NCBI GenBank assembly: GCA_030019255.1
Contig: JASEFK010000005.1
Location: 62,001 to 126,000, forward strand
Source: Actinomycetota bacterium
GTDB lineage: Bacteria; Actinomycetota; Geothermincolia; Geothermincolales; RBG-13-55-18
Length of the DNA stretch: 64,000 nucleotides
Direction of reading: 5' to 3'
Made by a program: the position numbers and the translations under genes. Shown piece by piece: positions 1 through 64,000 of this stretch; position 1 is the stretch's first letter, and each line of letters opens with the position of its first letter. Below the pieces are notes generated by a model that saw only the letters and a list, made by a program, of their open reading frames with translations, had not been told where the DNA came from and made no database searches.

Positions 1-751
1 CCTTGACCAACTTTCCATCCACGGGTATCTTCTCTCCGGGTTTCACCAACACCTGGTCTCCGGGCTTGAGGGATTCCAAGGGAACCTCCACCACCTCGCC
101 GTCGGGCCGGAGGAGGTGAGCCTCGCTGGGCAGAAGCTCGACCAGTTTTTCCAGGGCCCGGGAAGCCCCCATTACCGAGCGCATCTCGATCCAATGTCCC
201 AGGAGCATGATATCGATCAGGGTGGCCAACTCCCAAAAAAGCAACTTGCCCTCGATGCCGAATACCACCGTTGCACTGTATAAATAGGCTACGGTTATGG
301 CCAGGGCGACCAGGGTCATCATCCCCGGCTCCCGCTTGGCGATCTCCTCCTTCAGTCCCTTTAAGAAAGGCCATCCTCCGTAGAAGTAGACAAAGCTGGA
401 GAAAGCCAGGAGGACGTACAACTTCCCGGGAAAATCAAGGGCTTCGGATATATGGAGGACATCCTGGATCATGGGAGAGAGGAGGAGGACGGGGACGGTC
501 ACCACCAGGCAGACCCAGAAACGGCGACGGAAGTCGGCCACCATGTGGGCATGGTGAGAAGCGTGGGAGGCGTGGGCCTTTCCTGCATGCCCCTCATGAC
601 CGGCGGCGGCATGACGGTGCGCCGCGTGCACCCCCTTTTCTTCTGCCGTACCCGGATGACGGTGCGCCGCGTGCATCTCCTTTTCTTGTCCAGGCGTGCT
701 CGGCTTGCCGGTCCCATGGTCGTGTTCCCCATGATTCATGCTGTTTCCCAT
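1..751 (-). CDS. Copper-type P1B ATPase with His-rich N terminus (partial, 3' end outside window)
   Basis: About 250 N-terminal residues of a heavy-metal P-type ATPase that exports copper-group ions across the membrane. The start is the ATG at 751-749, preceded by GGGAGGT; a second in-frame ATG lies at 739. Residues 1-70 carry many His and HxxH-type repeats, as in CopB-type pumps. The text then runs into MVADFRRRFW, a common opening of the membrane part, followed by four hydrophobic segments and the actuator domain entry with the PGEKIPVDG motif at the window edge. The phosphorylation (DKTG) and ATP domains lie outside the window, so ion specificity rests on the N terminus only. The gene reads away from the SHOCT protein at 1124. 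Confidence 0.9.
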   Translation of the reverse strand, partial: MGNSMNHGEHDHGTGKPSTPGQEKEMHAAHRHPGTAEEKGVHAAHRHAAAGHEGHAGKAHASHASHHAHMVADFRRRFWVCLVVTVPVLLLSPMIQDVLHISEALDFPGKLYVLLAFSSFVYFYGGWPFLKGLKEEIAKREPGMMTLVALAITVAYLYSATVVFGIEGKLLFWELATLIDIMLLGHWIEMRSVMGASRALEKLVELLPSEAHLLRPDGEVVEVPLESLKPGDQVLVKPGEKIPVDGKLVK

Positions 752-1123
752 ATGCTTACCTCCCTTGCCCAAAAAGTGAAAGACGGGCGCCGCGCTCCCG
801 CCGTCGACCGTCCTCGCCTTCGTCGGCACGGAAAAACCGCTTGCCCCATCAATTTTCAATTTATAATTATTTCCAATTCCACGGCGATGAAACACGGTTT
901 TCGCCGACCGACGGCGCTACCCGGGTTTTGTCGCGCAACTTCCGGGCAATAATAAAAGCGGCGATCTTGGCTTGGAATATCTTTAATGAGTGGAAGACGG
1001 TATATACGGAACCGGGTGGCGGGGGAATCCGCGAAAAGACGGAAGACGTAAGCAGCGTCACCAAAACGATCGGTGATACGCTGAACTGGGAGACGGGGAA
1101 ATCCATGAAAGGAGGTGAGCATC
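752..1123. other. Divergent intergenic region between ATPase and SHOCT gene
   Basis: 372 bp without a supported gene. It must carry promoters for both flanking divergent genes. An AT-rich patch at about 858-880 (TTTATAATTATTT) could serve as a -10 in either direction, but no convincing paired -35 was seen. I did not find a clear CsoR or CopY operator. Confidence 0.4.
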
Positions 1124-1381
1124 ATGTCGAGCTTGGTCCTCATCGCGGACATGATGCACTGGGAAGAGGGCGGCTGGTTCTGGATGACCCTGATGATGGT
1201 CTTCTGGGCCCTGGTGGCCATCGTGGTCGTCTTTTTCCTGGCGCGGGCCTTCTCATCTCACGGCGCCGGGGAGGGGCGAAAGGAGGGGGAAACTCCCCTG
1301 GAAATCGCTAAGCGCAGGTACGCGGCCGGGGAAATAACCCGGGAGGAATTTGAAAGAATAAAGCAGGACTTACGGGAATGA
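1124..1381 (+). CDS. Small membrane protein with C-terminal SHOCT domain
   Basis: 85 residues. GGAGG at 1111-1115 sits 8 bases before the ATG at 1124; an upstream GTG at 1115 overlaps that ribosome site and is unlikely. Residues about 18-45 form one transmembrane helix (WFWMTLMMVFWALVAIVVV), and the last 30 residues are a SHOCT motif (PLEIAKRRYAAGEITREEFE). SHOCT proteins are short oligomerisation or anchoring modules often found beside metal-transport genes, which fits the copper pump transcribed away on the other strand. The exact role is unknown. Confidence 0.85.
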   Translation: MSSLVLIADMMHWEEGGWFWMTLMMVFWALVAIVVVFFLARAFSSHGAGEGRKEGETPLEIAKRRYAAGEITREEFERIKQDLRE

Positions 1382-1904
1382 GCGAAGATAGGTGACAGGA
1401 AAGAAAGACCCCTCGGTTTGCTAATAAATAAGGGCGGCTGTCGGAAGTCGGGTCGGCCGTCGTCCGGTCATATCCTTATCTAACCCTGTTTTATCATCGG
1501 CATTAAGTGCTTTGACGCAGATTCCCTTCGCCTTAAGCTGGGCGGTTCAACGTCATTGCTCCGGCGATCCGGCCGGACGTCGGCAGGCAGGCAACCCGCC
1601 GGGACCCCGGAAACGCGCTGCACGGTGCTGGCGGGTGCAGGCTATATTTAAAATTTTAACCAGACTTATATAGTCGGGTCTCCGTCGAATATTGTGGATG
1701 ACAGGACCTCATCAAGTGGGCGACGGGACCCATAACGGCTGGTAATATTATCCCGGTGTTCTGTGGTTCTGTTGTCACCCGCGCTTATGTGGGAATAGCA
1801 TGGGAATAGCCTGCTAAGGAGGCGGTTGAGGCCGGGAACGTTGAGCGTCAGGTGAATCCGGGCCGGATTCCGCGGCCGGTGCATCCGGCCCTTGGAGTAC
1901 GGAG
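1382..1904. other. Intergenic region, no gene seen
   Basis: 523 bp. It contains an AT-rich island at about 1640-1690 and a short direct repeat TGGGAATAGC near 1790-1811. Some words resemble parts of cobalamin leaders (GGGAATAGC), but the set of conserved blocks needed for a riboswitch call is missing. It presumably holds the promoter and a long leader for the methyltransferase gene. Confidence 0.35.
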
Positions 1905-2741
1905 GTGGAATTGATCGAGATCGGAAAATGGACCCTGGTCGTCGGCGAGAGGATCAATCCCACGGGAAGGAAAAAGCTGGCCGAGGAACTGAGGGAGGGA
2001 AGGCTGGATACGGTGATCGCCGACGCCAGGGCCCAAGCGGAGGCGGGAGCGGACATCATCGACGTCAACGTGGGAGTACCCGGTGTGGACCAATCGCGGA
2101 TCCTCCCCCTGGCCGCCAGGACGGTGTACGAGGAAACGGGACTTCCGGTGTGCGTGGATTCCTCGGAGGTGGAGGCGCTCAAGGCGGCTTTGGCAGTGCT
2201 TCCGGGAGAGGACGTAATGGTGAACTCGGTTACCGGTGACCGGGAGATGTTGGAGGAACTGCTTCCGGCGGTGGCCGAGAGCGGGGCCTTCCTGGTGGGC
2301 ATCACCAAGGATATGAGAGGCATTCCCCGCACCGCCGAGGAGCGGATGGCAGTCGGCGAGCTGATTATAGGCGAGGCGGAAAAGCACGGCATAAACCGCG
2401 GAAGGATTCTCCTCGACTTCCTTACCATACCCATAGCCACTGAGGTGGAGGCGGCCGGGATTACCCTTTCCTGCATTGAGAGGGCGAACCGGGAGTGGGG
2501 AGTGGCCACCATCCTGGGAGCCTCCAACATCAGCTTCGGGATGCCGGAGCGCCGGGTGATAAACGCCGCCTTCCTGGCCATGGCCATAGCGCGTGGACTC
2601 ACGGCCGCGCTGGTGAATCCCCTTGAGGAGGGAGTGGTCCAGGCCATCCTGGCCGCCGACATGCTCGTGGGCAGGGATCCTATGGGCCGCCGTTATCTGA
2701 AGGATTTCCGCAAAAGGAAAGCGGGTGAATTGTCCGTTTAA
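1905..2741 (+). CDS. Methyltetrahydrofolate:corrinoid methyltransferase-like protein (pterin-binding family)
   Basis: 278 residues, the usual length for the AcsE/MtgA-type pterin-binding TIM barrels. These move a methyl group between methyl-tetrahydrofolate and a corrinoid protein, as in the Wood-Ljungdahl pathway or in methionine synthase. Visible family signatures are VGERINPTGRKKL near residues 13-25, ADIIDVNVGVPG near 50, CVDSSEVEALKAAL near 83, NSVTGD near 106 and GASNISFGMPERR near 200. Start choice is open: GTG at 1905 is preceded by GGAG with 7-base spacing, while TTG at 1911 follows GGAGGT at 1901. No corrinoid protein or CODH genes lie in the window, so the methyl partner is unknown. 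Confidence 0.85.
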   Translation: MELIEIGKWTLVVGERINPTGRKKLAEELREGRLDTVIADARAQAEAGADIIDVNVGVPGVDQSRILPLAARTVYEETGLPVCVDSSEVEALKAALAVLPGEDVMVNSVTGDREMLEELLPAVAESGAFLVGITKDMRGIPRTAEERMAVGELIIGEAEKHGINRGRILLDFLTIPIATEVEAAGITLSCIERANREWGVATILGASNISFGMPERRVINAAFLAMAIARGLTAALVNPLEEGVVQAILAADMLVGRDPMGRRYLKDFRKRKAGELSV

Positions 2742-2919
2742 CCCGTGCCTCGTTGTTTTAAACGCCGGTGCCTGTTTCCCGTGAAGCGCTCCGGCTTTCT
2801 ATGGCCGGCCGGGTATGGGAAAATGATCTTGGTTGTGCCGGGGAAGCATTGCCTGCTCCGGGTTCGGAAAACGTAGTTTTTTGCCATCGAGGGCTTGGCA
2901 TGGATGGAGGAAAAAACCG

Positions 2920-3339
2920 ATGCCCAGGGAATTTCCCCACCAATCCAGGGGGTTCAACCCCTTCGGTGACCTGGTGGGGTTGACGTTCACCGGCTACGGT
3001 GACGGCCGCAGCCGGTGCGAGGTCCGGGTGAGAGAGGAACTCCTGAACCCCCACGGTGTCCTGCATGGCGGGGTGCTGTACACCATGGCCGACACCGGCA
3101 TGGGAGGGGCCCTCTACTCCCTCCTGGACGAGGGCGAACTTTGCACCACGGTGGAGATAAAGATCGTCTACTTCAGCGCGGTCCGGGCGGGCGTCCTGTG
3201 GTGTGAGACGAGGGTCATCGAGAGGCGGGCGCGCCTGGCGGTCCTGGAATCGGAGATCTTCAACCGCGACGGGGAAGGAGAACGCCTGGCGGCCAAGGCC
3301 CTGGGAACCTTCTATATTTTTACGGGGGTCAGGTCTTGA
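2920..3339 (+). CDS. PaaI-like hotdog-fold thioesterase
   Basis: 139 residues. The ATG at 2920 is preceded by GGAGG at 2906-2910. The hotdog signature is clear: a PHGVLHGGVLYTMADTGMG segment, with the G-V-L-H-G-G loop that binds acyl-CoA, then a VEIKIVYFSAV beta segment. Family members hydrolyse acyl- or aryl-CoA thioesters in the cytoplasm; the substrate cannot be read here. The last residues GVRS and the TGA stop are encoded inside the 37-bp repeat at 3325-3361, so the natural C terminus has probably been replaced or trimmed. Confidence 0.88.
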   Translation: MPREFPHQSRGFNPFGDLVGLTFTGYGDGRSRCEVRVREELLNPHGVLHGGVLYTMADTGMGGALYSLLDEGELCTTVEIKIVYFSAVRAGVLWCETRVIERRARLAVLESEIFNRDGEGERLAAKALGTFYIFTGVRS

Positions 3340-3361
3340 ATTTTGATACCCCAGGGGGTAT
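3325..3361 (+). repeat. 37-bp inverted repeat, left copy (REP/RAYT-like end)
   Basis: Reads GGGGTCAGGTCTTGAA... and ends in a palindrome ATACCCCAGGGGGTAT. A near-identical 37-bp copy lies in opposite orientation at 5421-5457; the two differ only in the C/G count within the palindrome. The TGA in CTTGAA is the stop codon of the thioesterase. The sequence resembles repeats seen beside REP-associated tyrosine transposases (inference from memory); no transposase gene is present. Confidence 0.85.
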
Positions 3362-3656
3362 ATGGGTTGGAGGGGCCGCCGGGTAGCGGTCTCGCTCGCC
3401 TGTTTTATTTCGGAAAAGGCCGGGGTTGATGGTCTCGCTCGCCACCTCGGAGCCTCTTTTTAAGAAGGTACCGATGACGGGAGGGCTCGCTGGAACCAAA
3501 TTCCGGCCTCCTGTGTAGGTTGTAGGAAGGGAGATTGCCTCGGGGAGCTTTCCTTGCTGGCGTGGCTGGAAGCCTAGGCCGCTCATCGCAAGAGGAGCCG
3601 GAAAGAGAAGGGGACTGATCCCGGATCTTTCCCGGGAAACGGAAAGGGGCTGAACC
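3362..3656. other. Gene-free spacer inside the inverted-repeat segment
   Basis: Contains the 13-mer GGTCTCGCTCGCC twice (3388-3400 and 3431-3443). At 3620-3660 there are short GC palindromes of the GGGACTGATCCC type that occur in related form elsewhere in the window. No gene is supported. Confidence 0.4.
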
Positions 3657-4310
3657 CTAAGATTGTCCGGGAGGATACGGGTCCTGAAGGTATCTTAAGA
3701 CCTCTTCGTCGGTGAGGTCGTGGAAATCGAGGTAGAAGTCGGCCACCGCGAAAGGATAGCGGTCGGAGACGTGCAGGCAGTGAAAGTAGTCGACCAGAGG
3801 CCGGATGCGGCGGGCGGTGTTCTCCGGGCTCACCGGCACGGCCACGTTTACCGAGGCGGGCTCCATCTTGCGCACCATCTCCACGGCGGCGATCATGGTG
3901 TACCCAGTGGCCAGCCCATCGTCTGTGAGGATCACGTTCTTGCCCTTCAGGTCGGGGAAGGGACGGTCCCCGCGGTATACCTTCAGCCGGCGGCGAACCT
4001 CCACCAGCACCCGGGAGGCGATGGTTCGCACCTGTTCCTGGGTCAGGTGAAGGTGCCGGAGCATCTCCTCATTCAGGTAGAGGGACCCGTCGGGGGCCAC
4101 GGCGCCGAAGCCGGCCTCCGGGTTGTGGGGGATGGGAAGCTTGCGGGCCACCAGCACGTCGAAGTCCCCGCCCAGTTCCCGGGCCAGGTGGTATCCCACC
4201 GGGATTCCCCCGCGGGGGATACCCAGGACCAACAGGTCCTCCACCGGGCCTCCATAGGACTCCGCCAGCTTCCGTCCGGCGTCCTCCCGGTCGCGGAACA
4301 GCACGGGCAT
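3657..4310 (-). CDS. Phosphoribosyltransferase-family protein
   Basis: 217 residues from the ATG at 4310 (MPVLFRDREDAG), preceded by GGAAAGGG. A longer reading from 4346 has no ribosome site. The PRPP-binding loop VILTDDGLATGYTM is near residue 127; an LGIPRGGIPVG segment and a flexible KLPIPHNPEAGFGA loop precede it. This is the predicted-phosphoribosyltransferase subgroup (COG1926-like), often stand-alone or fused to hydrolases, with unknown base substrate. It lies alone inside the inverted-repeat-bounded segment. A -10-like TATAAT is at 4354-4349 on the minus strand. Confidence 0.85.
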   Translation of the reverse strand: MPVLFRDREDAGRKLAESYGGPVEDLLVLGIPRGGIPVGYHLARELGGDFDVLVARKLPIPHNPEAGFGAVAPDGSLYLNEEMLRHLHLTQEQVRTIASRVLVEVRRRLKVYRGDRPFPDLKGKNVILTDDGLATGYTMIAAVEMVRKMEPASVNVAVPVSPENTARRIRPLVDYFHCLHVSDRYPFAVADFYLDFHDLTDEEVLRYLQDPYPPGQS

Positions 4311-4348
4311 GCGGAAAAACCCTTTCCATCCGGACAACCTATGCATTG

Positions 4349-4354
4349 ATTATA
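4349..4354 (-). promoter_or_regulatory. Possible -10 element of the phosphoribosyltransferase gene
   Basis: TATAAT on the minus strand, 39 bases before the chosen ATG. No good TTGACA match is seen at the proper distance, so this is a weak prediction. Confidence 0.35.
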
Positions 4355-4546
4355 TATTCTTCCCCCCGCGCGTTCCCGCAAGACGACCCCTTACGCCCGG
4401 TTCCAGGTCTGCACCTTTTCCCGGGCCTCTGAAGACCGGCACGGACTTTGTATTCTCCCCCCTCTCTGTTTTTGCAAGACGAACTTCTATGCCCGATTTC
4501 AGGTCCAGAACCCTTACCGGACCTCCGGTGACCGTCACGAATTTCC
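4355..4546. repeat. Imperfect 96-bp tandem duplication upstream of the phosphoribosyltransferase
   Basis: Two diverged copies, 4355-4450 and 4451-4546. Shared landmarks in the same order are TATTCT, a C run, GCAAGACGA, a GCCCG(G/A)TT(C/T)CAGGTC block and a CCGGACCTC/CCGGGCCTC block. The period is 96 bases. The copies cover the region just upstream of the minus-strand gene. Confidence 0.6.
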
Positions 4547-4626
4547 AATAGGATGGGTTGCCCGGATGGTGGTCAAAGGAAGAAGGACTAAATCGGGAAA
4601 GCAAAAGAGACAGAAGGGGGGCAAAG

Positions 4627-5380
4627 ATGGGCTCGAGGAGGGAAAGGGACGCGGATTTCTGCTCCACCAGGGCGAAATCCGGAGGAAGTAAGGGATATTC
4701 CACCCGTGGACCAAGGAAAGCCCTTCTCGTACCATTGGTGGCGCTGGCGGTAACCGTTCTGTTGTACGCTCTAGCTGCATATGGCGCCGTATCCATACAC
4801 GGCGACGACTTACCTTCCAACTTTTCCACGGCGCTTACGAAGCCGATGCAGGTCTTTTGGCCGCCAAAGAGAGCGGCCACGTGGGAACCTGGGGGCTAAA
4901 CACCAGTGGGCAGTGCGATGTCCCCGATCCCAACGAGGATTTCGTGGCCATCGACGCGGGCCTCGACCACAGCCTGGGCCTGAAGTCCGATGGCAGCATC
5001 GTGGCCTGGGGTAATAATGCTTACGGGAAATGTGATGTCCCGGAGCCGAATGCAGATTTCACTACTTCATGGCCGACGGCCAGGTGATGGCGGGTCCCTC
5101 CATGACCATTCCCCCTTATACCCGGCGTTCCTACCTGGTCGACCAGTACGTGACCTCTTTCAACGTCTCCACGGTGGTCTTGTCCAACAGCGGACCCTAC
5201 CTGGTCTGCGAGCGAGCCATGTACGGGGGTATCCGCACCTGGGGACATGATTCGGTTGGCGTGACCTATTCCGCCAACTTCTGGTGCCTGCCCGAGGGCT
5301 GCACGAAAGGAGATTTCGAGACCGCCCAGTTGTTTCCGTCGGGCGGAGCACCGTACCGAAGGGCACGGGCAGGCCTTTAA
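4627..5380 (+). pseudogene. Decayed RCC1-repeat surface protein
   Basis: Starts with the ATG at 4627 behind GGGGGGC and encodes an N-terminal membrane helix (LLVPLVALAVTVLLYALAAY). The frame breaks at about 4860-4885. A second frame carries about one and a half RCC1 repeats (AGLDHSLGLKSDGSIVAWG), breaking again at about 5060-5075. The third frame resembles the repeated outer domain of large actinobacterial surface proteins (ERAMYGGIRTWGHDSVG, then WCLPEGCT). Intact relatives have many RCC1 repeats, so a large internal deletion is likely besides the two frameshifts. It lies just inside the right inverted repeat. Confidence 0.75.
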
Positions 5381-5420
5381 CGTTCTTCCCTATCCCTGGC
5401 CCTGAAAAAGCACTCCAAAA

Positions 5421-5457
5421 ATACCCCTGGGGGTATCAAAATTCAAGACCTGACCCC
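5421..5457 (-). repeat. 37-bp inverted repeat, right copy
   Basis: Reverse-complement partner of 3325-3361. On the minus strand it reads GGGGTCAGGTCTTGAA... and supplies the last codons (GVRS) and the TGA stop of the oxidoreductase at 5443-6921, in the same reading frame as in the thioesterase at the other end. Confidence 0.85.
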
Positions 5458-6921
5458 TTTTAGGAGGCGGCGGGCCAGGGCCAGGCTGCCCAGGACGGTT
5501 CCCAGCTGGGTGGCCGGCTTGATGAGGGGCACCAGGCCCTTCTTGGGCTTCCACTCCACGTTCAGGGTGTGGGACTTGCCCAGCTTGTCCAGGGCGATGA
5601 GCTCCGCGCAGTGGTTGGCGGTCCAGATGGCTGCCTCCATCCCCCCGGAGGACACGTGGGTGCGGGTGTAGTCACCGGCCAGGTAGAGGTTGTCCAGGGG
5701 CGAGCGCTGGTAGGGTCGGTGCTTCTCCATGCCCGGGAGCGGGCGGTACACACCCTGCCTCTCACGGACCACCTTGTACTTGCGCACCTCCGCTTCCCCG
5801 GCGGAGGGGAAGAGGGAGCGGATCTGCTCCAGGGCGATGTCGAAGATGACCTCGTCCGGGAGACCCTCGATGTGGTCCGCCGGGGAGAGAACCATCTCGA
5901 ACATGGACCCCTCGGTGAAGATGTGGGGCAGCACGTTGGAGAGGTCGGCGTAGGTGTTGAAGATGCAGTTGTTGGAGAAGAAGGTCACGTCCACGTCGGT
6001 GAGCTTGCGGTCGAACCATACCTGCAAGGAGAGGCTGGGCGCGTACTGGAAGTGCCACAGGTCCCGGAAGTACTGATAGCGGAAGGCCTCCCGGGGCAGC
6101 ACCTGCCGCAGGGTGAAGGGGGGCAGGCAGGAGATGTAGAGGTCCGCGGTGCGCTCCTCCTCCCCGTTGAGGGTCACGCTGCGCACCCGGTTGCCCTCGA
6201 AGTTGATGGAGGTTACCGCCTTGCGCAGCTCAGTCCTGCCGCCCTTTCCGTGGATGTAGTCCAGGCAGGTGTCCACCCAGATGTCTCCCAGACCGCCGTT
6301 GGCGAAGCCCACCCGGGCGCTGTCCGGGTCGGCGGCCACCTTGCGGAACCAGTTGAGCATCACCTTGGCGGAGACCATCCAGGATGGAGTGAAGGTCAGC
6401 CCGTTGATGCCCGGCTCCATGGGCAGGAAGGCGTCGCGCGGCGAGCGCCGGTAGGCCCACTGCCCGAAGGTTATCTCATCCAGCTTCTCCAGCTTGCGCT
6501 CCGAGTACATCACCGCCCCGCCCATGCCCGCGGCGGTGAAGAGCAGCTTCCACTTGGGGACGCCGGTGTAGGACTTGAGAAGGGTGTAGAAGGCCGCCGC
6601 GGCGTGGAAGGGAGCCGGGAGGTTGGCGAAGCGTAGCACCGCCTCCTTCCCTCCCTCCTGCATGTAGTAGAACTCGGTCTGTTTCCAGATGATGTTGTTC
6701 TCGATGCCCATCTTGCGGAAGAAATTGAGCAAGTTGGCATAATATGGGAAAAATACGTGGAGGGCGTTGTCGATCATGTCCCCGTCCTCGTCCTTCCAGG
6801 AACTGGCACGCCCCCCGAAGATCTCGTCCGCCTCCACCAGCTCGACTTCAAGGCCCAGGTCCAGGAGGTTGATGGCCGTGGCTAGGCCGGACATGCCTCC
6901 TCCCATAATCAACGCCTTCAT
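5443..6921 (-). CDS. FAD-dependent amine-oxidase-family oxidoreductase, carotenoid-desaturase-like
   Basis: 492 residues. The N terminus holds the dinucleotide-binding motif GGGMSGLATAINLLDLG followed by E-A-D at the end of beta-2. The C terminus has the FAD-contact motif YLAGDYTRTHVSSGGMEAA near residue 420. Overall it matches the phytoene / zeta-carotene desaturase and squalene-associated (HpnE-like) desaturases, so the likely substrate is an isoprenoid; no synthase gene is nearby to confirm. It is cotranscribed with the TetR gene upstream (4-bp ATGA overlap at 6918-6921). The C terminus ends inside a 37-bp inverted repeat. Confidence 0.85.
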   Translation of the reverse strand: MKALIMGGGMSGLATAINLLDLGLEVELVEADEIFGGRASSWKDEDGDMIDNALHVFFPYYANLLNFFRKMGIENNIIWKQTEFYYMQEGGKEAVLRFANLPAPFHAAAAFYTLLKSYTGVPKWKLLFTAAGMGGAVMYSERKLEKLDEITFGQWAYRRSPRDAFLPMEPGINGLTFTPSWMVSAKVMLNWFRKVAADPDSARVGFANGGLGDIWVDTCLDYIHGKGGRTELRKAVTSINFEGNRVRSVTLNGEEERTADLYISCLPPFTLRQVLPREAFRYQYFRDLWHFQYAPSLSLQVWFDRKLTDVDVTFFSNNCIFNTYADLSNVLPHIFTEGSMFEMVLSPADHIEGLPDEVIFDIALEQIRSLFPSAGEAEVRKYKVVRERQGVYRPLPGMEKHRPYQRSPLDNLYLAGDYTRTHVSSGGMEAAIWTANHCAELIALDKLGKSHTLNVEWKPKKGLVPLIKPATQLGTVLGSLALARRLLKGVRS

Positions 6922-7568
6922 TTCCTACCACTCCTTTCGCCTACCATGTTCTTGCCGCGGGGGGCGGCGTCGCCGACGATACTCTTCAACATTTCCCTGA
7001 CTGCGAGCAACGCCTTGTCACGGGTCAAAACGTCTCCCAGGCCCATGATGGCGGCGTGTACCAGGGTTACGGCAAGTGCCAGGATCTGCCAGGCAGCCAC
7101 TACGGTATTCAGGTCCTCCCGCACCGATCCCTCCTGTTTGCCCATCTCGAACATCTCCGAGATGACCAGGATGTAGTCCAGGAACTTTTCCCCCAGTGCC
7201 TCCCGGATGTCCGGATCCCGGGCGGCGGTCATGACCTCGAAGAGCAGCAGGGCGTCCTCCGGGTTGTCCATGACGAACCCGTAGAAGGCCTCGCTCATGC
7301 GCAGGATGCGCTCCGGCACCGTCCCCTCCCCCCCTCCCACGGCCAGTAGCACCTGCAGGGGGCGGCGGCTCAGTTCCTCCAGGGCCTCCAGGATCATCTC
7401 CTTCTTGGAGCGGAAGTGCCGGTACAGAGCGGGCTCAGTTATCCCCACCCGCTCGGCGATGCGGCGGGTGGTGGTGCCCTCCAGGCCGCGCTCTTTCATG
7501 ATGGAGAGGGCGGCCTCGAGGATATGCTTCCGCCGCTCCCCACTCTCCGGTCTTTTCGTTCTCTTCAT
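6918..7568 (-). CDS. TetR-family transcriptional regulator
   Basis: 216 residues. The helix-turn-helix is at about residues 25-65 (TTTRRIAERVGITEPALYRHFRSKKEMI), followed by a helical ligand domain. It overlaps the desaturase-like gene by 4 bases, so the two form an operon and the regulator probably senses a substrate or product of that enzyme. A 20-bp near-perfect palindrome lies 38 bp upstream (7606-7625) and is the obvious autoregulatory operator; it may also control the divergent epimerase gene. Confidence 0.92.
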   Translation of the reverse strand: MKRTKRPESGERRKHILEAALSIMKERGLEGTTTRRIAERVGITEPALYRHFRSKKEMILEALEELSRRPLQVLLAVGGGEGTVPERILRMSEAFYGFVMDNPEDALLLFEVMTAARDPDIREALGEKFLDYILVISEMFEMGKQEGSVREDLNTVVAAWQILALAVTLVHAAIMGLGDVLTRDKALLAVREMLKSIVGDAAPRGKNMVGERSGRK

Positions 7569-7605
7569 CCCCGTGATCGTGCCTTTCGGGCTCGTAAAAA
7601 CTCAA

Positions 7606-7625
7606 GTTAGTGAATATTAACTAAC
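7606..7625. promoter_or_regulatory. Candidate TetR operator
   Basis: GTTAGTGAATATTAACTAAC: a 20-bp dyad with nine of ten base pairs symmetric, placed in the divergent promoter region between the TetR gene (7568) and the epimerase gene (7794). The GTTAG/CTAAC arms are like operators of several lipid-metabolism TetR regulators (inference). Confidence 0.7.
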
Positions 7626-7793
7626 ATATATCACGGCCGGTTCCGGGGCGTCAACGTCGCGAGGACACGGCCGCCGGGCGGGAGTCCTTGGCGTGGAGCG
7701 GCGGTGAAGTGGTATATTCTTTTCCATCCGCGTGGCTTGTCGGTCAGATTATCGGGAATCGGCGTATCGCCGAGCAGAGCAGGGAGGTGCATC

Positions 7794-8744
7794 ATGTCCG
7801 TAGTCGCCGTCACCGGTTGTTCCGGCTACATCGGGTCCAGGTTGCTGAACTTCATGGACCGCAGCGATAAGGTGGAGAAGGTACTGGGGATCGACCTCAA
7901 CCCGCCGCGCTACCATTCCGCCAAGATGGACTTCCACCGCCTGGACATACGCGACCCGAGGTTGACCAACCTCTTCGTCCTCAACGAGGTGCAGACGGTG
8001 GTGCACCTGGCTTTCATCGTCAACCCGCTCCACGACGACCGGCTGATGCACGACATCGACGTCAACGGCACCCGCAACGTCCTGGCCGCCACGGCGGCCT
8101 GCGGCGCCAAGCACTTGGTCATAGCCTCCTCCAGCTCCGCCTTCGGGGCTTTCCCCGACAACCCGGAGTGGCTCACGGAGAAGGACCATCCCCGCCGCAT
8201 GCCCAATTACACCTACGCCTCGGACAAGTACGAGGTGGAGATGATATGCCGGCTCTTCAAGGACGATCACCCGGAGATAAAGCAGGCCATCGTGCGGCCG
8301 TGCATCGTGGTGGGGCCCAATGTGGACAACTACCTCTCGCGCTTCATACTCCGCCTCCCCTTCTTCCCCGCCGTGGGCGACGCCCGCCCACAGCTGCAGT
8401 TCGTGCACGAGGACGACGTGGCCGAGGTCTTCATGCGCGTGCTGGAGCTTCAGGCGGAAGGATTCTTCCACGCCTGCGGGGAGGGGACGGTGAGCCCGGA
8501 GGAGGTGGCGGAGATGGCGGGGAAGCGCATCGTCTCCCTACCGGCCTTTTTGGCCTATCCCCTGGTGGAACTGCTCTGGAGATTGCACGCCCCGCTCATC
8601 GAGGGCCCCTCCGGCATGCTGGACTTCATACGCTACCGTTGGACCATATCCGGGGAATGGACCAAGGAGGCCCTGGGCCTGGGGCCCCGCATGAGCAGCC
8701 GCGACGCCATAAAGCAGATGATCGAGACCCACCGACAGGGCTGA
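7794..8744 (+). CDS. NAD-dependent epimerase/dehydratase (extended SDR)
   Basis: 316 residues from the ATG at 7794 with GGAGG at 7783-7787. The Rossmann motif is TGCSGYIGSRLL at residues 7-18. The catalytic YxxxK is in the NYTYASDKYEVE segment near 140 (Y-A-S-D-K), preceded by the serine-rich IASSSSAFGAF loop. Family members act on nucleotide sugars or on 3-beta-hydroxysteroid-like or isoprenoid substrates. The divergent position next to a desaturase-like oxidoreductase and shared operator suggests the latter type, but this is inference. Confidence 0.85.
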   Translation: MSVVAVTGCSGYIGSRLLNFMDRSDKVEKVLGIDLNPPRYHSAKMDFHRLDIRDPRLTNLFVLNEVQTVVHLAFIVNPLHDDRLMHDIDVNGTRNVLAATAACGAKHLVIASSSSAFGAFPDNPEWLTEKDHPRRMPNYTYASDKYEVEMICRLFKDDHPEIKQAIVRPCIVVGPNVDNYLSRFILRLPFFPAVGDARPQLQFVHEDDVAEVFMRVLELQAEGFFHACGEGTVSPEEVAEMAGKRIVSLPAFLAYPLVELLWRLHAPLIEGPSGMLDFIRYRWTISGEWTKEALGLGPRMSSRDAIKQMIETHRQG

Positions 8745-9146
8745 GATTGCTTCTGGAAAGGAAGGGCCCATCCTTGGGCCTGGAGGAGTTTGACGGGTCC
8801 AGGCGGTAGGGTTGAAACCCTTGCGTACAGGGGAAGATGGCCCGGGGCGCGAGGCCGCCTTTTTTCGAATTCTTATGCTGGCTGCGGATTTGTCCAGCCT
8901 ACCGTGCGGGAGAAGAGGCTGTTTAAGAGGATAAGTCTCCAGGCAGCGACCTGTATGTATTCTCGATGCCTGGTTGAGATGTTAACGAGGGCCCGGCTGA
9001 AGTGCGAGGGCAGGTTCTACCCCGAAGGCGAGGCGGGGGGTTCAGGGCAGGATTATGGAAAGGTGGTGCGGATTTACGGGCAGTCTGGAGCTCCAGGTAA
9101 GTTATGATTAGGAAATGGAGATGCGCTGACTCGAGGGGAAGAGAGG
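8745..9146. other. Intergenic region with a weak hairpin
   Basis: 402 bp. GGCCCA-TCCT-TGGGCC at about 8766-8781 is a short hairpin 22 bases after the epimerase stop and may help end transcription, though no T-run follows. I see no gene in the rest. Confidence 0.4.
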
Positions 9147-9458
9147 TTGGGGATTCTCGATCTTTTCCGGCGCCGTCCGAGGGAGGAGGTGGTCTTCGCC
9201 GGGGAGAGGACGGAGGCCGAGCTGGTGGTCAACCTCCTCCAGGAGGAAGGCTTTCACCCCCTGTTGTGGGCCGACCTGCCCACGCCGCTTTATGCCGGTC
9301 CCATAGGGATGGCCCGCGTGGTGGTCCCTCCCAAGGAAACGGAAGGCGCCCGGGCCTTCCTGAGCGCCCTTGAGGACTTCACTGCGGAGGGGTGGGAGGG
9401 ATCCGGAACGGAGGGACGGGAGGAGGAAGAAGCCGGGAAGGGGGATCACCCGGATTAG
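9147..9458 (+). CDS. DUF2007-like putative signal-transducing protein
   Basis: 103 residues from a TTG start at 9147 behind AGGGGAAGAGAGG. The pattern EVVFAGERTEAELVVNLLQEEGFHPLLW and the later RVVVPPKETEGARAFL match the DUF2007/DUF5647 type of small ACT-like domains that annotate as 'putative signal transducing protein'. The last 25 residues are acidic and low-complexity. It stands alone; the function is unknown. Confidence 0.75.
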   Translation: MGILDLFRRRPREEVVFAGERTEAELVVNLLQEEGFHPLLWADLPTPLYAGPIGMARVVVPPKETEGARAFLSALEDFTAEGWEGSGTEGREEEEAGKGDHPD

Positions 9459-9630
9459 GGAACCGGCATGGTTTCGAACCTGCGGGATGGAGGGCCTTCC
9501 AGAGCCCGTTTCCACTGTACGTGGCGGATACAGGGGAAGGGCAAAGTGGTGTATTCCATAACGTCTTTAGTTTCTTACGGAATATCTGGTGGAAGTGGGG
9601 ACCGGGAAAACGTGTAGGGTATGATCGCGC

Positions 9631-10191
9631 CTATGACGCGTCCTGGTTCCTCAGGAGCTCCAGGAAGGAACCCGTAAAGTCGGTTTGGAGAGCCCGGTCG
9701 AACTCGCGCAGCCAGGAAAGAACGTAATCCCGGTCGAATTCCTGGTTTCTGGCCAACACCACCTTCACGTCCTCCAGGTCGCGCGGCCTTCCGGCGATCA
9801 CCTTATGGATGATCAAGTCCTCCAGGGAGGCGAACTTCACCTCAACATCCTGTATTCGAACCACATTGGTTCTGCGAAGCGCCTGCTCCTCGTATGATGA
9901 TCGGGAAAAAATGAAATCCAACCGGATCCCGGTTTTTTCTTCCCGGCAGGGCAACACGAAAGTGCTCCCCGCGAATTCCAGCGGATCCTCGACCAAGATT
10001 CTCAGGTCCAGTTCGCCGGCCAGGCCTACTATATCCGCCGCCTTTTCGGGGCCCACGCCAAGGGTGATGTCGATGTCCCGGGTGAGCCTGGGCTCCCCGT
10101 AGAGAAGGACCGCCTGTCCCCCGATGACCATGTAGGGGATGTCACGCCGGTCGAGTTGGCGCGCCGTTCTGGCCAGGAGCTCCTTAAACAC
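9631..10191 (-). CDS. AbiEii/MNT-like nucleotidyltransferase
   Basis: 186 residues, GTG start at 10191 overlapping the stop of the upstream gene by 8 bases, so translation is coupled. The pol-beta signature is intact: IGGQAVLLYGEPRLTRDIDITL gives GG, then D-x-D; a later acidic residue is in RLDFIF. Proteins of this size with this motif are often toxin or antitoxin components that transfer nucleotides to RNA or proteins. A tRNA-modifying or housekeeping role cannot be excluded. Confidence 0.85.
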   Translation of the reverse strand: MFKELLARTARQLDRRDIPYMVIGGQAVLLYGEPRLTRDIDITLGVGPEKAADIVGLAGELDLRILVEDPLEFAGSTFVLPCREEKTGIRLDFIFSRSSYEEQALRRTNVVRIQDVEVKFASLEDLIIHKVIAGRPRDLEDVKVVLARNQEFDRDYVLSWLREFDRALQTDFTGSFLELLRNQDAS

Positions 10192-10381
10192 TGTTGACGA
10201 TCTTCGCTATCCGCAGATCCACCTCGATGCCCTGCAGGGGTTCAGGGGGTGGCAAGACCCGGAAATAGACCGCTTCTTCCCACATGGCGTCCAGGAGCCG
10301 AAAATTTTCCTCCAGGGTCGGCCTGTCGTTTCTCAGGAATTCCCGTTCAAATTTTTCCAGTAATTTCTTATCGCCGATCAT
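10184..10381 (-). CDS. Small partner protein of the nucleotidyltransferase
   Basis: 65 residues from the ATG at 10381 (MIGDKKLLEKFE), which has TGGGG seven bases upstream; an ATG at 10387 is too close to that site. It is charged and helical in its first half, then contains AMWEEAVYFRVLPPPEPLQGIEVDLRIAK. It is always likely to be translated with the nucleotidyltransferase (8-bp overlap). The layout is that of a two-gene toxin-antitoxin-like unit, but the family is not one I recognise by name. Confidence 0.75.
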   Translation of the reverse strand: MIGDKKLLEKFEREFLRNDRPTLEENFRLLDAMWEEAVYFRVLPPPEPLQGIEVDLRIAKIVNSV

Positions 10382-10826
10382 CGCCATTCCCCAAGATTAT
10401 GGGCGCGACTTCGTTCGCCCGCTCAATCCTCATTACTCATTATAACTCCGCCGCTATAAAAAGACTCGAAACGGCAATGCCTCGCGGAAAGGCCGAAAAG
10501 GAATTAAATCGGCGATCCGCACTTGAAAAAGTCCCGACTCCACTACATGGAACAAGGGGTTGGAACAGAACCTTTGCTCACGAAGGCGAACAACGGAAGG
10601 CATACCGTTCCATTTCAGTGCCGGTCCCGACTCCGCCGCCTGGAAACGGGCGGCCCCGCCCTTCCTTGTGAAGGAGGTTAGCGAAAAAACGGCGATACAC
10701 GTTTGGCGCAGTCCTGGTGAGGCGGAAAAACCTTCCTTGCCAAGAGGGCGAGGGAAAGCCTCCCGGATGTCTGTTTCTATTCCCTCCTGCCCAATCCGGA
10801 GTGACGTGTAATGGCCCAGGTCCCGC
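10382..10826. other. Intergenic region, no gene seen
   Basis: 445 bp holding the presumed promoter of the nucleotidyltransferase pair. There is a GC hairpin-like stretch at about 10646-10675 (GGGCGGCCCCGCCC). No coding or RNA feature can be supported. Confidence 0.35.
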
Positions 10827-11036
10827 TCAGGATTCGGAAGCCGCCTTCTCCGCCTTGGGCTGACGCAGGAGGGGAATCAGGACGAAGACCCCGAAGACCG
10901 CTGTCAGGGCGGCGTACAGCTTGGGGTTCTTTCCACGCTTCGAGGCGGCCAGGTAGGCGATGGGGGCCTCGACGGTGTGCATCGCGGCCAGGGACAGGAT
11001 GATCTTCTTCACCTTCTCGCTCTTGAGCAGGCTCAT
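10827..11036 (-). CDS. Small hydrophobic membrane protein
   Basis: 69 residues from the ATG at 11036, with AAGGAGG about nine bases upstream. A longer reading from 11330 lacks a start signal and has a noise-like composition. Two hydrophobic stretches (KIILSLAAMHTVEAPIAYLAA and LYAALTAVFGVFVLIPLL) are separated by a basic loop SKRGKNPK. It looks like a real two-helix membrane protein; no family or role is recognised. Confidence 0.65.
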   Translation of the reverse strand: MSLLKSEKVKKIILSLAAMHTVEAPIAYLAASKRGKNPKLYAALTAVFGVFVLIPLLRQPKAEKAASES

Positions 11037-11373
11037 TCGCCCTTCCTCCTTTCCCGCTCCCCGCTCCAATCCGGCTGATTGCCCGTCATCTGGATCTTCC
11101 TTCAGCAGCGGGGCAAATGCCCCGCCACCCCTTGGCGGCCATGCGCTCGACAAGAGATCTGTGATGGCCAGAACGGAACACGATTTCCTCTCCCGTTCGA
11201 GGGCCGCCCCCTTAATCCAAATCAATATTACCATTTGACCCTTTTTTCCACCGCCTCCGCGTGCAGGATGGCCCGTCCGGTTTGCAGTGTTTGTATACGG
11301 GGTGAAGTTAAAGGATGACCTGCTTTTCATCGATAAAAATTATGAAGGTTATTGAAGGGAAGGAGGTCAGGAG
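11037..11373. other. Divergent promoter region between two small genes
   Basis: 337 bp between divergent genes. The stretch 11325-11345 is AT-rich and would suit a promoter for the secreted protein at 11374. I see no gene. Confidence 0.35.
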
Positions 11374-11946
11374 ATGGCGCGCCGCTTTGTGAAATGGATG
11401 CTTCCCGTCTCCCTGACGCTCGCCTTCTTCCTCGTGCTGGCCTTGCCAGTCGTGCCGGCGATGGGAGACGAAGTAGCGGAAGAAGGAGAAGAGGCAGCCT
11501 TTTCTCGGCTGCACGAAGAACTCGAGGAGTTCTTGACCCTCATGAGCCAGGGCAAGGCGGAAGAAGCCGTCGAGGCATTGGAGCAGTATCTGCAGGACCT
11601 GAAGGCGCTTTCCGAGTCGGAAGGGATCCTCACCAGGGATGAACTCCAAATCGCCCACGTCCTTTATGTGACCTCGAAGCACCTCGTCGTCCTGGCGCGG
11701 GTTTACCAGAAGGTGCCCGATTCGGCCCGTGAAGGCGTGGGGAACGCCCTTATCCGCAGCACCAAGGGACACAGGCATTTCTACGCCGTTCTTGAAGGCG
11801 CCCGATCCGGCGGGGAAGCGGAAGACGAGGTCGAAGCGGAAGAGGAAGCCGGGAATAGCGACCTCGTGGACCGGGAACGGGGCGGGGGGAATTCCGGCGG
11901 CCACGGCAATGGCGGCTCGCGCTCTAAGCGAGGCAAGAACAAGTAG
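11374..11946 (+). CDS. Secreted DUF5667-like protein with charged tail
   Basis: 190 residues; GGAGG lies at 11360-11364. Residues 1-31 are a signal peptide ending VVPAMG. The central part is helical, and the segment HLVVLARVYQKVPDSAREGVGNALIRSTKGHRHF matches the pattern of DUF5667 proteins (L-x-x-V-Y-x-K-V-P ... A-x-x-x-S-x-x-G-H), which are extracellular helical proteins of actinobacteria. The tail from about 150 is acidic, then Gly/Asn/Lys-rich. The function is unknown; an extracytoplasmic chaperone or sigma-factor-linked role is known for some relatives only by context. Confidence 0.7.
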   Translation: MARRFVKWMLPVSLTLAFFLVLALPVVPAMGDEVAEEGEEAAFSRLHEELEEFLTLMSQGKAEEAVEALEQYLQDLKALSESEGILTRDELQIAHVLYVTSKHLVVLARVYQKVPDSAREGVGNALIRSTKGHRHFYAVLEGARSGGEAEDEVEAEEEAGNSDLVDRERGGGNSGGHGNGGSRSKRGKNK

Positions 11947-12043
11947 GTTCTCGGCCCCAAGACCTCCGGCTTCGATAACGGAAGTATTGGTCGAAACTTA
12001 AGGCGCCAAAGCCGGTCTTACGGTGAGCTCCGGATGAGGATCG

Positions 12044-12084
12044 GTTTTCTACCTCTCATGAATAGTTTTCTACCTCTCATGAAT
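12044..12084. repeat. Short tandem repeat (2 x 20 bp, period 21)
   Basis: GTTTTCTACCTCTCATGAAT occurs at 12044-12063 and again at 12065-12084 without a mismatch, inside the 525-bp spacer before the MoxR gene (11947-12472). The palindromic TCATGA core and the following AAGAGAGGTCTC could be part of a regulatory site. Confidence 0.85.
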
Positions 12085-12151
12085 GGATAAGAGAGGTCTC
12101 CATCATCAAGTCCGCCGCTGCGGTATGATCTTGCGCTGACCCTCAGTTCTT

Positions 12152-12295
12152 ATGTCTTCTTATTGCCTGGTGATCATCGGAAAGCGGTTACCTGATGGCG
12201 CGAAGTTTTCATGGATGATTCTGGGGGCCGGGGAGAACCTGGTCGGCACCTCCTATCCGTCGATGGACGAGTCTTGCGGGAAGGTGATGGTTTGA
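12152..12295 (+). other. Possible small ORF or gene remnant
   Basis: 47 codons, ATG at 12152 to TGA at 12293, with a protein-like composition (GKRLPDGAKFSWMILGAGEN, then TSYPSMDESCG). There is no ribosome site, so a decayed gene fragment is as likely as an expressed peptide. The rest of the 11947-12472 spacer shows nothing else. Confidence 0.2.
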
Positions 12296-12472
12296 CTGGA
12301 GGAGGCCACTACGATTTCCCCGGCCGGGCACGTGCGGCCCGCCACACCGGGGGCCGGTGGGGAAAGGGAGGCGGCACATGGCCACCAGGCATGATCTTGA
12401 CCGATGTTATCCTCCCTTTCCGGGGATGGGGTAAAATCATGTTGAAGAAGGGAAGGGAGGATACGGAAGCGC

Positions 12473-13966
12473 ATGAGCGGACTCAATCAGAAACTGCAGG
12501 CCATCTACAAGGCCATCGAGGACAGCGGGCTGTACATCAACCTCAATCACGACATCCGCTTCCGCGAGAAGAAGGAGGTACCCCTCAACCTCAACGAGAC
12601 GGAGTCCATCGTCCTGGCCGAGGAGAGCTACAACTCCCCCCTCCTCTTCGCCCTGCTCACCTCGGTGCTGCGCAACGGGACCATGATTCTCTACGGGTCG
12701 CCGGGTTCGGGGAAGACCACCTCGGCGGAGTTCGTGGGGGCCTTCGTGCACGGCACCCTCCTCCGGGAGACCTTCGGGGACGGGAGCGGGGACTTCAAGG
12801 TCATGGAGGCCATCCACGAGGCCACCATCCACGGGCATCACGAGCTCACCGAGGAGAAGATGATCGGCCGCCCCCACCTGGGGAAGCTCATGCGCGACGG
12901 CGAGGAGGAGATAATCCCTCGCAAGTTCATGCTCTCCCCCTTCCGCATGGTGGACGAGGTCAACCGCCTCACCCCGGGCCGCACCAACAACCTCCTGGAG
13001 ATGATGGACCGCGGCTTCTCCGTCTACGGGGACACCAAAATTTACGCCGCGGAGGGAGCCACCTTCCTCACCGCCAATTTCCGGGACGTGGCTTCTTCGG
13101 ATCTTACCCCGCCCTTCCTGGACCGCATCGACGTGGGGGTCTTCGCCCCCACCCTCAATCCCTATTTCCTGGAGATGGCCGGGGGCGGGGAGGACCGCAA
13201 GCTCACCGGGGACGAGGAGGCCCTGGTGGCCAGGCTCCGGAGGGAGATCGGAGTTGAGCTTACCGCTCGGGACTTCGAGGCCATCCGCCGGGAGATCGCC
13301 GCCGTAGAGATTGATCCGGAGGCGTTGTACATCCTCTACAATTTCATCTCCGAGCTCAACGGCTGCGCTTTGGCTTCCCCGGACATCGAGCGCAAGAGCA
13401 AGGGTTTTGCCTGGTTCGTCAAGCCCCCGGTGCTCTGTGCCCAGGTGGACGACGGGGGCATGGCGGGAGGAGGTCACCTGGGGGGCTGCCATTACCACAA
13501 CACGGAGAACATCTGTTACAAAACGGAGAACGAGGTCAGCGTGCGTGCCGGAAAGACCATCGAACGTTACACCAAGGCCCTGGCCTGGTTCCGGGGGAAG
13601 GAAAAGGCGGGGCTGGAGGATGTCGAGGCGGTGGTCCCCTACGTGCTGTGGTTCAAGCTCATCCCCACCGACCGCGCCTGGGCGGAGCGTCCCGAATTCA
13701 TGAACGACCGCATCGCCCTGGTCAAGGACCTCTTCGCCACTTCCCGCAACCATTACCTGAAGAGCCGCCGCATGATAAAGACCCTGGACGCGGTCCTGGA
13801 CCTATACGAGAAGGCTGTTCGCGGGGAGGCGGTGGATCCGAGGCTGGTACTGGAAGCCCTGCAGTCCCTGAAGAATTACGATTCACCGGCCAAGTATCCC
13901 ATCGCCACCATGCTCCGCCAGGTGTACCGCGAGCTGGAGCGCCAGGCGACGGGGCAGCGGCCGTGA
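12473..13966 (+). CDS. MoxR-like AAA+ ATPase
   Basis: 497 residues. Walker A GSPGSGKT is at 75-82, Walker B MVDEVNR at 159-165, sensor 1 TANFRD at 200-205, and a helical lid follows. MoxR ATPases work as chaperone-like remodelling factors with VWA partners, and a VWA gene follows 168 bp downstream. Unusual for the family is a Cys/His-rich loop at 335-348 (H335, C339, H340, H342, C348) between the lid and the C-terminal helical region, which looks like a metal site. The C-terminal 150 residues are longer than in standard MoxR (about 330 residues). Confidence 0.85.
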   Translation: MSGLNQKLQAIYKAIEDSGLYINLNHDIRFREKKEVPLNLNETESIVLAEESYNSPLLFALLTSVLRNGTMILYGSPGSGKTTSAEFVGAFVHGTLLRETFGDGSGDFKVMEAIHEATIHGHHELTEEKMIGRPHLGKLMRDGEEEIIPRKFMLSPFRMVDEVNRLTPGRTNNLLEMMDRGFSVYGDTKIYAAEGATFLTANFRDVASSDLTPPFLDRIDVGVFAPTLNPYFLEMAGGGEDRKLTGDEEALVARLRREIGVELTARDFEAIRREIAAVEIDPEALYILYNFISELNGCALASPDIERKSKGFAWFVKPPVLCAQVDDGGMAGGGHLGGCHYHNTENICYKTENEVSVRAGKTIERYTKALAWFRGKEKAGLEDVEAVVPYVLWFKLIPTDRAWAERPEFMNDRIALVKDLFATSRNHYLKSRRMIKTLDAVLDLYEKAVRGEAVDPRLVLEALQSLKNYDSPAKYPIATMLRQVYRELERQATGQRP

Positions 13967-14133
13967 ACGCCCGCCGGGAGGAGGGGAGGAAAGACGTTCC
14001 GGGTCAGAAAATATATGGTAGATTATGGAAGATGATGTCCGCGAACGGCGATGGGACCGTACGAGCGGCGGTTAACGACGGCCCGCCGAACTGAGAACCC
14101 CGCTGCGGAGGTCGGAGGCGGGAGGGTTCTGAG

Positions 14134-15723
14134 GTGCGTATCCTGGGAGTGGAGCTGGAGGAGGTACTGGAGAGGGCACGGGCCTTCTGCGGCTACCCGC
14201 GCATCATGGACCCGGAATTCGTCCTCAATCCTTCCTCCCATCCCCACGCCGCCAAGCTCAAGGACCAGTACGGGTTCTGGGAGCCCTCGGAGAACCGCAT
14301 CTATATAAACGTCCCCCAGGTCCTGGAAAACCTTGGCATCCAGAACCTGGAAGGGATTCTGGTCTATCAGCTCCTGCACTACGCCCTGGCCCCCTTCGAC
14401 ATGCGCACTGCCCTGCGCCTCACCGCCTCGGCCAAGCTGGCCCTGGAGGAGGTCAAGGACCGCGGGCGCCCGGTCACCTTCCAGGAGGCCATGTCCATCC
14501 AGCGCCTCTTCTGCGATGTGGTCAACGTGACCTACGCGGCGCGCCACGGGATGCGGGAGCAGATGATCTCCCTCTATCGGGCCTTGGACCGCGCCAAGGG
14601 ATGGAAGCAGAGCAAGATGTGGAAGTTCCTCCTGTGCTGTTTCGAGGAGCTCTGGGAGGCCCCCGAGGCCCTTATCGGGCGGGTGCCCGGCGAGATGCGG
14701 GAGGACGCCCGGAGGCTGGCCTCCCGGGTGCTGGACCGTCCCTTCGCCGCCGCCGGGTGGGAGCAGAAGGTGCGCTTCCTGGTGGGTTACCTGCACAAGT
14801 ATTACGAGGACCCGGCGGAGATGGACGAGAGCCGGCTCATGGACCACGGCATCGATGACCTGCACTCCCGCTCCCCGGAGGAGGCCTTCCGCTCCCTGGC
14901 CCTGGAGATGGGCATGCAGGACTTCAAGGAGCTGGTGGGAGGTTTGGGCGCGGGCACGGAGACCCAGGCCCTGGTCTGGTATTACCGGGACCTCTCCCGC
15001 CGCTACGAGGTGCGCTTCCAGCCGGTGCGCAGCGAGGCGGGGGAGGAGGTGCCCCACGCCCCCCTGGCCTGGGGGATGGCCGACCCCTTCGAACGCCTGG
15101 ACCTCCCCTACACCCTGTACACGGCGGGAAAGGCGGTTCCCACCCTGACCACCAAGCAGTGGGAGAAGGTGCGTATGGACGTGGTCACCCGGCGCAAGAC
15201 CCCGCCAGACGTGATCATCATCCTGGATGCCTCCGGGTCCATGACCAATCCGGCTTCCGAGGTGGCCAACGCCGTGCTGGCCGGCTTCGTCATGGCCCGC
15301 AGCGCGGGGAACCTGGGAGCCAAGGTGGGGCTGGTGGTCTACTCCGATCAGCAGCGCTCCCTGGTGGTGGAGCCGGTGTGGGACATCCGGAGGGTGGAGG
15401 AGGGACTGGTGACCTACTACGGCGGGGGGACGGTCTTCCCGGTGCGGGAGTTCCGCCACCTGGCCTCGCTGGAGCCGCACCGGCCCAAGCATTTCTGCCT
15501 CATCTCGGATACGGAGATAACCAATATCGTTGAGGCCTCCGTGCACCTGGGGGAGGCCCTCCAGATGCATCCGGAGAACTCGGGATCCGTGTTCCTCATC
15601 GACCAGGCTTATAACGAGAAGGCGGAGCTCATCCGTCAGGTGGGATACGAGGTTTTTCCCGTGTCGCGGGGAGAGGACCTGGTGCGCATCGTGGCCGGCA
15701 AGGCCCAGGAGCTCTACGCCTGA
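14134..15723 (+). CDS. VWA-domain protein partnered with the MoxR ATPase
   Basis: 529 residues from GTG 14134, with GGGAGG at 14121-14126. The C-terminal von Willebrand A domain (about 358-520) has an intact MIDAS: D365-A-S-G-S369, the Thr of GGGT near 433 and D459. The N-terminal half has YQLLHYALAPFD near 78-89, in the place where DUF2201-type relatives carry a zinc-protease-like helix (H-E-x-x-H); here only one His remains, so no protease activity is expected. There is no signal peptide; the protein is cytoplasmic. It probably binds a client through the MIDAS metal for remodelling by the ATPase. Confidence 0.85.
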   Translation: MRILGVELEEVLERARAFCGYPRIMDPEFVLNPSSHPHAAKLKDQYGFWEPSENRIYINVPQVLENLGIQNLEGILVYQLLHYALAPFDMRTALRLTASAKLALEEVKDRGRPVTFQEAMSIQRLFCDVVNVTYAARHGMREQMISLYRALDRAKGWKQSKMWKFLLCCFEELWEAPEALIGRVPGEMREDARRLASRVLDRPFAAAGWEQKVRFLVGYLHKYYEDPAEMDESRLMDHGIDDLHSRSPEEAFRSLALEMGMQDFKELVGGLGAGTETQALVWYYRDLSRRYEVRFQPVRSEAGEEVPHAPLAWGMADPFERLDLPYTLYTAGKAVPTLTTKQWEKVRMDVVTRRKTPPDVIIILDASGSMTNPASEVANAVLAGFVMARSAGNLGAKVGLVVYSDQQRSLVVEPVWDIRRVEEGLVTYYGGGTVFPVREFRHLASLEPHRPKHFCLISDTEITNIVEASVHLGEALQMHPENSGSVFLIDQAYNEKAELIRQVGYEVFPVSRGEDLVRIVAGKAQELYA

Positions 15724-15731
15724 GGCGGATT

Positions 15732-15788
15732 CGGGGTCTGACCCTTTCCTTTCGGATGCGGGACCGACCCCGGACGTGTCCGGGTCGG
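15732..15788. repeat. GC palindromes after the VWA gene
   Basis: GGGTCTGACCC at about 15734-15744 is followed by an 11-bp hairpin CCGACCCCGGA-CGTG-TCCGGGTCGG at 15764-15788. There is no T-run, so it is a poor terminator. The GGGGTC-TGACCC word recalls the ends of the 37-bp repeat at 3325 and may be a REP-like relic. Confidence 0.45.
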
Positions 15789-15897
15789 CCGGGGCCTGAC
15801 GATCCTTTCCGGACGCCGGTCGGGCTGCCTGGAGGAACCCCTCCCTCCGGGAAGGTCTTCACCCGCCTGGAGAGCGGATAGAGGGGAGGATGAACTG

Positions 15898-15996
15898 GCG
15901 TGGTGAAATTGCCCAAACCATACTGTACTGCGAGGTGTGCTTTCGCGATACAGGAGATGGGAAGGAAGGATTAGCGCGGTGAAACTGCCCAAACCG
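15898..15996 (+). repeat. Duplicated ribosome site and gene start (76-bp spacing)
   Basis: The 23-mer GCGTGGTGAAATTGCCCAAACCA (15898-15920, shown here only as GTG-AAA-TTG-CCC-AAA) recurs at 15974-15996 with three mismatches. The purine-rich stretches before each copy are also alike. The first copy opens a 23-residue ORF (15903-15974, MKLPKP...), ending at TAG 4 bases before the second GTG, which starts the real gene. Confidence 0.75.
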
Positions 15997-16824
15997 GTCT
16001 TCGGGGAGGGGCCGAAGGCCCTGCGGGAGATACTGGAGGCCAGCCGACGCGAGGAGGAGGCCCGACGGGAACGCTTCCGCGACTTCTCCCTGGATGATTT
16101 CTTCCTGAACCTCCGCTCCCGAGACCGCCTGAGCAAGGCCCGGGTCCACCAGGCCCTTCCCACCCGGGACGACCGGGAGGTCGTGGAGCTGGCGCGCCGC
16201 CTGATGCGCGAGGCCTCGGAGGACTACCTGAAGTTGCGGATGCAGTGGCAACGCGAGGCGGTGGGCTACCTCTCCAGTCTCGGCATGGAAGCATATTCCA
16301 GGACGGGGGAAGGGGCCTTCGAGGTGCCGGACGGCTTGGATTACGTGGGTTTGCAGGCGGAGGGGACCCCGGAGAGGCCGCTCCTGGTGAAGGCGGGGAG
16401 GCTGGGCAATTTCGCCGGGATGAAGGCCAAGTACCTCCATATACAGGCGGAAGCGGTGGGGGATTACTGCCTCCGCCGGGCCGTCCACTGCCGCCTGCAG
16501 GTGGGGACGGCGGGGAAGTGCCTGGGAGAGGAGGGGGAGGACCTGTACCTGCAGGCCCGGGAGGCCGGGGACTGGTTGATGCTCAAGTCCCGCCGATGCG
16601 TCGTGTCCGCCTACAAGGTGGGACGCCTGGCGGGACTTGATTCCCAGGAATTGGAAATGCACTGCCACCTGGCGGGAGCGGAGCTGGGAGCCCGTGCCCG
16701 GGACGCGGTCATCTACGTTTACCGGGAGGCCAGGAGCCTGGGCCTTCGGGGGAGCGGCGTCATCTACCTGCGCCACGGCTCTCCTCCCTGGCGCACCACC
16801 TTCCGCGTAGAACGCATCCCCTGA
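15979..16824 (+). CDS. Uncharacterised third protein of the MoxR-VWA cassette
   Basis: 281 residues from GTG 15979. The first 105 residues are charged and helical (REILEASRREEEARRERFRDFS). From about 110 the sequence becomes short hydrophobic-polar periods with many Gly and Ala (LLVKAGRLGNFAGMKAKYLH, then VGRLAGLDSQELEMHCHLAG), suggesting a right-handed beta-helix or similar stacked repeat fold. No domain is recognised. It follows the VWA gene in the same direction and is probably part of the same functional set. A duplicated start with a better ribosome site lies 76 bp upstream. Confidence 0.7.
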   Translation: MKLPKPVFGEGPKALREILEASRREEEARRERFRDFSLDDFFLNLRSRDRLSKARVHQALPTRDDREVVELARRLMREASEDYLKLRMQWQREAVGYLSSLGMEAYSRTGEGAFEVPDGLDYVGLQAEGTPERPLLVKAGRLGNFAGMKAKYLHIQAEAVGDYCLRRAVHCRLQVGTAGKCLGEEGEDLYLQAREAGDWLMLKSRRCVVSAYKVGRLAGLDSQELEMHCHLAGAELGARARDAVIYVYREARSLGLRGSGVIYLRHGSPPWRTTFRVERIP

Positions 16825-16910
16825 GAAGGAAGTCTCGTGTTCCGGCACCGCCCGGAGCCCGCGAAAAGAGGATGGAGATAACGGAGCAGCAGGGAAAGGA
16901 GGAGGCGGCC

Positions 16911-18119
16911 ATGATGACCTACATCAACTTCCCGCGGCGCATCGCGCGCTTCCAGGAGGAGCTGAAGAAGGAGGGAGTGGACGTCCTGGTGGGCACCAAG
17001 CTCAAGACCGTCACCCACCTTTCCGGCGGCTTCGTCCCCTGGAGGAGCGCCGTCATCGTGCCCGCCGAGGGGGAGCTGCAGCTGATAACCTCCGCCCTGG
17101 ACGCCGCCCGCCTCAAGGACGAGACCTGGCTGGACAACGTGGTGGGATTCGGGGGCCTTCCGGGACTGGAGTTTATGGACATGATAACCGCGCGTATCCG
17201 GGAGCTTGGCCTGGAAAAATCCACCATCGGAATCGAGAGCGGTACTTCCAACTACCTCCCCGACGGCTTCATCACCCTCTACGAGTATGAGAAGCTGCGC
17301 GAGGCCTTTCCTGAGGCGCGCATCGTCAACGCCGTGCACATCATGGACCGCTTCACCCTGGTCAAGGAGCCGGAGGAGATAAAGCTCATGCGCCAGGCCA
17401 CGGCGCTGGTGGATTACGCCCACGAGGTGGTGCGCGAACACCTGCAGGTGGGAATCACCGAGAAGGAGATCGCCGGCATCGCCGAGAAGGTCATGCGGGA
17501 CCGGGGAAGCCAGTTCGCCTGGACCTTCACCGGAGGGCAAGAGATAGCCTCCGGGTACCGGACCTGGTGGTTCTGGGGAGGATGCACGCCGGCCACGGAC
17601 AAGATCGTGCAGTGCGGCGACCCAGTGATGATCGACCTCCACGGCATGTTCTGGCTCATGTTGGGTGACGTGGCCCACAACGCCATCATGGGCGAGCCCA
17701 CCCGGGAGCAGCAGGAGGTCATGGACGCCTACGTGGCGGTTTGCCACAAAGTTGTTGAGGAGATGCAGCCCGGCCGCACCCTGGGCGAGGTGGCGGCGCG
17801 GGTTAACGAGTTCGTGCGGGAGAAGGGATGGGCGGAGTGGGTCCTTCCCGGGTTCGGGCACGGCATCGGCCACTTCGGGCACGAGTGGTACCCCTGCGTG
17901 GCCGAGTCGCCCTCCCCGGGGAACAACGAGCCCGATTACGTCCTGGAGCCGGGATACATCCAGATGGCGGCGGTGGTGTGCAACCGACCGAGGGTGGCCG
18001 GTTTCCGCCTGGAGCGGCCCCTGCTCATCACCGAGCACGGGAACGAGCTGCTGTCAAAACTTCCCATTGAGCCCTGGATAATCGACTGCGGCCGCTCCTG
18101 CGCCCGCCGCTGCCGATGA
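16911..18119 (+). CDS. M24-family creatinase/aminopeptidase P-like protein
   Basis: 402 residues from ATG 16911 with AAAGGAGG upstream; an earlier ATG at 16872 has its purines too close. It has the two-domain layout of Xaa-Pro peptidases: a creatinase N-domain (1-160) and a pita-bread domain. Metal ligands seen are D242 and D253 (IDLHG...LGD), H317 (GFGHGIGHF) and E368 (FRLER). The first metal glutamate of the usual I-E-P-G motif is A354 here (YIQMAAVV). The metal site is therefore incomplete, as in creatinase-type or inactive members, and peptidase activity is doubtful. Confidence 0.85.
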   Translation: MMTYINFPRRIARFQEELKKEGVDVLVGTKLKTVTHLSGGFVPWRSAVIVPAEGELQLITSALDAARLKDETWLDNVVGFGGLPGLEFMDMITARIRELGLEKSTIGIESGTSNYLPDGFITLYEYEKLREAFPEARIVNAVHIMDRFTLVKEPEEIKLMRQATALVDYAHEVVREHLQVGITEKEIAGIAEKVMRDRGSQFAWTFTGGQEIASGYRTWWFWGGCTPATDKIVQCGDPVMIDLHGMFWLMLGDVAHNAIMGEPTREQQEVMDAYVAVCHKVVEEMQPGRTLGEVAARVNEFVREKGWAEWVLPGFGHGIGHFGHEWYPCVAESPSPGNNEPDYVLEPGYIQMAAVVCNRPRVAGFRLERPLLITEHGNELLSKLPIEPWIIDCGRSCARRCR

Positions 18120-18147
18120 CCGCACCGGTCGCTTGGGGGTGAGGAAA

Positions 18148-18606
18148 ATGCTGGAAAGGGTCCTTCTTCCCGTGGACGGCTCGGAGACGTCCAAAAAGGC
18201 AGTGGATTTCGCCGTCAGGCTCCTGGAGAAAAGCGGATGCCGGGTGACCCTCCTCGCCGTGGTGGAGGAGCCCGCCTACGCAGCCTTCTGGTCCGACGGC
18301 ATGATCGCCCCGGAGGTCGTCCTGCCCCCGCCGGAGGAGCTGCGCGGAGAGCTGGAGAAGAGGGCCGGGCGGATGCTGGAGGAGTCTTCCACGCCGGTGA
18401 AGGAAGCCGGCCTGGAGGTGGAGACCCTGGTCCGCTTTGGAAGCGCCGCCTCGGAGATACTCCGGGAGGCCGAGGAGGGAGGCTACGACCTGGTGATCAT
18501 GGGGAGCCACGGACGCGGCGTCCTGGGCGGTTTCCTCCTGGGCTCGGTGAGCAACCGGGTGGTACACCACGCCAGGTGCCCGGTGCTCATCGTGAGGGGT
18601 CCCTGA
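18148..18606 (+). CDS. Universal stress protein (UspA family)
   Basis: 152 residues; ATG 18148 behind GGGGGTGAGG. It has the complete ATP-binding signature G-x2-G-x9-G-S (GSHGRGVLGGFLLGS) and D at the end of the first beta strand (LLPVDGSETS). Usp proteins bind ATP and support survival under stress in the cytoplasm. It lies 28 bp after the M24 gene and is probably cotranscribed. Confidence 0.92.
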   Translation: MLERVLLPVDGSETSKKAVDFAVRLLEKSGCRVTLLAVVEEPAYAAFWSDGMIAPEVVLPPPEELRGELEKRAGRMLEESSTPVKEAGLEVETLVRFGSAASEILREAEEGGYDLVIMGSHGRGVLGGFLLGSVSNRVVHHARCPVLIVRGP

Positions 18607-18640
18607 GCCCATTGCCTTAAAGCCCCGGAGTTCCCTCACA

Positions 18641-18852
18641 TTATCGCCCCGCAGTGGAAGGAGTCGCGGCAATTTCCAGCTTCGCGAGAAGTTCTTCCCC
18701 GGTGGGTTCGCTGCCGGATTTATAGCCAAAACTTTCCCAAGCCCCGGTAAGGGTGTCGCTCGTATCGACCGGAGATCCCCAGAACGTGGCTGCTTTGGTA
18801 TCGAGGGTACAGCTGCGATTGGGAGCGATCTTCCCGTTTATGATACTGGACA
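18641..18852 (-). pseudogene. C-terminal remnant of an unknown gene
   Basis: An open frame between two stops, without a start codon, reading on the minus strand. Its translation is protein-like: NGKIAPNRSCTLDTKAATFW, then SPVDTSDTLTGAWESFG and SEPTGEELLAKLEIAAT before TAA at 18643-18641. Codon choice and composition differ from the shadow frames. I do not recognise the family. It sits in the otherwise empty 18607-19137 spacer and is best read as the tail of a lost gene. Confidence 0.35.
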
Positions 18853-19137
18853 GTTACCGAACAATCTGTTAGATTTTTTCTGGTTAGGGGTTAATAAGCG
18901 TGACCTCACCGCGGATGGGAATTGCCGGTAAACGCGTTCGATTCGGGCAAGTTGATAGGGCGGAGATAACCCTCGCTCACCGTCGGGGGAATGCATGGAA
19001 CTTGCCCGGTGCCCGGACTGCTTAACGGTCAAGGACTCGGAGCGAAGGTCACCTATCCCGAAGCTGGAACATGACGGTCGGCGGGGGACAAGCGGAGTTC
19101 GCCGGGCCCTTGATCCGTGTCCCGAGGAGGTGTGACT

Positions 19138-21774
19138 TTGAGAAAGGCACGCGGGTTTCTTACTCCCATTGCTTTCCTGGTCGTGTTAGCCCTGGTTCTG
19201 GCCTGGCTTCCGGGCTGCGAGATCCTCCCCTACCAGGAGCCGGTGGGCGGCATGACCGTCCGGTACGATTTCGTGTCCACCGTGGACGACCTCAACCTCC
19301 CCTGCAGCATCTATCTCCCCTCGGGATACGACCCCTCGCGTTCCTATCCCCTGTGGGTGGAGCTGCATGCCCTGGGCGGGGTGCCCCTCATCGACAACAA
19401 CTGGATGAACATCTTCTCCAACATGATCAAAACGGTGGCCGACGAGAGGGGATGGATAGTCCTCTCCCCCTGGGGCCGCAACCTCACCAGCTTCTACATC
19501 GACGGGGTGAACAAGGATGCGGGGCCGAACCGGGAGCCGAACATCGTGGACGACATGTCCAGCCTGGCTTCCTGGACGCCGGCAGGTGGAGGCTGGTCGG
19601 CGGCGGGCGGGGTCATCCGTCAGTCGGATTCCTCCGCCTCCTGGAAGGAACTGGTAAGACGGGATTCCTCCGGGAAGGACTACGCGGTGCGCGTCAGGTT
19701 CCGGGAGGTGAGCCGTCCCGGGAACGCAAGCGCGGTGGGCATCAACCTGCGCCGGGACCCCGCCACCGGGGACTGCTACCACGTGGACCTCTATTCCGAG
19801 ACGGTGAACGGAACCACCAGCAAGTACGTGCGCCTCTTCCGCGTCTCCGGCGGGACCTGGAACCTCATCTACCAGGCGCCTTATGAGTGGGGTCCCCTCA
19901 AGCCCGGTGACCCGTGGATAACCTTGCGGGTGGGTTCCTACGCCGGGTACCTCAAGGTGAACGTCAACGACAAGCCCATCAACCTGCAGCCCGGCGACGA
20001 CTGCTCGCCCTACGGGGACGGCCGGGACGTCCCCGAGCCGCCCATATCCGGTGAGGTGTCCATCTGCAGCTACGGGGCGGTGCACGAGTTTGACGAGCTG
20101 CGCATTCAGAACGAGCACCAGTACGGGGAGAGGGACGTCATCGACTGCATCCTCCAGGCCATGGAGAAGTTCAACATCGACGAGGACCGCGTCTACGTGT
20201 CCGGACTCTCCATGGGGGGCACGGGGGCCTACGTCCTGGGCATCCACAACCCGGGGCTGGTCACCGCCGTCTCCCCTAACGCGGGAGCCTCCGACCTGGT
20301 TTACAACTACCAGTGGATGCGGGAGCACTTCCCCCGTAATTACGGGTATCCCTATGCCGACGTCAACGACGCGCGGGTGCCCGACAACTGGGCCGCCATC
20401 GCCGGGAAGGAGGACGAACCGGGAAGCTCCATCGACACTCCCCTCATGCGGGACAACAGCGCCCGCTACGTGCTGGAAAACCTTGCCAACATGCCCATAC
20501 GCATCGTGCAGGGCCTGAACGACAGCAACTTCCCCAACCAGTACCAGAACCTCACCGTCATGTGGTGGAAGCGGGAGAGCACTACCCCGGGGGACAGGTG
20601 GTGGCTGGTGGAGGCGCCGCCTCCCTACTCCCCGGCCACGGCGGAATTCGCCAACGGGGGCGACGTCCATGCCCTGCTCACCGCCTGGTCCGCAGTGGGA
20701 CCCTATTACTCGGAGTACAACACCAGCCCTTACGGCGGTCACGGCTTCATGGAGCCTTACGGGGTGACCGCCGACTTCTTCCAGGCCCATGCCCGCAACC
20801 GGCAGCCCACCCAGGTGGCCTACAAGACCTACGACGATCCCGTGAGTTCCTCCTACTGGATGACCATGAGGAGGTACGAGGGAGCGGGGGAGGAAGCCGC
20901 CCTGGCCCGCGCCGGGGTGGACCGCGCCGCCGGCGCGGTGGAGGCCCACGTGCGCAACGTGCAGGAGCTGACCCTGGACCTCTCCTGGGCGGGGGTGACC
21001 CTGGAGCCCGGAAGGATTCTGACCGTTCGTTTGGACACCAGCACCGACCCCAGTGCCATTCCCGTATCGGACAGGCTGGGGAGGACCGACCTGGTGCTGG
21101 TCCACGCCTGGGCCGCCGTGCTGGGCATGAGAGTCAGGCTGGACGGGTCGCTCCTCACCCCCGGCGTGGATTACACCCTGGAAGGAAGCCGGCTGCGCAT
21201 TCCCGGCATCGTCCTCGACCGCCAGAGGACGCTGACCCTGGAGCTTCCCTCCCAGGCCCAGGCCAACCTCCTGCCCAACCCCGGTTTCGAGGACGTGAAC
21301 CCCGACGGGAGCGTACCCGGCTGGAGTCAACTGCTGCTCTCCGGCGGTACGGCACGTATGGAAAATCATTCCATGATGTCCCACGCGGGCAGTCGCTCCC
21401 TGCGCATCAAGGACCCGGCCCCCGCGGCCGCGCCCTACACCTGTTCCTGGCGGAGCGACCCGGTGGCCGGGATAGAGGCGGGAAGCTACTACGCGTTGAC
21501 GGGTTTCTACCGCACCCGGCTTTTCCGCAACGCCTCGGCGCAGGTCACCATATACTGGTATAACGCCGCCGGTTCCCTGATAGGTACGGACAGCGCCACG
21601 CTGGAGACGCCCTCCGGCTATTCCACCCACGACTGGATGCCCTTCCACCTCCAGGCCCGGGCTCCGCTGGGGGCGGCCAGGGCCGCGGTTAGGTTGGAGA
21701 CGGCAGGCAGCTCTGGGACGGCCGGGGGCGGCAGCGTGTGGTTCGACGACGTGGCCCTGTTCCGCGTCCCTTGA
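19138..21774 (+). CDS. Secreted lipoprotein alpha/beta-hydrolase with inserted sugar-binding-like domain
   Basis: 878 residues; TTG 19138 is preceded by GAGGAGG at 19124-19130 with 7-base spacing, while GTG 19132 is too close. The signal peptide has a lipobox LPGC with Cys27. A poly-hydroxyalkanoate-depolymerase-like alpha/beta hydrolase is split by a beta-rich insert of about 190 residues (137-325). The nucleophile is S358 (GLSMGG), a likely acid is D462 (GLNDSN), and the His is H535 (GGHGF). After 560 come beta-sandwich segments, the last (about 720-878) like a carbohydrate-binding 'NPGFEDVNPDG...W' module. It probably cleaves an extracellular polyester or acetylated polysaccharide. Confidence 0.8.
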   Translation: MRKARGFLTPIAFLVVLALVLAWLPGCEILPYQEPVGGMTVRYDFVSTVDDLNLPCSIYLPSGYDPSRSYPLWVELHALGGVPLIDNNWMNIFSNMIKTVADERGWIVLSPWGRNLTSFYIDGVNKDAGPNREPNIVDDMSSLASWTPAGGGWSAAGGVIRQSDSSASWKELVRRDSSGKDYAVRVRFREVSRPGNASAVGINLRRDPATGDCYHVDLYSETVNGTTSKYVRLFRVSGGTWNLIYQAPYEWGPLKPGDPWITLRVGSYAGYLKVNVNDKPINLQPGDDCSPYGDGRDVPEPPISGEVSICSYGAVHEFDELRIQNEHQYGERDVIDCILQAMEKFNIDEDRVYVSGLSMGGTGAYVLGIHNPGLVTAVSPNAGASDLVYNYQWMREHFPRNYGYPYADVNDARVPDNWAAIAGKEDEPGSSIDTPLMRDNSARYVLENLANMPIRIVQGLNDSNFPNQYQNLTVMWWKRESTTPGDRWWLVEAPPPYSPATAEFANGGDVHALLTAWSAVGPYYSEYNTSPYGGHGFMEPYGVTADFFQAHARNRQPTQVAYKTYDDPVSSSYWMTMRRYEGAGEEAALARAGVDRAAGAVEAHVRNVQELTLDLSWAGVTLEPGRILTVRLDTSTDPSAIPVSDRLGRTDLVLVHAWAAVLGMRVRLDGSLLTPGVDYTLEGSRLRIPGIVLDRQRTLTLELPSQAQANLLPNPGFEDVNPDGSVPGWSQLLLSGGTARMENHSMMSHAGSRSLRIKDPAPAAAPYTCSWRSDPVAGIEAGSYYALTGFYRTRLFRNASAQVTIYWYNAAGSLIGTDSATLETPSGYSTHDWMPFHLQARAPLGAARAAVRLETAGSSGTAGGGSVWFDDVALFRVP

Positions 21775-21934
21775 GGCGGCAGGTCGCCTCCCGCCGGGAG
21801 TGGTAACAAGCCCCATCGAACCATCCTCCTCCTGGCGGCGGCTCGACCAGCCGGCAGCAGGAGCCCCTTCACCTCCTCGCCGCCAACGGCAGCCTGTTGC
21901 CCGATAAAGGGATGAAAAAACCCGCTTTACTCCA

Positions 21935-21963
21935 TTGACTTTCCGCGAAGGCGGGAGTATTAT
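21935..21963 (+). promoter_or_regulatory. Promoter of the T-box / homocysteine operon
   Basis: TTGACT (21935-21940), 17-base spacer, TATTAT (21958-21963). Transcription would start near 21970, giving a leader of about 550 bases that contains the T-box. This is the best-looking sigma-70-type promoter in the window. Confidence 0.65.
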
Positions 21964-22013
21964 AAGAAATCACTTTCTCGGCTGTTATTGACAACCGAAT
22001 ACTTACCGCTAAA

Positions 22014-22252
22014 GGCGATGAAGGGGAGGAGTAGGCCCGCGGGTAGCGCTACAGAGAGCCGGGCTGAGGTTGAGAACCGGTGCGTGAAGCGGGCTGAAGA
22101 TGGCCCTGGAGCTTCCCGTCGAAAGCGATGAGCGAGTAGGCGAGGACGGATGCCCCCGTTACCATGGGCGAGGGTATCGCGCTGCGGCGCCGTACCCGGT
22201 GCGGGTGATACGGTAGTGAATACCGCCGTGCGCCTTCGCCGGCGGTATTTCA
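22014..22252 (+). ncRNA. T-box leader, probably tRNA-Met specific
   Basis: Conserved T-box blocks appear in order: GATGAAGGGGAGGAGTAGG (22017-22034), the AG bulge and distal stem I (AGAGAGCCGGG ... GGTTGAGAACCGGTG, 22053-22083), a specifier region CTGAAGATGGCC with ATG at 22100-22102, GAAAGCGATGAGCGAGTAGG (22121-22140), CCCCGTTACC (22153-22162) and GGGCGAGGGT. At the end, GGTAGTGAATACCGCC overlaps a 10-bp terminator stem AATACCGCCG/CGGCGGTATT (22219-22248) followed by TTTCATTTCC. The UGGN bulge is not canonical (TAGT). An ATG specifier means methionine starvation would switch on the homocysteine genes. The 270 bp from 22253 to the gene show nothing further apart from TAAGGAGG at 22513-22520. 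Confidence 0.75.
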
Positions 22253-22523
22253 TTTCCCGCTTGGGAAGTGGAAGGAAAGCACCCGCGAGGGGAGAGGGGC
22301 CGCCGTTCCCCGTTGCGGCCGCGGAAGATTCTCAGTCGGCCGGTTCGTGGAAGGTGGACCGGGGCGTGACGGGATAGGGACGGAGAAAGCGCGATACATA
22401 CCGGAAAGGGAAAGGGACTGATCTCAAAGGTGGTTGAAACCGAAAGGTGGTGGTGGACTTGGTATGGATCATGCGCAGCCTCCCGCGGGAATGAAAGTCC
22501 GTCAAGACGGGAGGTAAGGAGGA

Positions 22524-23699
22524 ATGGCCAAGACCATAGCGGAGATTAACGAGAGAATCAAGAAAGGCGAGGCGGTGGTGGTCACCGCCGAGGAGATCAT
22601 CGACCTGGTGGAGGAGAAGGGCGTGGAGGAGGTGGCCCGCACGGTGGACGTGGTGACCACGGGCACCTTCGGGCCCATGTGCTCCTCCGGGGCCTTCATC
22701 AACCTGGGACACGCCCAGCCGCGCATCAAGATACAGCGCGCCTGGTTGAACGAGGTGCCGGTGTACTGCGGCGTGGCCGCCGTGGACATCTACATCGGGG
22801 CCACGGAGATGGCGGAGCACGACCCCCTGAACGAGGTCTTCCCCGGCGAGTTCCGCTATGGTGGCGGCCACGTCATCGAGGACCTGGTGGCGGGGCGCAA
22901 GGTGCACCTGAGGGCGGAGGCCTACGGCACGGACTGCTATCCCAACCGGCGCTGGGAGCGCGATATAACCCTGGACGACGTCAAGGAGGCCTGGCTCTTC
23001 AACCCGCGCAACGCCTACCAGAACTACAACGTGGCCGTTAACCTGTCCGACCGGGTCATCTACACCTACATGGGGGTGTTGCGCCCCAAGCTGGGGAACG
23101 CCAACTATTGCAGCGCGGGCCAGCTCTCGCCGCTGCTCAACGACCCCCTGTTCCGCACCATTGGCATAGGTACCCGCATCTTCCTGGGTGGGGGCGTGGG
23201 ATACGTGGCCTGGCACGGAACGCAGCACAACACCGACGTCCCCCGCGCCGCCAACGGGACGCCCACCAGGCCGGCGGGCACCATCGCCGTCATCGGCGAC
23301 CTCAGGGGGATGAACCCCCGCTACCTCACCGGCTATTCCATGCTCGGCTACGGGGCCACCCTGGCGGTGGGCATCGGCATACCCATCCCGGTGCTGGACG
23401 AGGAGGTGGTGCGGCACGCCGCGGTGCGCGACGCCGACCTCAAGGCCCCGGTGGTGGATTACTCCGTGGACTACCCGCAGGGCACGGGACGGGTGCTGGG
23501 CGAGGTCACCTACGCGGAGCTGAAAAGCGGGCGCATCGTGGTGGAGGGAAAGGAGGTGCCTACCGCCCCCCTTTCCAGTTACAGCCGGGCGAGGGAAATC
23601 GCCGAGACCTTGAAGGAATGGATACGGCAGGGACGCTTCCTGCTCAGCGAGCCGGTGGAGCTTCTGCCCTGCGCGGCGAGGGAGAAGGGGGTGGGCTGA
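22524..23699 (+). CDS. DUF39 homocysteine biosynthesis protein
   Basis: 391 residues; TAAGGAGG precedes the ATG. This is the COG1900/DUF39 family, needed with a NIL-ferredoxin partner in methanogens and sulfate reducers to make homocysteine from aspartate semialdehyde and a sulfide source. Typical features are VTTGTFGPMCSSGAFINLGH near residue 45 with a conserved Cys, the YCGVAAVDIYIGATEM stretch, and a GGGVGYVAWHGTQHN glycine loop near 225. It is followed directly by the partner gene (stop TGA at 23697-23699, next ATG at 23700). Control by the Met T-box upstream fits the pathway. Confidence 0.92.
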   Translation: MAKTIAEINERIKKGEAVVVTAEEIIDLVEEKGVEEVARTVDVVTTGTFGPMCSSGAFINLGHAQPRIKIQRAWLNEVPVYCGVAAVDIYIGATEMAEHDPLNEVFPGEFRYGGGHVIEDLVAGRKVHLRAEAYGTDCYPNRRWERDITLDDVKEAWLFNPRNAYQNYNVAVNLSDRVIYTYMGVLRPKLGNANYCSAGQLSPLLNDPLFRTIGIGTRIFLGGGVGYVAWHGTQHNTDVPRAANGTPTRPAGTIAVIGDLRGMNPRYLTGYSMLGYGATLAVGIGIPIPVLDEEVVRHAAVRDADLKAPVVDYSVDYPQGTGRVLGEVTYAELKSGRIVVEGKEVPTAPLSSYSRAREIAETLKEWIRQGRFLLSEPVELLPCAAREKGVG

Positions 23700-24107
23700 A
23701 TGGTGCGGCACAAGATAGTTCTCCGTTTTCCCCGCGAGCAGGTGGACAAGCCCATCGTGAGCAAGCTGGTCCGGGACTACGGCCTGGACTTCAACATCCT
23801 CAAGGCCTCCATCACCCCCCGGGAGGAGGGCCTGCTGGTCCTGGAGGTGACCGGGGAGGAGGCGGATTACGAGCGGGGCCTGGAATACCTGCGCTCCTGC
23901 GGGGTGGACATCCAGCCCCTCTCCCAGGACATCAAGCGCAACGAGGAGCGTTGCACCCACTGCGGGGCCTGCCTTGCGGTCTGCCCCACGGTAGCGCTGA
24001 GCTTGGACCGGGATACCTGGGAAGTGCGCTTTTCGGATGACGACTGCGTGGCCTGCGAGCTCTGCGTCAAGGCCTGCCCCCCGCGGGCCATGGAAGTCCA
24101 TTATTGA
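23700..24107 (+). CDS. NIL-domain 4Fe-4S ferredoxin, homocysteine pathway partner
   Basis: 135 residues. The N-terminal NIL domain (about 1-75) precedes two ferredoxin clusters: C-x2-C-x2-C-x3-CP (CTHCGACLAVCP) and C-x2-C-x2-C-x3-CP (CVACELCVKACP). This is the known partner of DUF39 proteins, likely feeding electrons and sulfur for reduction of the thiol intermediate. Its start abuts the DUF39 stop, and a strong terminator follows 47 bp later, so the operon has these two genes only. Confidence 0.92.
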   Translation: MVRHKIVLRFPREQVDKPIVSKLVRDYGLDFNILKASITPREEGLLVLEVTGEEADYERGLEYLRSCGVDIQPLSQDIKRNEERCTHCGACLAVCPTVALSLDRDTWEVRFSDDDCVACELCVKACPPRAMEVHY

Positions 24108-24154
24108 GCTGCAGGCCGGGTGATCGCCGGGCATGGAAACGCGATTGATCCTCC

Positions 24155-24190
24155 GGGGAGCCGGAACATTCAACCGGCTCCCCCTTTTCT
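24155..24190 (+). terminator. Intrinsic terminator of the homocysteine operon
   Basis: A 10-bp perfect stem GGGGAGCCGG / CCGGCTCCCC (24155-24164 with 24174-24183) with a 9-base loop, then CTTTTCTTG. Confidence 0.88.
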
Positions 24191-24558
24191 TGTCCAAAGA
24201 GGGAATGCCTCGGAAAGCGTGGATCTTGCCCGACGTGTGGGCTTGACGGCCGGGAAACCTGAAGGGAGGAAGCGGGTGAGATCCGCATGGAAGGGCGACC
24301 GTGAACCTGGTTTTTCTCCAGGTATGGGGCTGGAGGAACGGAGGAAGTCGGGTTTTAAGCAAGATTCATGGCCAAAGGCCGTCGAGGATGGAGAATTGCA
24401 GGATGGAACCTGGCGTTTTCCTTTACCGGGAAGGCAAGCGGAACGTATGCTGGTTTTTTCGTTTCTCGGTTACCTTGTCGAGTGTGATTCCGGAGCCCGG
24501 AGGGTTTACCGTGTCCGCCCTCAAGAGTATAAATATTCCTGAAAGAAGGTCCGATGCC
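24191..24558. other. Spacer between terminator and FHA gene
   Basis: 368 bp. No gene is supported; frames open here lack ribosome sites and have irregular composition. The AT-rich GTATAAATATTCCTG at about 24527-24541 is a likely promoter part for the FHA gene. Confidence 0.35.
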
Positions 24559-24945
24559 ATGAATGGACCCGCTGGTGGAGATGGGCCGGGCCGGCGGCAG
24601 GTTTATAACGAGGGGAAGGATGGCATGGCAAGGCTGGAACTAGAGGGGACGGACAGGGTTTTCGGCCTGGAGGATAAATCCGAGTACACCCTGGGGCGGG
24701 CGGATCCGGCCACTCACTCCTTCCCGGACATCGACCTTACGCCCTTCGGGGCCCTGGATGCTGGGGTTTCCAGGAGGCACGCCAAGATCACCCGCCTGGG
24801 AGGAGGCCGCTATTACATCATGGATCTCGCCTCCACCAATTACACCCATGTCAACGGAGAGCGGCTGGAGGCCTTCGAGCCCCGGCCTCTGGCCGACGGG
24901 GACGAGATCCACATGGGAACCCTGAAGCTCATCTTCCGGGCCTGA
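24559..24945 (+). CDS. FHA-domain protein
   Basis: 128 residues from ATG 24559 (GAAGGT 8 bases before); ATG 24625, behind GGGGAAGGA, is an equally good start and would begin right at the domain. The forkhead-associated fold motifs are LGRAD, SRRHAKI and the phosphothreonine-binding STNYTHVNG. FHA domains read phosphothreonine; the Ser/Thr kinase gene 357 bp downstream in the same direction is the natural writer. Confidence 0.88.
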   Translation: MNGPAGGDGPGRRQVYNEGKDGMARLELEGTDRVFGLEDKSEYTLGRADPATHSFPDIDLTPFGALDAGVSRRHAKITRLGGGRYYIMDLASTNYTHVNGERLEAFEPRPLADGDEIHMGTLKLIFRA

Positions 24946-25301
24946 AGGCGGGGTCCGCTTTTCGCCTGCGATTTCTCTCCACATCGGCGAAGACCGTTTT
25001 CCGTGTGCAACGCGGGGGCACCAATTTCTTCGCCGAGCCTGTCTCCCCTGTCGGCAAGGAATAAGCAGCTTTCCGCAAGGGCTGGGCCCCGGATTGTATA
25101 ATCCACGCTTGCCGACCTGCCCCCACGAGGCGGGCATGCGGGAAGCGGCGGGATCAAGGCTTCTTGCCGAAAAGGCTGCCACTGCCGGTTTTAAGGTGCC
25201 AGGCGTAACGTGTCGATAGAATAATGGCGCAAGGGGGTGAGGACCATGGCATCCCCAGGCGGGAAGCAAGAATCATGCATGGACATTCCGGGTGGAGCGC
25301 A
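24946..25301. other. Spacer upstream of the kinase gene
   Basis: 356 bp. TGTATAAT at about 25095-25102 is a good -10 candidate; no matching -35 stands out. Nothing else is recognised. Confidence 0.4.
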
Positions 25302-26975
25302 ATGAAGGCCCGATACCGCATCATAAGAGAAATCGGACGGGGAGCCATGGGTCGGGTTTACCTGGCCCACGACGACCTCCTGGAAAGGGATGTGGCCCTC
25401 AAGGAGTTGAACGTGCCCGGCTATCTCAGTGAGGAGGAGAAGGCCGAGGTCAGGGAGAGGTTCCGCCTGGAGGCCAAGGCGGCGGCCAGGCTCGCCCACC
25501 CGCACATACTCACCGTACACGACATCATCCTTTCCGGGGACCGCCAGTACATCGTCATGGAGTACCTGGAAGGCAAGACCATGCGGGAGATACTGGCGGA
25601 GCGCAGGTTATCCGCCGTCGAGGTCCTGAGCATCGCGCCCATGATCTGCGAGGCCCTGGATTATGCCCACCGCCAGGGCATCATCCACCGCGACGTCAAG
25701 CCGGACAACATCTTCGTCCTCCAGGACGGGAACATCAAGATCGCGGACTTCGGCATCGCCAAGATGATAAGGATGAGCGACCGCACCCATACCGACGTGA
25801 TCATGGGCACTCCCAATTACATCGCGCCAGAGGTCGTCCAGGGGAAGCCGTACGACCACCGCGTGGACATCTTCGCCTTAGGAGTCACCATTTACGAGAT
25901 GCTCACCGGGCGGCGGCCGTTCGACGCGGAAAACGATTTCGCCATCATTTACAAGGTGGCCACCGAGGAGCCGGTATCCCTCTCCGAGGTGGTCGAAGGG
26001 CTGCCTCCCAGCCTGGTGCATGCCGTCCACAAGGCCTTGCAGAAGGATCCCTCCCTGCGGTACCCGAGCATGGAGGAATTCAAGGCCGACCTCATGGAGG
26101 TGCGCTCGGAGCTGGGGATGGAGGCCGGGAAGGAAGAGGGTTTCGACAAGGAGCAGGCCCTGAGGAAGGACCTTGAGGCGGCCATGGAGGTGGAGATCGA
26201 AGAGGGGGCAGCGGGAGGAGGGTACGATTTCCGCCGGGACAGGGAATGGAAGGAACTCATCGCCCGTATCTACTCCGGGCAGCCCCGGGAGGAGCCCAGC
26301 CCGGCGGAGGCGGAAGCCGGGGACCGGTCGGTGCCGGAAATCCACGCCGCCGTGTCCCGCCCCAGGGTTTCAGCCTCCTCCCCGGTATACGGAGTGGCGG
26401 GCGTCCGGACCGTGCCTCCTCGGGGACGGGCTTCCGGCCATCCTCCAGGCGTGAGGGTCTCCCACGGAAGACCGTCCTTTCCCGCCGGAGGTCGGGAGGC
26501 GCAAACTCCACGAGGGGGATTCCTGGGCGCGGAGGGTCTCGTCCTGTCAAGCAGGGCCAAGCGGCTGGCCGCCTATATCCCCGCCCTGGCCGCAGTGCTG
26601 GTGGTCTCCACCCTGTTTCCCTGGATCGGCAGGGACCTTAACCCTTTACGCAACATGGCCGGCATCTCCTTCCCGGAGGGGATGCTGCTTTCCGGCCTGG
26701 CCACCCTGGTGGCCGGGTGCGACGCGCTGCTGGTCCTGGGGATGGTCTCGCCCGGGAAGTGGGCGCAGGCCATGAGGGCCATGTCCCTCCTGGCTTTCCT
26801 GGCCGCGCTGGCCTTCCTTGGCCTGCGGGTCTTCGCCGGCCTGGGTTACCAGAGGACGCCAGGACTTTCGCTGGGCCAGGTGCTGGCGGGTACCGGATGG
26901 GGCCTGTGGGTAGCGCTGGCCGGCAGCCTGGCGTTTTACGTACTATGCTCCCACCTCAGGTCGGAGGTCGCCTGA
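25302..26975 (+). CDS. Membrane-anchored Ser/Thr protein kinase (PknB-like)
   Basis: 557 residues from ATG 25302 (GGTGGAG upstream); the same frame is open from 25224 but without a better ribosome site. The kinase domain is complete: G-loop GRGAMG 12-17, K34, HRDVKPDN 129-136, DFG 149-151, APE near 175. A Pro/Gly-rich linker runs from about 300 to 430, then four hydrophobic helices to the C terminus. Unlike PknB there is no extracellular PASTA domain, so the input is probably membrane state or oligomerisation. The likely reader is the FHA protein upstream. Confidence 0.92.
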   Translation: MKARYRIIREIGRGAMGRVYLAHDDLLERDVALKELNVPGYLSEEEKAEVRERFRLEAKAAARLAHPHILTVHDIILSGDRQYIVMEYLEGKTMREILAERRLSAVEVLSIAPMICEALDYAHRQGIIHRDVKPDNIFVLQDGNIKIADFGIAKMIRMSDRTHTDVIMGTPNYIAPEVVQGKPYDHRVDIFALGVTIYEMLTGRRPFDAENDFAIIYKVATEEPVSLSEVVEGLPPSLVHAVHKALQKDPSLRYPSMEEFKADLMEVRSELGMEAGKEEGFDKEQALRKDLEAAMEVEIEEGAAGGGYDFRRDREWKELIARIYSGQPREEPSPAEAEAGDRSVPEIHAAVSRPRVSASSPVYGVAGVRTVPPRGRASGHPPGVRVSHGRPSFPAGGREAQTPRGGFLGAEGLVLSSRAKRLAAYIPALAAVLVVSTLFPWIGRDLNPLRNMAGISFPEGMLLSGLATLVAGCDALLVLGMVSPGKWAQAMRAMSLLAFLAALAFLGLRVFAGLGYQRTPGLSLGQVLAGTGWGLWVALAGSLAFYVLCSHLRSEVA

Positions 26976-26996
26976 CCCCCGCGACGTATATAACCT

Positions 26997-27857
26997 TCAG
27001 AACCCGTCGTTTTCGAGCAGCCATCCCACATATTCCTCGAGGGGCTGCCGGTAGTGCCGGGCGAGAGGGAAACCGCGCAAGCGTAAGTTGAGGTTGTCCA
27101 GGGGGGAATAAGGAGGGCGGGGACAGGGAAGGTTGAGGTCCGCGTAACGGATGGGCTGCACGGGCACGTCCTTCCACCCCGCTATCTCCACGATCTCCCT
27201 GGCGAAATCGTAACGAGAGCAAACCCCCTGGTTGGTGGCATGATAGAGGCCGTACTGGCCCGAGCGGCACACGCGGTGGATGATCTCCGCCAGGTCGCCG
27301 GTGTAGGTGGGGGTACCCACCTCGTCGGTGACCACCCGAAGGAACCCCTTCTCGCGGGCGTTGCGCAGGATGCTCTTCACGAAGTTGCGCTTCCCTCCCC
27401 GGCCGAAGAGCCACTGGCTGCGGAAGATATAATGGCGGGGCAGGGTGGAGGCCAAAAAGCGCTCCGCGGCCAGCTTGGCCTTCCCGTACACCCCCTGGGG
27501 GTTGGGTTCGTCCAGCTCCGTGTAGGGGGCTCCCTTGCGCCCGTCGAAGACGTAGTCCGAGCTGATGAAGGCCAGGGGACAACCGGCCTCCAGGCAGGCC
27601 AGGACCAGGTTCTGTGCCCCGGTCAGGTTGACCCGCAGGGAGGGTTCAGGGTCCAGCTCGGCGCGGTCGGCGTCCAGGTCGGCGGCGGCGTTGATGACCA
27701 GGTCTGGCTGCAGGGAGGGAATCTTTTCCATGACCAGGTCATAATCCGTGATGTCCAGGTCGAGGTCGAAGGGAAGCACCTCATCGCCTCCCCTCCGGAA
27801 GACTTCCACCAGGTCGGTTCCCAACTGGCCGGCCGCCCCGCATATCACTACGCGCAT
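26997..27857 (-). CDS. rfbD: dTDP-4-dehydrorhamnose reductase (RmlD)
   Basis: 286 residues, normal for RmlD. The NADPH motif is GAAGQLGTDL at 7-16. Further features are the VINAAADLDADRAE segment and the catalytic YxxxK in GVYGKAKLAAE near 125, with S-S-D-Y-V-F-D-G before it. It makes dTDP-L-rhamnose from the 4-keto sugar, the last step of rhamnose supply for surface polysaccharide. The epimerase-like gene lies upstream in the same direction; rmlA and rmlB are not in the window. Confidence 0.9.
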   Translation of the reverse strand: MRVVICGAAGQLGTDLVEVFRRGGDEVLPFDLDLDITDYDLVMEKIPSLQPDLVINAAADLDADRAELDPEPSLRVNLTGAQNLVLACLEAGCPLAFISSDYVFDGRKGAPYTELDEPNPQGVYGKAKLAAERFLASTLPRHYIFRSQWLFGRGGKRNFVKSILRNAREKGFLRVVTDEVGTPTYTGDLAEIIHRVCRSGQYGLYHATNQGVCSRYDFAREIVEIAGWKDVPVQPIRYADLNLPCPRPPYSPLDNLNLRLRGFPLARHYRQPLEEYVGWLLENDGF

Positions 27858-28068
27858 GCCTGCCTCCTCCTGCCGTCATGTTGCCGTCCGCCTTCCCCGC
27901 CATGGGGAGTGTCCTCGGTTCGTTGGGGCGGTCTATCCCATGTTCCCATGCCATGCCGCCCCTCTCATGCGACCTTGCCTCCCGGGTATCGTCGCGTGTC
28001 GTCCTTTCCCTTCCCCGGGCCCCCCTGTCCGGGTCGGGCGTTTTCCGCTTTTTCCACCCCTCTCAATC

Positions 28069-28536
28069 TCAGTCCCCGCTCTCCCAGTCGAAGAGGGCGT
28101 CGTAGGGTATGCGCTCCTCGTCCGGGTCCGAGGGGTCGTAGGAACGGGTGGTGTGGTAGAAGAGCCCCACAGGCTTTTCTCCCAGGACTTGGTAGCCGTG
28201 GGCCACCCCCGGGGGGATGACGATGAGCAGGGGTTGGTGTTCCCCGGCGTAGATGACCTGGGTGCGGCCTCGCGTGGGCGAATCCTCGCGCAGGTCGTGC
28301 AGGACCACGCGCGCCTCTCCCTGGGCCACGAACCACAGGTCGTGCTGCTTGCGGTGCCAGTGAAAGGCCTTGATGACCCCGGGATAGGTCAGGGTGAAGG
28401 TGGTCTGCCCGAAGCGCTCCAGGAGTCCGTCGTCGTCGCGCAGCACCTCCAGGAGATAACCCCTTTCGTCACAGTGGCGCACCAGTGGCTTGACCAGCAC
28501 GCCCTCTATGCCCTCGACCCTTTCCTCCACGGCCAT
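28069..28536 (-). CDS. dTDP-4-dehydrorhamnose 3,5-epimerase-like cupin
   Basis: 155 residues from ATG 28536 (MAVEERVEGIEGVLVKPL), which matches the usual family start although its GAGGTG lies almost on the start codon; a TTG at 28584 is an alternative. The cupin shows CDERGYLLEVLR, FHWHRKQHDLWFVAQG and PPGVAHGYQVLG. It is shorter and more diverged than classical RmlC, so it may act on another dTDP-sugar. It is probably cotranscribed with rfbD, about 210 bp upstream. Confidence 0.82.
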   Translation of the reverse strand: MAVEERVEGIEGVLVKPLVRHCDERGYLLEVLRDDDGLLERFGQTTFTLTYPGVIKAFHWHRKQHDLWFVAQGEARVVLHDLREDSPTRGRTQVIYAGEHQPLLIVIPPGVAHGYQVLGEKPVGLFYHTTRSYDPSDPDEERIPYDALFDWESGD

Positions 28537-28834
28537 CACCTCGCTTTCTGGGTAAAGGTTAGCGGAGAAGGGGAACATAGACAACCGCGAACGGTAACCG
28601 CCGGATCATGAGCCGGTGAAGTGATGAAGTATCCGGGGCAGGGATCAAGGGGACGACTCTCGACGGGCGGACCGGGAATCGAAGTCCTGGGGATGAAACG
28701 CAGTGTTTTTCCAACACGATAGGATAAAGGGAACGCCCGCAGCACTTCGTCATTTTCGATCACCGCATCGAGTTCCAGCCGGGTGGAGGGGACGTGGAGG
28801 GAATGCGGGCGGATGCTTATGAGAAAGGGAGAGG
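28537..28834. other. Spacer upstream of the epimerase-like gene
   Basis: About 300 bp between the start of the epimerase-like gene and the terminator at 28835. It should hold the promoter of the rhamnose genes (minus strand), but I see no clear promoter pair and no gene. Confidence 0.3.
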
Positions 28835-28860
28835 AAAGGCTCCCCCGAAGGGGAGCCTTT
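28835..28860 (-). terminator. Strong intrinsic hairpin after the LPATG gene
   Basis: 11-bp perfect stem AAAGGCTCCCC / GGGGAGCCTTT around a CGAA (minus strand TTCG) tetraloop, 35 bp beyond the stop of the surface-protein gene. Because it is flanked by A and T runs it can work in both directions. Confidence 0.85.
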
Positions 28861-28894
28861 TACCTCGTTACTTGCCGTTACTCGTTTTCTCGCC

Positions 28895-31800
28895 CTATTG
28901 CTGGAAGCGGCGGCGAAGGCCCAGGGCCACCAGCACCAGCCCCAGCAGCGTAAGCGCCGCCGCGGCCAGCAGGAGGGGAAGTTGCTCCATGCCGGTGGCC
29001 GGAAGGGCGGTGGTCCCCCCGGTGATGGCCGGTGGCGTAGGGGGAGTAGGCTGTATGGGAGGCGTCACCTCTTCCCCTCCCACGATGATCACGCCGTTCA
29101 GGAAGTCCACGTTCTCCTCGGCACCGGGGGCCAGCTCCACGTCCACGCTCTTATCGGTGATGGCGGCGTACTTCTGAGGGTCGAACTCCTCGGTCACCGT
29201 GTAGTTCCCGGCCTCCAGGAGGAGGAAGGAGAAGGTCCCGTCCTCACTGGTGACCGTCTGCATCTCGACCTCCTCGCCGCCCAAGGTCTCGCCGGTCAGC
29301 GTGATGGTGAATCCCGGTCCCGGGTCGTCCTGGTCGGGCTCCAGGACACTGTCTCCGTCGTCCAGCCACTTGGAGCCCACGATGGACCCGTAGGGGGCGT
29401 TGGCGAAGAGCACCGTCGCCTCCTCGCCCGGACCCACGGAGACCTCCATACGGATGGGCAGGGTGGCATAGTGGCCGGCGGGCACCGTCTCGCTCACCGC
29501 GTACTCTCCGGGCAGGAGGTTGTCGAAGGAGAAGGTCCCGTCCTCACCGGTGAAGGTCTCGGCGAAGGCCTCCGTGTCGCCCAGGCCCTCGAGGGTTATC
29601 TTGACCCCCTGCAGGCCGGTCTCGCCCTCGTCCAGCACGCCGTCCCCATCCAGGTCCTGGAACTTGAAGCCCTCGATGACACCGTAGACGCAGTTGCCGA
29701 AGTTCACCACCGCGCCCTCGCCGGGAGAGAGCTTCACGGACACCGAGTCGGGGGTGGTGGAGAAGTACCCGTCGGTTCCCTTCTCCACCACGGTGTAGGT
29801 TCCGGGCTCCAGCTCGGGGAAGGAGTAGGAGCCGTCCTCGCCGGTTACCGCGGTGTCCAGGAGCTCATCCGGCGGGCTACCCGCCCACAGCTCGATGGTG
29901 ATGCCGGGGATGACGGTGGTCTCGTTCTCATCCCAGACCCCGTCGCAGTCCTCGTCCAGCCACTTGGTGCCGGTGATGGAGCCGTAGGGGGCGTTGCCGA
30001 AGTACACGGTCTCGGTTTCCCCGGGCTCCAGCTCCACCACGATGGAGATGGGACCCGTGGGGTAATAACCCGGCAGGCTGGATTCGTCCACCGCCACCAC
30101 GTAGGTGCCGGGTGACAGGTTCGGGAAGGAGAAGAGGCCGCCGCCGGCAGTGATCGCAGTACGCCATCCGCCATTGAGCTTGATGGTAACTCCATCCAGG
30201 CCCTCCTCGCCCTCGTCCAAGATGCCGTCCTGGTCGAGGTCCAGGAACTTGACGCCCTCGATGCTCCCGTAACGGCAGTTGTGGAAGTCCAGGCCCTCGA
30301 GGGGCTGGCCGTAGACCAGGTTGAAGTCGTCGTGGGAGCCGTCGTCCGGGTTGGTGGGGAACCATCCCTCGGGCAGGACCTCCCTCACCGTGTAATTGCC
30401 GGGAAGGAGGCCGGTGAAGGAGTAGCTCCCGTCCTCGCCGGTGACCGTCTCCGCCACCTTCTCCTCGCCCTTCCACAGCTCGATGGTCACTCCCGGAACG
30501 GCGGGTTCTCCCTCGTCGCGGGCGCCGTCCTGGTCGAGGTCCTCCCACTTACTACCGGTTATGGAGAGGTAACGGCGGTTGAGGAAGTCCAGGCCCTCCA
30601 CGTTGTAGCCGCACCCCACCTCGACGCCCTCGTGGATTCCCTCCGGTGGAGAGACGGGATACCATTCCTCGGGCAGGACTTCCTTCACCGTGTAGACCCC
30701 GTCCTCCAGGTCATCGAAGAGGTAGCTCCCGTCCTCGCCGGTGACCGTCTCCGCCACCTTCTCCTCGCCCTTCCACAGCTCGATGGTCACTCCCGAAACG
30801 GCGGGTTCACCGGCATCATGTATACCGTCCCCATCCAGGTCCTCGTACTTGTGCCCGGAAATATGGAAGAGGGGCGCGATGAGGAACTTCACCTGCTGCC
30901 AGATGCATGTAGGTATGCAGTAGTAGCACTTTAGCTCGAAGGTGGTGAAGGTGTCCGTGTACGTCCTTCCCGCCCATTCGATAGTGAGGGGCTTCCATCC
31001 GTCCGGGACTACCATGTGGACCTGGTAGCGCCCGTAAAGGTTTTCTCCCAGCGGATTCCCGAAGAGATCATAGTTGTTGCATGGAAGCTCTTTCCAGCTC
31101 GCGCATCCGTAAGGATATACCGGCCACCAGGAGGGACCGGCGCCCGTGGGTTTCTGGTAGGAGCCATCCCAGCTGTCGGCGGGCACCAGCATCCCGTCCA
31201 TGTCGTGGAACAGCTCTATCACCACCGGCTGGGGATGCAACGAGTCGCCGTCGTCCAGTTGGCCGTTGCAGTTGGTGTCCTCGAAGACCAGGACCTCCAC
31301 CTTGCCCTTTCGGCATTCGGCCCTCCGGTTAAGGAAGTCGACACCGGTGATGTCCTGACCGCTTGCCACCTGGAGGTTCTCATGGGAGCCGTCGGCGGGG
31401 TTGGTTGGCGCCCAGCACTCGGAGAGGACCTCCTTCACCGTGTAGACACCGGGTTCCAGGTTTTGGAAGGTATATCCGCCGCCTGCGCCGGTGACCGTTT
31501 CCTCTATCTTCGCGCCGTCCTTCCACAGCTCGACGGTCACCCCGGGGAGCGGGGGCTCGTCCGGGTCCTTCTCGCCGTCCCCGTCCCGGTCCTCGTACTT
31601 GTGCCCGGAGATGGAACCAAAAGGTACCTCCACGGGCACGTTGCCGAAGAAGACGGTGACCGTCTCCCCGCTGGAGGGTGGCTCCCAGCATTGGATGCCG
31701 GGATCCGCCACACCGGTGCATAGCTCGATCTCGTAGGAGGTGGGGGTGGTGGCCCGGTAGCCCTCGGGCACCGTCTCGCTCACCACGTAGGTGCCCGGTT

Positions 31801-32290
31801 CCAAGCCGGAATAGCACACCAAGCCGTCCGCGTTGGTCTGTCGGGGATCGCCGCCGTCGAGGGTGAAGGTCACCCCGGGCATGCCCGGTTCATTATCGTC
31901 CTTGATGCCGTCCTCGTCCAGGTCCAGGAACTTGACCACGCAGATTTCGCACTCCGGCTGCGGCGAAGGACAGCACAAGGCCTGGGCGCTTTCCAACACG
32001 GTAGACGCTTCCGTCCCCTCCGTGCCCCCGCCATCATTGGGCCCATCCGCTTTTTCGGCATTGGAATCCACCGCCATCGGCTGTTCGCCGCCGGCGGGAA
32101 TGCCCTCTGGGGCATCTTCCGCCAGGACCGCGGTCCCCGTTCCTCCCGCGTCCAAGATGTCAGCGGAGGTCTGGGACTCCCCGGGCGCCTCGCCGCCGCC
32201 GGCCAGTGCGGTGACTATGCCTCCGAGCAGGGTGGCCATAAGCAGCAAACACACGGAAAGGAGCACCAGTCCCTTTATCGACCCCTTCAT
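28895..32290 (-). CDS. LPATG surface protein built of SdrD-like B domains
   Basis: 1131 residues; GGAGGTGA precedes the ATG. The signal peptide is residues 1-31. From about 115 there are roughly nine prealbumin-like modules, each opening with a calcium-style D-x-D-x-D-G segment (KFLDLDEDGIKDDNEPG, HKYEDRDGDGEKDPDEP, KWEDLDQDGARDEGEP and others) and containing 'GEDGSYSF..L.PG.YTV.E'. One module (about 330-470) is divergent and Cys-rich. The C terminus is a sortase signal: LPATG at 1096-1100, a hydrophobic helix, then RRRFQQ. It would be linked to the wall by a sortase, but none is encoded in the window. It stands at the edge of the polysaccharide locus as a likely stalk or adhesin. Confidence 0.9.
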   Translation of the reverse strand: MKGSIKGLVLLSVCLLLMATLLGGIVTALAGGGEAPGESQTSADILDAGGTGTAVLAEDAPEGIPAGGEQPMAVDSNAEKADGPNDGGGTEGTEASTVLESAQALCCPSPQPECEICVVKFLDLDEDGIKDDNEPGMPGVTFTLDGGDPRQTNADGLVCYSGLEPGTYVVSETVPEGYRATTPTSYEIELCTGVADPGIQCWEPPSSGETVTVFFGNVPVEVPFGSISGHKYEDRDGDGEKDPDEPPLPGVTVELWKDGAKIEETVTGAGGGYTFQNLEPGVYTVKEVLSECWAPTNPADGSHENLQVASGQDITGVDFLNRRAECRKGKVEVLVFEDTNCNGQLDDGDSLHPQPVVIELFHDMDGMLVPADSWDGSYQKPTGAGPSWWPVYPYGCASWKELPCNNYDLFGNPLGENLYGRYQVHMVVPDGWKPLTIEWAGRTYTDTFTTFELKCYYCIPTCIWQQVKFLIAPLFHISGHKYEDLDGDGIHDAGEPAVSGVTIELWKGEEKVAETVTGEDGSYLFDDLEDGVYTVKEVLPEEWYPVSPPEGIHEGVEVGCGYNVEGLDFLNRRYLSITGSKWEDLDQDGARDEGEPAVPGVTIELWKGEEKVAETVTGEDGSYSFTGLLPGNYTVREVLPEGWFPTNPDDGSHDDFNLVYGQPLEGLDFHNCRYGSIEGVKFLDLDQDGILDEGEEGLDGVTIKLNGGWRTAITAGGGLFSFPNLSPGTYVVAVDESSLPGYYPTGPISIVVELEPGETETVYFGNAPYGSITGTKWLDEDCDGVWDENETTVIPGITIELWAGSPPDELLDTAVTGEDGSYSFPELEPGTYTVVEKGTDGYFSTTPDSVSVKLSPGEGAVVNFGNCVYGVIEGFKFQDLDGDGVLDEGETGLQGVKITLEGLGDTEAFAETFTGEDGTFSFDNLLPGEYAVSETVPAGHYATLPIRMEVSVGPGEEATVLFANAPYGSIVGSKWLDDGDSVLEPDQDDPGPGFTITLTGETLGGEEVEMQTVTSEDGTFSFLLLEAGNYTVTEEFDPQKYAAITDKSVDVELAPGAEENVDFLNGVIIVGGEEVTPPIQPTPPTPPAITGGTTALPATGMEQLPLLLAAAALTLLGLVLVALGLRRRFQQ

Positions 32291-32529
32291 TTACTTCACC
32301 TCCACCTTGAAAATCCTTCCATCGATACCTTTGGTAGTTGGAAATGGACAGCCTTCAATGGAAGGGCTTTCGGCATGGGAACAGGGGAGGAAGAACCGCA
32401 CGGTGGAAACCAGAAAGACCTTGCCGAGTGAGTTCTGGCCCAGACCGGAAAACCTTCCCCTTTTCCAGCCCTCCCTGGGTTTGCCTCCTCCTTTTTGCTA
32501 TCCCGCCTCCAAGATACCCGATATACAAA

Positions 32530-32552
32530 GCCCGATCGCCGTGCGATCGGGC
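32530..32552 (-). terminator. Attenuator-like hairpin in the surface-protein leader
   Basis: Perfect 10-bp stem GCCCGATCGC / GCGATCGGGC with a 3-base loop, followed on the minus strand by TTTGTATAT, about 240 bases before the gene start. It lies downstream of a promoter-like TATAAT at 32671-32666. A further possible helix ATCCGCCA...TGGCGG precedes it (about 32566-32612). I could not match the upstream part to a known riboswitch class. Confidence 0.6.
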
Positions 32553-32665
32553 CGGTTTCACCACTCGCTCCCCGCCACCCAGGTGACCAGGTCAAGGATG
32601 GCGGATCACAGCTTTCCCTCTCGCCGTATTCCTGACGTAACGGGACTACTTATTCAACACAAAAC

Positions 32666-32671
32666 ATTATA
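32666..32671 (-). promoter_or_regulatory. -10 element for the LPATG gene
   Basis: GGGTATAATG on the minus strand; transcription would start near 32658 and give a leader of about 370 bases. The -35 region is not clear. The rest of 32291-33021 has no gene. Confidence 0.5.
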
Positions 32672-32920
32672 CCCATAGGATGAGGTAAATAAAACCATTA
32701 CCTCTCTCCGGGTTGCTGTCTACAGAAATTAGGCACCTCATCCCGGAAAAACCTCGACACGCCGTCCTTGGTTCCGGCAGGCTATCGGAAGGCGTCCTCT
32801 GCCGAGGGGTCGCGGCTGTTCGCCGGAAGGGCCAGGAGGTGCTTACTCCGCGTGGTCCCGCATCATGGGACCCGACCACGTGCGGGGCGGGTGGTATGGG
32901 AAACACCTCCGGGCAGGGAC

Positions 32921-33029
32921 GGAAAAGGCATCCGAAGCACCGGTATCACGAGGGGTGCACGTGCGTGGCGGAAAGGGGGCCGGGCGTTTCCCGGGCGGAA
33001 AAGCCCTCCGAAACACGGGTATCACGAGG
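32921..33029. repeat. Direct repeat of 33 bp, 76 bp apart
   Basis: GGAAAAG-x-C-x-TCCGAA-x-CAC-x-GGTATCACGAGG occurs at 32921-32953 and 32997-33029 with five mismatches. The second copy covers the last codons of the O-antigen-ligase-like gene (stop at 33022). Between the copies is a GC-rich stretch. Confidence 0.8.
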
Positions 33030-34635
33030 CGCCGGCCAGGCGACCCCCGTTCCTCTCCGCGGGTACCAGGGAGGCGGCCAGGAGCTCGGGGAGGTTGTGG
33101 AACAGGGGCTCCTTTTCCTCCACCACCTCTTCCCGGTAGATGTTATAAAGCGCCCCTCCCATGGCCAGGTAGACCCAGAACAGGGTGAGCATGGGGATGG
33201 CGAAGAGGATCCAGGCTCCGAACATGTTGGAGACCGCGTAACCCACCATGCCCAGGAAGAAGGCCTCGGCGTGGAAGTAGATGAAGGGGTCGCTCCGGGA
33301 GCGGGACCGCGCACGGAAGAGTATGCCCCAGTAGATGGCGAAGAGGAGGATGAAGGCGGTGAAGCCCACCAGCCCGTGGGACACCAGGTAGGTGAGGAAG
33401 GCGTTCTCCACCGCCGCCCAGGTCTGCCGGATGTTGTTCTCGATGATGCGCTGTCCCTCCATGCCCATGCCGATGCCGAAGATAGGATGTTCGAGGAAGT
33501 AGTCCAGGGCTAGCTTGTAGGTGTAGATGCGCACTTCGGCTGCCTCCTTGGCGCTGAGGCCGGAGAAGCGCTTCCTCACGAACTCCGGGGGGTTGAGCAT
33601 GACGAAGACGAGGGCCAGGACCAGGAGCACCGTGGCCGCCGTCAGCCACAACCGGCGATCGAAAAGCCCGAAGAGACCGTAGAGTACGGCGATAACCCCG
33701 GCGGCCACCCAGGCGGCGCGCGACCCGGTGAGGAAGAGGGCGGCCATGTTGATGCCCATGCCGGCCAGGAGTAGGGACCAGAGGAAGTAGCGGCGTCCCT
33801 TCCAGGCCGGGCTGAGGAGGCTCACGAAGAAGGGAAGGGCGAATATGAGGTAACCGCCCAGGACGTTGGGGTGCAGGAAGGTGGAGTTGATGCGGTAGGC
33901 CTGGGCTTCGCTCTCCCCGGCCACGTAGTTCACCGATTCGGGATAACCCAGCTTGCCGAGCACGTGCTGGGCGACCCATTCCGTCTTGGTCTGGCCGATG
34001 GCCTTCTGCACCAGGCCGAATAGGGCTACCAGGGTGAAGCAGACCAGCATTAGGATGACCAGGTTGCGGAAGGCCAGGCGAGTCCTCACGATGTTGACGA
34101 CCACGAAGAAGACGTAGGCGAAGATGACGGTGCGCACGAAGCGGAAGGCCATGACCAGGCCGTTGGCGTCGTGCAGGAAGCCCACGAAGCAGGCCAGGAT
34201 GGAGGTAAGGACATAGGCGACGATGGCGATGGTGATGGGACTGCGGGCCTTCCATTCCGCCTTGCCGTTGGCGGCCTTGATGACCCAGGCCACGAAGGTG
34301 AGGGCCATGACGATCTCGTGGATGTTGAAGTGTATCCCCCGCGTCTCCCCCACCATGGCCACCTGGATGCCCAGGTTCCAGGTGGGCCCGGCCTGGGGAA
34401 GGGTGAGGTTGAAGAAGATGAAGATGGCCACCCCCAGCCACAGCCACTGGTAGATGACCACCAGGAGGATGGCGCCGGTGGCCAGGAAGAGGGTGATCTT
34501 TACCGGGAGCTGGGTGGAGATGAGGCCGGCCAAGAGCCCGCACAGGGCTACGGCGGACAGGATTACCGCCGTCTTGCGGGAGGTGGAGAGGCCCCGCATT
34601 TTTCCGTCCCGGGAGACGGCCTTCATCACGGCCAC
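33022..34635 (-). CDS. O-antigen ligase / polymerase-like membrane protein (Wzy_C family)
   Basis: 537 residues from GTG 34635 (GGAGGG upstream). About eleven to twelve transmembrane helices are present. The family loop before the last helices is seen at about 385-410 (YTYKLALDYFLEHPIFGIGMGM), together with NSTFLHPNVLGGYL and a TGSRAAW motif near 290. These proteins join or polymerise lipid-linked glycans at the outer face of the membrane. It lies at the end of the run of minus-strand glycan genes 33022-38449. Confidence 0.88.
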   Translation of the reverse strand: MAVMKAVSRDGKMRGLSTSRKTAVILSAVALCGLLAGLISTQLPVKITLFLATGAILLVVIYQWLWLGVAIFIFFNLTLPQAGPTWNLGIQVAMVGETRGIHFNIHEIVMALTFVAWVIKAANGKAEWKARSPITIAIVAYVLTSILACFVGFLHDANGLVMAFRFVRTVIFAYVFFVVVNIVRTRLAFRNLVILMLVCFTLVALFGLVQKAIGQTKTEWVAQHVLGKLGYPESVNYVAGESEAQAYRINSTFLHPNVLGGYLIFALPFFVSLLSPAWKGRRYFLWSLLLAGMGINMAALFLTGSRAAWVAAGVIAVLYGLFGLFDRRLWLTAATVLLVLALVFVMLNPPEFVRKRFSGLSAKEAAEVRIYTYKLALDYFLEHPIFGIGMGMEGQRIIENNIRQTWAAVENAFLTYLVSHGLVGFTAFILLFAIYWGILFRARSRSRSDPFIYFHAEAFFLGMVGYAVSNMFGAWILFAIPMLTLFWVYLAMGGALYNIYREEVVEEKEPLFHNLPELLAASLVPAERNGGRLAGAS

Positions 34636-34680
34636 CGTCGCCCTCCTTCCGCCCCGTGTCCTCTCCGTCCGTCCATGCCC

Positions 34681-35826
34681 TCAACTCCTCGCTTGGCGGT
34701 AAAGGTCCAGTATCCTGCGGGCGGCTGCATCCCAGGTGAAGGAGGCGGCCCTCTCCCTTCCCCGGGTGGCCAGTTCAGCCCTCAGGTCCGCCTCTTCCCA
34801 AAGCTTCCTCATGCCCGCGGCTATCTCCTCGGGGTCCAGGGGATCCACCAGGATGCCCGCCTCTCCCACCACCTCGGGGATGGAAGAGACGTGGGAGGCC
34901 AGGACCGGGGTGCCGCAGGCCATGGCCTCCAGGAGGGGAAGGCCGAAGCCCTCGTAGAGGGAGACACAGACGAAGAGCGTGGCCCCCCCGTAGAGGGCGG
35001 GGAGGTCCTCCTCGGGCACGAAGTCGGTGAAGAGCACCCGTCCCTCCAGGCCCAGCTCCTCCACCTCGTCGTCCAGGTAGCCCTCGAAGCCGTGCCGGTC
35101 GCCGGCCATGACCAGGAGGACGTCCTCGCTTGTGGAGAAGAGGAAGCGCTTGAAGCCCAGGAGGAGGTTGCGCAGGTTCTTGCGGGGGTCGAAACCTCCC
35201 AGGTAGAGGAAGTAGGGTTGACGGATGCCGTAACGGGAAAGCGTCCGCTCCACGGTCCCGCGGTCCCCCGGGGGCCGGTACTCGGGGGTTACGCCCTCGG
35301 GGACCACCGCGATGCGCCCGCGGGGTATACCCCAGATACGCTCCACGTCCCGGGCCGTGTTCTCGGAGACGGCCACCACGAAACGGGCGCGGCGGGCGGC
35401 GGCGCGGTGGAAGCGCATCCAGGCCCAGGCGGTGGGGCCCAGGTAAGGACCGCGCAGGACCAGGAGGACGAGGTCGTGCACGGTGACCAGGCTGGGGCAG
35501 GGAAGGAAGGGGCTCAGGTTGTGGTCGATGCCGTGGAAGACCTCCACCCCGGAGGCGGCCACCCGCCGGGCGAAGAGGAGGTGCTCGGCGACCATCCCCG
35601 GGTAGGAATATTTTCCCAGTAAGGGCACGCTCACCCATTCCGCGCACCGCGCCGTCCCGGCGTCCAGCAGGTCCCTGTTGGGGCCATCACCATAGCCGAA
35701 GAGGACGAACTCCATGTCCCTTTCCGCGTTTCGCACTAGGGCCTCCACCAGGCGGGCGGTGTAGCGCCCTATGCCCCGCCAGCGGTTGATGTTCCCCAGG
35801 CCCCGGGCGTCGATGCCCACGCGCAT
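34681..35826 (-). CDS. Glycosyltransferase, GT4 family
   Basis: 381 residues. GT-B fold with the N-terminal MRVGIDARGLGN and the family C-terminal signature SLYEGFGLPLLEAMACGTPV (E-x7-E) near 285, followed by SSIPEVVGEAG. It acts on NDP-sugars at the cytoplasmic face, extending the lipid-linked glycan. It starts 4 bp after the stop of the methyltransferase gene and is 45 bp from the polymerase gene, so it is part of one operon. Confidence 0.9.
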   Translation of the reverse strand: MRVGIDARGLGNINRWRGIGRYTARLVEALVRNAERDMEFVLFGYGDGPNRDLLDAGTARCAEWVSVPLLGKYSYPGMVAEHLLFARRVAASGVEVFHGIDHNLSPFLPCPSLVTVHDLVLLVLRGPYLGPTAWAWMRFHRAAARRARFVVAVSENTARDVERIWGIPRGRIAVVPEGVTPEYRPPGDRGTVERTLSRYGIRQPYFLYLGGFDPRKNLRNLLLGFKRFLFSTSEDVLLVMAGDRHGFEGYLDDEVEELGLEGRVLFTDFVPEEDLPALYGGATLFVCVSLYEGFGLPLLEAMACGTPVLASHVSSIPEVVGEAGILVDPLDPEEIAAGMRKLWEEADLRAELATRGRERAASFTWDAAARRILDLYRQARS

Positions 35827-35830
35827 GTCC

Positions 35831-37258
35831 TCAACCCCCGGCTTCCCGTTCGTCCCTGATCGCCCGCAATAGGATGATCCGCCCTTTCTCCCGCAAGCGG
35901 GGCAGTCTTTCCAGGATAAGGAAAAAGCCCAGGTCGCCGCGGTAGAGGGCGGGAAGCTTGAGATCTGGAAAGAGGGTGATCACTTCGCTTACCCGGAACC
36001 CCTGTCCCTCAACGAGGGCCCGGAGGGAGGCGGGGGTGAAAGCACGCCGTGAGGGAGTGCTGGGACGGGGCTCGAACCCCTCGAAGAGGGCGTTGCGGGC
36101 GGCGAGAACCAAGCTCCCGCCCGGCCTGAGTACCCTCCGCCATTCCCCCAAGGCCTCCTCGGCATCCTCCACCCGGTCCAGGGTGAATTGAGCGGCCAGG
36201 GCATCGAAGTGTTCGGAGGGGAAGGGGAGGGCGGCGGGGTCCGCCCCAAGTCGCGTTATGCCCGGGGAGGATTCCAGGTCCCGGTCCGCCTCCGCGGCAC
36301 CCGCCGCGGTGTCCGCCCAGGTCACCTCGGTCTCTGCCAGCCCGGAGAGAAGGCGCGCCAGCTTGCCCTCGCCCTCGCCCACCAGGAGGACGCGTCCCCC
36401 GCGTGAAGGATGGAGCATGGCGGACACCCTGCCCACCCTGACCTCCGCCTCCCTTCCCCGTAGCCGGGGCCGGGCCACGGCCAGGAGGCTGGTACAGAAA
36501 ACGTATCCCTGCGGCCGGGCGAAGAGGACCCTCATTGCCATCTTTTCCCAGCGATTGGGACGGATGCCCACGAAGAAGCTGCGGGGTAAGACGGAGGCCC
36601 GAAAACCGGCCCCGGTGAGGCCGCGGTAAAGGCTCCAGGGGCTCTGCTCGTTTACGTGCATTACGTCGTCGTACTGGCCGCGCAGGCTCTCCGGCAGCTC
36701 CTTGCGCAGGAGGAGGCGGGCCACGGAGCGCACCAGCGGATACCCGAAGCGGTAGAACCAAGTATTGGGTCCGGTATGGACGATGAAACTTCCGCCCGGG
36801 CGAAGTACCCGCCTCACCTCGCTGAGGGTCTGCTCTATCTCGTAGGGATAGAGGTGTTCGTAGACGTCGATGAAGAAGACCACGTCGAAGGAGCCGTCCG
36901 GGAAATCCAGCCCCTTGGCGTCGGCTAGGCGGAACTCCGCCCTACGGCGGGCCTCCTCGTCCAGCAGGGAGCGGCGTTCCAGGGAGAGCTCGATGGCCGC
37001 CGGGGCGTAGTCTATCCCCACCGCCATGGCACCCCGGCGGGCCGCTTCGCAGACCAGCTCCCCCCGTCCGCAGCCGATGTCCAGGATCCACCGTCCGGAG
37101 AGGTCGCCGGCCAGGCGGAGGGCCTCCCTTATGCGGTCGGGAATCCCTTCCGGGCCCTCGGCGAGGAGATGGTATCCCTCGCAGTCGGTGGTGAAATATT
37201 CACGGGTGTAGAGGTCCGGGGAGACGGGAGCGGGACGTCGCGGTTGATCCTTGGTCAC
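35831..37258 (-). CDS. Protein with two fused SAM methyltransferase domains
   Basis: 475 residues, GTG 37258 behind GGAGG. The first class I methyltransferase domain (about 45-200) has ILDIGCGRGELVCEA and VVFFIDVYEHLYP. The second (about 285-440) has VLLVGEGEGKLARLL, where the usual D-x-G-x-G is changed to V-G-E-G-E-G, then FDALAAQFTLDRVEDAEEAL. Each domain is followed by the standard EWRRVLRPGGSLVL block. It probably methylates sugars or lipid carriers in the polysaccharide pathway; whether the second site is active is uncertain. Confidence 0.85.
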   Translation of the reverse strand: MTKDQPRRPAPVSPDLYTREYFTTDCEGYHLLAEGPEGIPDRIREALRLAGDLSGRWILDIGCGRGELVCEAARRGAMAVGIDYAPAAIELSLERRSLLDEEARRRAEFRLADAKGLDFPDGSFDVVFFIDVYEHLYPYEIEQTLSEVRRVLRPGGSFIVHTGPNTWFYRFGYPLVRSVARLLLRKELPESLRGQYDDVMHVNEQSPWSLYRGLTGAGFRASVLPRSFFVGIRPNRWEKMAMRVLFARPQGYVFCTSLLAVARPRLRGREAEVRVGRVSAMLHPSRGGRVLLVGEGEGKLARLLSGLAETEVTWADTAAGAAEADRDLESSPGITRLGADPAALPFPSEHFDALAAQFTLDRVEDAEEALGEWRRVLRPGGSLVLAARNALFEGFEPRPSTPSRRAFTPASLRALVEGQGFRVSEVITLFPDLKLPALYRGDLGFFLILERLPRLREKGRIILLRAIRDEREAGG

Positions 37259-37396
37259 CTGTTGCGTCCTCCTCCTCTATTTTCTCTGGATACCCGGCGG
37301 TCCTTTCCGTACGCATCGGCCTACGCCGCCGGCGGACTGGTGTTTCGGCGGTCAACGTGCGCATCACCGGTGTTCCTTTCCATTTTATCCCATCCG

Positions 37397-38449
37397 CTAC
37401 ATGTGCTTCTCGAACCATGCGAACATCAGTTCCCAGACCTCCAGCCTTCCCGCCGGGTCGTTGACGCAGTGGGCCTCCTCCGGGTAGATCTTGAGCTCCA
37501 CCGTCTTCCCCGCCGCCTTCAGGGCCTCGTAGAGCCGGTAGGCCTGCTCCACCGGGCACAGGGGGTCCTTCGCGCCGTGGATGATGAGCGTGGCGGCGTG
37601 CATGGTGTCCACGTAGTTGAGGGCGGAGCGCACCGCGTATTCGCCCGGAACCTCCTCCGGGGTACCGCCCACCATGGGCACGAACTGGTCCAGAAGGCTC
37701 CGCACGCCGGGGTCCGTAGACTCCTTTGCCTTGTAGTAGAGGTCCGCGGCGTCGTAGAAGCCCGCCTCAGCCACCACCGCCCGCACGCGGGGGTCCCTCT
37801 CCGCGGCCAGCACGGATACGGCCGCCCCGTGGCTCTGGCCGTACATGCCCACCCGCCCGTCGAGGACGAGGCCGCGGGATTCCAGGTAGTCCAGGGCGGC
37901 GATGACGTCGTCCACCTCCCCCTTGGCCCCCTCGTGCCGCCCCTGGGACTCGCCGCTTCCCCGGAAGTCGGGGTTGAAGACCAAGTATCCGCGGTCGCGG
38001 ATGAGCAGGGCCACGTCGGTGAAATCGCCGGCGGTCCCGAAGCCGGCATGGTTGACGATGACCGTGGGCCAGGGTCCGTCTCCGTCCGGGGGCCGGAAGA
38101 GGAGACCGGAGACAGTGAGCCCGTCGCTGCTGGGGTAGTGCACCCGTTCCGCCACCAGCTCCAGGGTGGGGAGTATGTGGTATACCTCGTCGATGAGGCG
38201 GTCGGCGCGGGCGAAGTCGCCCTGGTTGTAGGCGTCAAGGGCCTCCATCCACTTGGAACGCGCCGGGCGGACGTCATATCCATGGTTGGCTTTCTGGTTG
38301 ATCTCGTTGGCCGCCGCCAGGCCGCGCACGGTGACCGTGGCCTGGTCGATGATGCGGGTCACCGAGCATCCGCAGCCCCCGCTGAAAAGGGCCGTTCCCA
38401 GGATGAGGAGGATGGGCAGGATAACCCGCAGGTGCCTGGTTACCTTCAT
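37397..38449 (-). CDS. Lipoprotein alpha/beta-hydrolase
   Basis: 350 residues. The signal sequence ends in a lipobox FSGGC with Cys26. The dienelactone-hydrolase/dipeptidyl-peptidase-like core has the catalytic triad S206 (GQSHGA), D295 (HGAKDPLC) and H327 (EEAHC). Residues 50-95 form a helical segment absent in simple hydrolases. It is anchored outside the membrane and probably trims an ester or peptide of the envelope. It is separated from the glycan operon by 138 bp. Confidence 0.85.
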   Translation of the reverse strand: MKVTRHLRVILPILLILGTALFSGGCGCSVTRIIDQATVTVRGLAAANEINQKANHGYDVRPARSKWMEALDAYNQGDFARADRLIDEVYHILPTLELVAERVHYPSSDGLTVSGLLFRPPDGDGPWPTVIVNHAGFGTAGDFTDVALLIRDRGYLVFNPDFRGSGESQGRHEGAKGEVDDVIAALDYLESRGLVLDGRVGMYGQSHGAAVSVLAAERDPRVRAVVAEAGFYDAADLYYKAKESTDPGVRSLLDQFVPMVGGTPEEVPGEYAVRSALNYVDTMHAATLIIHGAKDPLCPVEQAYRLYEALKAAGKTVELKIYPEEAHCVNDPAGRLEVWELMFAWFEKHM

Positions 38450-38791
38450 GGGGTCCGCCTTTCCTTTGCGGGCCGTGCTTTTCCGGGGTCACTGGTTCCG
38501 GGGGATGCGGCCTTGGCCGACGAGCACCCATCCCCGCATTTTACCTCGCCAATCATTCTTTCGCTCTCCCTTTCTCCCCGGCATTCCCATCCTACGGGGT
38601 TTGCCTTATTGCGATGCGGTTTTCGTTCCAGAAAGTTCCAGAGACGGACTTCACCGTTCCAGTGCGAAGAACCTCGCCCGTTCCGGGTTTTGTCCGCGGA
38701 ACGACTAGGCCCTTCAATCTTATTGTAATCCACCTGTCGTGCGGGGATGACGCCCCCACGTCTTTACCTGCGGCGGGTGTCCTTGAGCCGC
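38450..38791. other. Intergenic region, no gene seen
   Basis: 342 bp between two minus-strand genes. It likely contains the hydrolase promoter. CTTATTGTAATCC near 38720 is the only AT-rich patch of note. Confidence 0.3.
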
Positions 38792-40528
38792 TCATCCTTG
38801 CTCCTCGACGGTCAGCAGGCGGTTCAGATCCTGAAGCCGCCTGCGGCTGAAGGCACCCGTGGCCGTGCCGAGGCCCAGGTAGAGGGCGGAGAGGGTGGCG
38901 CAGATGAGCAGGGAATACCGGAGGGAGGCCAGGAAGGTCTCCCTCCAGGCAGCAAAGGCGAAATAGAGGGCGAAGCCGGTTCCGTAGAGGAAAGCCAGCA
39001 TCAGAAGGGGCAGGGCGGCGAAGCGCAGTGGGTTCAGGGGATGGCGCAGGTCCCGGGAGAGGATGCGCGCCAGTATGCAGAAGACCAGGAACTCGCTGGC
39101 CAGGACGGTAGCCGCGGCGCCGGTATATCCCCAGAGGGGGATGGTCACAAGATCCAGCGCCCCCTTGATGGCCAGGGAGAACAGCACCACCCGGGTCAGC
39201 TCCCGCTGGCGGTTGATGACCACGAAGAAGGGGAAGCTGATGGCGGTCATAAAGGTGAAATTCATGGCCGCCATGGTCAGCCAGGTGGCGTGCCATGCCC
39301 GGATGAAATCGTGCTTCTGCAGCACCAGCACGGGACGGGCCAGGAAGGGGACGGTCACGGCCAGGAAGGCGATGGACAGCCAGGCGTAGCGCAGGAGGTG
39401 CTCCCATATTCCACCCAGCCTTTCGGGGTGCTTTCCCCCCACCCTTGATATGCCGGGCAGGACCGCCATGTTCACGGCCAGGGTGAGGAAGACGAAGGCC
39501 TTGGCGAACATCCCGGCCGCCCCGTAGAGGCCCACCTCGGCGTCGCCGCGGAACCAGGAGAGTATGGGTATGTCCATGCCCGCGTAGACGGTGACCCCGG
39601 CCGCCACCACCGCCAGGGGCCAGGCGCCGGAAAGGAGATACTGCCACAGGGGCCGCTCCATCACCAGGAAGCCCAGGCGGAAGTCCGGTTCCCCTTGCGG
39701 GGGCGGGCCCTGGGAATGGGCCTCCGTCCCCGCCGCCGTTCCGGCATCTTGACTCCGATTCTCCTCGATGCCATCCGCGCCCTCCCGAAGCTCGGCGTAG
39801 GCGTAGTCCGTGAGCAGGGCCTCCGTGGCCGCCTCGCCCCCGGGCTCGGCGAGACGTATGAGGGCCTCCGCCGCGGCCAGGTCTCCCTCGTCGGCGGCGG
39901 CCAGACGGCGCCTCAGGCGCCGGTAAAGGGGATAGAGGTGCAGGATGGAGTACACGTAGGTCAGCAGGTACACCAGGATGAGGAGGACCAGGACGTTGGG
40001 GAAACCCGCGGTCACCAGCCAGATGGAAAGGGCCACCTTCATAATGCCCATCACCAGGTAGACGCCGGCCACCAGTACCAGCCTCTCCATGGCGATGAAG
40101 TTCTCGGCCAGGGAGTTGGAAAGGGGCTGCTCGACCAGGAGGCAGAAGGCGATGGTGAAGACCACCCAGAATTTCTCCCCCCCTCCCGCCGCGGAACCCT
40201 GCGCGGCCAGGCTCACCAGGTTGGTCAGCATGAGCAGGGCGAAGGCCAGGGCCCCCAGCAGCAGGCGCAGGGAGACGATGTTGGCGAAGTAGCGGTGCAT
40301 GCGTGAGGGTTCCTGGGAGATGTCTCGTATGGAAATATTTCCCAAACCGAAGTCCGGCAGGACCTGGAAGATGGTGTAGAGGGCGAAGGCGTAGTTGTAG
40401 ATGCCCGCCTTCTCTGGCCCCAGGTTGCGGTTGATGACGATGGCCAGGAGAAAGGTGAGTCCCGAGGTGACCACCCGGGCCCCCACCAGGGCCGCCGTGT
40501 TCTTGGTGAGCTTGCCGACCCTTTCCAT
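38792..40528 (-). CDS. Polysaccharide flippase (Wzx / MATE-like)
   Basis: 578 residues, about fourteen predicted helices. The N terminus NTAALVGARVVTSGLTFLLAIVINRNLGPEKAGIYNYA is typical of Wzx. It moves the lipid-linked repeat across the membrane. Between helices 6 and 7 (about 205-280) there is a hydrophilic, acidic insert of about 70 residues (AAADEGDLAAAEALIRLAEP...) not found in ordinary flippases. It lies 140 bp downstream of the chain-length gene and is likely in the same operon. Confidence 0.88.
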   Translation of the reverse strand: MERVGKLTKNTAALVGARVVTSGLTFLLAIVINRNLGPEKAGIYNYAFALYTIFQVLPDFGLGNISIRDISQEPSRMHRYFANIVSLRLLLGALAFALLMLTNLVSLAAQGSAAGGGEKFWVVFTIAFCLLVEQPLSNSLAENFIAMERLVLVAGVYLVMGIMKVALSIWLVTAGFPNVLVLLILVYLLTYVYSILHLYPLYRRLRRRLAAADEGDLAAAEALIRLAEPGGEAATEALLTDYAYAELREGADGIEENRSQDAGTAAGTEAHSQGPPPQGEPDFRLGFLVMERPLWQYLLSGAWPLAVVAAGVTVYAGMDIPILSWFRGDAEVGLYGAAGMFAKAFVFLTLAVNMAVLPGISRVGGKHPERLGGIWEHLLRYAWLSIAFLAVTVPFLARPVLVLQKHDFIRAWHATWLTMAAMNFTFMTAISFPFFVVINRQRELTRVVLFSLAIKGALDLVTIPLWGYTGAAATVLASEFLVFCILARILSRDLRHPLNPLRFAALPLLMLAFLYGTGFALYFAFAAWRETFLASLRYSLLICATLSALYLGLGTATGAFSRRRLQDLNRLLTVEEQG

Positions 40529-40668
40529 GCCCCCTCTTTCCCGGCCTCTCCATCCTCCTTCCCCGCTCGCGGGGAAGGAAAAAGGCCCGCCCCCCTGCCG
40601 CCTTTTCCTCGTCTCCTGCGGGTTCTTCCCGCCGCGGGATTACCGGGCCTCCAGCTGCGCCGCCGCCC

Positions 40669-42765
40669 CTATTCCCAGTCGACCTCCTCCCCGGTTTCCT
40701 TTCCTCCCCGGTCATCTCCGGCCATTTCCTGCTCCGCCCTGTCCTCTGCTTGCTCCCTTTCGCGCTGCAGCCGCAGGCGCCTCTTCTCCTTCCGTTTCGG
40801 CTCCCCGGGAGGTTCCGCCGCGGCTTTAGGGGCAGCGGACAGTTCCCCGGACGGGGCGGAGGTGGACAACCCGCCGTCGGAAAAGCTGGCTCCCGCCGCG
40901 AGGAGCATTTCCTGGAGGTGGCGCCGGGCCTCCGCCTCGTTCATGTGGGCGAATTCCCCCTCTCGCCTCATCATGCGGATGATGGACTCCGTGATCCTTA
41001 CCGTATCCTCCTCGCCGATTCGGTAACGGCGGAGGAAGGCGTGGTAATAGGCGGTGATGGCTGCGGAAGCCGATTCCCTCACGTCCGCCTTTTCCGAGTT
41101 CAGGGCGCGCAGCCAATTCCTGGGGATGGGTGCGCCCGTCTCGCCCAGGCGCCGGAAGTCCTCCAGCACCTTTTCGCTCGGCGCGCCGGGTTCCTCCACC
41201 GGAATGGCCTGCGGCGTGGCTTCGGGGGATACCCGCGCCGTTACCCGATCGCTGCCCTCCCGCTGGGGGATGGAGGTTGTCGCCGTTTCCTTGTGTCGGT
41301 GGGCCGTCCCGCGGGCCCCCGTTACCGCCGCGAGCCGCGGCTCCCGTGCGAGGAGCTTCCTCTCGCCGCGCGGGGACGGCTGGGCGGTGGCCCTCTCCGG
41401 CCTGGCGCGCTCCGCCTTTTCCCCTCCCCTCACCTTGAAATTGGCCAGGGCCACGCCGGTGGGAACGATTCCCAGCAGGCGCATGTTGTGCATGGCCTCC
41501 CCGGCCACCACCCGGGTGCACAGGCCCACGTCGATAACCACCAGGCAGGATTGGGCCTGGGCCGCCACCACCGCGCCGTCCATGGAGCCCACCAGCGGCG
41601 GCGCGTAGAGCACCACCTTGTCGTACAGCTCCTCCAGTTCCCGCAGGCCCTCGGAGAAGGAGGTCAGGGAGAGGAGGTCGGTGGAGTTCTCGCACCTTTC
41701 ACCCGAAGCGAGGAAGGAGAGATTGGCGATACCGGTGGCCCGGATGTTCTTCTTGAGGTCGCCGTCGCCCTTGAGCGCCTCCGCCAGGCCGGGCCTGTTC
41801 CGGGCGTCGAGTAGTCGGCTGAGGGCTCCCTCGCGGAGGTCGCAGTCGATGAGCAGGGTGTCCCTCTCGGTATAGGCGATGCTCGCCGCCAGGTTGGCGG
41901 CCACGGCCGGTGCGGCCTCGAAGGGGATGGCCGGCACGGCCAGGATGGAGCGGGGCGGTTCGCCCTTGCGGGTGAAGAGGATTCCCGAGCGCAGTTCGGA
42001 GTAAGCCTCCCAGATGGGGGAACCCTCACCGAAGGTGGGTAGGAGCTTCAGCGCCCGGTCCCCCTTGACCCGGGGGATTATCCCCAGGACGGGCAGCCCC
42101 AGTAGCTCCTCCGCCTCGCTGGGGGAGCGGAAATGCGGGTCGAAGAACTCTATGATCACCGCCAGCCCGATTCCCAGGAGCAGCCCCACGAAAGCGCCCA
42201 GGCCCAGGTAGGCGGCGGGCTTGGGCTGGGTGGGCTTGGGAGGGGGCACCGCCCGGTTAGTGAAGACCATGCTCCCGTTGAGCAGCAGGGTCTTGAAGCT
42301 CTCGTCGTAGAACTCGTTGGCCTCGCTGCGCAGGGTCTTGAGTACCAGCACCTCGCCCCAGGCGTTGGCGATGTCCGCCGCCCTCGTGGGGCTCCCGTCG
42401 GTGAAGGTGATCCTCACCGAGGTGGAGTTAGCCTCCGGCACGGCACTCACCTTCTTGAGCAGCTCCTCGGGGGCGATCTCGATGCCCTCTTGGGAGAGCC
42501 GTTTGCTCACCGCCTCCGCGACCCCCAGGCCCTCGGTGAAGTTGGCGATGGAGGGCATGAGGGCCACGTAGGCGGTTTGGGTCAGGGCGTCGGGGAGCTT
42601 GGTGGTGGGGTTTATGGGGGCGGTGGCGGAAACGGCGATCTCTACCTTGTAGACCGGGCTCTGCACCTTGGTGACGATGGCTGCCACCAGGAGGGCCAAA
42701 AGAAGGATGGCCGCGATCATCCACCACCGCTTGCGTATCGCGAGACCCACGTCCCTGAATTTCAT
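40669..42765 (-). CDS. Wzz/BY-kinase-like polysaccharide co-polymerase with degenerate ATP site
   Basis: 698 residues. Membrane helices are at about 14-33 and 187-206 with the Wzz domain between and PPPKPTQPKP before the second. The cytoplasmic part aligns with bacterial tyrosine kinases (CpsD/Wzc): Walker A' LLIDCDLREG at 304-313 is kept, but the Walker A site reads PFEAAPAVAANLA at 281-293 instead of G-E-G-K-S/T. The Walker B region is VVLYAPPLVGSMDG. There is no Tyr-rich tail; instead a basic, then helical C-terminal extension (450-698). It probably sets chain length without phosphorylation. Confidence 0.85.
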   Translation of the reverse strand: MKFRDVGLAIRKRWWMIAAILLLALLVAAIVTKVQSPVYKVEIAVSATAPINPTTKLPDALTQTAYVALMPSIANFTEGLGVAEAVSKRLSQEGIEIAPEELLKKVSAVPEANSTSVRITFTDGSPTRAADIANAWGEVLVLKTLRSEANEFYDESFKTLLLNGSMVFTNRAVPPPKPTQPKPAAYLGLGAFVGLLLGIGLAVIIEFFDPHFRSPSEAEELLGLPVLGIIPRVKGDRALKLLPTFGEGSPIWEAYSELRSGILFTRKGEPPRSILAVPAIPFEAAPAVAANLAASIAYTERDTLLIDCDLREGALSRLLDARNRPGLAEALKGDGDLKKNIRATGIANLSFLASGERCENSTDLLSLTSFSEGLRELEELYDKVVLYAPPLVGSMDGAVVAAQAQSCLVVIDVGLCTRVVAGEAMHNMRLLGIVPTGVALANFKVRGGEKAERARPERATAQPSPRGERKLLAREPRLAAVTGARGTAHRHKETATTSIPQREGSDRVTARVSPEATPQAIPVEEPGAPSEKVLEDFRRLGETGAPIPRNWLRALNSEKADVRESASAAITAYYHAFLRRYRIGEEDTVRITESIIRMMRREGEFAHMNEAEARRHLQEMLLAAGASFSDGGLSTSAPSGELSAAPKAAAEPPGEPKRKEKRRLRLQREREQAEDRAEQEMAGDDRGGKETGEEVDWE

Positions 42766-43156
42766 CCCTTCGCCTTCCTCTTACTGCCTCGTTCCAGGTT
42801 TAAAAAACCGCTTCCCACGCCGACTGCCTGGCCACACGTGGTTATATCGGTATCCACGCCCCTTTCTTTATCCGGGTTCATTATAGCAATGTGCGACGGA
42901 CGGTTTCCCGCGGGCCGGGGCAAAGGCGGAAGGGCCTGGCGTGATGTCGACGGGAAAGAGCTCCGTTTGGGTTCCGCATAGACTCCGTATACTAGGCGTA
43001 TTATGGGGCGCGGTTCCGGGGCTCATGATTGCGGGCTTATTGACGATAATGACCGTATAATCGGTTTTGGCGGCGTTCTTGGCGGGGACTGAAACCTCGG
43101 GGACCGGGGTCTGTTTATAAGGTTGGGATAAGCGGTCGGCGAAAGGAGCGGTGGCC
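42766..43156. other. Divergent promoter region of the polysaccharide locus
   Basis: 391 bp. On the minus strand TATAAT at 42885-42880 is a good -10 for the co-polymerase/flippase operon. On the plus strand TTGGGT (42967-42972) and TATACT (about 42988-42993) are spaced 15, and TATAAT at 43056-43061 lacks a -35. No gene is present. Confidence 0.5.
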
Positions 43157-43894
43157 ATGGACCTGGAGCTTTGGACGAAGGCGGCCCGGGGATATTTCTT
43201 CCTGGGGCGCAACCTCCTGGCGGGAAAAATCACCAACAAGGTGCTTGACCTCCTGGCCTTCCTCGATTACCGCCTGCTCATGATCCTCTCCATGTGGCAC
43301 CCGGACCACGCCACCCGCATCAGGCTGCTCCGCAAGCGGGGGGTGCAGATCTCGGAGAAGGCCTGGGTGGACCTGGGGGTGTGGATAGAGATGACCACCC
43401 CCCAGCACGTGATAATCGAGGACTACGCCAAGATAGCCTACGGGGCCATCATCTTCGCCCACGACGCGGCGGTAAACTCCGTGGTCGACCTTCCCATGCG
43501 GGTGCAGGTCACCCGCATCGGCTATAACTCGGCCATCGGGGCGCGCTCCATCATCATGCCCGGGGTGACGGTGGGCGAGCACTGTGGCGTGCTCCCGGGA
43601 TCGGTGGTGACCAAGGACGTGCCGGACCACACGGTCTGGGGTGGGGTCCCGGCGGTGCAGATGTTCACCTCCGAGGAACTGGGCCTGGCCTGGCAGGCGG
43701 ACGTCCTGGCCCACCCGGAGAACTATTACGACCACCCCAACGTGGCCCGGGCCCCCTCCACCCCCTTCGACCATCTCCTGAACTGGAGGGAATCGGGGGT
43801 GAAGGTGAGGGACTGGATGGAGCTGCGCACGGGCACGCCCTTCGATTACATCATCGAGTTCAAGAAGCGGAGGAAGGAGCGTCGGGAAAGGTGA
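43157..43894 (+). CDS. Hexapeptide-repeat sugar O-/N-acyltransferase
   Basis: 245 residues; AAAGGAG lies 8 bases before ATG 43157. The left-handed beta-helix repeats (VQISEKAWVDLG, IIEDYAKIAYGAIIFA, RIGYNSAIGARSIIMPGVTVGEHCGVLPGSVVTKDVPDH) and the closing GGVPA are those of acetyltransferases such as WbbJ/MaA. It probably acetylates a sugar of the surface glycan. It is the first gene of a plus-strand operon and overlaps the next gene by 4 bases. Confidence 0.88.
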   Translation: MDLELWTKAARGYFFLGRNLLAGKITNKVLDLLAFLDYRLLMILSMWHPDHATRIRLLRKRGVQISEKAWVDLGVWIEMTTPQHVIIEDYAKIAYGAIIFAHDAAVNSVVDLPMRVQVTRIGYNSAIGARSIIMPGVTVGEHCGVLPGSVVTKDVPDHTVWGGVPAVQMFTSEELGLAWQADVLAHPENYYDHPNVARAPSTPFDHLLNWRESGVKVRDWMELRTGTPFDYIIEFKKRRKERRER

Positions 43895-44589
43895 CGGGTC
43901 GGGACCCCCGCTCATCAGGGGTCCGGACGGGGAGGCGCGGCGGGAGCGGGGTGTACGACGAGGAATACTACCGCTACCGGGAATCCACCCGGGATTTCCG
44001 CGTCGAGGCGGAGCTGCTCTACGAGCTGCTGCGCCCCGAGCCGGACAGCGGCATCCTGGAGGTGGGTTGCGGGGGAGGGGCCTTCCTGGCTTTCCTGGAG
44101 GGGAAGGGACACTGCGCTGTGGGGGTAGACCTGCTTGAAGAGGCGGTCAGACTGGCGGAACGCGCGGCGCCCCGCAGCACGATACTCTGCGCCGACGCCT
44201 TGCGCCTCCCCTTCCCCGACGCCCACTTCGACCGCCTGGTGAGCCACCACCTGGTGGAGCACCTGGAGGATCTGCGGGGAGCCTTGCTCGAATGGAAGAG
44301 GGTCCTACGGCCGGGCGGGATAATGGTGGTCTGTACTCCCAACCGGGTCTACCCCAGCCCGCGCATCTTCGAGGACCCCGGCCACGTCCGCCTCTACGAC
44401 CGGGCGGAGCTGGAGGAAGCGGTGAGGGGCTGCGGGTTCCGGGTCACGGCCTCCTTCACCGTTTTCCCTCACCTGCTGCGGGACCGGGTGAGCGTAGCGG
44501 TGGGGGTGCCCCTCTACCGGCTCTTCCGTCGCCTGCCCTGGTTCCGGGAGCGGGGGCGCAGCCTCTTCCTTTCCGCCGTCAAGGAGTGA
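43891..44589 (+). CDS. SAM-dependent methyltransferase
   Basis: 232 residues from GTG 43891 overlapping the previous stop (GTGA); a GTG at 43951 (then MYDEEYYRYRE) is an alternative start. Class I motifs are ILEVGCGGGAFLAFLEGKG, VGVDLLEEAV and HHLVEHLEDL, with WKRVLRPGG. It is likely a sugar or glycolipid methyltransferase in the glycan operon. Confidence 0.88.
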   Translation: MTGRDPRSSGVRTGRRGGSGVYDEEYYRYRESTRDFRVEAELLYELLRPEPDSGILEVGCGGGAFLAFLEGKGHCAVGVDLLEEAVRLAERAAPRSTILCADALRLPFPDAHFDRLVSHHLVEHLEDLRGALLEWKRVLRPGGIMVVCTPNRVYPSPRIFEDPGHVRLYDRAELEEAVRGCGFRVTASFTVFPHLLRDRVSVAVGVPLYRLFRRLPWFRERGRSLFLSAVKE

Positions 44590-44597
44590 GCCCGGAA

Positions 44598-45800
44598 ATG
44601 GAGGCCTGCCGCCTTCTGGTGGTGAACCACGCCGTGGAGACGGGAGGAGCGGAACGCGTGCTCCTCGACTTCCTGCGCCGCCTGGACCGCGAGCGGTTCG
44701 AGCCCGGGCTGGCTGTGCCCTACCGCGGTCCCCTGGTGGAGGAGGCGGAGGCCCTGGGGGTACGCATCCACCTGGGATTTCCTTCCAGGAGGCTGCTGGA
44801 AATAAGGAGGAAATCACTGGGCGGCAGGCGGGCGGCCGCCGCCTATCCCCTTGATTTCCTGGCCACCGTCCTGCGGCTGGCCCTCCTCATCCGCAGGGAA
44901 AGCTACCGCCTGGTGTTCACCAACAGCGCCAAGGCGGACATCTACGGGAGCCTGGCCGGATGGCTGGCGCGACGGCCGGTGGCCTGGAGGTTTCACGACC
45001 TGGCTTCCCCCGAGACCTTCAGCCGGCTCAATCTCTGGCTGTTGAGGACTTTCGCCACCCTCTTCGCCCGACGGGTGCTGGCCATCTCCGGCGCGGTGCG
45101 CGAGGCGCTCCTGGCCCTGGGGGTGCCGGAGGAAAAGGTTAAGGTGGTCTACAACGGGGTGGAGGCCCGGGAGGACGCCGGGGAGATGCGCCAGCGGGTC
45201 AGAAGGGAGTGGGGCCTCCCCGATGACTGTCCTGCGGTGGGCCTGGTGGGCAGGCTGGTGGAGTGGAAGGGCCCCGACGTCTTCCTGCGGGCCGCGGCGC
45301 GAGTGGCGGAGTACTTTCCGGAAACCAGGTTCTTCCTGGTGGGTGGCGCCATATTCGGCAGGGAGGATTACCCGGAGGAACTCCGGGAGCTGAGCCGCTC
45401 CCTGGGCCTGGAGGAGAGGGCCGTCTTCACCGGGTTCCTCAGGGACCCGCTGCCGGCCATGGCCGCGCTGGACTGCCTGGTACACGCCTCCGTGGAGCCG
45501 GAGCCCCTGGGGATGGTCATCCTCGAGGCCATGTCCCTGGGCCTTCCGGTGGTGGCCACGGAAGGAGGCGGAGTACCGGAAATAGTGGAGGATGGCCGTA
45601 CCGGGCTCCTGGTGCCCCCCGGGGACGCGGAGGCCATGGCCCGCGCCGTGGTCTGGATGCTCTCTCACCCCGAGGAGAGGAAGGAGATGGGAGAGAGGGG
45701 GAGGAAGCGGGTCAAGGAGGCCTTCGAGCTCGGCGCGCGCTGCCGGGAGATGGAGGACGAGCTCCTGGCCCTGCTCCGCCCCGGAACGTGGGGGGGATAG
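44598..45800 (+). CDS. Glycosyltransferase, GT4 family
   Basis: 400 residues from ATG 44598, with AAGGAGTGAG partly overlapping the previous stop. The N-terminal ETGGAERVLLDFLRRL and the GT4 signature SVEPEPLGMVILEAMSLGLPVVA are intact, as is the VGRLVEWKGPDVFLRAA nucleotide-binding region. The retaining sugar transferase acts in the cytoplasm on the growing glycan. The 330 bp after it contain the duplicated-start region before the next transferase gene. Confidence 0.92.
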   Translation: MEACRLLVVNHAVETGGAERVLLDFLRRLDRERFEPGLAVPYRGPLVEEAEALGVRIHLGFPSRRLLEIRRKSLGGRRAAAAYPLDFLATVLRLALLIRRESYRLVFTNSAKADIYGSLAGWLARRPVAWRFHDLASPETFSRLNLWLLRTFATLFARRVLAISGAVREALLALGVPEEKVKVVYNGVEAREDAGEMRQRVRREWGLPDDCPAVGLVGRLVEWKGPDVFLRAAARVAEYFPETRFFLVGGAIFGREDYPEELRELSRSLGLEERAVFTGFLRDPLPAMAALDCLVHASVEPEPLGMVILEAMSLGLPVVATEGGGVPEIVEDGRTGLLVPPGDAEAMARAVVWMLSHPEERKEMGERGRKRVKEAFELGARCREMEDELLALLRPGTWGG

Positions 45801-45978
45801 CCGGAACCCCGCGCTGGAAAACGATGCGTTGGGCGGTGATAAGCCCTTTCCGGGGAGGAGGAAAGGGGGAGCGAGGCGGTATGGCCATCCGAGGGAACGG
45901 CGTTTATCATTGCCGGTTGGAGGATACGGTTACCATCCGGGATTCAGGCGATCGATAATCGGTGGAGGATAAGTAGGC

Positions 45979-46134
45979 ATGATCGTGTACATCGAGGGTC
46001 GGGCCGTCGAGTCCAGCCGCGATCGCGGCGCCATGGAAAGGGGTAAATGCCCGAATATGATCGCGGGAATGGGGATAGACGGGCAAACCAGCTTCCGCCC
46101 GCGTGATATGGATAGAAGGGATGCTCGGGCATGA
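45979..46134 (+). repeat. Three diverged copies of a ribosome site and start, ending in an upstream ORF
   Basis: ATGATCGTG-TAC-ATCGAGGG (45979), ATGATCGCGGGAATGGGGAT (46057) and ATGATCGTGGGAATCGAGGG (46131, the true start of the next gene) are spaced 78 and 74 bases. The purine-rich sequences before them also match (GGATAAGTAGGC, GGAAAGGGGTAAATGCCC, GGATAGAAGGGATGCTCGG). From 45979 a 51-residue ORF runs to a TGA that overlaps the real ATG (ATGA), so translation could be coupled. Confidence 0.7.
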
Positions 46135-47246
46135 TCGTGGGAATCGAGGGACGGACGTTGCAGGGCAGGCGCTACGGGGTGGCCAGGTACCTGCTCAACC
46201 TCCTGCGGGAGCTCACGGCCCTGGAGGGGGAGGAGGAATACATCCTGTACCTCTCGGCGCCTATTGAGCCCTTGCCCTTCCGCTCCATTCGCCTGAGGGA
46301 GAAGGTCCTCACCCGTGCCCCTGGCCTTACCTGGAGGCACCTGAGGCTCCCCCTGGCCATGCGCCGGGACGGGGTTGACCTCCACTTCTCCCCCTCCTAT
46401 TTCCTCCCCCTCATAAAGGTCTGCCCCGCGGTGGTCACGGTGCACGACCTGACCTTTAAGGTCCATCCCGAGTGGTTCGCCGCAGACCGTCGCTTCCTCT
46501 TCGACGACCTCTTCTGGAGGGAAGTGAGGCGGGCGGAGCGCATCATCACCATGAGCGAGCATTCCAAGCGGGACATCGTGGAGCTACTTGGAGTGGAGTC
46601 CTCCCGGGTAACGGTGATACCCGCGGCCCCGGACCGGCATTTCCGTCCCCTGCGGGACGAGGCGGCGCTCGCCGCGGTGCGGGAGAGGTTCGGGCTCCGG
46701 CCCGGCTTTCTCTTCACCGCGGGCTCCATCCACACCCGCCGCAACCTGGAGCGGCTTATCGAGGCGGTCTCCGTGGCCGGGGCGGAGCTGGGACGGGAAC
46801 TGCAGCTCCTCATCCTGGGCACCCCTGCCCCCTTTACACCTCCGGTGGACATCCAGGGGACCGCGCGGCGCTGCGGGATGGAGGAGAGGGTGGTCCACCT
46901 GGAATACGTCACCGAGGAGGAGCTGCTGTGCCTCTACAACGCCTGCGGCCTCTTCGTCTACCCCTCCCTTTACGAGGGCTTCGGCCTCCCGGTGGTGGAG
47001 GCCATGGCCTGCGGGACGCCGGTGGCCTGCTCGCGGGTTACCTCCATGCCCGAGGTGGCCGGGGAGGCGGCGGCCTACTTCGATCCCCTGGACGTGGAGG
47101 ACATGGCCCGGGTGCTGGCCTCCCTGCTCTCCGACCGGGAGGAGCGGGAGCGGCTGGCCCAGGCCGGCATCAGGAGGGCGGCGGAGTTCTCCTGGCGGAA
47201 AGCGGCGGAGGAGACGCTCCGGGTCTTCCGGGAGGTGGCCGGGTGA
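46131..47246 (+). CDS. Glycosyltransferase, GT4 family
   Basis: 371 residues. N-terminal MIVGIEGRTLQGRRYGVARYL, AVVTVHDLTFKVHPEW in the middle, and the C-terminal SLYEGFGLPVVEAMACGTPV with SMPEVAGEAA. It is close in layout to the transferase at 34681-35826, so the two may be paralogues. It starts at the last of three diverged copies of its own translation start (see 45979-46134). Confidence 0.9.
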   Translation: MIVGIEGRTLQGRRYGVARYLLNLLRELTALEGEEEYILYLSAPIEPLPFRSIRLREKVLTRAPGLTWRHLRLPLAMRRDGVDLHFSPSYFLPLIKVCPAVVTVHDLTFKVHPEWFAADRRFLFDDLFWREVRRAERIITMSEHSKRDIVELLGVESSRVTVIPAAPDRHFRPLRDEAALAAVRERFGLRPGFLFTAGSIHTRRNLERLIEAVSVAGAELGRELQLLILGTPAPFTPPVDIQGTARRCGMEERVVHLEYVTEEELLCLYNACGLFVYPSLYEGFGLPVVEAMACGTPVACSRVTSMPEVAGEAAAYFDPLDVEDMARVLASLLSDREERERLAQAGIRRAAEFSWRKAAEETLRVFREVAG

Positions 47247-47327
47247 ACGGGGTTCAGGCGGCTGGAGGCGGGACCGAAAAGGTAAGTGAAGGTGACGAAG
47301 GGAGGGTCGACGAGAGGGGAGATGGGC

Positions 47328-48311
47328 ATGGAAGGCACCGGGACGGAACGGGAGTACAGGCCCCGGGTGAGCGCGGTGATACCCAACTGGCATCGCAAGG
47401 ACGACCTCCGGGAGGCCATCCTGGCCATCAAGGCCCAGACCTACCCGGTGGAGGAGATCATCGTTGTAGACAATAATTCCCGGGACGGCACCCGGGAGAT
47501 GATCAAGGAGGAATTCCCCGAGGTCATGTTCATCCAGTCCCCCCATAACATCGTCATCCAGGCCCTGAACATCGGGGCCAAGACGGCCTCCGGGGACCTC
47601 ATCCTGCACCAGGACAACGACGGGGTCCTGGAGCCGGACGCCCTGGAGCGCATGGTGCGGGTCATGGGCTCGGATCCGCGCATCGCCGTGGTCCACAGCA
47701 AGAACCTGTACTACGACACCGGCGAGGTGTTCGACCCCCTCCGCTGGTTCACCCCCGAGGAGCACGCCTCGGAGGGGGTGTTCGATGTGCCCACCTTCCA
47801 CGGAAACGGGGCCCTGATGCGGCGGGACGTGCTGGAGGAAATAGATTACATAGAGCCGGAGATACTCCTCTACCAGTTCGAGCGCAACATCTCCGCCAAG
47901 GCCATCGACCGCGGCTACCGCATCGTCTACCACCCCGCCGCCGTCATCCGGCACAAGATATCCCGGGAGGTCCGGGACCCGGGACATCGCCTGTATATCA
48001 CCATGACCGGGGGGTGGTGGTACCTGGCCCGCTTCTACCCCGCCCGCACGGCCCTGAAGAAGTCCTTTCACTACCTGGTCTTCTTCATCCTCTATTCCAT
48101 AAAGCATCACACCTTCCGCAGCTTCTTCCGGGGCATCTTCGATACCCTGCTGGGCCTGCCCCACGTGCTGCGGGGCAGAAGGGTGCTGAAGCCGGAGACG
48201 GTGGCCTTCCTGGAGAGCAGGCCCTACGAGACGGCGATGATCAAGTACGGTTCCCTGGACACGGTGCGCAAGTGGATGCGGAAGCGCCTGGGAGACAAGG
48301 GAGGTAGATGA
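47328..48311 (+). CDS. Glycosyltransferase, GT2 family
   Basis: 327 residues from ATG 47328, with GAGGGGAG six bases upstream; the same frame is open from 47286. The GT-A fold shows VSAVIPNWHRKDDLREAI, VDNNSRDGT and the metal-binding HQDNDGVLEPDA. FHGNGALMRRDV is the acceptor-side motif. A weak hydrophobic stretch near 250-275 may touch the membrane. It is a rhamnosyl- or similar transferase of the glycan locus (substrate inferred only from family resemblance). Confidence 0.9.
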   Translation: MEGTGTEREYRPRVSAVIPNWHRKDDLREAILAIKAQTYPVEEIIVVDNNSRDGTREMIKEEFPEVMFIQSPHNIVIQALNIGAKTASGDLILHQDNDGVLEPDALERMVRVMGSDPRIAVVHSKNLYYDTGEVFDPLRWFTPEEHASEGVFDVPTFHGNGALMRRDVLEEIDYIEPEILLYQFERNISAKAIDRGYRIVYHPAAVIRHKISREVRDPGHRLYITMTGGWWYLARFYPARTALKKSFHYLVFFILYSIKHHTFRSFFRGIFDTLLGLPHVLRGRRVLKPETVAFLESRPYETAMIKYGSLDTVRKWMRKRLGDKGGR

Positions 48312-48330
48312 TCGGAAGGGGGGATCGCCT

Positions 48331-49017
48331 ATGGCCGAAGGAGGAAAGGTGCATTTCCTGGACGACCTGAGGCTGGCCCTGAAGCGCAAGGGCCTGGGGG
48401 GCCTGGTACGCGACGTGCTGTTGCATCCCGGCAACCAGGCCATCGCCCTCTACCGCATCTACCGGTGGTTCTACCTCAAGGGATGGGTGACCCTGGCTTT
48501 CTTGGGCTACCGCCTCAACTATCTCCTCTGCGGGGTGGAGATCCACCCCGACGCCGACATCGGGCCGGATTTTCACCTCGACCACCCCATAAGCGTTCTC
48601 ATAGGCCGGGGCACGCGCATCGGGCGGGGCGTGCGCATCTATTCCCACGTGGCCGTGGGGGCGGTGGGCCTCCCGGAGGAGAACCCCTTCATGGACATCC
48701 GGGACTACGTACAGATCTACCACGGGGCCATGGTGGGAGGCAGTGCCACCATCGGGGAATACGCCCAGATAGGTCTGAACGCCGTGGTCTGGAACCAGGA
48801 CGTGCCGCCCTACTCGGTGGTGGTGGGCAATCCCGGGCGGGTGATCAAGGTTGAGGGCCGCCGGGTCAACCCCGAGGATTACGTGGGTTACAAGTACGAC
48901 CCCTCCCACTTCCACGGGCCCCCGCCGGAGCACGACCCGAACAAGGAACCGGAGCGGAGCGAATCCTGGATAGACCCCCGGACCTACCGCAAGAGCCGGC
49001 CCGGGAAGGATTCCTAG
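48331..49017 (+). CDS. Serine-acetyltransferase-like hexapeptide protein
   Basis: 228 residues, 19 bp after the GT2 gene. The C-terminal half has CysE-type hexapeptide coils (EIHPDADIGPDFHLDH, ISVLIGRGTRIGRGVRIYSHVAVGAVG, YVQIYHGAMVGGSATIGEYAQIG) and NPGRVIKV at the cap. The N terminus LHPGNQAIALYRIYRWFY matches the SAT-like acyltransferases found in glycan clusters. It probably O-acetylates a sugar, or makes a serine derivative. Last gene of the plus-strand operon; the 290 bp after it show no gene. Confidence 0.85.
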   Translation: MAEGGKVHFLDDLRLALKRKGLGGLVRDVLLHPGNQAIALYRIYRWFYLKGWVTLAFLGYRLNYLLCGVEIHPDADIGPDFHLDHPISVLIGRGTRIGRGVRIYSHVAVGAVGLPEENPFMDIRDYVQIYHGAMVGGSATIGEYAQIGLNAVVWNQDVPPYSVVVGNPGRVIKVEGRRVNPEDYVGYKYDPSHFHGPPPEHDPNKEPERSESWIDPRTYRKSRPGKDS

Positions 49018-49307
49018 CCCTCGGAGCGAGAAGCTGCCTCCGGGTTCGGATCGCGGACGAGGACTTCGGTGGTTCACCGTGGCCTTTGAAAGAGCACGGA
49101 AACCATGCGACCGTGCGACCGGTCCCGCTGGGGGGATTGCGGGCCTCTGATTCCCGAGGCACGGGCGTCCGAGTCCGTTTCATGAGTCGCCGGGCACCAT
49201 TCTCGCCCGCATTCCTGCCCGGTCTATGAGACGCCCGAAAATGGTGCCTGATGTCGTTCTCTACATACGGGGAAAGATCCACGTGTCCTTTGATGCGTGG
49301 GGTCGCA

Positions 49308-50957
49308 TCACGGAGGCCCGCCCGCCATGTCTGCTTCAGGAGGAAAGCTCTCCACGTACCGGCGCGCCTCCCCCTTGCGGTCCATGTCCACGTCGGGTCC
49401 CCTGAACCCCGCGCAGCGGAAGATGTAGAACTCGCGCTCCTCGCCGGAGGAGTGAACGCGCAGGACGAGCGGCTCACTCACTTCCCGGAAGTAGGGAGCC
49501 AGCTTGCGCTCCCAGAAGGAAACCGGGGTCTGGAAGCCGTCGGGGTTGTCCCTCTCGTCCACGAAGAGGAAATCCCTGCCCTCCAGGTCGTCGAGGGGCA
49601 CCCAGGGAGAATAGGAACTGTCGTCGCACATTACCTCGTTCTCGTAGACCAGGAAGGCGACGGTGTAATCCAGGGAGCTGCCCCGGTTGTGGTAGGCGAT
49701 CTCGCTGGGGATGAAGTAATAAGGGGAGGCCACCACCGGCGGTAGCTCCTCCCCGCCGTACCCTTGCGAGGCCAGGCCCTCCACGGCATTTGCCACTTCC
49801 TTCCATCCGGTGTGCTCCGATGAACTGGCCGCGCTGAGGTACAGGGTGAGGGAGGTGACGGCCAGGCAGGGGAACAGGAAGAGCCCCCCGTAGACCGCCT
49901 TCCAGAGGCGGCGAGCACGCGGTCGTGGGTCGACGCCCAGGAGCGTCACCGCGGAGGCCATGGCCAGGACGAGGGAGAAGAGGTGGGAGGAAAACCCCCA
50001 GCGGGGAGGGCCACCGGTGAGGGTGAAGAAGACGATGCCCGGCAGGGCCAGCCAGAAGGGGAAGAGCAGCTCGTTCCTTCGTTCAACAAAGCCACGATGG
50101 CCTCCGTACACCAGCCCGAAGAGGCTGAACAGGTAGACGAAAGGCGAGAGGGCTAAGGCCTCCCAGCCCACGTGTTTAACCACCTTGGCCAGGTATTCCC
50201 CCGGACCCCCATGCAGGAACCCGGGGCGGCTGGTCACCTGGTAGACGATGGGTTCGAAGTGATGGAGGGCATACCAGGTGATGGTGGGGGCCATGACCGC
50301 GAGGGCCAGGGCCAGGGCAAGGTAAGGCTCTTTCCTCTTCAGCTGTGCTCGGAAGTCCGGGGAGGTGAGCAGGAAGAGCAGCAGGCCCAAGAGGAAGAGG
50401 GCGGACTGCAGCTTGGAGAGGAGCATGAACCCCGCCGCAAGGCCTGCCCAGTACCAGTATTTCCCCTCCCCGTTGAACACGGCGCGCCGGGCGAAGATGG
50501 CGAAGAGCAGGGAAAAGAAGACCATGGGCGTGTCCACCACTACCATGGTTATCCAGTAATTGGTAAAAGGGAGGAAGGCCAGGAGCAGGATGGTGAAGAA
50601 GGACCACCGCCCCTCGAGCCCCAGTTCCCGGCACAGCAGGTAGGCCAGGGCCAGGGAGGCGGTGGCGAAAATCAGGTGGACCATCCTCAAGCCCACGGCT
50701 CCTTCTCCGAAGATCAGGGTACCGGCGCGGACCATGAAGGCAGTGAAAGGGGGATGGAAATAATAGCCAGCACTCAGGTGCCTGCTCTGCATCCACCAGT
50801 TGGCCTCGTCCACGTGCACCCCTAGGAAGAGGCTTTTCAGAAGGTGAAAAAGGAAAAAACATACCAGGAGAACGGCCAGCCTCTTGGCCCATCCGTCACC
50901 GTGACGGTTCTCGGCCGTCACGTCGGGCTCTTCGCTGCGGGAAGATCTCACTACCAC
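49308..50957 (-). CDS. GT39-type dolichyl/polyprenyl-phosphate sugar transferase
   Basis: 549 residues, GTG start at 50957. About eleven helices. The first external loop has the catalytic acidic pair DEANW after FLGVHV, as in ArnT/PMT proteins, and YWITMVVVDTPMVFFSLLF follows. The C-terminal 150 residues are soluble and outside. It uses a polyprenyl-phosphate sugar to glycosylate lipid or protein at the outer face. It is monocistronic, facing the plus-strand operon. Confidence 0.87.
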   Translation of the reverse strand: MVVRSSRSEEPDVTAENRHGDGWAKRLAVLLVCFFLFHLLKSLFLGVHVDEANWWMQSRHLSAGYYFHPPFTAFMVRAGTLIFGEGAVGLRMVHLIFATASLALAYLLCRELGLEGRWSFFTILLLAFLPFTNYWITMVVVDTPMVFFSLLFAIFARRAVFNGEGKYWYWAGLAAGFMLLSKLQSALFLLGLLLFLLTSPDFRAQLKRKEPYLALALALAVMAPTITWYALHHFEPIVYQVTSRPGFLHGGPGEYLAKVVKHVGWEALALSPFVYLFSLFGLVYGGHRGFVERRNELLFPFWLALPGIVFFTLTGGPPRWGFSSHLFSLVLAMASAVTLLGVDPRPRARRLWKAVYGGLFLFPCLAVTSLTLYLSAASSSEHTGWKEVANAVEGLASQGYGGEELPPVVASPYYFIPSEIAYHNRGSSLDYTVAFLVYENEVMCDDSSYSPWVPLDDLEGRDFLFVDERDNPDGFQTPVSFWERKLAPYFREVSEPLVLRVHSSGEEREFYIFRCAGFRGPDVDMDRKGEARRYVESFPPEADMAGGPP

Positions 50958-51480
50958 CCTCGTTGCCTTAAGGCCCCGTCCCGGTCACGGAGGACGAACG
51001 TATCATAACATAAGGTCAATCTGCTGCGCGGGCCGGCATTCCCGAGACTCCATTCTCCACCACGAGCCCTGGTGGGGGACACTTCTTGCGCATGAGCTCC
51101 TTTTCGCACCGTCCGCGCTCTCCTCCGCCGCGGGGATCCGGCGGGCGGGAAGGCGCAGGATGGTAAGACTTACCTGGATATCGTAGCCCTGCCGGCCGAC
51201 CGGTTTGAGGCGGAAAAGGCGGCTAAACATCGTCCGGGGAGGGCAAGGCCCTGTCAGTTGTTGCATGTCGGGAGGCAGCCCGCTCGCAAGGAGGCGGTGG
51301 GGTTTTCTTCCCGTGGAAAACGCTTGCCCCGGCGATTCCCAAGCAAGGTTTCACGACGCAGCCGCGCGGCGCATGGGCCGCCCGGCCCCCCCGGTGCAAT
51401 CCCCCCTTCACCCTCAACCCTTAACCGGTTTGCCGGTTCCGCCTCCGCGGTATCCTGGATCCGCTCCTTTCCCGACGTCC
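50958..51480. other. Intergenic region, no gene seen
   Basis: 523 bp between the minus-strand WbaP gene and the GT39 gene. AT-rich CATAACATAAGG near 51005 may be promoter-related. Frames open here are irregular in composition. Confidence 0.35.
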
Positions 51481-53082
51481 TCAGTAGGCGCCGTCCCCAG
51501 AGATCACCGCCTTGAAGGTGCGCAGGAGGATCTTGATGTCCTGCCAAAGGGACCAGGTTTCGATGTAATACAGGTCGAGCTTGATCATTTCGTCGAAGGG
51601 CAGTTCGCTGCGCCCGCTTACCTGCCACAGCCCGGTGATCCCCGGCTTGACGTTCAGGCGCTGGCGGTGCCAGTCCTTGTACTGGCGAACCTCCTCCTTG
51701 ATGTGGGGCCGGGGACCCACCAGGCTCATCTGGCCGGCCAGGACGTTGAAGATCTGCGGTAGCTCGTCGATGGAAAACTTGCGTATCCACCTGCCTACCC
51801 GCGTTACCCGGGGATCTTCCTTATCCTTCCAGCACAGCCACCCGAACTCGTTGTCCGGCTTCCCGTTTACCAGCTTGGCCTGCATCTTGTGGGCCCCGTC
51901 TACCATAGAGCGGAACTTGAGGCAGTCGAAACACTTCCCATCCTTTCCCACCCGGCGGTGCCGGAAGAAGACAGGACCCGGGGAATCCAGCTTGATGGCG
52001 ATGGCGGTCACCAGGAGGAGCGGCCAGATGACCAGCAGGATAGCCGTCCCCAGCACGTAATCCTCGAGGGCCTTGAGCACCTTCTTGTAGCCGCGCAGCC
52101 TCTTGTCACGCAGGCGGATGAGGGGAATGCCCCCGATCTCGTTGACGGTTATCTCGTCGGTGATGACCTCGAAGAGACGAGGGACGATGGAGCATTCCAC
52201 CCCCGCTGCGTTACAGGTGGAGGCCAGGTCGAGGAGCTTCTCGGCGGGGGAGGTGTTGAAAGCGATGATCACCTTCTCCACCCGGAAATCCCGTAATACG
52301 TTCTCCAGGCTCTCCAGGTTTCCCAGCACCCGCAGGTCCCGCAGCTCAGGCTCCTCGAACTCGGCGAACAGGGGGTCATCATCCAGGAAGCCGATGGGTC
52401 GCAGGCCGAAGCCCTGGTGCTTGATGAGCTTGCGAGCCACCGACTTCCCCACCTTGCCCGCCCCGATGATGAGGGTGTTGCGCATGACCACGTCGCCCCA
52501 GCCGATCAGCGAGGCCACTCCCTGGAGGAGGGTCCTGGATACGAAGATGAAGACGATGGAGAAGGCCCAGAAGAAGACCAGGAAACCGCGGGGTGTGGTC
52601 AAGGAATTGAGGAGGAAGGAGACGATGAGGGTGAAGACCAGGTGGGCGTTGACAGAGCCCACGATCCTGGGTATGCGGTCTAGGACCCGTATGCGCTGGT
52701 AGGGGTCGTACATGCCGGAGGCCTTGAGGGCCAGGAAGAGCACCGGCGAGGTCATGGCCAGGGTGAGGGCCACGATGCCGAAGGGGGCCGCGTTCTCGGG
52801 CGGGAACAGGCGCACCACCAGCGGGTACTGGAAGCGCATCCAGTAGGAGAAGACTAGGGCCGCCCACATGGCCGCAGCATCGCATGCGAAGCGCGCGAGG
52901 ATGCGGACCGCCACCTCCAGGCGGCGTTGGGCGCGAGGATGCAGGATCTCCCGGCGCGCCTCGCGCAAAATGGCCTGGAGCTCCTCGTCCGATATCTCCT
53001 CCACCTGAGGAGCGGCGGAAGCCGTTTCGACCGGTTTTTCCTCGGTTTGCGGGCTACGTCTTTTAACCAGCCGTCCTTCCAT
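51481..53082 (-). CDS. Polyprenyl glycosylphosphotransferase (WbaP/WcaJ type) initiating glycan synthesis
   Basis: 533 residues. The N-terminal acidic tail is followed by four helices, a CoA-binding-like Rossmann domain (TLIIGAGKVGKSVARKLIKH), then the catalytic domain with a membrane helix. Its motifs are KLDSPGPVFFRHRRVGKDG, FDCLKFRSM, RKFSIDELPQIFNVLAGQMSLVGPRP and PGITGLWQVSGRS. It transfers a sugar-1-phosphate to undecaprenyl phosphate, the first step of the surface polysaccharide. It follows the GT4 gene after 3 bp. Confidence 0.93.
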   Translation of the reverse strand: MEGRLVKRRSPQTEEKPVETASAAPQVEEISDEELQAILREARREILHPRAQRRLEVAVRILARFACDAAAMWAALVFSYWMRFQYPLVVRLFPPENAAPFGIVALTLAMTSPVLFLALKASGMYDPYQRIRVLDRIPRIVGSVNAHLVFTLIVSFLLNSLTTPRGFLVFFWAFSIVFIFVSRTLLQGVASLIGWGDVVMRNTLIIGAGKVGKSVARKLIKHQGFGLRPIGFLDDDPLFAEFEEPELRDLRVLGNLESLENVLRDFRVEKVIIAFNTSPAEKLLDLASTCNAAGVECSIVPRLFEVITDEITVNEIGGIPLIRLRDKRLRGYKKVLKALEDYVLGTAILLVIWPLLLVTAIAIKLDSPGPVFFRHRRVGKDGKCFDCLKFRSMVDGAHKMQAKLVNGKPDNEFGWLCWKDKEDPRVTRVGRWIRKFSIDELPQIFNVLAGQMSLVGPRPHIKEEVRQYKDWHRQRLNVKPGITGLWQVSGRSELPFDEMIKLDLYYIETWSLWQDIKILLRTFKAVISGDGAY

Positions 53083-53085
53083 CGC

Positions 53086-54258
53086 TTACCCCCTTTTCTT
53101 TGCCTCCCCCGATGGCAGGCTTACCAGTCGCCCTCTCCTTTCGCGAGCCGCCGATTCTTCCTGGAAGCGTTCCCAGGCATCCCTGACGTATCTGGAAAAC
53201 TTTTCCTTAAAGACCGCGGAATCGAAGCGCAGGGCATGTCGCCTTATGCTCCGGGGGTCGAAGTCCCCGGGGTCGAACTTCCTCACCGCCTCCACCAGGG
53301 AGTCCGGTTCCTGGCGGTCGAAAAAGACGCCCGTCTCTCCCTCCCGGACCGTCTCCAGGGCTCCCCCGGCCCGGTAGGCGATCACCGGCCTTCCTGCGGC
53401 CATGGCCTCCAGGGGAACGATGCCGAAGTCCTCCTCCTGGGGGAACACAAGGGCCATGCACCGGGAATAGAGCTCCGCGAGCTCCGCGTCGCTCACCCGT
53501 CCTAGGAACTCCACGTTGGGCCGGGCCACGCGGCGCAGGGATTCCATTTCCGATCCGGTACCGGCGATCTTCAGTGGGAGGCCCAGACGGTTGAAGGCCT
53601 CCACGGCCAGGTCGGCGCGCTTGTAGGGGATGAGCCGCCCCACCAGGAGGAAATAGTCCTCCACGCGTTCCGAGGGGTGGAGCCAGGAGGTGTCCACGGG
53701 AGGATGGATGACCTCCGCTTCCCTTCGGTAGTACTTGCGTATTCGCCGGGCCACGTGCTCGCTGATGGCCACGAAGAGGTCCACGCGGTCCGCCGCGCAG
53801 CGGTCCCAGACGCGCAGGTAATTGGTCATGTAGGGGAGGACCGCCCTGACCAGCGGGTTGAGTGCGCCGAAGCGCGGGTTGGCCAGGTAATGGTGGTATC
53901 CGCTCCAGTAGTAGCGGATGGGCGTGTAGCAGTAGCAGATATGCAGGGTCTCCGGCTTGGTGATCACCCCCTTGGCCTCGGCATGGCTGGAGGAGATGAC
54001 TACGTCGTACCCGGAGAGGTCGAAGCTCTCGAAGGCCACCGTGCGCAGCCAGGGGAAGGCCTGGTGCTTCTTCCTGGCCCAGGGGATATTCTGGAGGAAG
54101 GAAGTGCGCACATCGGCGTGGCGCAAGGTGGGGAATTCCTCGGGCACGAAGACCGAGGTGTAGATGGGGGCCTCGGGGAAAATCTCGTGGAGGGTCAGAA
54201 GGACCCTTTCCGAGCCCGCCAGGTTGGTCAGCCAGTCGTGTACCAGGGCCGTCCTCAT
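53086..54258 (-). CDS. Glycosyltransferase, GT4 family (WbaZ-like mannosyltransferase type)
   Basis: 390 residues. MRTALVHDWLTNLAGSERVLL at the N terminus, CYCYTPIRYYWSGYHHY in the middle and FPQEEDFGIVPLEAMAAGRPVIAY at the C terminus are typical of WbaZ/WcaI-like enzymes. It would add an early sugar to the lipid-linked primer made by the next gene product (3-bp gap). The promoter region upstream is AT-rich and carries GTAA boxes. Confidence 0.9.
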   Translation of the reverse strand: MRTALVHDWLTNLAGSERVLLTLHEIFPEAPIYTSVFVPEEFPTLRHADVRTSFLQNIPWARKKHQAFPWLRTVAFESFDLSGYDVVISSSHAEAKGVITKPETLHICYCYTPIRYYWSGYHHYLANPRFGALNPLVRAVLPYMTNYLRVWDRCAADRVDLFVAISEHVARRIRKYYRREAEVIHPPVDTSWLHPSERVEDYFLLVGRLIPYKRADLAVEAFNRLGLPLKIAGTGSEMESLRRVARPNVEFLGRVSDAELAELYSRCMALVFPQEEDFGIVPLEAMAAGRPVIAYRAGGALETVREGETGVFFDRQEPDSLVEAVRKFDPGDFDPRSIRRHALRFDSAVFKEKFSRYVRDAWERFQEESAARERRGRLVSLPSGEAKKRG

Positions 54259-54900
54259 CGCCGCCTCTCGCCCCGCTGCCCCACCCGCCAGTCCGGCGGG
54301 TCCGTGGCTTCTCCTTCGGGATATCGATCCCGTCCTTCCCGCTTCGGCCTATTCCTCGTTCCTTCTTACCTGCGTGCGGCTGAATGGGTGAGAAGAATGA
54401 TCCCGGAAAAAGGATTTCGGGATGAAAGGAAGAACAAACGAATTGATCTTCGCCCTCGAGATGTTCTTTTGCACCCCGGTTTTTGCTCTCCCACACCCCC
54501 AGTCCGCAACGATTACCGCTGACGACGTTTAAAAACAGGTGGACTTTGGAGTTCGAACCCTGCTGTCTCGGGACTACCCGGCTTCCTTACCGCTATCCAC
54601 CGCCGATTATATATCTATCCCTTTGTACAATTTTTTAAACCTTGTTCACCCTGGAGATGAACCCCCTTCACCTTTAGATGATAAAAAAACAAACCTTTTC
54701 TTTGTTTACTCAGATGTAAATAAATGTAACATAATCTTAGAAGGGATGTAATATCTATCACTTTGACGTAACAATCTCGTAACATTAAGGGCTCCGGTGC
54801 GCAGGGAGGCCTCGCAAGACCACGGTCCTGGATTCCGCGGTGTCTTCTTGAATCCTGTCCGTCCTGGCGGGCGTTCCTTGCCGCTCGAGAGCCGCACGTC
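54259..54900. other. Long AT-rich regulatory region upstream of the WbaZ/WbaP operon
   Basis: 642 bp without a gene. The part 54600-54790 is much richer in A and T than its surroundings. On the minus strand there is a TATATAAT at about 54613-54606 that could be a -10. The GTAA array lies about 110-180 bp upstream of it. Confidence 0.5.
54714..54783. promoter_or_regulatory. Phased GTAA boxes (candidate response-regulator sites)
   Basis: GTAA occurs at 54716, 54726, 54748, 54768 and 54779, mostly within ATGTAA or CGTAACA. Spacings are 10, 22, 20 and 11, all near multiples of one helical turn, as expected for direct-repeat sites of OmpR/PhoB-type regulators. No regulator gene of that type is in the window. 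Confidence 0.45.
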
Positions 54901-55887
54901 TCAGGCGGCCAGGGCGTTCCAGTGCCAGGGATAGCGGGAGAGCAGGGGCAGCCTTCCCAGCGCCTCGTCCAGGGGGATGACCAGGCGCTCCAGGGGGAAG
55001 AGCCTGACGTCCCTTCCCAGGAGGTGGGAGAGCTCGGTGGAGGCGAAGAAGATGGCGGCGGAGAGGTACCCCGCCGGTTTGAGCTCCACGCGGCGGAACC
55101 CCGCCTCGCGCAGGAGACGGGAGAGGGAAGCGGCAGAGAAACCCTCGGTGAGCCGGTCGGCCTCGGAGACCGTCTCCCCAGGCCCCGGTGCCTTTCCGGT
55201 CAGCATGCGGATGATCTTCAGGAATAATTTTCCAATAGGGTATATGGTCCTATTCTGCCAGTCGTTGGGCTCCGTTCCCAGGACCAGCGGTCCCCCGGGG
55301 CGGATGACCCGGCGGGCCTCGCGCAGGGCCTTCCCGGGGTCCGGGAGGTGGTGGAGGGAAGCCACCATGAGCATGCCGTCGAAGGAGGCGTCGGCGAAGG
55401 GGAGGCGGGAGGCGTCGGCCAGCAGGTGGAGGGAACGGTCCCCGAAACCCTCCCTGCGGTGTAGGCGGCACGCCTCGGCCAGCTGGCCGGGGGAGACGTC
55501 CGTCTCCACCAGGCGGTAGCCGGAATGCAGGAGCTCCAGGCCGTCGTTGCCCAGCCCGCAGCCGGCCTCAAGGATGAGGGAACCGGGTGGCAGGCGGCGC
55601 AGGTCGTCGAGGAACCTGGCGTGGTAGTGGCGGTAGAAGGGACTTTCGCACCAGGTGGCGTGCATGCGGAGGTAATAATCCACCTTCTCGGTGTAGTGTT
55701 CCCTCTCCGAGACCACCAGGGGATGGACGTCCGGCGGAAGGAGGTCGGGGAGCCCGTTCTCCTCCCCGAAGGTGGTCCTGCAGCCCGGGCAGGCGGCTCC
55801 ACTGGATGAGATTTCCAGGCCGCTTCCGCAGGAGGGACAGCGCAGCATATCCTTCCAGGGAAGCAGGGCGGACCAGGCTTCGCTCAT
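54901..55887 (-). CDS. Methyltransferase with N-terminal zinc ribbon
   Basis: 328 residues from ATG 55887, which overlaps the upstream stop (ATGA); the same frame is open further upstream only as a shadow of the acyltransferase. Residues 14-45 form a Trm112-like C-x2-C ... C-x2-C ribbon (CPSCGSGLEISSSGAACPGC). The class I methyltransferase core has LILEAGCGLGNDGLELL and a MVASLHHLPDPGKAL block. It likely methylates a lipid-linked sugar or the lipid made with the acyltransferase. Confidence 0.87.
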   Translation of the reverse strand: MSEAWSALLPWKDMLRCPSCGSGLEISSSGAACPGCRTTFGEENGLPDLLPPDVHPLVVSEREHYTEKVDYYLRMHATWCESPFYRHYHARFLDDLRRLPPGSLILEAGCGLGNDGLELLHSGYRLVETDVSPGQLAEACRLHRREGFGDRSLHLLADASRLPFADASFDGMLMVASLHHLPDPGKALREARRVIRPGGPLVLGTEPNDWQNRTIYPIGKLFLKIIRMLTGKAPGPGETVSEADRLTEGFSAASLSRLLREAGFRRVELKPAGYLSAAIFFASTELSHLLGRDVRLFPLERLVIPLDEALGRLPLLSRYPWHWNALAA

Positions 55888-56852
55888 GCTCCCTTCTCCA
55901 GGAGCTCCCGGGCCTGGTCCCACCAGGCCCAAAGCCCGAACCAGCTCATCCACTGGCCGGGTGCCATGCGTATGGTCTTCTCCCCGGCCTTGACCACCTC
56001 CCGCATCACCCTGGCGACCTCCGCCTTCTTGTCCGCTGCCGTGTCGCAGAAGATGGGCGGAAGGAAGATGAGGCGGTTGTCGAAGACTCCCTTTCCCCGC
56101 AGGAGGCAGAAGGGCAGGATGGGGGCCCCGGTGTCGTAGGCGAAATAGCCGGCCCCCGCAGCCAGGGCGGCGGGACGGCCGAAGAACTCCACCACACCCG
56201 TGCCGGGTACGTCGAAGGTGAGCCCGATGCTCTTGCCCCGGGCGAGGTGTTCGCGCACCCTGGGGATGATGTCCCTCCCGGCCAGGAAGACTGGCTCCTC
56301 CAGGTCGCACCCCAGGAACCCGGCGTAGAGGGCCAGGTGTTCGACGTAGCGCGGCACCGCGGTGTCCTCGGGGCGGTACATGATGGGGGTGTAGAGCTTT
56401 CCCAGGCGGGCCATGACCGCGTGCACGATGGCCACGCCGCCGATGTGGGGGCAGATGAAGATGATGCCCTTCCCCGCCTCCTCGGCCCGGGCCAGGTTCT
56501 CCTTACCCTCCATGCGCAGCTCCCGCATGTAGCGTTCCCCGTGCCTTCCCAGGGTGAAGATGTCCAGGATGGGGAGGAACATGGAGGCGCAGGCCTGGCG
56601 GGCGATACGGGTTAACTCCCGGCGATCGGTGATCTCCGGGAGGGCATCGGAGATCTTGGCCTCCAGGCGGCGGCGCATCCCGGGGCGGAGGTAAAGGAGA
56701 GCCGCGCCCATGGCCCGGAATAGGGCGTAGAAGAGTCCCGGCGGGAAGACGTAGAAGAGCAGGCGGGTGAGGTGGAAGAGGCCGGTCATGGACCATTCCA
56801 CCGTCTTGAGGAACAGGGGAGACCTCTCGGTCCGCTTCTCCGTCATTCTCAT
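55884..56852 (-). CDS. Lysophospholipid acyltransferase-like protein (LpxL/PatA family)
   Basis: 322 residues with one N-terminal helix. The overall match is to the LpxL/HtrB and PIM-acyltransferase superfamily: FICPHIGGVAIVHAV near 140, IGLTFDVPGTGVVEFFGRPAALAAGAGYFA and APILPFCLLR. The catalytic H-x4-D/E motif reads H-I-G-G-V-A, so the acidic residue is missing and activity may be altered. It is first gene of a two-gene operon with the zinc-ribbon methyltransferase. Confidence 0.82.
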   Translation of the reverse strand: MRMTEKRTERSPLFLKTVEWSMTGLFHLTRLLFYVFPPGLFYALFRAMGAALLYLRPGMRRRLEAKISDALPEITDRRELTRIARQACASMFLPILDIFTLGRHGERYMRELRMEGKENLARAEEAGKGIIFICPHIGGVAIVHAVMARLGKLYTPIMYRPEDTAVPRYVEHLALYAGFLGCDLEEPVFLAGRDIIPRVREHLARGKSIGLTFDVPGTGVVEFFGRPAALAAGAGYFAYDTGAPILPFCLLRGKGVFDNRLIFLPPIFCDTAADKKAEVARVMREVVKAGEKTIRMAPGQWMSWFGLWAWWDQARELLEKGA

Positions 56853-57122
56853 TCCCCCTTCTGGCGATACACATCCGGCCGAGGAATAAGGTTAATTATA
56901 GACACTCGAGGGGCGCAATATTAACCCCGGCCCGGGGTTCTTGCTTCCTATACGAAAAACCCCGTGCGCGTCGTATCTGCCCGGGCGAAGGGCGACCACG
57001 GCGGCACGATCCTTTCCGCTCCTTCCTTTCCGTCCTCCCGTGATAGCTATAACTGCGGGTGGGAAACCAGGCGAAACGCCTTCCCTCGTTCCTCCTCTCT
57101 GGCTCCCCTTTGTGGAGACTCA

Positions 57123-57815
57123 TCAGTAAGAAGGCATGAGGGCCTGGATTCGCTCGGCGGCGGCCTGGATGAGGGCGTTGGCCTCGTCCACCAGGGACAG
57201 GTCACCGGAAGCGATGGCCTGGAGGTACAAGTCGCAAGCCTTGATGTACATGTCGAAGATCTGCAATGCCTCCTGGCGCAGGGGTTCCAGCTCCGGGGGA
57301 AGGGGCATGGAGGCCACCTGGTTCCGGTAGTTCACCAGCGTGGACTTGATACTCGACACCTGGGAGGCCATCTCCATCCCGGAGATGATGTCTTGCCCCA
57401 TGACCTCGATGTTGCGCTGCAGGGTGTTGAGGTCCTCGAAGGTCTGGGCAGGGATGGAGGTCTCCAGGGCCTGGAAGCCGGTGGATTGCTCGAGCTCCTT
57501 CTCCTCGGCCGCCGCCGCCTCCCGTTCCTTCCTGATCTGCTCCTCGTGTTCCGGGCTGTAGCGGTCGATGTACTCTACCCGGTAGTTGGCGGCCTCCGAG
57601 GGGCTTACCCAGGCGGTCTGCGTGTTGTCCTCCCAGACGCGGTTGTCGATGGGGTCGCGGACAATTGTCCCGTAGCGCACCAGGACCTTTTCCGGCGTGA
57701 GGACCATCCAGGCGGCAGCGGCCAGGACGAGGGCGGCGATGAGGCCCAGCGCGGTCCACAGGAGGGCCTTGCCCCTCCGGCTGAGGTTGGAATACCAGAT
57801 GATGATTCGCCGCAT
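57123..57815 (-). CDS. Membrane-anchored coiled-coil protein of unknown function
   Basis: 230 residues. One helix at about 15-42 (ALLWTALGLIAALVLAAAAWMVL) is followed by an extracytoplasmic domain with a charged coiled coil (HEEQIRKEREAAAAEEKELEQ) and long helices to the end. No domain is recognised. A GAGGGGGCGAGG ribosome site precedes ATG 57815. It faces away from the FmdB-like gene, sharing a 549-bp spacer. Confidence 0.75.
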   Translation of the reverse strand: MRRIIIWYSNLSRRGKALLWTALGLIAALVLAAAAWMVLTPEKVLVRYGTIVRDPIDNRVWEDNTQTAWVSPSEAANYRVEYIDRYSPEHEEQIRKEREAAAAEEKELEQSTGFQALETSIPAQTFEDLNTLQRNIEVMGQDIISGMEMASQVSSIKSTLVNYRNQVASMPLPPELEPLRQEALQIFDMYIKACDLYLQAIASGDLSLVDEANALIQAAAERIQALMPSY

Positions 57816-58077
57816 CCTCGCCCCCTCTCGTTTCTCCTGCCTTTTGACTGCTCGGGTTCCCCGCGGGTTCCCGTATGCCGATGGATGCCCTCCCGGTCCG
57901 CGACCGTGAAGGACGATTTGATGTTAACATCCCCCGCCGGGGAGGGAAAAGGTGGCAGCTGCCGTTGCATTTCCGGCATGGGGTATAACTTCCGGATATG
58001 AGCAGGAACGGCGGAATTCATGTGAAGCAGCGTCAACATCGCCCGGCAACCGCGGCTGAGGTGGTAAAAAGTTAAGG

Positions 58078-58092
58078 TGGTAAATATTACCA
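58078..58092. promoter_or_regulatory. Palindrome TGGTAA-ATA-TTACCA
   Basis: Perfect 6-bp arms around a 3-base centre in the divergent spacer; a second half-site GTGGTAAA lies at about 58061. A repressor site is possible. Confidence 0.35.
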
Positions 58093-58215
58093 TGAAGGTG
58101 GACCAAGGTTTACGATGTGGTGGCATTGCTCCGTATCGGGAAGCCTGTTTTTCGAGGCGTGAAAGCGGTTCCCGGGAGGCGGCGAAACTCGGGACCCGGA
58201 GCATGGCCTCCGGGT

Positions 58216-58329
58216 CTTGACCCGGATTGTGGCCGGGACCGTAGGTGAGAAGAAAGATGACCGTGCTGCCCGAGGAAACGGCCTTCCCCCGACTTGACCC
58301 GGATCATACCCTGGACCTCCGGTGGGAGG
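58216..58329 (+). repeat. Diverged tandem duplication (77-bp spacing) before the FmdB-like gene
   Basis: CTTGACCCGGAT at 58216 and 58293 open two segments that agree at 27 of 37 positions (CC-x-GGACC-x3-GGTG-x-GA-x-G follows in both). Confidence 0.6.
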
Positions 58330-58338
58330 TATCTTTTT
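58315..58338 (+). terminator. Hairpin with T-run just upstream of the FmdB-like gene
   Basis: ACCTCC-GGTG-GGAGGT (58315-58330), then ATCTTTTT. It lies 27 bases before the start codon and could stop read-through or act as an attenuator. Confidence 0.45.
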
Positions 58339-58364
58339 AGCCAAATAAGGAAAGGAGGAAGGAC

Positions 58365-58565
58365 ATGCCCATATTCGAGTATCGGTGCGAGGAATGCGGC
58401 CACCGCTTCGACGCCTTCTTCCGCCGCGCCGAGGAAGCGGATAAGGAGACCCCCGCCTGCGGGAAGTGCGGGTCGAAGAAGGTGCGCAAGCTCTTCTCCG
58501 TGCTGGGCCTGGGAGGGAGCAGCCGGCAGGACCTCTCCAGCGGTTGCAACACCCGCTCCACGTGA
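58365..58565 (+). CDS. FmdB-family zinc-ribbon protein
   Basis: 66 residues; AAAGGAGGAAGG precedes the ATG. The CxxC pairs C8-E-E-C11 and C32-G-K-C35 form a zinc ribbon; the start MPIFEYRCEECGHRFDAFF is the family signature. FmdB-like proteins are small putative regulators of unknown target. In the same direction, 123 bp later, lies the tiny membrane ORF with a candidate Sec codon. Confidence 0.92.
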   Translation: MPIFEYRCEECGHRFDAFFRRAEEADKETPACGKCGSKKVRKLFSVLGLGGSSRQDLSSGCNTRST

Positions 58566-58688
58566 AGCCCCTGGTAGGGGTCCGGTCCGGATCCGGGTAA
58601 GGAAGGGATATCGCGAAGCCATAAGCGCCGCCGGTGAATCTGCGTCGCTCCAGGCCCGGCGGCTCGGAAAGAGGGAAGAAGGTGGAAA

Positions 58689-58853
58689 ATGGAGTGGATC
58701 ATACCCCTGCTCGTGCTGGCCGTGTGGCTGGTGTTGAGCATTTTCATCCTGCCCCGCCTGGGAGTTCCCACCTGAATGTCCCCTTCCTGCCGCGTGCGGC
58801 ACAAGGAGGATGACACCTTGGAGGGTGAGGAGGACAAGAATCATCTCCTCTAG
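58689..58853 (+). CDS. Candidate small membrane selenoprotein (TGA at codon 29)
   Basis: ATG 58689 (GAAGGTGG upstream) opens one hydrophobic helix (WIIPLLVLAVWLVLSIFILP) followed by PRLGVPT and an in-frame TGA at 58773-58775. After the TGA the same frame continues MSPSCRVRHKEDDTLEGEE... to TAG at 58853, giving 54 residues with Sec at 29 and Cys at 34. The hydrophilic tail fits a membrane-anchored small protein. A hairpin placed like a bacterial SECIS follows the TGA. Without Sec insertion the product is a 28-residue membrane peptide; a second ORF could also restart at the ATG right after the TGA. Confidence 0.5.
58782..58806 (+). promoter_or_regulatory. SECIS-like hairpin downstream of the TGA
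   Basis: Upper stem TGCCG (58788-58792) pairs with CGGCA (58797-58801) around loop CGTG; outer helix CCTT (58782-58785) pairs with AAGG (58803-58806) across a small internal loop. The apical loop begins 17 bases after the TGA and has G as its second base, within the known bacterial SECIS rules. Confidence 0.5.
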
Positions 58854-59116
58854 CCGCCCTCTTATCCCAGTGCTCTCGATACACAAAGAGCAGAAGGTCC
58901 TCCTGGTGCTGCAGCTCCTCTCCTCCAGCCCTCCCTTTTATGGCAGTCCTCTCGATGCTCCCGAGGCTTGGGAGCTCGTCGCGCGGGAGGCTTTCGAGGA
59001 ATTTCATCTCAGGTCGCGGTTCTTTGGTGCGTTTTACCTGGTGCTGCAGCGTAGAGGGCTTCGGGCAATCCTCCGTTCTTCGAGGGATTTTCTTCCTGAG
59101 ACGGTTTCCCCTGATG

Positions 59117-60448
59117 CTATCCCCCGCTCAGGATGGACTCCGCGGCGTCGATGCCGCTGCGCAAGGCCCCGTCCACGGAGGGCATGAAGAGGTATTCCCC
59201 GGCCAGGCGCAGGCCCTTAACCTCCCGGAGGCCCCTTTCCTTGAGCTCTTCCACAGCGCGGAGCATGCCCGGAGGGGAGAGGCACACCGCTTCCTCCCAG
59301 CGGTAGATCTCCGAAAAGAGCGGCTCCTTGGGCATGGAAGGGATGAAGCGGCGGATCTCCTCCGCCAGGAGGGAGAAGACCTCCCCGTCGGGGCGGGAGT
59401 TCAGCTCGCGGGCGTGCTTACCGTAGGTGAAGCAGTGCACCATCCCGGCCCCGGGCGGGGCATAGAGCGGGGATTTTATGGAGTTGTCGGTGAAGCCGGC
59501 CAGGGGGGACATGGCCCGCCGGGGGAGTCCCACGGCATACCATCCCTCGGGAAGAAGGCGTTCCCGCAGCCCGAACATCACGTGGCAGCACGCGCTGTAG
59601 CGCACCCGCCGCAGGACGCTCCGCATCCCCTCCGGGAGGTCGGGCATGAGGCGGAGGGCGGTGCCGGCGGTGGTGGCACAGACGACGGCGTTGGCGTCCA
59701 GGAAACCCTCCCCGGTCTCCACGCCCTTTACCTTCCGGCCCTCCAGCACGATGCGGCGCGCCGGGGTGGAAAGCATCACCCGGTCCCGGCATTCCCGGTA
59801 GAGGGCCTCGGCCAGGGTCCCGATGCCGCCCTTCAGGGTGTACAGGCCGTGCAGGGCGTACCAGGCCAGGGCCAACCCGTACCCGGCGCCTATCTCCTCC
59901 GGCTCGCCCAGGGTCAGGCAGGAGGCCAGCGGCTGGAAGAAATATTCCAGGGCCTCCTCTCCTCCCCGGCGCAGCGCCAGCTCGGCCAGGCTTTCCCCGT
60001 CCAGGTCCAAGGCGCCGCGGTAGTCGATGAAGTGCAGGTCGCGGCGCCTGCGGAAGAGAAGGGGCATGATGCGGGCCATCTGCAGCATTCCTCGGGGACC
60101 GAAGAGGCGGAAGCGCAGGAGGTCCCGCCGGTCCTTCCACAGGAGCCGGGGGTCCAGGCCGGCGGTCAGGGGGTTGAGTTTCCCCTCCCTCCAGATGGCT
60201 ACCTTGAAGGGGAAGGTAACGATGTCCCCCTCCAGTCCCAGGCGCCGGCAGAGGTCGAAGGTGGTGTCGTAAAAACGGAAGAAAAACTGCGCGCCCAGAT
60301 CGAGCACGTAGCCGTCCCTCCTGGCTCCCGCCAGGCGTCCTCCCGGCGATGAGGAGGCCTCCAGAGCCGTGACCTCCACCCCGCCGCGGTGGAGGGTATA
60401 GGTGGCGGCCAGCCCCGCGGTTCCCGCTCCCACCACGATGACCTTCAT
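59117..60448 (-). CDS. FAD-dependent amine-oxidase-family protein (protoporphyrinogen-oxidase/desaturase-like)
   Basis: 443 residues from ATG 60448 (AAGGGGAAGGG upstream). The FAD motif VIVVGAGTAGLAATYTLHRGG is at residues 3-23, with E-A-S at the end of beta-2 and GGRLAGARRDG after it. The C-terminal motif is LRLAGEYLFMPSVDGALRSGIDAA. YTLKGGIGTLAEAL near 220 is as in protoporphyrinogen oxidases and carotenoid isomerases. The substrate is not determinable. It stands alone. Confidence 0.85.
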   Translation of the reverse strand: MKVIVVGAGTAGLAATYTLHRGGVEVTALEASSSPGGRLAGARRDGYVLDLGAQFFFRFYDTTFDLCRRLGLEGDIVTFPFKVAIWREGKLNPLTAGLDPRLLWKDRRDLLRFRLFGPRGMLQMARIMPLLFRRRRDLHFIDYRGALDLDGESLAELALRRGGEEALEYFFQPLASCLTLGEPEEIGAGYGLALAWYALHGLYTLKGGIGTLAEALYRECRDRVMLSTPARRIVLEGRKVKGVETGEGFLDANAVVCATTAGTALRLMPDLPEGMRSVLRRVRYSACCHVMFGLRERLLPEGWYAVGLPRRAMSPLAGFTDNSIKSPLYAPPGAGMVHCFTYGKHARELNSRPDGEVFSLLAEEIRRFIPSMPKEPLFSEIYRWEEAVCLSPPGMLRAVEELKERGLREVKGLRLAGEYLFMPSVDGALRSGIDAAESILSGG

Positions 60449-61063
60449 TCCCTTCCCCCTTCCCGGTCTGCCCCTCCCAGGAAGCGGCGTCGCCCCGGCG
60501 CCCTTGTGCGGGCACCTGAGGGACGAGATGATTATAACCCCTGCCGTCCCGGGTGGATGACCGCCGTTTCGAAGCTTTGCCGCCTGCAAGAGGCAGGTAG
60601 CTCATCTTGCCAGGATGACGGGGTGGTCCGTCGATTTTTCAATTTCCAAACTGTCTGCTTGAACGATACGGCCTTTTTGAGGCCACCAAGAGGTAAGTGC
60701 ATGATCCGGAGCCCGGATGCAGCGGGTGAGAAGCGCCGTCCCTGCGCCCTCGACGAAGGAAGCAGGACCCGCGGCGCCAGGCTCGTCGAGCGCGAGGGTG
60801 GTGGGCGAAGGCCGGAATCCTGAAGACAGCGCGTTGTCTCGGTCAACCTCCCGGGGATCGGCATGGGAGGAGGGAGTCTTAACGGGTGGTGTGAAGGCGG
60901 TCGGCGGCCGCGGGTGGGCGGCCGCGGTGCGTGTTAGACTGGAAAGGAATGGATGCCGGGTTCCGGTCCCGGAAACGGGTTCCGGCCGGAGTTGGAAAAG
61001 GATGACCGGACGAGGACACGTCGACCATTGAAAGAGGTCCGCAGGGATAAGAGGCGTCGCGGC
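60449..61063. other. Divergent spacer between FAD enzyme and SulP transporter
   Basis: 615 bp. GCGGCCGCGG occurs twice near 60905-60930, followed by GTGTTAGACTGG (a -10-like TAGACT) at about 60930-60941 that may start the SulP transcript. No gene is supported. Confidence 0.4.
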
Positions 61064-62734
61064 ATGCGCTTCCGCCCCTGGTGGCTCGAGTACCGCCGGG
61101 AATGGCTGCCACACGACCTGGCGGCCGGGTTCGCCACCTGGCTTCTGGCCGTCCCCCTGGGGATGGCCTTCGCCGGCATCGCCGGGGTTCCCGTGCAGCA
61201 CGGGCTCTACGCCGTGTGCCTGTCCTCCCTCGGCTATGCCCTGCTGGGCACCTGTCTCCACCTGCACGTGGGGCCCACGGCCGCGGTGTCCGCCGTGTCC
61301 GCAGCGGTGGTGGCCGGCCCGGCGGGCGGCGACCCCCGGCGGTTCGTGGCCCTTTCCGTGCTCCTGGCCCTGGAGACGGGAGTCCTGCTGCTACTCGGCG
61401 GCGCCCTGCGAGCCGGTTTCGTGGCCAAGTTCCTTTCCCATCCCGTCCTGGAGGGATACGTGGCCGGGGCCGCTCTGTATATAGCCGTGGGACGCCTCCC
61501 CGCCATGTTCGGACTGGATCCCCGTGGTGGCAACTTTTTCCAGGAAGTGGCCAATGTCCTGGGACGGGCCGGTTCCTGGTCCTTCGCCGCCCTGGCGGTG
61601 GGGGTGGGCTGTCTCGTGCTTCTCTTCACCGTGGACCGCGCGGCGCCGCGATTCCCCGCGGTCCTGGCCGTGGTGGCCCTGGCGATGTTGGCTTCCCGCG
61701 CTTTTCACCTTCCGGACCGCGGGGTGGCGGTGGTGGGCGCGGTTCCGGGAGGACTTCGCCTGCTTTCCCTTTCGGGCCTGGAAGTGCGGGACGCAACGAC
61801 CCTCCTGCCCGGAGCCCTGGCCCTGGCGGCCCTGGCCTTCGCCGACTCCCTGGCCCTGGCCCGCGCATGCGCCATCCGGCACGGCTATCGCCTGGACCCC
61901 AACCGGGAGATGGTGGCCCTGGGGGCGGCCAATCTGGCCTCCGGTCTCCTCTCTGGCATCGCCGTGGACGCCAGTTACTCGCGCACCGCCGCAGGGGAGG
62001 CGGCTGGAGGCAGGACGCCGCTTGCCTCCATCGTCTGTTCCCTGCTCACCCTTCTCACCATGCTCCTTTTCACCGGCCTCTTCCGGTACATACCCCATGC
62101 TGCCCTGTCCGCGGTAGTGATCTTCGCCGTCCTCCGCTTGGTGCGCCCAGGCGAGATGCTCCGCCTGCGCAGGGTCAGCGGGTCCGATTTCGCCCTCGCA
62201 CTGGGCTCGCTCTTCGGCGTGCTCCTCTTCGGGGTGCTCACGGGAATCGGGGTAGGCGTCCTCCTCTCCCTGGCCGGGGTGATGGCGCGGGTGAGCCGTC
62301 CCCACACCGCGGTCCTGGGTGTGGACGAGAGCGGAGAGAGGCACGGCGACCTCAGGGAGGACAGGGGCTTCCGTCCTTATTCTCCCTACCTGGTCATCTA
62401 CCGCTTCGACGGCCCCATCATCTTCGCCAACGTGGACCTGCTGGTGGAGGAGGTGCTCGAGCTGGTGGAGGGATCCAGGCCCCGGCCGCTGGTGGTGGTC
62501 CTGGACTGCGAGATGGTGTTCGACATGGACACCACGGCGGCCCGGGAGCTGAGGAGGCTCCTGGGCAAGCTCAGGGAGGGGGGCACGGAACTCTACCTGG
62601 CCCGGGTGCACGCCCCCCTGCGGGGTTTCCTGGAACGGGAGGGCCTGGAGGTCGAGCTGGGGCGGGAGAACCTCTTCCCAACCGTGCGCGACGCCGCCCG
62701 TGCCTTCCGGCGGCGCTACCCGGACCTTTCCTGA
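61064..62734 (+). CDS. SulP-family anion transporter with STAS domain
   Basis: 556 residues from ATG 61064; a TTG at 61028 is possible. The membrane part (about 20-400) has WLLAVPLGMAFAGIAGVPVQHGLYA and HLHVGPTAAVSAVSAAVV, the anion-site helices of the family, and about twelve to fourteen helices. The STAS domain (430-556) has the LVVVLDCEMVFDMDTTAAREL motif. It carries sulfate, bicarbonate or another anion. It converges on the TetR gene and overlaps it tail to tail by 19 bases. Confidence 0.92.
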   Translation: MRFRPWWLEYRREWLPHDLAAGFATWLLAVPLGMAFAGIAGVPVQHGLYAVCLSSLGYALLGTCLHLHVGPTAAVSAVSAAVVAGPAGGDPRRFVALSVLLALETGVLLLLGGALRAGFVAKFLSHPVLEGYVAGAALYIAVGRLPAMFGLDPRGGNFFQEVANVLGRAGSWSFAALAVGVGCLVLLFTVDRAAPRFPAVLAVVALAMLASRAFHLPDRGVAVVGAVPGGLRLLSLSGLEVRDATTLLPGALALAALAFADSLALARACAIRHGYRLDPNREMVALGAANLASGLLSGIAVDASYSRTAAGEAAGGRTPLASIVCSLLTLLTMLLFTGLFRYIPHAALSAVVIFAVLRLVRPGEMLRLRRVSGSDFALALGSLFGVLLFGVLTGIGVGVLLSLAGVMARVSRPHTAVLGVDESGERHGDLREDRGFRPYSPYLVIYRFDGPIIFANVDLLVEEVLELVEGSRPRPLVVVLDCEMVFDMDTTAARELRRLLGKLREGGTELYLARVHAPLRGFLEREGLEVELGRENLFPTVRDAARAFRRRYPDLS

Positions 62735-63363
62735 CGCAGGGTGTGAAAGATGATCACGCTCAGGTTGTGGACCAGCTTCTCCAGGTCGCAGTCCAGGCTG
62801 CCGTTCACCCACTGCACGGTGACGAATTCCATCATGGCCAGGATGATGCGGGAGACGATCTCCGGGTCGAGGTCCCGGCACAACCCCTTCTCCAGGTGCT
62901 CCCGCAGCTTGGCCTCCAGGATGCGGGCGAAGGGTAGGTTGAGCTCGTCCAGGTCGCGGCGGAATTCCTCGCTTTCCACGGAGGCCCTGATGACCAGGGG
63001 ATGGATGTGGGAATAACGCTGGAAGACCTCCATGACGCCCCGGATTATCCTCTCCACGTCCTGGAGGGTCTCCACGGCGATTCCTTCCAGGTGGTTTTCG
63101 CGGTACCAGTCGAAGGATTCCAGCTCGCTGACCATCTCGCGGAGCATGTGCCGCAGCAGGTCCTCCTTGTTGCGGAAGTAGAGCCAGAAGGTTCCGTGGC
63201 CGATGCCGGCGCGGGAGATGATGTCGGCCACCGCGGTTTTTTCGTAGCCCTTCTCGGAAAAAACCTCCCTCGCGGCCTCCAGGATGCGTTTCCTGGTCTC
63301 CGCGGACCGCTCCTGTACGAAACGCACTGCGCGCGCGTTTCCGCGTCCTGAATTCGCCTTCAA
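62716..63363 (-). CDS. TetR-family transcriptional regulator
   Basis: 215 residues from TTG 63363, preceded by GGAAAGGGG. The same frame is open further upstream but without start signals. The helix-turn-helix is KTAVADIISRAGIGHGTFWLYFRNKEDLL. Two TGAC/GTCA dyads lie in its promoter and suggest autoregulation. The last six codons lie inside the end of the SulP gene on the other strand. Confidence 0.9.
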   Translation of the reverse strand: MKANSGRGNARAVRFVQERSAETRKRILEAAREVFSEKGYEKTAVADIISRAGIGHGTFWLYFRNKEDLLRHMLREMVSELESFDWYRENHLEGIAVETLQDVERIIRGVMEVFQRYSHIHPLVIRASVESEEFRRDLDELNLPFARILEAKLREHLEKGLCRDLDPEIVSRIILAMMEFVTVQWVNGSLDCDLEKLVHNLSVIIFHTLRQERSG

Positions 63364-63381
63364 CGCGACCCCTTTCCGAGA

Positions 63382-63425
63382 TGACCGACAGTCACAATTT
63401 ACCAGCGGCGGTCCTTGACGGTCAA
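63382..63425 (-). promoter_or_regulatory. TetR gene promoter with two dyads
   Basis: On the minus strand TTGACC (-35, inside the palindrome TTGAC-G-GTCAA at 63415-63425), 18-base spacer and TAAATT (-10). A second dyad TGAC-CGACA-GTCA is at 63382-63394, just downstream of the -10. This is a classic layout for a repressor blocking its own promoter. Confidence 0.6.
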
Positions 63426-63528
63426 ACCGCCGGCGGGAAGCCCCCGTCCACCCCCCATTCATGTCGAGGGGGCCGGCCTGGCCGCTCTCCATTTGACCCG
63501 AAAGGGGCGGAAAGGTAGAATTTTTATC

Positions 63529-64000
63529 ATGAAAAATATGAATAATGAAAAGGATACCCAAGGTTCCCCTCCCGAGGAACCCTTCGTGAGGCTCATAGAG
63601 ACCGTATTCCTCTTCATCCGCACCTATTACCCGGAGTTCAACGAGGTGCTGGAGAGATACGGGTTGAACTATTCCCAGTACGTCGCCCTCCTCACCCTGT
63701 TCATGCACGGAAGCCTGGCCGAGGGGGAACTGGCGCGCATGCTACACCTCAACCCCTCGACCATGAGCCGCATGATCTATGCCCTGGAGGAAAGGGGCTG
63801 GGTCAGGTGTGTGCGGGACCCCTCCGACCGCCGCCGGGTGATGGTGAGCTTCACCCCGCGGGGGAAAAAGCGGATAGAGGGGATGATGAGGGAGCCCGCA
63901 AGGGTCCTGGTCCGCCTCACGAAAGATCTGAACGAGGAGGAGAGGAAGCGGGTATATGAGATGGTGGACTCCATCAATCGGGTGCTCTGGCTGTTCATCG
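63529..64000 (+). CDS. MarR-family transcriptional regulator (partial, cut by right edge)
   Basis: About 157 residues from ATG 63529 (a second in-frame ATG is at 63538; GGAAAGG lies upstream). The winged helix is LAEGELARMLHLNPSTMSRMIYALEERGWVRC with the wing DPSDRRRVMVSFTPRGKK. The protein is divergent from the TetR gene. MarR dimers usually repress drug, stress or aromatic-compound genes; the target is not visible here. Confidence 0.9.
   Translation, partial: MKNMNNEKDTQGSPPEEPFVRLIETVFLFIRTYYPEFNEVLERYGLNYSQYVALLTLFMHGSLAEGELARMLHLNPSTMSRMIYALEERGWVRCVRDPSDRRRVMVSFTPRGKKRIEGMMREPARVLVRLTKDLNEEERKRVYEMVDSINRVLWLFI

Follow-up and report, generated by a model that had tools for sequence, protein, structure and literature searches.

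The window (the whole stretch of 64,000 nucleotides analysed here) carries a gene for an FmdB-family zinc ribbon, which has no internal TGA, and downstream of it a very small gene with a TGA in its reading frame (Table 1). By direct reading of the sequence, 28 codons lead from the ATG to the TGA, and the same frame continues for 25 codons more before a TAG (58851-58853). The read-through product is MEWIIPLLVLAVWLVLSIFILPRLGVPT-U-MSPSCRVRHKEDDTLEGEEDKNHLL, where U is selenocysteine (Sec) and the tail begins MSPSC. The protein is laid out as an N-terminal transmembrane helix, the motif (F/L)P(R/K)xGxxTU, a UxxxxC spacing and a hydrophilic tail. The 54-residue product is predicted to be a single-pass membrane protein: an AlphaFold model places a helix at residues 4-23, the remainder being of low confidence. 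Across the loci of the family, basic residues follow the helix at positions -11 and -6 relative to the Sec site, and acidic residues are absent from that stretch. Given the positive-inside rule, this charge distribution leads to the inference that the N-terminus lies outside and the C-terminus inside, with the Sec beside the helix at the cytoplasmic face.

Table 1. Features at and beside the candidate selenoprotein gene (window coordinates)
Feature	Position	Strand	Basis
FmdB-family zinc-ribbon gene, probable functional partner	58365..58565 (including stop)	+	TIGR02605 E 4.4e-15; PF09723 E 4.9e-15
Shine-Dalgarno-like AGGTGG, 3 bases 5' of ATG 58689	58680..58685	+	Direct reading
Gene very likely encoding a selenoprotein, 54 residues and TAG	58689..58853	+	Read-through translation; family alignments
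In-frame TGA, very likely decoded as selenocysteine	58773..58775	+	TGA in 83/83 loci; Cys in three Myxococcota homologues
Conserved Cys codon at U+5	58788..58790	+	U+5 in 77/83 loci, U+6 in 4/83
SECIS hairpin TGCCG-CGTG-CGGCA, within the reading frame	58788..58801	+	17 nt from TGA to loop; fold, covariation and published criteria

The hairpin 3' of the TGA is formed by the arms TGCCG (58788-58792) and CGGCA (58797-58801), and the second base of its loop is G. The minimum free energy (MFE) of the RNA in this region is -16.8 kcal/mol (z -2.66). Published criteria for bacterial SECIS elements (bSECIS) comprise a loop of 3-9 nt, a stem of 4-16 bp, a G in the first two loop bases, a spacing of 16-37 nt and an MFE of -7.5 or lower (PMC13188914). 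The window hairpin meets all of them, with a loop of 4 (CGUG), a stem of 5 bp, a spacing of 17 nt and the energy given above. Rfam has no match at the selenoprotein locus. A preliminary description of the window had listed the open reading frame, the TGA, the tail, the hairpin with its spacing and loop G, and the Cys; all of these are present in the sequence.

Elsewhere in the window, a c-di-GMP-II riboswitch (32542-32625, minus strand, 55.5 bits) lies upstream of a minus-strand open reading frame (28895-32290, 1131 aa), in which SdrD/Cna-B-like repeat domains and, at the C-terminus, a membrane anchor were recognised by eye.

Spread and conservation of the family

Scanning the genomes of 84,980 bacterial and archaeal species returned 20 true relatives, all with TGA at the site, from Geobacter, other Desulfobacterota, Myxococcota, Anaerolineae, KSB1, UBP1 and Krumholzibacteriota. 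A further candidate from Streptomonospora (L028) was dropped as a chance match of 16 residues. In profile searches, the family was found in 13 of 59 relatives of the window's genome, in 19 of 396 genomes of its own phylum, Actinomycetota (a 20th match, partial and by chance, was not counted), and in 165 of 395 sampled genomes of Geobacter's phylum, or about 40%. About 150 of these last matches were listed, all with TGA; some 16 weaker ones fall outside the listing, and their TGA is unchecked. The Myxococcota sample yielded 29 of 331 genomes (26 with Sec and three with Cys), and the Chloroflexota sample 4 of 370, two of its six matches being partial. The gene family is present in hundreds of bacterial genomes from at least seven phyla: Actinomycetota, Desulfobacterota, Myxococcota, Chloroflexota, KSB1, UBP1 and Krumholzibacteriota, the phylum of each locus being taken from its record title. 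Its cultured members include Geotalea sp. SG265 (L018). Two genomes have two copies each: a Myxococcota genome (G1052, L183), where the copies are about 2.9 kb apart, and the genome of the Geobacter locus L017 (G066), where one copy (L143) adjoins OsmC and FmdB genes.

Conservation was followed base by base at 83 loci. The codon at the Sec site is TGA in every one and TAA or TAG in none; W at -16, P at -7, G at -4 and T at -1 are likewise invariant, so that PxxGxxT precedes the TGA. A Cys is found at +5 or +6 in 81 of the 83; six loci lack it at +5, four of which have it at +6. Three Myxococcota homologues (L177, L179 and L181) carry a Cys codon exactly at the Sec site and form with the Sec versions a classical Cys/Sec pair. 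These are the only Cys forms, about 1-2% of the family members found; the notion of a wholly Sec-only family was dropped once the Myxococcota search had yielded them. Myxococcota variants have VPxPRRS in place of the usual +5 Cys stretch. The three Cys versions also lack the +5 Cys and have a VP-containing stretch instead, as do several Myxococcota Sec forms.

The hairpin is conserved as a structure. A SECIS-like stem of at least 5 bp occurs in 72 of the 83 loci, where shuffled sequences give an expectation of 25; among these 72, the first two loop bases include a G in 71 (53% in shuffles). Within a gap-free alignment of 24 sequences from a single geometry class, paired cells make up 95.2% against 63.3% when shuffled, double changes occur at all seven pairs, and shifting the partner by one base reduces pairing to 55% or less. 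The covariation score is 0.878 against 0.246 for shuffled alignments (0 of 500 shuffles). Since the class was chosen for fixed-register pairing, the paired percentage is biased upward, and more weight belongs to the double changes.

The window's own order has a different, shorter hairpin geometry and was left out of that alignment. Among sequences from 11 order-mates, the hairpin codons TGC CGC GTG CGG are invariant, whereas the codons of the equally conserved upstream stretch PRLGVPT vary synonymously. This suggests selection on the RNA, an argument limited by the relatedness of the 11 sequences.

Selenocysteine machinery and neighbouring genes

In the window's genome (98.8% complete), selD, selA, selB and selC are clustered on contig 14, and selC is a tRNA-Sec with anticodon TCA. 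A SelD that itself contains Sec, with active site SGU, is encoded at the head of the selD-selA-selB-selC cluster (L039:1501-2424). The selA gene is present in all 13 relatives tested first; two or three fragmentary family-bearing genomes lack a full selA. It is also present in most family-less genomes of the sampled Desulfobacterota and Actinomycetota, and likewise in the three Myxococcota genomes with Cys forms. Co-occurrence with selA was considered as support and rejected as uninformative, since most family-less genomes have the gene too; selA is necessary for the presence of the family and does not discriminate.

FmdB genes recur beside the selenoprotein gene. At 29 of the 83 loci (ten of them from order-mates of the window), an FmdB gene lies within about 900 bp on the same strand, upstream or downstream depending on the lineage. 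Chance adjacency would be expected at about 0.1 of 83 loci, given some 4.4 FmdB genes per genome, the mean over a sample of 24 FmdB-neighbour genomes. The next recurrent same-strand neighbour is thioredoxin, found six times among the 84 neighbour proteins scanned; related Desulfobacterota may account for five of these. Both partners may occur together, as in the gene orders ArsR - selenoprotein - ORF - FmdB - thioredoxin (L116) and, in Anaerolineae, thioredoxin-like - FmdB - selenoprotein (L016). Further neighbours include C_GCAxxG_C_C, YgaP-like transmembrane, OsmC, DUF302, DUF6132, TauE and ArsR proteins. Many loci have neither FmdB, thioredoxin nor any other recurring neighbour.

Two side observations concern these neighbourhoods. 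Firstly, in the thioredoxin-like gene of the Anaerolineae locus (L016:4148-4588, plus strand; PF00085 E 9.3e-11), an in-frame TGA occupies the first position of the CxxC site (EFYSNT-U-STC). The RNA fold 3' of this TGA does not stand out from shuffles (z -0.17), so a second Sec there rests on the UxxC alignment alone. Secondly, a glutamyl-tRNA synthetase gene is found near the selenoprotein gene at six loci from several phyla (L121, L127, L131, L009, L011 and L023).

The family, its conserved UGA and SECIS element, the sel genes, and the recurring FmdB and thioredoxin neighbours are shown by sequence evidence. On this evidence, with no protein or selenium evidence to add to it, the locus very likely encodes a true selenoprotein. 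The preliminary description had proposed just this, a 54-residue selenoprotein linked to FmdB, and its reading is very likely right, with a stronger case than a single sequence could give. The homologues continue past the TGA, and the tail with its Cys is conserved; homologues with Cys at the exact position exist, three only; selA, selB, selC and a Sec-containing selD are in the genome; and the hairpin agrees with the bSECIS criteria and covaries across the family. The FmdB link also held, the adjacency recurring across phyla. The suggestion of a thiol or metal site remains an inference.

Putative function and relation to known selenoproteins

In the proposed mechanism, SelB, tRNA-Sec and the hairpin just 3' would cause ribosomes to decode the UGA at 58773 as selenocysteine, and the product would be a membrane-anchored, cytoplasm-facing selenol/thiol redox site. 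The Sec may pair reversibly, as a selenenylsulfide, with the Cys at +5 or, alternatively, join a client thiol or sulfane sulfur in a mixed bond. Such bonds are suggested by the combination of UxxxxC at the membrane surface with thioredoxin and a zinc ribbon. Reduction would be carried out by a thioredoxin-like protein, and the site may be coupled to the partner FmdB zinc ribbon. The U/Cys pair is not universal, given the six loci without Cys at +5, and the functional reading draws support from only a minority of contexts, as many loci lack FmdB or thioredoxin neighbours. A role of the small selenoprotein in thiol/sulfur redox is an inference that could fall either way; its topology, redox chemistry, reductant and substrate are all inferred and none has been shown.

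The alternative that survives best is that the role of the Sec is not thiol redox but the binding or trafficking of a metal, a metalloid or a species of selenium. This remains possible: ArsR-family regulators adjoin the gene in several lineages, zinc ribbons of the FmdB type accompany it at 29 of the 83 loci, RND-type efflux genes (named by eye) lie upstream at L022 and L149, and the chemistry of a U/Cys pair would allow it to bind soft metals. Against it, the thioredoxin, C_GCAxxG_C_C, OsmC, DUF302 and TauE neighbours favour thiol/sulfur redox, and metal resistance genes are not consistent among the neighbours. A second alternative makes the selenoprotein a subunit that regulates or helps to assemble a larger membrane redox complex and has no chemistry of its own. 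Such a part would suit its very small size, its single helix and its varied neighbourhoods, some of which include cytochrome-like and ferredoxin-like genes (named by eye). This alternative is unlikely, since complex subunits do not recur among the neighbours and the nearly invariant Sec speaks for chemistry. That the TGA, otherwise a normal stop codon, simply ends a 28-residue membrane peptide whose helix is already complete, the tail and hairpin being incidental, is all but excluded by the absence of TAA and TAG from all 83 loci, the Cys at the site in three homologues, the frame and Cys conserved 3' of the TGA, and the covarying hairpin.

The selenoprotein reading places the family among the bacterial bSECIS selenoproteins such as FdhA and SelD, with which it shares UGA decoding, a hairpin at 16-37 nt, the loop G and the sel genes. 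It differs in that it matches no listed family's model, and in that Cys versions, the majority among those selenoproteins, are rare here. No credible match to NCBIfam or Pfam models was found for 21 family members, and the family is absent from the sections of a 2026 selenoprotein review table that were searched. A search of the open-access literature yielded no report of the motif or of small membrane selenoproteins from bacteria; a subscription-only or unpublished report is not excluded.

Three known groups invite comparison. The FmdB family also figures in a selenoprotein from the GOS data (TIGR02605, CxxU; PMC2398784), where the Sec lies inside the zinc ribbon itself, whereas in the window FmdB is a separate open reading frame without a TGA and the Sec is in the membrane peptide. 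The DG, DW and DF proteins described with deep-Sep (PMC12013277) are, similarly, small hypothetical selenoproteins of Desulfobacterota with no known function. Their NCBIfam models (NF049953, NF041197 and NF049942) do not match the new family and, unlike it, all three have a number of Cys homologues. In eukaryotes, SELENOK and SELENOS are likewise small selenoproteins that cross the membrane once and carry their Sec in the cytosolic portion. Their Sec is near the far C-terminus, whereas that of the new family is next to the helix; by analogy, the likeness may extend to how the proteins work, and homology is not expected.

A bolder reading, towards which the balance tips only slightly, is that this is among the most widespread uncatalogued bacterial selenoprotein families, a nearly Sec-exclusive, membrane-anchored selenol that, together with FmdB and partners of the thioredoxin type, would make up a redox module of anaerobes that has gone unrecognised. 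In one Chloroflexota case, the partner thioredoxin-like protein is itself an apparent UxxC selenoprotein. If true, this would be an exception to the usual predominance of Cys homologues over Sec forms. According to the deep-Sep authors (PMC12013277), Cys homologues appear to exist for every known selenoprotein, and a selenoprotein lacking them may be lost by their filter; most published bacterial selenoprotein searches rely on such homologues. With the family in about 40% of one phylum's sampled genomes and its Cys forms so few, searches that depend on Cys homologues can leave common selenoproteins undetected. The gene is also likely to be overlooked by gene callers because it has only about 30 codons before the UGA. 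The family makes it testable why Sec is nearly irreplaceable at this site, and its protein, small and tractable, can serve the study of Sec versus Cys. FmdB, whose function is not established, gains a candidate partner.
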